In this document: in pieces, positions 1-64,000 of the stretch | Position numbering within the stretch: the stretch's first letter is position 1 | How the letters are laid out: each line of letters begins with the position of its first letter | Source: Salvelinus alpinus | Lineage: Eukaryota > Chordata > Actinopteri > Salmoniformes > Salmonidae | Direction: 5' to 3' | DNA length: 64,000 nt | Assembly: GCF_045679555.1 (NCBI RefSeq) | Contig: NC_092098.1 | Coordinates: 22,040,038-22,104,037 of the forward strand | Position numbers and translations under genes: made by a program | The notes under the pieces: model-generated | The model's input: the letters and a program-made list of their open reading frames with translations, nothing else | Database searches by the model: none | What the model was told of the DNA's origin: nothing

Positions 1-1327
<1,327 letters not shown>

Positions 1328-1328
1328 A

Positions 1329-1438
1329 TGTCCTGGGAATTTTTGGGGTTACTTACAACCGCATGCTAATCACATTAGCATTATGTTAGCTCAATCGTTC
1401 CGTGGGGGGGGGGGGGGGACACCGATCCCATAGAGGTT
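1329..1438. repeat. Fragment of a salmonid DNA element with aacctc ends
   Basis: The stretch ends gatcccatagaggtta, the inverse of the start of the element at 49101-50131 (cctcgtagggatccc). A run of 14-15 G lies at about 1406-1420. It is probably a short terminal remnant of the same family; the class is not known to me. Confidence 0.45.
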
Positions 1439-1659
1439 AATTCTAACATTAGATTATTCAAATATGTAATACAAATCTCCAAACTCCAGGGCATATTTTT
1501 TAAGCATTTTGGCGTGTTTTTATTTTATTTAGAATATAGAACAACATTTATAAAGCAAACATTATCCTGTAGGTCTAGCGCAGTAAATACTTCCATTGTT
1601 TAAGCATATGTTGCAAAACAGTGATTAAAATATTTTTCTGAATATTGACAAAAAGTATA

Positions 1660-3540
1660 TCTTCAGGGGGTTAGCCATCAGTGACACAGTTGACAAGTCA
1701 CTGACGGAGTTGACAACAGATACTCAAAACAGACATATTTTTACCTCTAAAAATAAAAGTTCAATACAACCAATTGTAAAATATGGAAAATTATTCATTT
1801 ATAAATCCCCAATAAAAACAACTACTTTATCAGATCTTTCAGTACTCTGATGGAGTTGACGGTAGACAAAAGTCTGTTGGAGTTGATGTTTTGTGGAGGT
1901 GACAAAAAATTCATTTTTCTTCTTCATTCAAGTGGTACACACAGTAGCAATTTTGGATTTCGTCAGTTGCTTTATGACTCTAAAACTTAGTTAAATGTAC
2001 ACTGAACAAAAATATAAACGCAACATGCAACAATTTCAAAGATTTTCCTGAGTTACAGTTCATATCAGGAAATCAGTCAATTGAATAATTCAATAGGCCC
2101 TAATCTATGTATTTCACATGACTGGGAATACAGATATGTATCTGTTGATCACAGATACCTTAACAAAAGGTATGGGCATGGATCAGAAAACCAGTCAGTA
2201 TCTGCTGTGACCATCATTTGCCATCGTGCAGCACGACACCTCTCCTTTGTATAGAGTTGATCAGGCTCTTGATTGTAGCCTGTGGAATGTTGTCCCACCC
2301 CTCTTCAATGGCTGTGTGAAGTTGCTGGATATTGGTGGGAACTGGATCATGCTGTCATACAGTACATATCGATCCAGAGCATTCCCAAACATGCTCAATG
2401 GGTGACATGTCTGGTGAGTATGAGAATTGTGTACAGATCCTTGTGACATGGGGCCATGCATTATCATGCTGAAACATGTGGTGATGGCAGTGGATGAATG
2501 GCATGACAATTGGCCTCAGGAACTCATCACGGTATCTGTGAGCATTCAAATTGCCATTGATAAAATCCAATTGTGCTTGTTGTCTGTAGCTTATGCCTGC
2601 CCATACCGTAACCCCACCGTCACCATAGGGCACAACGTTGACATCAGCCAACCGCTCGCCCACACGACGCCATCTATCTGCCCAGTACAGTTGAAACCGG
2701 AGTTCATCAAAGAAGAGCACACATCTCCAGCGTGCCATTGGCCATGAAAGGTGAGCATTTGCCCACTGAAGTCGCTTACAACACCAAACTGCAGTCAGGT
2801 CAAGACCCTGGTAAGGACAACGAGCACACAGATTAGCTTCCCTGAGATGGTTTCGGGCAGTTTGTGCAGAAATTCTTTGGTTGTGCAAACCCACAGTTTC
2901 ATCAGCTGTCTGGGTGGCTGGTCTCAGACAATCACAGGTGAAGAATCTGGATGGGGAGGTCCTGGGCTGGCGTGGTTACAGGTGGTCTGCGGTTGTGAGA
3001 CCAGTTGGACACACTGGCAAATTCTCTAAAACGACATTGCTTATGGTAGAGAAATTAACATTAAATTCTCTGGCATCAGCTCTGGTGGACATTCTTGCAG
3101 TCAGTATGCCAATTGTACGCTCCCTAAAAACTTGAGACATCTGTGGCATTGTGTTGTGCACACAGGTACACCTTGTCCCCAGCACAAGGTGTACCTGGGT
3201 AGTGATCATGCTGTTTAATCAGCTTCTTGATATGCCAAACCTGTCAGGTGGATGGATTATTTTGGCAAAGGAGAAATGCTCACTAACAGGGATGTAAACA
3301 AATTTGTGCACAAAATTAGAGAGAAATAAGCTTTTAGTGCGTATGGAAAATTTCTGGGATCTTTTATTTCAGCTCATGAAACTTGGGACCAACACTTTTC
3401 TACATGTAATGAGGACATGCATAAGGGGTCCTTATAGTATAGCTTACCCTGCTCATTCCAAGTCAATCTGACAGAGTTGACCAAATCTCTGGACACATCT
3501 TTTAGGAATCACAGTTTTGAGAGAAATATTCTTTAAATTC
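1660..3540. repeat. Unclassified repeat with gagttgac motifs, split by a Tc1
   Basis: The words gagttgac, cagttgac or gagttgat occur several times at about 1686-1885 and again at about 3476, on either side of the Tc1-like element at 1998-3408. This suggests one older sequence interrupted by the Tc1. I see no reading frame of note and cannot assign a family. Confidence 0.3.
1998..3408 (-). mobile_element. Tc1-like transposon (ACTGAACAAAAATATAAACG family), broken
   Basis: The left inverted repeat begins tacactgaacaaaaatataa at 1998. The right end keeps only the inner repeat (catgaaacttgggaccaaca) and has lost about 30 outer bases. Between them, on the minus strand, are pieces of transposase: an N-terminal part at 2976-3209 (MPQMSQVFRERTIGIL) and a catalytic part at 2355-2894 with FFDE, QHDNAWPH and SPDMSPIEHVW, in different frames. 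The D, D and E blocks are recognisable but the reading frame is not continuous. The element at 36810-38294 belongs to the same family. Confidence 0.88.
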
Positions 3541-4230
3541 ACAGAGGGGTATTGCAAGAAACTACATAAGATCATGTTTCAGTTAGTATCCATTACTGCA
3601 AATTTCTTGAATTTTAAACACTTTTTTAGAGTTTGAAATTGCGATCCTTTGTTCCGGACAAGGGCATTTCCAGGCATAGAGCCGACATGGAAATGTATAA
3701 TATTTAAAGTATTTAAAAAATTCTAAAAACAAAGATTTTCCATATAAAATTCCCATAAATGTACATTTGAAACTCAAATAATGCAACAAAATTCAACTAA
3801 AAAAATAAAGTTCCCCTGCGGGACAAGGATTGTTCTGACTTTTAAGAATCCCTGAGCTAATTTCCTGCTTTTCAAAAAATAATAATCCATGAGGCTGAGA
3901 GAAAATGTTGCAATTTTAAAGCACATTTCCTGTAATATATATATATATATTTTTTTAATATTGCTTATGACTTCTTCATATACTATCTGGGGGGGCAAAC
4001 CTCCGGGGGGTCCCCAAAGCTCGTGGGTCCTCGGGCCTTGCGAGGGCTGAGGGGGTGTGTGCCACGCCACTGTATTTCATAATGTAGCCTAGTCTGGACA
4101 GTTCAGTAGGATCTAGATTTGCCCTCTCCCTTTGGTTTCTGTCTTGTTTCTTTCTTATTGATTCTGTTACGTGTTGTGCTTGGGGGTAAATCTATGAATA
4201 TAAATATGGCTATATGTTGAGAAAATCAAA
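3541..4230. other. pof1b intron, no gene seen
   Basis: AT-rich sequence with a short (ta)n run near 3945 and a G/C-rich patch at 3985-4060. Nothing codes convincingly. It lies 3' of pof1b exon 3 on the minus strand; no next exon could be recognised here. Confidence 0.5.
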
Positions 4231-4236
4231 ACACAC

Positions 4237-34658
<30,422 letters not shown>

Positions 34659-36809
34659 CTTTCTGCGAGTGCGAAGAATAAATTCCACCCAGGTTGAAAC
34701 TTTGGCTAGATAATGAGTGCGCGCGTGCGAACTTTTATCACTAAAATATTGGAGCAGAGTAAACTAACTAGGTCCAGTCTCTGAAATACTGAACATTGAG
34801 AACTGTGAAGGTGTTTTGTGTTGTACTACTACGCAAAAAAGCATTGGGGGCGGAGATCTATGCAAATATCCCCCTGACACACATTGATGTTCTCAAATCA
34901 CAGGGAATGTAGCCTACCTGAAGTCTGGGCAAATGTAAGGTGGGAGGCAACCAAAGTCTCTACAGTACGTTCAGTTCGTCTCAACGTTTACTACGTTTCA
35001 TAACTTAACTGCCTTCTGGGCCACCATAATCACGTTTTTCCAACTGGTCGTTCAGTAGTTTTCGTTGAATTAACGATGCACACCGTTGTTGTTTCTGAAA
35101 GCAACCCAAGCCACTTAGATACACTATAAAATGAATTGGTCAACTGTATAATAGTACTCGAACATTAATTCATACACATACTAAGGACCAACACAATAAA
35201 TAGGTCACTGTATGGATATTAATATGATTTATTCCAGCTGGTTCCAGGTATTAACCTGTATGCTACTACCACCTATTTTTGGGAAATCTGTCCCTCTATA
35301 GAATATAATGCATATGTCATCAATACTTTGAGCTGCGGTAGGGTTAGGCCATTGTTTTTGTGCACATTCTAATAAAGATGTCATTTCCTTCTCACTTGAT
35401 TACTCAACTGTCCACGCTGGTGTTGGGTGCTTAAAAATAAATACAATTCATTTTATTTAGGCGTGTACATTTAATCAAGTTATTTATACAAAGCCAAATC
35501 AAATCTTTCACTGAAAATAGTTTACACAATTAACCAACTAAACACTCAATTGACTAAACAAGCAAGATGATATTTGATTGCAAATACAGTTTTAAAATCA
35601 ACAGACTTTTGACCAAAGTGCAAATGACCAGGTAATGACAGGCTGAAATATTTGACAGAGACCAAAACAGTGTTTCAGCCAGCTGAGTCACACAGCAATA
35701 GAGAATATAACCATGAAAAACTGAAATAAATAAGATAGTGGTCAAAATATAACAATACAGCAAGGCAAGTCTAAGCAGTCAAAAAGGTAACAACATTGTA
35801 CTGTCATTTTCTATTTTCATAATAGAAAGACAGGACGATGAAGATAAAGCCTATACTGGATTCAGGGTTGGGGTCAATTCTCAAATTCCAATACAATGAT
35901 AGAAAAAAATCATAATTTGAAAATGGATTCTATTCTTGAATTTGAAGTTAAAATCACTCCCTGAATTGACAACTGAAAATGATCACCTAAGCATGTATTA
36001 ATATATACCAAAGTAATAATCAATTTGTGGTTGACAGCAAAATGCAGCTGGAGCCAATGAAAACAATAATTGTCCAATAAATCATCAAAAACAGCAGCAA
36101 TGTTGTTCCTAAGCTAGACATGCTCACATACTGTAAGTAAAAGCATGCAGTAAGCCCTGCCAAGTGTTTAAACAGGAATGAGAGAAAAAGTACATAACAT
36201 ACTCTGCATTGCTGAGTAAAGGGGCAACAGGTTCAAGACTTCAATAATGTGTTTTGTTAAGTTCATATGGGAAAACATGATCATGCAATAAAAAATAAAA
36301 AAATTGAAATAGATAATGCTTTGGAAAGAAATTCAATAAAAGTTACTCGTAAAGTACTTTCTGATTCTCTGTGGGGAAAAAAGTGTATTACATCATTGTA
36401 AAGACGCATAGATAAAAGCTAAAAAGCTTGACTGCTCAGTAATGCATGACTGCTGAAACAACATATTAAGCAACAAAACTAGTAATTCTAATAAAAATCA
36501 ACATGGCCATGGGACATGAGGCAGAGGTGCAGAATCAGGCATCATATAAATTATAAACATGATCATGAAAGTAAAGTATAAGGCCTGAGTAAGAATGTAA
36601 CAGTACAGTTCTCCTGATACTTTGGCAACTGACGTACTCAGACGGCGCTTTGCAACAGTGGTCCAATAAAGTACAGTTACAGTACAGAACATGCACACTT
36701 TGGCACAACAGCCCCCACATCCTAGTCCATTCAGGGCTTTACTCAAAGCTCAAAATAAAAATTCAAAGCAGATTCTCTAAAGTATCTCTGTACATACATT
36801 TACATAATG
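34659..36809. other. Intergenic sequence upstream of pof1b
   Basis: It should contain the pof1b promoter and 5' UTR on the minus strand. No clear TATA box or CpG island is seen. The rest, to 36809, is anonymous AT-rich sequence. Confidence 0.45.
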
Positions 36810-38294
36810 TACACTGAACAAATTTGTTTACATCCCTGTTAGTGAGCATGTTATCCTTTGTCAAGATAATCCATCCACCTGACAGGTGTGGCATATCAAG
36901 AAGCTGATTAAACAGCATTATCATTACACCGGTGCACCTTGTGCTGGGGACAATAAAATGTGCAGTTGTGTCACACACCACAATGCTACAGATGTCTCAA
37001 GTTGAGGGAGCATGCAATTGGCATGCTGACATCAGGAATATCCATGAGAGCTGTTGCCAGATAATTTAATATTAATTTCTCTACCATAAGCCGCCTCCGT
37101 CACTTTAGAGACTCATTCTGATTGGCTGGGCCTGGCTCCCAAGTGGGTGGGCCTATGCCCTCCCAGGCCCACCCATGGCTACGCCCCTGCCCAGTCATGT
37201 GAAATCCATATATTAGGGCAAAAATTAATTTATTTCAATTGACTGATTTCCATACAGTTGAAGTCGGAAGTTTACATACACCTTAGCCAAATACATTTAA
37301 ACTCCGTTTTCACAATTCCTGACATTTAATCCTAGTACAAATTCCCTGTCTTAGGTCAGTTAGGATCACCACTTTATTTAGAAGAATGTGAAATGTCAGA
37401 ATAATAGTAGAGAATTATTTATTTCAGCTTTTATTTCTTTCATCACATTCCCAGTGGTTCAGAAGTTTACATGCACTCAATTAGTATTTGGTAGCATCGC
37501 CTTTAAATTGTCTAACTTAGGTCAAACGTTTTGGGTAGCCTTCCACAAGCTCCCCACAATAAGTTGGGTGAATGTTGGCCCATTCCTCCTGACAGAGCTG
37601 GTGTAACGGAGTCAGGTTTGTAGGCCTCCTAACTCACACACGCTTTTTCAGTTCTGCCCACAACTGTTCTATAGGATTGAGGTCAGGGCTTTGTCATGGC
37701 CACTCCAATACCTTGACTTTGTTGTCCTTAAGTAATTTTGCCACAACTTTGGAAGTATGCTTGGGGTCATTGTCCGTTTGGAAGACCCATTTACGACCAA
37801 GCATTAACTTTAGAAATTGCTTGCAAGGATGACCCAGACTTGTGGAGGTCTACAATTTTTTTTGAGGTCTTGGCTGATTTATTTGGATTTTCCCATGATG
37901 TCAAGCAAAGAGGCACTGTTTGAAGGTAGGCCTTGAAAGACATCCACAGGTACACCTCCAATTGACTCAAATTATGTCAATTAGCCTAAGCAGAATCTTC
38001 TAAAGCCATGACATAATTTTCTGGAATTTTCCAAGCTGTTTAAAAGGCACAGTGAACTTAGTGTATATAAACCTCTGACCCATTGGAATTGTGATAGTGA
38101 GTTATAAGTGAAATAATCTGTCTGTAAACAATTGTTGGAAAGATGACTTGTGTCATGCACAAAGTAGATTTCCTAACCAGACTTGCCAAAACTAGGTGTA
38201 TGTAAACCTAAGTGTATGTAAACTTCCAACTTCAACTGTACCTCAGCAAAATCTTTGAAATTGTTGCATGTTGTTAATATTTTTGTTCAGTATA
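36810..38294. mobile_element. Deletion-derivative Tc1-like element, split by another Tc1
   Basis: Left end tacactgaacaaatttgttt, right end gcatgttgttaatatttttg then ttcagtata: the same family as 1998-3408. It is interrupted at 37253-38240. Without the insert it is about 500 bp and has no usable transposase, so it is a MITE-like derivative. Confidence 0.85.
37253..38240 (-). mobile_element. Tc1-like transposon, internally deleted, inside another Tc1
   Basis: Ends tacagttgaagtcggaagtt and aacttccaacttcaactgta, with TA at both sides. About 990 bp, so roughly 600 bp shorter than the copy at 9699-11311. Minus-strand transposase fragments remain (start region near 37890 and C-terminal part near 37560-37800), with the central catalytic region missing. 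Confidence 0.9.
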
Positions 38295-38515
38295 CTTTCA
38301 TGGGAATCACCATGACAACCAGGCAGGTCCCAGAAAGTGTTTCCATTCCTGTGCATGTTTAGTGTTCCAGACAACAGCAGACACCTCTACTTCACACAAA
38401 GGGGTTGTGGTGAAATGTACAGAACGCAAAGTCACTCTCCGGGTACCCAATAGAGGCTTTGGTTCAACATTGGACTAAATTCCCATCTCATCTTACTAAC
38501 CATACATATAGTCTC

Positions 38516-38802
38516 CCCACATTAAAAAAATACTAGTTTACTATAGAATACTGCAGTACTTACTATAGAATTCTGTAGTAAACTATAGTATACGATACTA
38601 CACTGCAGTATACTTTAATCATTTGTAATACTTACTATAGAATATTTTAGTATAATGTAAAATACTATAGTAAATACTACAGTATACTATAGACCACAAA
38701 AACACGGCACTAAATATTACAGTAATGTCAGCAAAACTACAGTAAAGGCAGCAAAAACACTACAATGTATTTTAACCATAGTATATTATTTTTTCATGTG
38801 GG
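38516..38802. mobile_element. MITE, 287 bp
   Basis: Inverted ends cccacattaaaaaaatacta and (inverse) cccacatgaaaaaataatat, with tc on both sides as a possible 2-bp duplication. The interior is rich in actatag/ctatagt words that can fold. No coding capacity. The superfamily is not determined. Confidence 0.65.
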
Positions 38803-39514
38803 TCACCGTTGTCCTGAGTTCCTCTAACAGACTAAGCAGCACCTACTGTAACCTTTACTTACCCAGGTAAGTCATTGAGAATAAATTGTCTGACAATAAC
38901 AACTCGGTTAACCTGCCATGCATCGCATCCTCTTCTAGCTAGCCCTGCCCAAAACATTGAAGACATTATTTAAACGTCAGATCAGACAGGCAAAACCCCA
39001 ATCCTATACATTTAACAGCCATTGTCTTTTTCTTGCACATCCCATGCAGTATAGAGATGCGTTTAAAAAACTAGTCAGACACAATCAGAGGCCTATTCCA
39101 CATCCCTAAAAAAGCTCAAGTAGATCTCCAGTTACCGTTCCGCCTAGGATAGTCCTCTTCCTTTTCCCACAAGCTCACTTTAAAATGGTAGCAAGCTGGC
39201 AGTCAGCGTACCTAGCTAATACCTTATGGTCCAAATGGGCTTCCGTCCTCAGCTACAATCCTAAGCTTTAGCTGCCAGGAGTGGCATCAAGGATGGTTAA
39301 TGAGTATGAGGAAGTGCTTAAAAAAAAACGAACATAATTTTTTTTATAAAAAACAAAATATATATTATTAAAAGTTCAAATAAAACTTAGATGAGCATGC
39401 ACATACAGATTGTGTGACGAGGGAGGGATTGTGAATGAAACGAAGACAAAGGGCTGGGGTGTTTCCCGCGCTCTGATACACTCTGGTCCGACGGAGTGTC
39501 CACTCCCTGTTCAA

Positions 39515-42500
39515 CTATAAGGGGAGTTTCTTCAGCTGCTCAAACGTGATGAAGAACTAAAGAGCTCTAGTTAAGGACAACACTTGGTGGCAGCCCTGAA
39601 GCATAATCATGACATTGTCTGTGCCCATACAAAAATCACAATACTTATAAGACTTCACTAAATACAATTTACGTTTTGTATGGTATTATACAATATCACT
39701 GTAAACATAACAAGGTTCCTCCTTGCATATTTTGCTTCAGTGTAAGTATTTGGCACCCTCTACTGGTAGCCAAGGAGAAAGGAGACAGGACTGCCATTAC
39801 ACAAGCTGTATACCTGACAACAGCTCTCCGTTCCACTCTGCTGTTCTCTCGGAACCTCTGAGCAACAATAGGGTGATAGAATTAGAACATGCTCTAGTTC
39901 CCAAAGGGAGATCACCTCAACAACAAACTGACAACTTGTCCTGCAATGCTGAAGTCCACCTACTTTTACCAGGAATGGTTCTCGGATGTCTAAAATACTC
40001 AATATGACCTGATGCAAAACTGAACTGACCTAATAGAATGCAGAGAGACAGAGTTCAGATGACTCAGTTATTTGGATAATAGTGCTGGCAACACAGTGGG
40101 TTTGAACTTTGATTCCAGTGATGGAAAGGATACAATGATGTTCCATGGCCCCAGACGCAGCCAGTTGGGCCAGAAGCCCTTGTAGAGGGCAAAGAATCCT
40201 TCGTTCTTCCAGGTCTGCATCAATCCGTCCAGCGTGCCTTTATACATGGGGTTCCCTGACAGCACTCGCTGGTTCATCATACGCGTCCGCACCACGTCCA
40301 CTGGGTTGGAGGCTAGCGCCCCCGCCAGGCCACACGTAAAACTGGAACTGCATGCAGAGAGACCGATGTGGGAGAAGCCAGAGGATCAGGTGTATAATAT
40401 GCACACTCACTGTTAGGTTTTCTATTATCTTTCTCAGAGAATATGCCGGTACATTATGAATAACAAAAATTATATATTTATATGCATTTTACAATATTGA
40501 TGTCTAAACTCACATAAAGTGTGTGAGTATGGTGTCTCCCATGGTGCCAGACTTGATGAGGTGCTTCTTAGTGATGTCATAGACAGGAAGCTCCACTCCC
40601 ACTACGATGGCTGCCCGCTGAGCTGTAGGGATGACGCCCTGAGGATGACAACAGTATAAATACAACAACCCGAGAGTACCAGTCACTTAACGGTCTTCAG
40701 ATGGCCAAAAATAAATAAACTCACTGGTCACAATCTTACAAAACAACAAAGCTCTTCCATGAAAAATAAAAATAAAAATCTTGATGACAGATCAGAGCCA
40801 CTGTTTGATAGTTTGTGACCAAGAGGGCACCACTCACCCTCCACAGGCCACGGGTTCCCTCTGTCTGGTAGATGTTTATGAAGTTCGACATCATGCTGCC
40901 TTGTAACAGACTGCCCTGGGCCTGCATGCGGATCTGAACACAACATAGAAAATCAGGGCCTGCGTTCAGCAGGGCAAAACGTTGTGAGACGTTCAGATTA
41001 TGAGATGCCTCAAACATGCCTCTCTGACACAAAAAGGAGTCCCGTCAGTTCTATTCATGACATTACTATCTGCAATGTCCAGTATCTAGATCTTTCAGCT
41101 ATCTACACGTTTTTCACCTTGACAACATCAGTGGGGTTGGCCAGAGAGGAGGACAGGACTCCAGACACCACTCCACAGAACACATTGATCACCATAGTCT
41201 CATCTGTCAGGGAAAAGAAAGTACAGCCGGTTACTCCTCCACATCAAACACACAAAGACAGAGAGAAATTCTAGAAAGACAGAGGTAGGTGCAACGTAAA
41301 ACAAGTGGCTATAATTCTGAACAAGAGACTTTCAAATGATCATTTAGAGGTGAACATGAAATCTAAAAGGTCGACAAACATGCAGTAATCAACTCCAGAC
41401 AGAAAGTCATGAGAATTAGAAAGCCATTAACCTATTCATTACAGCATAATAAGTAAAAGAATGACTACTAACTAGAACCCTCTGCAATTTGGATTTGTCA
41501 CCATTCAAAACATACTACTGTAATATTGTTATTGTATTGAAATTGCACCCCGCCCCTCTTACAGCACACAGTTTGAAATGGAATGGGGACCATGATTTAT
41601 TTATTAGTGATTATGACAGTTGGGGTTAAGACAAGAAACAATGACCATTATAAGTCACCAGGTAAACAAAACAAATCTACAGTGGAAGTAAGTGAGACAG
41701 AGGAGTAGGAAAGAAATGATGGATTAAGTTTAGATCAATAGTTACAGTGAAACCTTGATCAATGTGACCAAGAGTTAGTATGGTCCTGGGGCCGTTCGTT
41801 ATGGCAGGAGAACGGGCGCTGGATCCCCCCGCCCAACCACCACACCAGGCAAACCACAGCCTGTACCAAAAATAAGCATTCAAAACACATTCGCACAACC
41901 TGGCAGAGTGAGGCATACAGAGTGAAGAAGCACAACAGCAGCAGAGGTCTTCTCTTCATAACACAATCACAGATAACGCAGTCCCCATTCCAGAACTTAT
42001 TTGGCCGGATCCAGTACCTCTCGTGGCATGAAAAATAATTGTCACTTTTTGCAATATAAAAATTCAAATAAAAAGTGTTCAAAGAATTACTGCTGTCTGT
42101 TCAGAAAGAAATGAAATAATTCAGAATAGCCTACTACACAATGAGAAGCCCTATAATTTTGCCACATAGGACCAATAGCTTCTTTAAAAAATATTGCCTA
42201 GCTGTCTGTTGATTGTGTGTAGCCTAATAAGGCATAGCCTAATCAGGAACGCACGGCAAATCTGTCAGTGAATAGCATGCATACAAATAAGGGCTTTCCA
42301 AAAATATTTCAAATACAATTGCGGAATAACACAGGTTGGAAAGCAAATGGCTCCTGCTGAACAGAGAAGACTAATCTGTCTGCTGTAGACTACCAAAATA
42401 TCTGATCAACTTCCAAATAGTGTTTTACAAAGTAGTATGACAGGGATAAGATTTAGGCACGAACACATTGGCCATCACCGGCAAGTAAGCTGCACATCAC

Positions 42501-45500
42501 TGGGTGAGCATGGAAAGCATTTTTAGGACTATAATTTCCTCCTCATATTGTAGCCTACAATATGTGTATCTCCATATGCCTGGGCTATTGATGGATTCAA
42601 GACAAGGTCGTTTTTATTGATCTCAGATTCTCAGTTTGTCAGTGTCTAAGTAGCCTGTCATTTCCATCATTTGTGCGGTGTTAAAAAAACATTGTCCAGT
42701 CATGTAACATGACGTAGAACTGCATGACGTGTTTATAAAAAGGCCACATTTTTCCCAGACCCTATGCAACAACAAATAACACCCATGTGTGAAATTTATG
42801 GAAGTGCCTTTACTCTAGTGCTCTATGCCAATACGCAAATGCAATTATACGCAGTCCTCCCCAGGGCAGCTCCCTCTCGTGCTCACTTTTTGTTCCGGCA
42901 CCTCCCGATTTACAAATGAACCACTGCCTTAAGTCTCAGATAAATCAGTGTGTCAACCCCTCTACTAACTAGGTAATCTCTTCAAACTCCGTTTGGTTCC
43001 GTTTCTCTGTCTACTGCAAAGGTTCAAATAATCCTGTAATTGTTTGTGCAGTAAATACTCAGTCTTTCAGTAGAGATTGCTTCCTGTGATATGGGAATAC
43101 ATGTTGGCGCCGGTTAATGTAATGCAAACCTATTAATAGACAACTGATGAGATTTGTTCCCTGTTGCATTAAAGGCTCCCAGTCTCCTGTTTATATTGGC
43201 CATTAGTGACGGCAGTTAGGCACTCTCGGTCTGTGTTTTCAGACATCTGCGTCAATGCAGGTTGTCCAGACAGGTATTTAACTGGTTTGCCCAAACTGTT
43301 ATTTTTGCTGATGACAGTATGAGAAAACGCCCTGTAAGCTCTACTGGAAAGCCTAGAGACAAAACAAAAAACACTGATCTTCAGAAGAAGCAACGCAATG
43401 GTCCATTTCAAAATTACAGGCTTTATTTAAACCCGTGTTGATTGTTTGTGTGTGCAAATTAACAGTATGGTGAAGTCACAAGTACTGACTGATGTCCCCT
43501 CTACCCTTTCAGGTTGGCCAGCTAACTTCTTCCCTCTCTTCCCTCCAAACTCCCACTCCACACATGGCTGTAAAAGGGTGACTTTATTGTCCTGCCCTGG
43601 TATGACTGTTGGTAAGGTCAGTCCGTCACATGAATTTGGCTGGGACATGCAGTTCAGTACTCATACAAAAGGGTCGCCAGATTTCATGTGCATGTCTGAG
43701 ATCCTTGACATTATAAACAACTGTTAAATAATTCTGAGGGCAAAAGTAGATGCCACAAGATACGACCAAACCTCATGTGTGACCCACAACCACCACCCCA
43801 CACAGTCATTCTCTCATTACTACTGACTTCTTGCCACTAATGATGCTTCCAGATTTATGCCCAGTTTTTATACAACATGCTAAAAGTCTATACAGTTGTA
43901 GAAGGCACTAGGCAAACAGAAGAGAGTACCTTATTACAGAACCTTGCCATTGCCTATGACAGCACTATGTATGCAATGCATTGTTGCTTAAAACAGCTGT
44001 CAGGGACATACCATAGATGGATGTTTACGGCAAAAAAATACAAATTTAAACATGAAAGGGCATACAGAGAAAATTATGTGAGATAGAAAGCACTGGGGAG
44101 TCATTGAAACCCACCTTCCGGATGGGTCACAAATAACCTCTTGAGTGTGTTGTAGGTCCCGATCTTGATGGTCCCGTAGGAGGCTTGCCTCAGGAGAGCT
44201 GGGGAGATGCTGCACAGGCACAGAGAAAGACAGGAGTCATTTCGGGGAGTGTCAATTTTATGAACAAGTGAAGAGCTTTTTGCCTAACGTTCACACCCCA
44301 TTACCTTGCCATCAGGACTGTCAAGATGTTGGCAGACATTTGTATTTTGCCTGGGAAGCTTGGTTCCCTGCAACTCTCTTGCAAATTGAACTATCGACTA
44401 TTGCTGTTATCACATTGGTCACTCCGCTCTCAGATACTCTAGAAACAAACAGGTATTTCTAAGGCTGTCCCCTAATGAAAACTACAGCCAAGAAGAGCGT
44501 TTCCCAATAGGGAAAGCACCTGCCAACTTCCCTTGTAAAAAGTCACACTCTCATATACAAGACCAGACTTCATTTCAGTAGCTTAGAGATCAATAGTTGA
44601 GAATGAGAGAAGGTTCTATTAGAGAGGCTTGAGGTTAATTGATAGTGGAGCAGGTTTATATGATAATGATTTAACTAAGAAGAAAAATATTCTGTTCAAT
44701 TGCGTGTTCTACAATGGTAGAAATGCGTCTCTTGGACACAGTGTATGCTTGCTAATTAAACATTTGTTGAAAAGTGCACCCCTTTAGCCACAGACCTTCG
44801 TCAAAGCATGACTTTTCAAAAACAAATGTTCAATTTGCAAGTATAATACAGAGCGTAGGAGTCTCTTGTACCATTTTTCAGTTGTTGCTTCTCCTATGCA
44901 CCTTTGATTGAAGACAGGGATGGGCAACTTTAATGGTGGTGGGGGTCACAAAAAAATCAGAACTCATCATGGGATGCAGGTCTGCTTACCATACCCTCCC
45001 ATGCAGTCAGAGCTGGCCCTAGACTTTCGGGCCATAGCCTAAGAAAATGTTTGTTTGAAATTTCCTGCAATTCTACACATTTTGCGACGGGGTGTAGAGA
45101 ATTGTTATTCCCTGACCTAAGCCTCTTGTAAGCCTGTCTGAGAACCCAGACCTGGACATTGTGTCCTGGATGTTGACACACTCAGACCAAGATGTTGAGC
45201 TGACCTGAGTTTCTTGGCTCTCTTGCAGTAGTCCTGTAATGTCATCCTGTGCATACCATCAATGGATCACATATTTTGTTTTGTCTGTAAAAACTTTTGC
45301 CATGTCACGGAAGGGAACAATTTGCAACAATTCTCCTAGTCACCTACACTGACATTATCAATTCTGATAAACTGCAGAAGATTACACTTCTGGCATTTCT
45401 TCTTCCTCATCTGTTTCACTGGTAGGGTTGGGTGGTATCTAGATTTTCATATCGTCCTACCATCCTTCTCTCATACTGGGATATACGGTATTACCGGCTT

Positions 45501-47010
45501 AGTACAAAAGGGGGCATTAGGAAATGTAGCTGGCTACATTCTTTCTATTATAAACATTAGAAATATGATTGCCATGCATTGTTTACTGCAAAAAATACAT
45601 TGCTTTTTCACTGTAAGCTCATTTAGGCCTACGTACGAGGCTGCCAGCCAATTAGTGCTGCCCTTCTGTTGTCATCTGATGAAAACAAAGCTATTTTCTG
45701 CCGAATGTGTTACACTAATATATTTTCTGTGAAGAAAAACTACATTTGCACGTCCCTGATCATGCTACTGAAAAAAAAAACAAAAAAAACATTAAGACAC
45801 GACCCATCAATACACAGCTCCCGCTTTCTCACGTTATGCTATTTACATACCAACACGTGACTGGCTCAACTGTTCTGGGGAACCACAGTAAGCTTCATAA
45901 TGTAAAATAACGTGACAGGTAAAATGAAGATCGCGATTTGCTTTATGTCCTAAAGTACTGCACAAGTTGACTGCAGGTATTTACTTAAAAAGTAGCTACA
46001 AATATGAAAATGTATTGACAAAAGACTTACTCACTCAAAAATGTAAAGTAGCTTATTTTCACCTACACACAGGGGAGGAACCAGAAAAACCAGACTGCTG
46101 GAAATCTTTGCGTATTGGTTATCAGTAAAAATATATATATATATATAAAATTTGCCCCGGGCAAAAGGGAAACCCTTAATATCAATCCCTGCCCAAACGG
46201 GAATATGTTCTACCATAGCACACCATATCAAATACTGTAATATGTTGTTTTTTCCCCCCCATAGTGTATAGGCTAACATGTGTAAACCATATTATTTTTG
46301 GTCACCCAGAATACAGTGCCTTGATGCCCTCCTCCTTGCCGATCTTAAACAGGGCGTGGAACATGCCCCGGTAGCGCACCTCCATGTACTGGGACTGGCC
46401 CTGCACCTGCAGCCGCGTCTTAGTCAGGTCTATGGGGAACGTACCTGAGGGGAGAACAACCAACAACATCATGACAACATTGTTAAGTTCAGAGATCACT
46501 GGTAGTATTTAAATGAAATGACAAAGTGACCCCTCAGTAACTAAGATCAGGTAATAGTATCTCAATGCAATGAGGTGGACTAACAATGCAGTGAATGCAA
46601 TGCAAATCAATGTGATGCTTTCACAAAGTAGGTGTTGCATTGTTTAGCTTTTTTCTAAGGAGGTGAAATATAATCTGTTAGTTTATCTAAGAGGTTAAAC
46701 AAGTAAATATAGAATTGCACACAATTGCGTCTCTGTAGATCTACTCCAATGGAGTACCATCATTAATAATTGTATGTAGCATCCATAATATAGGGCCATC
46801 GACATCACTCAAGAAGACTGCTGCAAATCTCTGAGTGCTTCTCAATGCAGCTAAACATGAGTCTTAAATGTGTGTGGGAACAGAATAATGAAAAAAATGC
46901 ATGATTAAAATAAATTAGTCTGAACAGGTTTTGGTGCATCACGTACCGAATTCTGCGACAATCGAAGCCATCCCACCGTAGATGAACGGTTTCCAGTTCA
47001 GGTTGGCCAT
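39515..47010 (-). CDS. slc25a14: Mitochondrial carrier SLC25A14-like (UCP5/BMCP1), complete
   Basis: Eight coding exons join in phase to 861 nt (286 aa): 46947-47010, 46306-46444, 44115-44209, 41118-41203, 40838-40933, 40514-40638, 40134-40347, 39515-39556, all with GT-AG introns. The start [20 protein letters not shown] has a gaaATGG context; the end is FEQLKKLPL then TAG. The three carrier signatures PIDLTK, PTDVVK and PVDVVR mark the three two-helix repeats of the SLC25 inner-membrane family. [16 protein letters not shown] and [20 protein letters not shown] are typical of the SLC25A14/SLC25A30 pair, proposed to carry small anions and to cause mild proton leak. The Glu-Phe-Gly at the exon 1/2 join and the neighbours gpr119 and rbmx2 favour SLC25A14 over SLC25A30. 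An upstream 5' UTR exon is possible (acceptor-like ctcgatcag about 25 bp before the ATG). Confidence 0.93.
41204..44114. other. slc25a14 intron 3, no gene seen
   Basis: 2.9 kb of anonymous sequence. Several short ORFs are open but lack homology signals and splice context. Confidence 0.5.
44210..46305. other. slc25a14 intron 2, dispersed repeat words
   Basis: No gene seen. The stretch 45420-45520 (ttgggtggtatctagatttt, ctcatactgggatatacggt) looks like a dispersed fish repeat. A short (at)n run lies near 46130. Confidence 0.45.
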
Positions 47011-47786
47011 TTCGGTGGCGGCCGCTTCTACCTGATCGAGCCCCGCTAAAAACAACAGGCCGCCGAGATACAAATAAATAAATTGTTGTAATCGTACATC
47101 ATATAACATTGTGCTACCTGATCTAATTACTCCCCGAGATCTCATAAAATCAGCGTCACAGAATATTGCGCCGGAAAGGATACCCTCTTGTCAAAGATTC
47201 ATTAAAGAGCCATCGCAAATGTTGGGAATTTCTATTGGCTGCAATTTAAGTCAATCGAATTTTAAAGCATTTCAATTGGCTTTAGTTGCTACATTCCCCG
47301 CCCGCACCACTGTGTGTAATGTTAACGTGAGTGACAGCAATGTCGTTTAGTATTTTCACCCCAAGATGACACAATATGTTATTATCTGATTATTACGCTA
47401 GCACCAGTTAACACTTAAAAAATATAGAGGGGAGTCCCCGTCATCTGAAATATCAGTCAACTCAACGGAATTTTGTGAACCAGTTGGCCTGAGCCTGCCG
47501 GCAGCGCCGCATGTTAGCATTACTCAAAAAACAACAAGCTGGCTAGCTAGCTAACAGTTCTATCAATAATTTAGAAAACCCTCAACAAAGCGCAGAACCA
47601 TATAATGACAACTACCTGTAATGTGAATAAAAGTCGTGCTCTGTTATTTTATTTTGGATCTCATATCTTCGACGTCAAGTGGGTTAACTCAATAAAAAAA
47701 AAACATCACAAAAGTTATCCGGCTACGTAGCTTTCCATTTCTAGTGCACTTGCGCCGAAACAGGAACTGAGGCACCGGAAGTTTCT

Positions 47787-47865
47787 TCTTTTCGGTGGGG
47801 TTTATCGGCAGTTGGCATCTAACGTTATGGTGCATTACCGCCACTTACTGTATTGGAGTGTGGGC
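47787..47865 (-). promoter_or_regulatory. Promoter-proximal conserved fish repeat upstream of slc25a14
   Basis: Words cggtggggtttatcggcagt, ggtgcattaccgccacttac and tgtattggagtgtgg. I recognise this as a short sequence seen near many fish gene starts. Here it lies about 780 bp upstream of the slc25a14 start codon, just beyond a GC-richer stretch (47740-47790). A role as promoter or first-exon sequence is an inference. Confidence 0.4.
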
Positions 47866-47930
47866 CAGAGACAGGGAGAAACTAAATCCTACCTGCCAGC
47901 CCCGTTTCTCTTAAAAAAAGATCACAACTA

Positions 47931-48057
47931 CAGGAGGTTGGTGGCACCTTAATGGGGGAGAACAGGCTCGTGGTAATGACTGGAGCAGAATTAGTCGAAT
48001 TCCATTTGCTCAGTTCCAGCCATTATTATGAGTTGTCCTCCCCTCAGCAGCCTCCAC
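47931..48057. mobile_element. Short MITE-like element
   Basis: Begins caggaggttggtggcacctt and ends cctcagcagcctccactg, which are imperfect inverted repeats. About 127 bp, non-coding. I recognise it as a common salmonid short element. Confidence 0.6.
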
Positions 48058-49100
48058 TGAATCTACTCAATATACTCTTTAAACTAATTTACTGTATCCC
48101 CTTCTCCGTCATACTAGATCTCAGCCAATATCTTTCCCTCTCATATTGCCCACACTGTATACATGCTCCACTGTCTCTGTTTCCTGGGAAAACTTTCCTG
48201 TTGGATGCTTTCCTATCACATTCAAAGTCTTATTCAACCCACCCTTAATCTTGTAACAATAGCCTCCTCTCTTCTGTCCCTTCCTGACTTTCCTCTATAC
48301 TTGAAATAAATGCCTGCCCTTAGTATCTCTATTCCACTGCTCCTGCCATCTCTGCACCATCACTGTCCATATCAAGCTGGTTGCCTCTGCCTTGCTCATT
48401 GAAACTACAACAACAACATCCCCACTACTACGTGCTTGTTTAGTCAGTACATCAACTTGCCACACCACATTCCTGCATTACAAATGCTGACCCAGTACGT
48501 TCTGCCCTTGGATCTTTTGATCTGTGTAAATTATCTGTGTAAATGGCCACAAAATCCTGATACACAGTATTCAGACGTCTATTAAACAAACCAGACGGAT
48601 CAACACCCTCCCTATCTTTCGGTAGGCTCTCCAACACTTCTAGATCAACTACTGGAGGCGGGAGTAGCCATGGTGGATTTACCAGAATAGCTACCATTGG
48701 ACTAAACTCCCTTCCTTACAGTCTCATCTCCCTCGCCTGGGTACTACCTACCCACCCAAAGCCTGTGTTTGTCCTCGCTCATGTTCCCAGCATGCCTGTA
48801 AAATCCCTTTCACAGGATGAGATACCCCATGTCACTGTAGGTTGACCCAATAATTAATTGCCAGTTACTGTATCATAATCTGCAAAGGCAAATCCCCCAT
48901 CTCAACCTGTAGTGCAGACACTGGGGAGATCCAAAACACCCCACTACATATTCTGAGTCCTTGCCTCTGTATGACATCTAGCCTTTTCAATGAGGTCCGG
49001 GCTGCCAAACCATACACTATACTGCCATAGTCTATTACAGACAGTGATGGAAAAAGTACCCATTTATAATACTTGAGTAAAAGTAAAGATACCTTAATAG

Positions 49101-50131
49101 AACCTCGTAGGGATCCCTTCACCCCCATTCCTGCTGATTTGACAACATCCAGTGAAATTGCATTGTGCCAAATTCAAAAACAGAAATACTCATAATAAGA
49201 ATTCATTAAACATACAAGTGTTATACATCAAAATACAGTTTAACTTCTTGTTAATCCAGCCACAGTGTCAGATTTCAAAAAGGCTTTACGGCGAAAGCAG
49301 ACCATGCGATTATCTGAGGACAGCACCCCGCATACAAACACATGAAAATCAGATTTGAACCAGGCAGGTGCTACACAGAAATAATGATATAGTTCATGCC
49401 TTACCTTTGAAGATCTTCTTCTGTTGGCACTCCAAAATGTCCCATAAACATCACAAATGGTCATTTTCTTCGATAAATTCCTTCATTATATCCCCAAAAT
49501 GTCAATTTATTTGGCGCGTTTTATTCAGAAATACACCGGTTCCAACTCGCCTACAAAGTATCTAATAAGTTACCTGTAAACTTGGTCCAAACATTTCAAA
49601 CAACGTTCCTAATCCAAACTTATGTATCCTAAAACGTAAATAATTGATCAAATTTAAGACGGGAAATACTGTGCTCAATACCGGACGAAAACAAAGTGAA
49701 GCACGTTCCAGGTCACTCGCTCCAAAAGACTTGAGTCCCTTTGTGTGACACATGGAAAGAACAGGGCTACTTCTTCATTTCTCAAAGGATAAACATCAAC
49801 CAATTTCTAAAGACTGTTGACATCTAGTGGAAGCCATAAGAACTGCAAGCATATTTCTATTAAAAAGAGCTTCCCATAGAAATCTAATGGAAAACACATT
49901 GAGCTCAAAAAAAATGTCCCTGGATGGATTGTGCTCGGGGTTTCGCCTGCCAAATCAGTTCTGTTATACTCACAGACATTATTCAAACAGTTTTAGAAAC
50001 TTCAGAGTGTTTTCTATGCATATCTACTAATAATATGCATATCCTAGCTTCTGGGCCTGAGTAGCAGCCAGTTTACTTTGGGCACGCTTTTCATCCGGAC
50101 GTGAAAATACTGCCCCCTAGCCAAAGAGGTT
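49101..50131. mobile_element. Unclassified DNA element (aacctc ends) inside the hAT MITE
   Basis: Left end aacctcgtagggatccc, right end (inverse) aacctctttggctaggggg. The word ttaatag (extending to ttaatagaa) occurs just outside both ends, an apparent 7-9-bp duplication. 1.03 kb with no meaningful ORF. A related end fragment is at 1329-1438. Confidence 0.7.
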
Positions 50132-50226
50132 TTAATAGAAAAATACTCAAGTAAATGTGGAAGTCACCCAGTAAAATACTATTTGAGTAGAAATATCAAA
50201 AGTAAATGTAATTGCTAAAATATACT

Positions 50227-51631
<1,405 letters not shown>

Positions 51632-52997
51632 TGTATTGAAAGTAAAAGTATAAATTATTTCAAATTCCCTCTATTAAACAAACCAGATGGCACCATTTTC
51701 TTGATTTTTTATTTATAGATAACCAGGGGCACACTCCAACACAGGCATAATTTACAAATGAAGCATTTGTGTTTAGTGAGTCCGCCAGATCAGAGGCAGT
51801 AGGGATGACCAGGGATGTTCTCTTAATAAGTGCGTGAATTGGACCATTTTCTTGTCCTGCTAGCCATTCAAAATGTAACCAGTACTTTTGGGTGTAAAGG
51901 AAAATGTATGGAGTAAAAAGTACATTATTTTCTTTAAGAATGTAGTGAGGTACAAGTAAAAGTTGTCAACAATATAAATAGTAAAGTAAAGTACAGATAC
52001 CCCCCAAAACTATTTAAGTAGTACTTAAAATTATTTTTACTTAAGTACTTTACACCACTGATTACAGATTGGATCAATACAACATACATGGTCCTCAATG
52101 AGGAACGCCCAGCCCCCCACTCCTTCCCCGTCAGACAGTGCATCACATTTTGCACCTTCTTACACTTTCCCACCACTCTCTCGATGTGTTCTGCCAGGTC
52201 AGCCTAGCGTCAAAGCACACTCCAAGGAACCTGAAGGCCCCCACCCTTTCCAAGTTTCTCCCATATAACCTCAAGTGTACCTCATCTCTCACCTTTCTCT
52301 TGGTAAAGAACACTATCTGAGTATTCTCTACAGAGAACCTGAATCCCCAGATTAATGCCCACCGCCCACCGCTAAATTGCTTCCTGTACCTTCCTGAATA
52401 TGTATGGCACATTTCTTTCACTCTTCCATTAGGCCCCATCATCTGCACATAATGACCTCCCAATATCCGGCCGTACCTGAGAGTTAACATCATTGATCAT
52501 GACTGAGAACACCAGGTAGCTGCCTGACAGAGACTTCTCTACCCTCACCTGGATAGACCTTCCAAACAGGAAATCCTTTATCCAGTTGTACGTTCTTCCT
52601 CCTACCCCCATAATATCAAGCTTGATTAACAATCCCTCCTTCCACATCATATCATACGCCTTCTCCACATCAAGAAAGACAGCTACAACAGTCTCCTTGT
52701 TCACCTGAGCCTTCCTGACCTCTGCTTCTAAGCAGAGCACTGGGTCCATAGTCCCCCTCCCCTTCCTGAACCCAATCTGATGTGGCGATACTAGCCCCCT
52801 GCTCTCCAGGAAGTAAGTTAGCCTCTCCGTAATCATCCGTTCCATAATCTTACATACATGTGATGTTAAAGCTATTGGCCGATAGCTTTGGTAACACTAC
52901 TGCCTCCTTCCAGCTGCCTGGTAGTTTCCCCTCCTCCCACACTCTGTGTACAACACCAATACCTTATCCAGGGCCTCATCACTTAGATGGGCCACAT

Positions 52998-53389
52998 GGG
53001 CCTCCCGAGTGGTGAAGTGGTCTAAGGCATTGCATCGCAGTGCTAGATGTGCCACTAGAGATTCTGGGTTCGAGTCCAGGCTCTGTCGCAGCCGGACGCA
53101 ACCGGAAGACCCATGGGGCGGCGCACAATTGGCCCAGCGTCATCCGGGTTAGGTCATCACGCACTAGCGACTCCTGTGGCGGGCCGAGCACAGTGCACGC
53201 TGACACATTCGCCAGGTGTACGGTGTTTCCTCTGAAACATTGGTGTGGCTGGCTTCCGGGTTAAGTGGTTGTGTTTCGGGGGATGCACGGCTCTTGGCCT
53301 TCACCTCTCCCGAGTCCGTACGGGAGTTGCAGCGATGAGACAAGACTGTAACTACCAATTGGATACCACAAAATTGGGGAGAAAAAAAT
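52998..53389 (+). mobile_element. tRNA-derived SINE
   Basis: The 5' tRNA-like part has a box A-like gagtggtgaagtggtctaag and box B gggttcgagtcc (about 53066). The body contains ggcggcgcacaattggccca and gagtccgtacgggagttgca, and it ends in ggggagaaaaaaa. This is a recognised salmonid SINE (tRNA-Leu type, SlmI-like; name tentative), inserted in the LINE. Confidence 0.85.
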
Positions 53390-54003
53390 AATCCCCCTCT
53401 GCCCCTCCTCTGATAAATTTGCTGAGCTAGGCACTTGGAAAAACGTTTTGGCCATCATCTCTGCCTTCTCTTCATCTGTTACAGCCATATTCTCCCCACT
53501 CGTCAACACTGGATAATCCCACTCCCTTCTGACCCTACTCATCCTATTAATCATCCCCCACACTTCTCCCACAGGTGTCGTCCTTCCAATGGTGTCACAG
53601 AACCGACGCCAACATGACCTCTTTGCCTGACGGATAGTTCTCCACACCAGGGCCTGGGCCTGATAATTCTGAATCAGATGTTGGATGTTATGCATCCTTT
53701 TCAGTACTCTAAATGCCCTGTTCCTACTCCTCACCATTTCCCCACACTCCTCTGTCCACCATGGGACTGCTTTCCTTCTCCTCCTCCTCCTCCTCCTCCT
53801 CCTACTCCTACTCCTCCCTGAACTCTTAGGTATAGTATCAGTAGCTGCCCCCACTAAAGCGTTTCTCACCCAGTTATTCATAATATCCACATCCCCACTC
53901 CTATCCACCCGAGCCATCACCTGCGCACTCAGCTCCTGAAACGGATCCCACTTTGCCCTTCCAAACACCCACCTGCCTACTCCAAATGCCCATCCCCCTC
54001 CCC

Positions 54004-54229
54004 ATCTATCATGTAGTAATAGGTAAATATAAATCATACTATCAATTACACCAGATTATGTTGTGAGGGAAACCCACTAAGCATGTGACGTCAGGCCACT
54101 TCTTTGTTTTGGTCCTCCGTCTTTTGTTTGTTTGTCTATTCCAGACTGGCCTTGGTTTCAATGTCCCCAGAACGGTCTATATTTGGCCCAAACATAGACG
54201 TTCAGATTTGGTCCAGACCGGCCTTGATT
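54004..54229. other. Intergenic sequence with a short direct repeat
   Basis: The words ggtccagaccggccttg and tccagactggccttgg form a short direct repeat leading into the fold-back element. No gene seen. Confidence 0.4.
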
Positions 54230-54670
54230 TAGCCCAAACATAGACTATATAATTGATCAATAAATCTGAACCAATCATAGATATAAATGTTTCACAAGTT
54301 TGGACAGCACAGTACAGTAAAGCACGGCAGAGTACAGTACATTACAGTACAGTAAAGACAAGTAGAGTATAGTACAGTAGAGTACAATACAGTACAGCAC
54401 ACTACAGTACAATCAAGTAAAGAAAAGTAAAATATAGTGTACTGTATTGTACCCTACTTTACTCTAATGTACTCTACTGTACTAAATTAAACTGTAATGT
54501 ACTGTACTCTACTTTACTGAATAAAACTGTCCTGTACCGTACCATACTGTACTTTACTGTACTCTTCCGTGTTCTACTGTGCTCTACTGTACTAAAGTGT
54601 GCTGTACTGTAATGGGATGTTCAATCTTGTGAAACATAGCCTAGACGTCTGTGATTCATTCAGATTTGGA
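54230..54670. repeat. Large imperfect palindrome (fold-back element)
   Basis: The left arm (aaatctgaaccaatcata, aaatgtttcacaagtttgga, then many acagtac/gtaaag words) is inversely repeated in the right arm (tgtactgt/ctttac words, then caatcttgtgaaacatagcc and attcagatttgg). Arms of about 200 bp meet near 54435. No coding capacity. Confidence 0.75.
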
Positions 54671-54754
54671 TCTGGTCCACACCTGCCAAATTTGTACTTG
54701 TTTTGGAGCGGAGTTTATTAAAATAATACCCAGCATGCGTTGCAAGTGTTTGTT

Positions 54755-54812
54755 TTTACATTTACATTTTGGTCATTCAGCAAACGCTCTTATCCAGAGT
54801 GAATTACAGTCT
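54755..54812. repeat. Teleost-wide dispersed repeat fragment
   Basis: tttacatttacattttggtc and cgctcttatccagagtga form a short sequence recognised as highly repeated across teleosts. Its class is not settled from this fragment. Confidence 0.6.
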
Positions 54813-55833
54813 GTACATTCAACTACGATAGATAAACAACAATGTACTGTATCACAGTCTTAGCAAGAAACAATACATCTGTAACCGTTACTCAGAATGT
54901 TATTGTAGTTGAAGTGGTCTGTTGGTTTATTCTGTGTAATGGACTACTTTGAATGTTATTGCTATCAGTTTAAAAGCTTTTGAAAAAGCTAACAGATGTG
55001 ACAGATGACAACAATACTAAATATTATGTTGCAATCGTCAGTTAGCTCCTCTTTCTTATTAAGAGGCATGAAAAATTATTATTGGGATATAATGCTTACT
55101 TCATTGAGAATGTATAGCAGTTTAAATACGGAAAGGTATAAAAAAAATACCAATTTTATACCTAAATACCTACGTCCGTATAAGACATATTTTCGACATC
55201 AGTACAAGACATATTTTCGACATCAGGAAAAGACGTCTTCTAACATTTCATTCAGTACCTGAAATGTGTGTGATGTCAACGTCTGGAAAATACATATTTT
55301 CAACATATAGGCTTATAAAAAAATAAACTGTCAATTGAAAAACAAATGTAAAGTTTATTATATCAGTTTTGATACAGCATTAATTACAAAAGACTCAACT
55401 GTTATAACATTTAGCTAATCAAGTGGTACAAATGTATTAAACTATCTTCCCATAATTTGCACAAGTAACATTTTTTCGTATTATTTTATGAAGACAGCAC
55501 CCACCACTATATGCATTCATGTAGTAGATTTAACAAAACTCAATCACATCAATTCCAGCAGGGAATATTTTCCATGTCCAGCGATAGCATTGAAGCTCAT
55601 TGAAAGCATTAATTTCTTGATCACGCAGAAATAACTGATCAGTTTTCCACAAGAGGGCATGAAATGAATGACATCTTTGAATTATCCTGCAAACGGCTTT
55701 TCCAGCACTTACATTATAATGCAGGGAAATTGGGGCACTAACACAACGCTCATGCAGTTAAGGCCCACTAGGATCTCAACAAAATCTATTTGCATCAATA
55801 AAACATTGACATTTTTTAAAAACTATCTCCTGC
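54813..55833. other. Intergenic sequence, short direct repeats only
   Basis: A direct repeat (gacatattttcgacatcag) occurs at about 55185 and 55208. No gene seen. Confidence 0.45.
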
Positions 55834-55839
55834 TTTATT
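55834..55839 (-). terminator. Polyadenylation signal AATAAA for the small secreted-peptide candidate
   Basis: A canonical AATAAA on the minus strand, about 155 bp beyond the TGA at 55993-55995. Confidence 0.45.
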
Positions 55840-55992
55840 ACAGTGAACTGCAATGAGAGCTTTTCGTCCTCTTGCTCTGTCGATGGCAGGTGCTCTGCAG
55901 GTCATCTCCATTGTATGGACAGGGTAAGGCAGGAGAGCGTCTCAGTCCTGGTGATGATTAGTGTTGAGGGACTCAACTCCGGCTCCATAGGA

Positions 55993-56883
55993 TCAGAGAG
56001 TGGTGCGCATTAGCCTCATGACTCGTTGGTACAGCTGCTGGACAACTGTCATGAGATTCCTAAAATGGTTTGTCAAAAGAACACAAAAGACATGGACAGT
56101 GAGTGGTACCAAACACAGCAAATTGTTCAAGCCAAGGTTCTGTTTAACATGCTGTAGTAAATATTGAGCAAAGATTCATTATAACTTTATTAATTATTTT
56201 ATGAATAATTACCCTAATAACCCAAATAAAAAATACAATACAAAATAGATGTTGTATTGTCACATACACCAGATCAGTGCAGTGAAATGTGTTGTTTTAC
56301 AGGGTCAGCCAAAACGGCACCCCTGGAGCAAATTGGGTGTAGTACCTTGCTCAAAGGCACATCAACCAATTTTTAAACTTAGGTATTCAACCCAGCAACC
56401 TTTCAGTTACTGGCCTAACGCTCTAACCACTAGGCTACCTGCCGCCAATATGACACTAACCGTGAGTCTTTTAAGACATGGGAAACAGTAACTCAGTAGC
56501 CACATATTCCATCTTCTTTTTACATCCCATATTGTTATACTGAATGTATTTCATTCTCTATCAAGCAAGTAAAGGTATGCCAACACATACAGAACAGAAG
56601 ACATGTCACTACCTCAGATTTTTGCGAATTACCCCCAGATAAACAGATAAGACATTAACACAATAACACACACCATCATGACTAAGACATTTCTGCCCCT
56701 CACACAAATACAAACATACAGGCAAGCACACATATACACTGAAATACACACACACATACTGACACAGACTCACCGAGCGCTGATGGAGCCACAGTTGTTG
56801 CGGTTGGGGTTCAAGCAGAAGAGCGAAGCGACACAGTAGACACAACACAACAAAATGGACAGCAGTCGTCTCTTTAAAGTCAT
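55993..56883 (-). CDS. Candidate small secreted peptide precursor, 58 aa, unknown
   Basis: Not recognised. Exon 1 coding 56774-56883 starts at an ATG with A at -3 and encodes a basic start (KRR) followed by the hydrophobic LLSILLCCVYCVASLFCL, a good signal peptide or signal anchor, then NPNRNNCGSISA. Donor gtgagt, phase 2. Exon 2 coding 55993-56059 follows acceptor accattttag and, in the matching phase, encodes RNLMTVVQQLYQRVMRLM then RTTL and TGA: an amphipathic helix. An AATAAA lies 155 bp downstream. The intron (56060-56773) carries a SINE. Hormone, host-defence peptide or single-pass micro-protein are all possible. Short length and lack of a known family keep confidence low; a chance pairing of splice-like sites cannot be excluded. 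Confidence 0.4.
56233..56447 (-). mobile_element. tRNA-derived SINE with RSg-1-like tail
   Basis: The minus strand reads ggcggcaggtagcctagtgg then ttagagcgtt (box A-like) and ggttgctgggttgaatac (box B-like), and ends with a tail containing gtatgtgacaatac, related to the RSg-1-type LINE tail at 4938 and 15898. It lies in the intron of the small-peptide candidate. Confidence 0.75.
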
Positions 56884-57215
56884 CTTCAGTACAGAGGAAA
56901 CTCAGGTCAGCTTCAGAGGTCAAGCCCAAGACAGGAGGTAGTCTATTCAAAGAATAATAACACCTTCAAGATGTTTCTGGCTAAGGCAACCCGTAGTCGA
57001 GGAGTGGGCAGTGCTAAGTGTAAATAGGGTGAGAATGACTACTGGTACAGGGGCATTGGGCACAATTACTGCTGACCAACAGAAGTTTTGAATGGCACTG
57101 AAAGGTCTAGTAGGGATGAATAACATTCCCACATTGTATGTCTGTGGGAGCCAGAGGTTATTGTGTTTTTCCCCCCTTTGTGATCAAAAGGGGATCTTTA
57201 CTCTACATGAAAAGA

Positions 57216-58640
57216 TCACTGTGTATTTGTATTTTTGTATTTATTATGGATCCCCCTTAGCTGCTGCCCCGGCAGCAGCTACTCTTCCTGCGGTCCAGCA
57301 AAATTAAGGCAGTTTATACAGTTTATACAATACATTCAAAAACATTACAATACATTCATAGATTTCACAACACACTGTGAGCCCTCAGGCCCATACTCCA
57401 CCACTACCACACATCTACAGTACTAAATCCATGTGTATGTGTGTGTATAGTGCGTATGTTATCGTATTTGTGTGTGTGTATGCATGTGTCTGTGCCTATG
57501 TTTGTGTTGCTTCACAGTCCCCGCTGTTCCATAAGGGATTTTTTAATCTGTTTTTTAAATCAAATTTTACTGCTTGCATCAGTTACTTGATGTGGAATAG
57601 AGTTCCATGTAGTCATGGCTCTATGTAGTACTGTGTGTCTCCCATAGTCTGTTCTGGACTTGGGGACTGTGAAGAGACCTCTTGTGGCATGTCTTGTGGG
57701 GTATGTATGGATGTCCCAGCTGTGTGCCAGTAGTTTAGACAGACAGCTCGGTGCATTCAACATGTCAATACCTCTCATAATTTCAAGTAGTGATGAAGTC
57801 AATCTCTCCTCCACTTTGATCCAGGACAGATTGACATGCATATTAATTAATATTAGCTCTCTTTGTACATCCAAGGGCCAGCCGTGCTGCCCTGTTCTGA
57901 GCCAAATGCAATTTTCTTTAGTCTTTTTTTGTGGCACCTGACCACACGACTGAACAGTAGTCAAGGTGCGACAAAACTAGGACCTGTAGGACCTGCCTTG
58001 TTGATAGTGTTGTTAAGAAGGCAGAGCATCACTTTATTATGGACAAACTTCTCCCCATCTTAGCTACTACTGCATCAATATGTTTTGACCAAAACAGTTT
58101 ACAATCTAGGGTTACTCCAAGCAGTTTAGTCATCTCAACTTGCTCAATTTCCACATTATTTATTACAATATTTAGTTGAGGTTTAGGGTTTACTGAATGA
58201 TTTGTCCCAAATACAATGCTTTTAGTTTTAGAAATATTTAGAGCTAACTTATTCCTTGCCACCCACTCTGCAATTAACTGCAGGTCTTTTTTAAGTGTTG
58301 CAGTCATTTCAGTTGCTGTAGTAGCTGACGTGTATAGTGTTGAGTCATCCGCATACATAGGCTTTACTCAAAGTCAGTGGCATGTCGTTAGTAAAGCAAG
58401 GAGCTAAACAGCTACCCTGGGGAATTTCTGATTCTACCTGGATTATGTTTGAGAGGCTTCCATTAAAGAACATCCTCTGTGTTCTGTTAAACAAGTAACT
58501 CTTTATCCATATTATAGCAGGGGGTGTAAAGCCATAACACATACGTTTTTCCAGCAGCAGACTATGATCGATAATGTCAAAATCTGTATTTGATGAGACC
58601 CTGGTGATATTGTTTGGACTGACCTCGTTGGGTTGTTGTT
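57216..58640 (-). mobile_element. L2/CR1-group LINE, 5'-truncated
   Basis: The minus strand shows RT: FDIIDHSLLLEKRMCYGFTP and SEIPQGSCLAPC (58345-58610), MYADDSTLYTSATTATEMTA (58029-58358), then the C-terminal part NLSWIKVEERLTSSLLEIMR to MTTWNSIPHQVTDASSK (57560-57964), then a 3' UTR ending with tggatcccccttagctgctg at about 57250. The parts are in different frames, so there are at least two breaks, and the 5' half is missing. Different family from the LINE at 15898. Confidence 0.86.
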
Positions 58641-59918
58641 GCTGAGGGTTAAAACGAGCAGCAGGGAGTTCAGAAATAGTTACAGAGAGAGAGAAGAGAG
58701 TGGAAATGCATACACTTATGAGGAAGTTGGGTAGTAATTTATGCAGGGTAGATTTATGTCTCCCAAAGCAATGCTTCCCATACGTAAAACAGAAGTAGTT
58801 GACTGATAACATACAGTATACTGTACATGTAGGGAGATTCACGTCATCCTGTCTGGCAAATATACACTTTCTCTCTCTTTCTTTCTCCCTATCGTGTATT
58901 TTGCCTCTCAGTTTGTTTAGAGCTGTATAAATAGATACATAAAACACTTAGCCATGATGAGCCACTGATGAGACACAGATACAGTGGTTAGTCACAGCAT
59001 ATTTTGTACAGCACTGTGAATGTTAAAGGTTGTGTGTCAAGATGAAGAGGCTTCTCAATTCCTTCTATACCTTCTTTTTGCTGAAACTCATCTTAGACAT
59101 TAGAGTAGCCAAGACAGCAGATAGTCTTTATTGATTATAGTACTGTAAGTGGGAGTAGATGGTTATTTTTCCTTTTGTGCCTCGATTTTGATTTTTTTAA
59201 ATTCTGTGTGTTTTCTAAAGGACCCACATATTAGTCTACAGACAACTGCCAGATGGGTCTTCCCAAAGCAAATGGGTCTTCCCAAGAGACATGCCACAGA
59301 AAACTCTTCCTCTCTTTCCTTACTTCCCTACTTATTGACATCAATGGATGGGCAAAAATAAAATCACTAATGACTTTATGGTGAAGATACAAATGGCATC
59401 AAAAGCAGATCTATCTTAGTGTAGTGTAGTGTTGATGTTTGTACTGCAGATTACTGTCATTAACCCAGATTCAGTGGTCGTGGTGAACCCTTGTGGAAAA
59501 TGGCCCAGTCATCCCGGATGTCTGCACCAGGGACTCTCTGAGGGGACTGGGATGATAACCAGATAGCAGGCTGGACAAGGGTCGGATGCAGAGGAACCAC
59601 AGCTACAGACGAGAGAGGAGGGGAGATACTTTGCCCTCTGAGGAGCAAAGGCACATCGGGAGTGGATGAGTACCCATTGAACGTTCTTCATTTTTTCCTA
59701 AAGAGCTTTTTACTTAATAGCTCAGTTTATCGTTGTGAATTTCTTTCTGTTATACAAGGAGTTTGACAGAGATTGATATTAAGTACAGTACAAAGAGGAA
59801 AAAATTGGTATTCGGATACCAATATACCACAGTAGGAGTGGATGTTGGTGGATATAATTTATTTGTTTTGTGGGGGAATCTCTCCGATATACAAGACTTA
59901 GATCTTGTAAAGGACTCA
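58641..59918. other. Intergenic sequence upstream of gpr119
   Basis: Likely holds the gpr119 promoter and 5' UTR. No clear TATA box. A 29-codon ORF at 59042 (MKRLLNSFYTFFLLKLILDI) was seen but is unsupported. Confidence 0.45.
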
Positions 59919-61384
59919 ATGGCAGCTTACAATAAGACAGGCTGGATGGGAGAGTCGGGTGCCAACCTCACTGCCATGATGCCAGGTGTGAGACCCATAC
60001 TAACCCCTGTTGTATACACTTTCATGACACCAGAAATGATGGGATGGGTCCTGAGTGTGGCCTCTCTCCTCATCATCTCCACCAACCTACTGGTGGTGGC
60101 TGCTCTCTTTCAGCTGATGCGCAGGAAGGGCAGTCAGAGCTGGTGCTTCGTGCTCAACCTGGCCCTGGCAGATATCCTGGTGGGCCTGGCTATCACTGGC
60201 ATTGTCACAGACGTGTTTCAAAATTACAATACCGTGAACAATGGAACTATTCCAATTACTCAACCGCTACTCCTGATGCACTCCACACAGAAGACCAAGT
60301 GTTTACTCCGCATGGCCTTCATCATCTCCCCCTCAACGGCGTCCATCTTGTCCATGTTCCTAATCTCTCTGGACCGCTACGTGGCCATCAAGCTGCCGCT
60401 GCGCTACTCTCAGCTCACTGGGAGGTGGACCGTGACTGGGGCCCTGGTAGCGCTCTGGATGGTATCCCTCACCTTTGGCTTCCTACCAGGTGGAACAACT
60501 AACCTCAGTTATCTTATTTCAGAGGGGACACATGTCCCTAACAACAGGGTTACATTTAAATTCAGGGGGATAAGCTGAGACTCAATTTGTGAATTTGAAT
60601 GTGCTTCCTGAATTGACTAAATTGGAATTGAATTGACCCCAACACTGATTGTTGATCAATTTGATAATGAACATCATTATTTTAATTTTAATATTCAAAA
60701 TACTATAAATATAGAAAGATTATTATTCCCCTCTGCTCCACAGGCATGGCATGGCAGCTCCAGCAGGGAGACTTTGAAAGCAGCAGCCTTTGCACCTTCT
60801 TCTCTGTCATCCGTCCCAAGGGCATCATTGTGGTGTTCTGTGCCGTCTTCTTCCCCGTCCTCTCTGTCTTCACCTACTTCTACCTGGACATTCTGAAGAT
60901 AGCTTGCGGCCATCAGAGGCAGATCCGCCAGGCCGGCTCCAGGCTGCCCCAGCGCAGCCGCTACTGGGGCCACGTCAAGGCCCTGAGGACCGTGGCTCTG
61001 CTGGTGGGCTGTTTCACCCTCTGCTGGTGCCCATTTTTTGTGGTGTGTGCAGTGCAGATACTGTGTGAGGCCTGTGAGCTGTACAAGGTGCTGGAGAATG
61101 ACCTGTGGCTGCTGGGGCTGTCTAACTCCCTCATCAACCCTTTGGTGTACGCCTGCTGGCAGAGGGAGGTGCGGCTGCAGATCGGGGTCCTCTTCTGCTG
61201 CGTTAAGTACAGGGTCAGGAACACAGCCGTGTTAGAGGCTAGTGAGAGATGTCAGACAGAGCTGCGTATACCCACTCATACTGTTATATCTGTGGACGAT
61301 GCCATGAGCCTGGACCCCACCTTTCCCACGGTCACCAGTGAAGAGGGCCACACTGTACCGTTTTCTGCCTCAACCCCCTTGTGA
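59919..61384 (+). CDS. gpr119: G protein-coupled receptor 119
   Basis: Two coding exons, 59919-60489 and 60744-61384 (intron 254 bp, gtggaa...ctccacag, phase 1), give 403 aa. I chose the ATG at 59919 because the in-frame codons upstream have no ATG. Class A GPCR: sequons NKT (5) and NLT (16) in the N-tail and NGT (108) in the first loop, TM1 Asn56, LALAD Asp85, Cys128 and Cys207 for the conserved disulfide, DRY 152-154, CWCP 284-287, NPLVY 322-326, and a Cys pair 342-343 after helix 8. KALRTVALLVGCFTLCW and LENDLWLLGLSNSLINPL match GPR119. In mammals this Gs-coupled receptor senses oleoylethanolamide and monoacylglycerols in islet and gut endocrine cells. It is longer than the human protein (335 aa) at both tails. 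It lies between slc25a14 and rbmx2, as in human. Confidence 0.93.
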
Positions 61385-62513
61385 ATGACTTAGACATTTT
61401 GAGAACAACTCATTGGGGTTGATTGAACCAATTTGGAAAATGCTTACTGTGGCAGCTTAGAGCTTTTTCCATTTCTGGCAGACACAGTTCACGTCACATG
61501 TCTAGCGACAGCGACTAACTGACAAAAGCAATCAAATGGGGAAAAAATAACAGAGTGAGATAATGGATGTGGAGACATCATGGAACCTAAACCATGTAAC
61601 AGATGGGCTTATTTGCTTTTTTTGCTCTGTTTCCTCCACTAACCTAATTGATATTATCTCTGCAAAGTATGCACTTTGTCCCTCTCTGCATTCCCATCAA
61701 CCTCACTGTCTATGTGTGTCTGAGAGGTGTGTAGGTGTTTTGAAGGGGAACAGCTTTTTTGTGTACAAATGGTTGTTCTATGATCAGTCAGTGATTATAT
61801 AAAAAAAGAATTGGACAAAGTATTTCATTTCTTGGGAAAGTAGTGTGTATTATTACCTCCACTAGGGAGGTACATGGGAAATGTGTGTTGTGTTTTATTG
61901 CCAATACTTTCTACAAATGATTTACTCATAATGTCAATGTAGAATTTCTTTATTATTTTCTCATAAATTACCATAGTGGAAATATATAGATAAAACCTTG
62001 ATATGAGGTAGGTAGAATATTATTGTTTGAGTAGTTGCTATTCAAAATAAATTATAGAAAGCTTGGATGATTGATTATTCATTCATGGGCACTTCCTTGT
62101 CATATAAACACTTATTTTTAAGATAAATACGTCCATATTTTACAACTAGCCAATAACATTACACGTTGTGATATGAGGAATGATGGTGCTATAAAAGTAG
62201 ATTTCATATAGAAAAGAGATAATAAAAATCTGTGTTTAGGCCAATGCAGTGGCATTGAAGAAAGCGTTTGCTTAATCACAAAATACCATTGGAATTGAAT
62301 AATTGAATTGAATATTGAAATGCAGTTCTGTAGGACTTGTTTGTACGATTTCTATAATAAAAGTTTGTCAATACTGAGAACAAGGGAGCATGCCTTTGAA
62401 CTACACCTCCCACAAACCCCTGTACGTAGTATGACGCGCCGGAAACTGATGTTGGTCAGGGGGGGGCTCCATTTTAAAGTTAGCATCGTGTTTGCGTTCA
62501 TGATAACTTCATA
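61385..62513. other. Intergenic region between gpr119 and rbmx2
   Basis: gpr119 3' UTR, then the rbmx2 promoter and 5' UTR (62400-62513, with a GC-richer patch ctccattttaaagttagcat). A possible AATAAA is at 62046-62051. No other gene seen. Confidence 0.5.
62046..62051 (+). terminator. Possible gpr119 polyadenylation signal
   Basis: AATAAA about 660 bp downstream of the gpr119 stop. Other A-rich candidates are nearby (for example 62218), so this is tentative. Confidence 0.3.
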
Positions 62514-63871
62514 ATGAAGTGAGTATAAGTGACCGATTAAGTGTTTTACATTTTTATCGACTGTAATGATTATCTAGTTACCCACTGAGGTGTAATGGGG
62601 TAGTCATGTGAAGCGGTCTAGCTAGCCAGCTAACGTGTACTGCAACATCAGTCAACATGGCTAACGTTAGCTTGCTAATGATTTGCTGCTAGCTAGGTTA
62701 TAATGACAATAATGTTCACGTTAAATGAATACACACTACTATATATAACTGGTTGGTTCGAGCCCTGAATGCTGATTGGCTGACAGCCGTGGTATATCAG
62801 ACCGTATACCATGGGTATTACAAAACATTTATTTTTACTGCTCTAATTACGTTGATAACCAGTTTATAATCGCAATAAGGCTCCTCTGGGGTTTGTGGTA
62901 TACTCCGCAAGAACAGCTCTTAACTGTGGTATATTGGCCATATACCACACCCCCTCGAGCCTTATTACTTAAATATATTATGGTCTGTAGTTCCTCATGA
63001 GACGACCCCATGGGGTAAAAAAAAAAGCTTGGCCATGGTGGTTAAGAAAAGAGCAAAGACAGGATCAGCAGAGAGAATATTCTGCATTCTATTGCATGTT
63101 AAACTCTATCCTTTCGTTCTTCTCCATCTCTCTGTGTCCTGCAGTCCCCTGACCAAGGTGAAGCTGATCAATGAGCTGAATGAGAGAGAGGCCTCATTGG
63201 GGGTGAAGGAAAATGTGTCATGGCACTCTGAGTATAAGGACAGCGCCTGGATTTTCATCGGTAAGAGGCTGTCTCAAAGACACCCCTGCGATTGAATAGG
63301 ATTGATCCACACCCTGGTATTACAGCCATGTTTAAGGTGTACTGTCAGCTGACCAGTTGGTGGCGTCAAAGTAGTGTTTTATTTATTTATTATTCAGTCA
63401 GTGGCTTGCTCTCTAGTCCATCTCACCAGCAGTTATAAGCCTGTTTCTAACTTTAGTGTTTCTGTTTTAACCTGCAGGTGGGTTTCCATATGAGCTGACG
63501 GAAGGTGACATCGTCTGTGTCTTCTCTCAGTGAGTCCCATACATACACCCCTTCCTCCAATCTCTCCACTCACTGTGTCCTTTCTCTCCCTGTTCTTCTT
63601 TGTCTGTCTGTTTTTGTCAATACAATTACCTGTCTTTCCATGCTTATCTTCCCCTATTCCCTCTTAACCTTCCCCATTCTGAATAAATCAAGTGTTCTTT
63701 GCATTAGATTAGGTGTATTCTTGCTTCATGTCTGTCTGCAGGTATGGAGAAATGGCCAACATCAACCTAGTGCGTGATAAGAAGACGGGTAAATCCAAAG
63801 GCTTCTGCTTCATCTGCTACGAGGACCAGAGGAGCACCATCCTGGCTGTGGATAACTTAAACGGGATCAAA
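62514..63871 (+). CDS. rbmx2: RNA-binding motif protein X-linked 2, first four coding exons
   Basis: Exons 62514-62518 (only ATGAA), 63145-63260, 63478-63529 and 63742-63871 join in phase to [20 protein letters not shown], then [20 protein letters not shown], then the rest of an RRM: RNP2 is WIFIGG, RNP1 is SKGFCFICY. Donors gtgagt, gtaaga, gtgagt and gtaaag; acceptors cctgcag, acctgcag and gtctgcag. RBMX2 (Snu17/Ist3 orthologue) is a U2 snRNP-associated RES-complex component acting in the nucleus. The gene continues beyond the right edge; the tail after 63871 (KNGNHSQL) is intron read-through. The 5-nt first coding exon is confirmed by the exact Met-Asn-Pro-Leu join. Confidence 0.95.
62745..62975. 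mobile_element. MITE-like repeat in rbmx2 intron 1
   Basis: ataactggttggttcgagcc ... ctcgagccttattacttaaa, with internal inverted words tggtatatcagaccgtatac and ggtatattggccatatacca. Non-coding. I recognise it as a common salmonid element of unknown superfamily. Confidence 0.65.
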
Positions 63872-64000
63872 GTAAAGAATGGCAATCACTCACAGCTGAG
63901 AAGGAGAGAACAAGAGAGATTGAGACTAAACCAGTAGACATGCATAAATGAAGGTTAGACGATGCAAAAGACTTAAATGACTATCTCATTGTGTTGTGGT

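Follow-up and report, generated by a model that had tools for sequence, protein, structure and literature searches.

A candidate two-exon gene for a 58-residue, putatively ER-targeted peptide between the presumed slc25a14 and gpr119 genes of Salvelinus alpinus

Small secreted or membrane-anchored microproteins are a known kind of object, and two-exon genes for proteins of fewer than 60 residues are those that automatic annotation most easily misses. The candidate presented here lies in a 64,000-nucleotide stretch of Salvelinus alpinus contig NC_092098.1 (hereafter, the window) and resembles several described groups of peptides in single traits. The myomixer-like microproteins of vertebrates share with the candidate a short length and a basic, hydrophobic N-terminal part ahead of an amphipathic helix. 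Myomixer has a conserved motif C-terminal to the helix and a coding part contained in one exon, whereas the candidate has two exons; its product gave no match above cut-off to any Pfam model, whether or not myomixer is among them. The calcitonin/CGRP family has in common with the candidate a possible signal peptide and two cysteines followed by an amphipathic helix, but its members have a C-x5-C loop, an amidated C-terminus, and a longer precursor, whereas the candidate has C-x7-C and neither a propeptide nor an amidation glycine. The size of the loop, the layout of the precursor, and the lack of a Pfam match above cut-off place it outside this family. Finally, the piscidin-type antimicrobial peptides of fish combine a signal-like leader with a cationic amphipathic helix, as does the candidate, which differs from them in having no acidic prodomain and no Pfam match above cut-off.

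The candidate gene is on the minus strand, between two known genes, and consists of two exons (Table 1). Its spliced frame reads MTLKRRLLSILLCCVYCVASLFCLNPNRNNCGSISARNLMTVVQQLYQRVMRLMRTTL, then a stop, and the 58 residues of the product include eight lysines or arginines and no aspartate or glutamate. The two-exon anatomy is confirmed: every sequence element described in the initial annotation was located on the minus strand, and the gtgagt donor and the acceptor, both in phase 2, join the two exons exactly in phase. The ATG at 56883 has the favourable context that had been claimed for it, with A at -3, and the exon-1 frame is closed at its 5' end by an in-frame TGA 21 nt upstream. From 56059, exon 2 runs for 21 full codons to a TGA ending at 55993, and the AATAAA, placed 155 bp past the stop in the initial annotation, starts 154 nt beyond its last base. 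The splice site had been placed correctly, but the junction cited as 56773/56060 names the end bases of the intron, and the exon bases that are joined are 56774 and 56059. Without splicing, the exon-1 frame meets a stop just past the donor, after 37 residues. We favour the reading that the candidate is a real, short, two-exon protein-coding gene whose product is targeted to the ER and, judging from the DNA itself, give it a probability of about 0.58.

Table 1. Coordinates of the candidate gene and of its parts in the window.
Feature	Position	Strand	Basis
Exon 1, coding part (from the ATG through a basic n-region, hydrophobic leader and Cys-containing segment to the gtgagt donor)	56774..56883	-	Reading frame; ranks among 281 ATG frames
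Intron, 714 nt, phase 2, GT-AG (gtgagt...ttttag)	56060..56773	-	Splice motifs
Presumed tRNA-like SINE within the intron	56220..56446 (approximate limits, by eye)	-	Box A, loosened box B; SINE identity presumed
Exon 2, coding part and stop (cationic amphipathic helix)	55993..56059	-	Frame, helical moment, codon score
3' UTR, with AATAAA (55839-55834) at its end	55834..55992	-	Sequence
Putative 5' UTR or promoter region, with in-frame TGA 21 nt 5' of the ATG	56884..57200	-	Sequence

The composition of the candidate is coding-like in the predicted frame, modestly so in exon 1. Its GC3 of 0.69 compares with 0.72 for nine known exon segments of the window, and the surrounding region (55000-57600) has a GC content of 0.39. 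A codon score trained on the 745 codons of these nine segments gives the candidate 0.18 per codon overall; the training exons, when scored on themselves, reach 0.27-0.71. In each exon the predicted frame outscores the five others, with a barely positive 0.07 bits per codon in exon 1 and 0.36 bits per codon in exon 2. Among the stop-free stretches of the window of equal length, scores as good or better are found in 8.6% of 21828 for exon 1 and in 1.9% of 42159 for exon 2. About 950 of the 1880 high-scoring control stretches of exon-1 length, and about 500 of the 780 of exon-2 length, fall in the bins 22500-23499, and a GC-rich repeated array at 22338-23502 accounts for at least half of the high-scoring control stretches. 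Several frames of this array are open on either strand, with 316 aa on the plus strand and 353 aa on the minus strand, and a Pfam search with the 353-aa frame was without match.

The N-terminus encoded by exon 1 is leader-like, in agreement with the basic-hydrophobic leader initially proposed. Its sequence and its hydrophobicity rank suggest a basic n-region and a hydrophobic h-region, as in a signal peptide, and a possible VAS cleavage site was recognised by eye. The segment MTLKRR and the 18 hydrophobic residues following it would suit a signal peptide or a signal anchor. When compared with the 281 ATG frames of the window, exon 1 ranks third for hydrophobicity, 18th for codon score, and 25th for donor score, and it is the sole frame of the 281 to reach this hydrophobicity together with this donor score, or together with this codon score. 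The GC content of exon 1 is unremarkable, since 17% of windows equal it or its contrast.

The splice sites are of unequal strength. The donor scores 5.1 bits, a value reached by 51 of the 7916 GT dinucleotides on both strands. The acceptor is weak (0.6 bits, ending in TAG, with an interrupted pyrimidine tract): within 2 kb, 11 other acceptors reach a score of 0 or more and eight of them are stronger, and the tails that these rivals would give are shorter than the predicted one, except for one that is longer by a residue. The best acceptors near the nine known exon segments, whose limits are provisional, score 7.6, 6.9, 5.5, 5.2, 5.2, 4.5, 2.7, 2.7, and -0.1. The frame of exon 2 is open for 39 codons 5' of the acceptor, so that no stop marks the border between intron and exon. 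Yet, within this one continuous open frame, the codon score passes from -0.70 per codon upstream of the acceptor to +0.36 downstream of it, and GC3 from 0.39 to 0.67. This switch in codon composition at the predicted acceptor is the best evidence for the border of exon 2. The weak acceptor would also fit a gene in decay, and several upstream acceptors (at 57175, 57141, 57106, and 57097) score 2.3-3.4, so that the first exon given here need not be the first. The two segments might then belong, as coding exons, to another or a longer gene, with an upstream exon on the far side of the LINE (about 57.2-58.9 kb) or another 3' end, or else be the remnants of a decayed gene. We hold this to be very improbable: the in-frame stop preceding the ATG closes the frame on one side, the stop codon and the AATAAA close the 3' end on the other, and the acceptor immediately preceding the ATG has a score of 0.0.

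The intron had been said to hold a SINE. A tRNA-like box A (TAGCCTAGTGG) is indeed present at 56437; the strict pattern of box B is without match in the intron, and the loosened pattern matches at 56392. The identity of the element as a SINE is presumed, and the window has no second copy of it.

The second exon is set apart by its amphipathicity rather than by its length. The window contains 1072 acceptors outside known exons and 478 of them are followed by a phase-2 frame of at least 18 codons, for which reason we discarded the length of the exon-2 frame as evidence. Of these 478 acceptor-led frames, exon 2 has the highest helical moment and the third-best codon score, and the two frames with higher codon scores have low moments (0.25 and 0.15). 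A moment as high as its 0.69 occurs in 38 of 20000 permutations of its residues and in 20 of the 45710 stop-free 21-mers of the window, including the candidate's own. The short amphipathic helix that had been noticed is thus well beyond chance. The lack of acidic residues was rejected as evidence, because 2.2% of the stop-free 58-mers of the window have no D or E and at least eight K or R.

Exon 2 and the 3' UTR together (55839-56059) form a block of 52% GC that extends from near the acceptor to near the AATAAA. Its contrast to the flanks is reached by 0.4% of the windows of the same length, its GC alone by 8.8%. Such a GC-rich, exon-like block with a poly(A) signal would suit any transcript, including a transcribed, perhaps spliced, lncRNA with exons at this place, whose 58-residue frame would be incidental or weakly translated. 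The weak acceptor, the modest codon scores, and the failure to find a homologue of the product point the same way, but a non-coding exon would not be expected to have an extreme amphipathic helix, or a codon bias that keeps its phase across the two exons and switches at the acceptor, and we consider the lncRNA unlikely. Rfam gave no family at gathering score, and the fold of exon 2 and the 3' UTR is ordinary (z -1.19); the latter led us to reject a structured RNA, and both results are also compatible with a lncRNA.

A chance alignment of ATG, donor, acceptor, stop, and AATAAA, with no gene at all, has to be weighed in the same manner. Acceptors as good as the predicted one or better are common (595 on the plus strand and 517 on the minus strand), frames of 18 codons or more follow many of them, as seen above, and the criteria of our anatomy scan were chosen post hoc, with the candidate already seen, so that much of the selection was made after the fact. 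Controls with shuffled and with real sequence speak against chance. With a donor score of at least 5, an acceptor score of at least 0.5, and a leader hydrophobicity of at least 2.0, two starts were found in the real window against a mean of 0.2 in 40 shuffles; these two were the candidate, with four choices of acceptor, and 55853, with a codon score of -0.43. Over three relaxed settings, this one included, the real window had 2, 2, and, at the loosest, 6 starts against shuffle means of 0.2, 0.275, and 0.45, and no shuffle model had the codon score of the candidate in the 40 shuffles made at each setting. The other models found in the real window had codon scores from -0.17 to -0.43. A stricter scan, the thresholds of which were the candidate's own values, gave one model in the window and none in 30 shuffles. 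Because the locus was picked for its leader and its helix, the tests on these two features are partly circular, a reservation that does not apply to the codon score, to its switch at the acceptor, or to the GC block. We regard a mere coincidence of signals as rather improbable.

If the two-exon coding gene is real, its working may be pictured as follows. Exon 1 would provide an ER-targeting leader (MTLKRR followed by LLSILLCCVYCVAS) and a short Cys-containing linker, and exon 2 a cationic amphipathic helix (NLMTVVQQLYQRVMRLMR) with no acidic residue. The leader would insert at the ER, after which two outcomes can be envisaged: 1) a cut after VAS, at residue 20, would release the 38-residue peptide LFCLNPNRNNCGSISARNLMTVVQQLYQRVMRLMRTTL, in which cysteines eight apart (C23 and C31) might form a disulphide loop preceding the helix; or 2) the leader would be kept as a signal anchor, with the helix on the lumenal side. 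The hydrophobic residues of the helix (L39, V43, L46, V50, and L53) follow a 4-3-4-3 spacing, and the helix would bind the membrane, self-associate, or bind a partner or receptor. The frame, the splice-site sequences, the composition, and the amphipathicity are read directly from the DNA; from them we infer the transcription, splicing, ER targeting, and cleavage of the candidate, and the function of its loop and helix. If expressed and conserved, the candidate would extend a fish gene neighbourhood by an ER-targeted microprotein, which may be a secreted peptide. If not, the locus illustrates to what extent one can be misled by composition and splice motifs on their own.

Searches for relatives agree with the initial remark that no family with this sequence was known to the annotator, inasmuch as Pfam, NCBIfam, and PDB gave no family match. 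In Pfam, nothing reached the cut-off, the one weak hit being Trimer_CC (12.2 bits at E 0.15; cut-off 27), and there was no match to a transposon model. The photosystem II PsbQ model of NCBIfam was rejected (14.5 bits at E 0.024; cut-off 106.9), and the PDB sequence search returned no hit at E<=10. Short patterns were matched in IMG/VR and in GTDB genomes (36 and 190 stretches, respectively) and included no relative; neither is a collection of fish sequences, which makes this weak evidence of absence. More generally, the collections in which no homologue was found hold little or no fish sequence. Three pieces of the peptide, used as text queries, had no match in the literature searched. At the level of DNA, the whole window gave no match in Rfam at gathering score or in a tRNA search, a permissive Rfam search of 54600-57300 returned one LINE 3' element at 54767-54820 alone, and the region 55600-57240 has no second copy in the window, save for four pieces of at most 34 bp.

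Pfam was used to identify the neighbours of the candidate: a minus-strand exon near 40 kb has a mitochondrial-carrier domain, two plus-strand frames within 59.7-61.4 kb match a rhodopsin-type receptor, and an RRM lies at 63.7 kb. We take the corresponding genes to be slc25a14, gpr119, and rbmx2, respectively, and the minus-strand exons between 4 and 34 kb to be those of pof1b, one putative exon of which was submitted to Pfam and had no match. The candidate is thus placed between slc25a14, on the same strand, and gpr119, on the opposite strand, as had been proposed. The further claim, that the human map has no such gene in this interval, carries little weight. The relative orientation of slc25a14 and gpr119 in human presumably differs from that of the window. 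In addition, according to PMC3064598, the synteny between human and rodents around ucp5 (slc25a14) is not kept in zebrafish and pufferfishes. For both reasons, the human map says little on the interval. The legend to Figure 5 of the same paper names GPR119, POF1B, RBMX2, RAB33A, KIAA1191, and ZFP280C around the UCP5 (slc25a14) orthologues, and it refers besides to an un-annotated pufferfish protein known by its Ensembl transcript id alone (PMC3064598). The genes named in the window as slc25a14, gpr119, rbmx2, and pof1b therefore appear together in this legend. An unrecognised family of fish secreted peptides could be imagined in the slc25a14-gpr119 interval, absent from the human map, with a cleaved, acid-free peptide of 38 residues, a nine-residue disulphide loop, and a cationic helix of strong amphipathicity, acting as a peptide hormone or as a membrane-active defence peptide; we see this more specific proposal as rather unlikely.

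The candidate is flanked by apparent remnants of mobile elements. Between it and gpr119, LINE reverse-transcriptase-like frames occupy 57240-58950 on the minus strand, with an A-rich tail near 57225 recognised by eye, and a match to RVT_1 at 58029-58367 (22.7 bits, under the cut-off of 29.6) marks a minus-strand fragment of a retroelement. Downstream of the candidate, the element at 54767-54820 on the minus strand matches the UnaL2 LINE 3' element of Rfam (41.9 bits, E 4.7e-06, under the gathering score of 55) and is probably a truncated LINE end. Farther away, a long tandem array at 12549-15418 has its plus strand open in several stretches. Frames that we take to be transposase-like, of Tc1/mariner type and many of them broken, are found at 60-1060, 2355-3218, 5533-6321, 8250-8618, and 9944-11050, and again at 17210-18142, 24249-25319, 26223-27058, and 50558-51031, which would make DNA transposons abundant in the neighbourhood of these genes.
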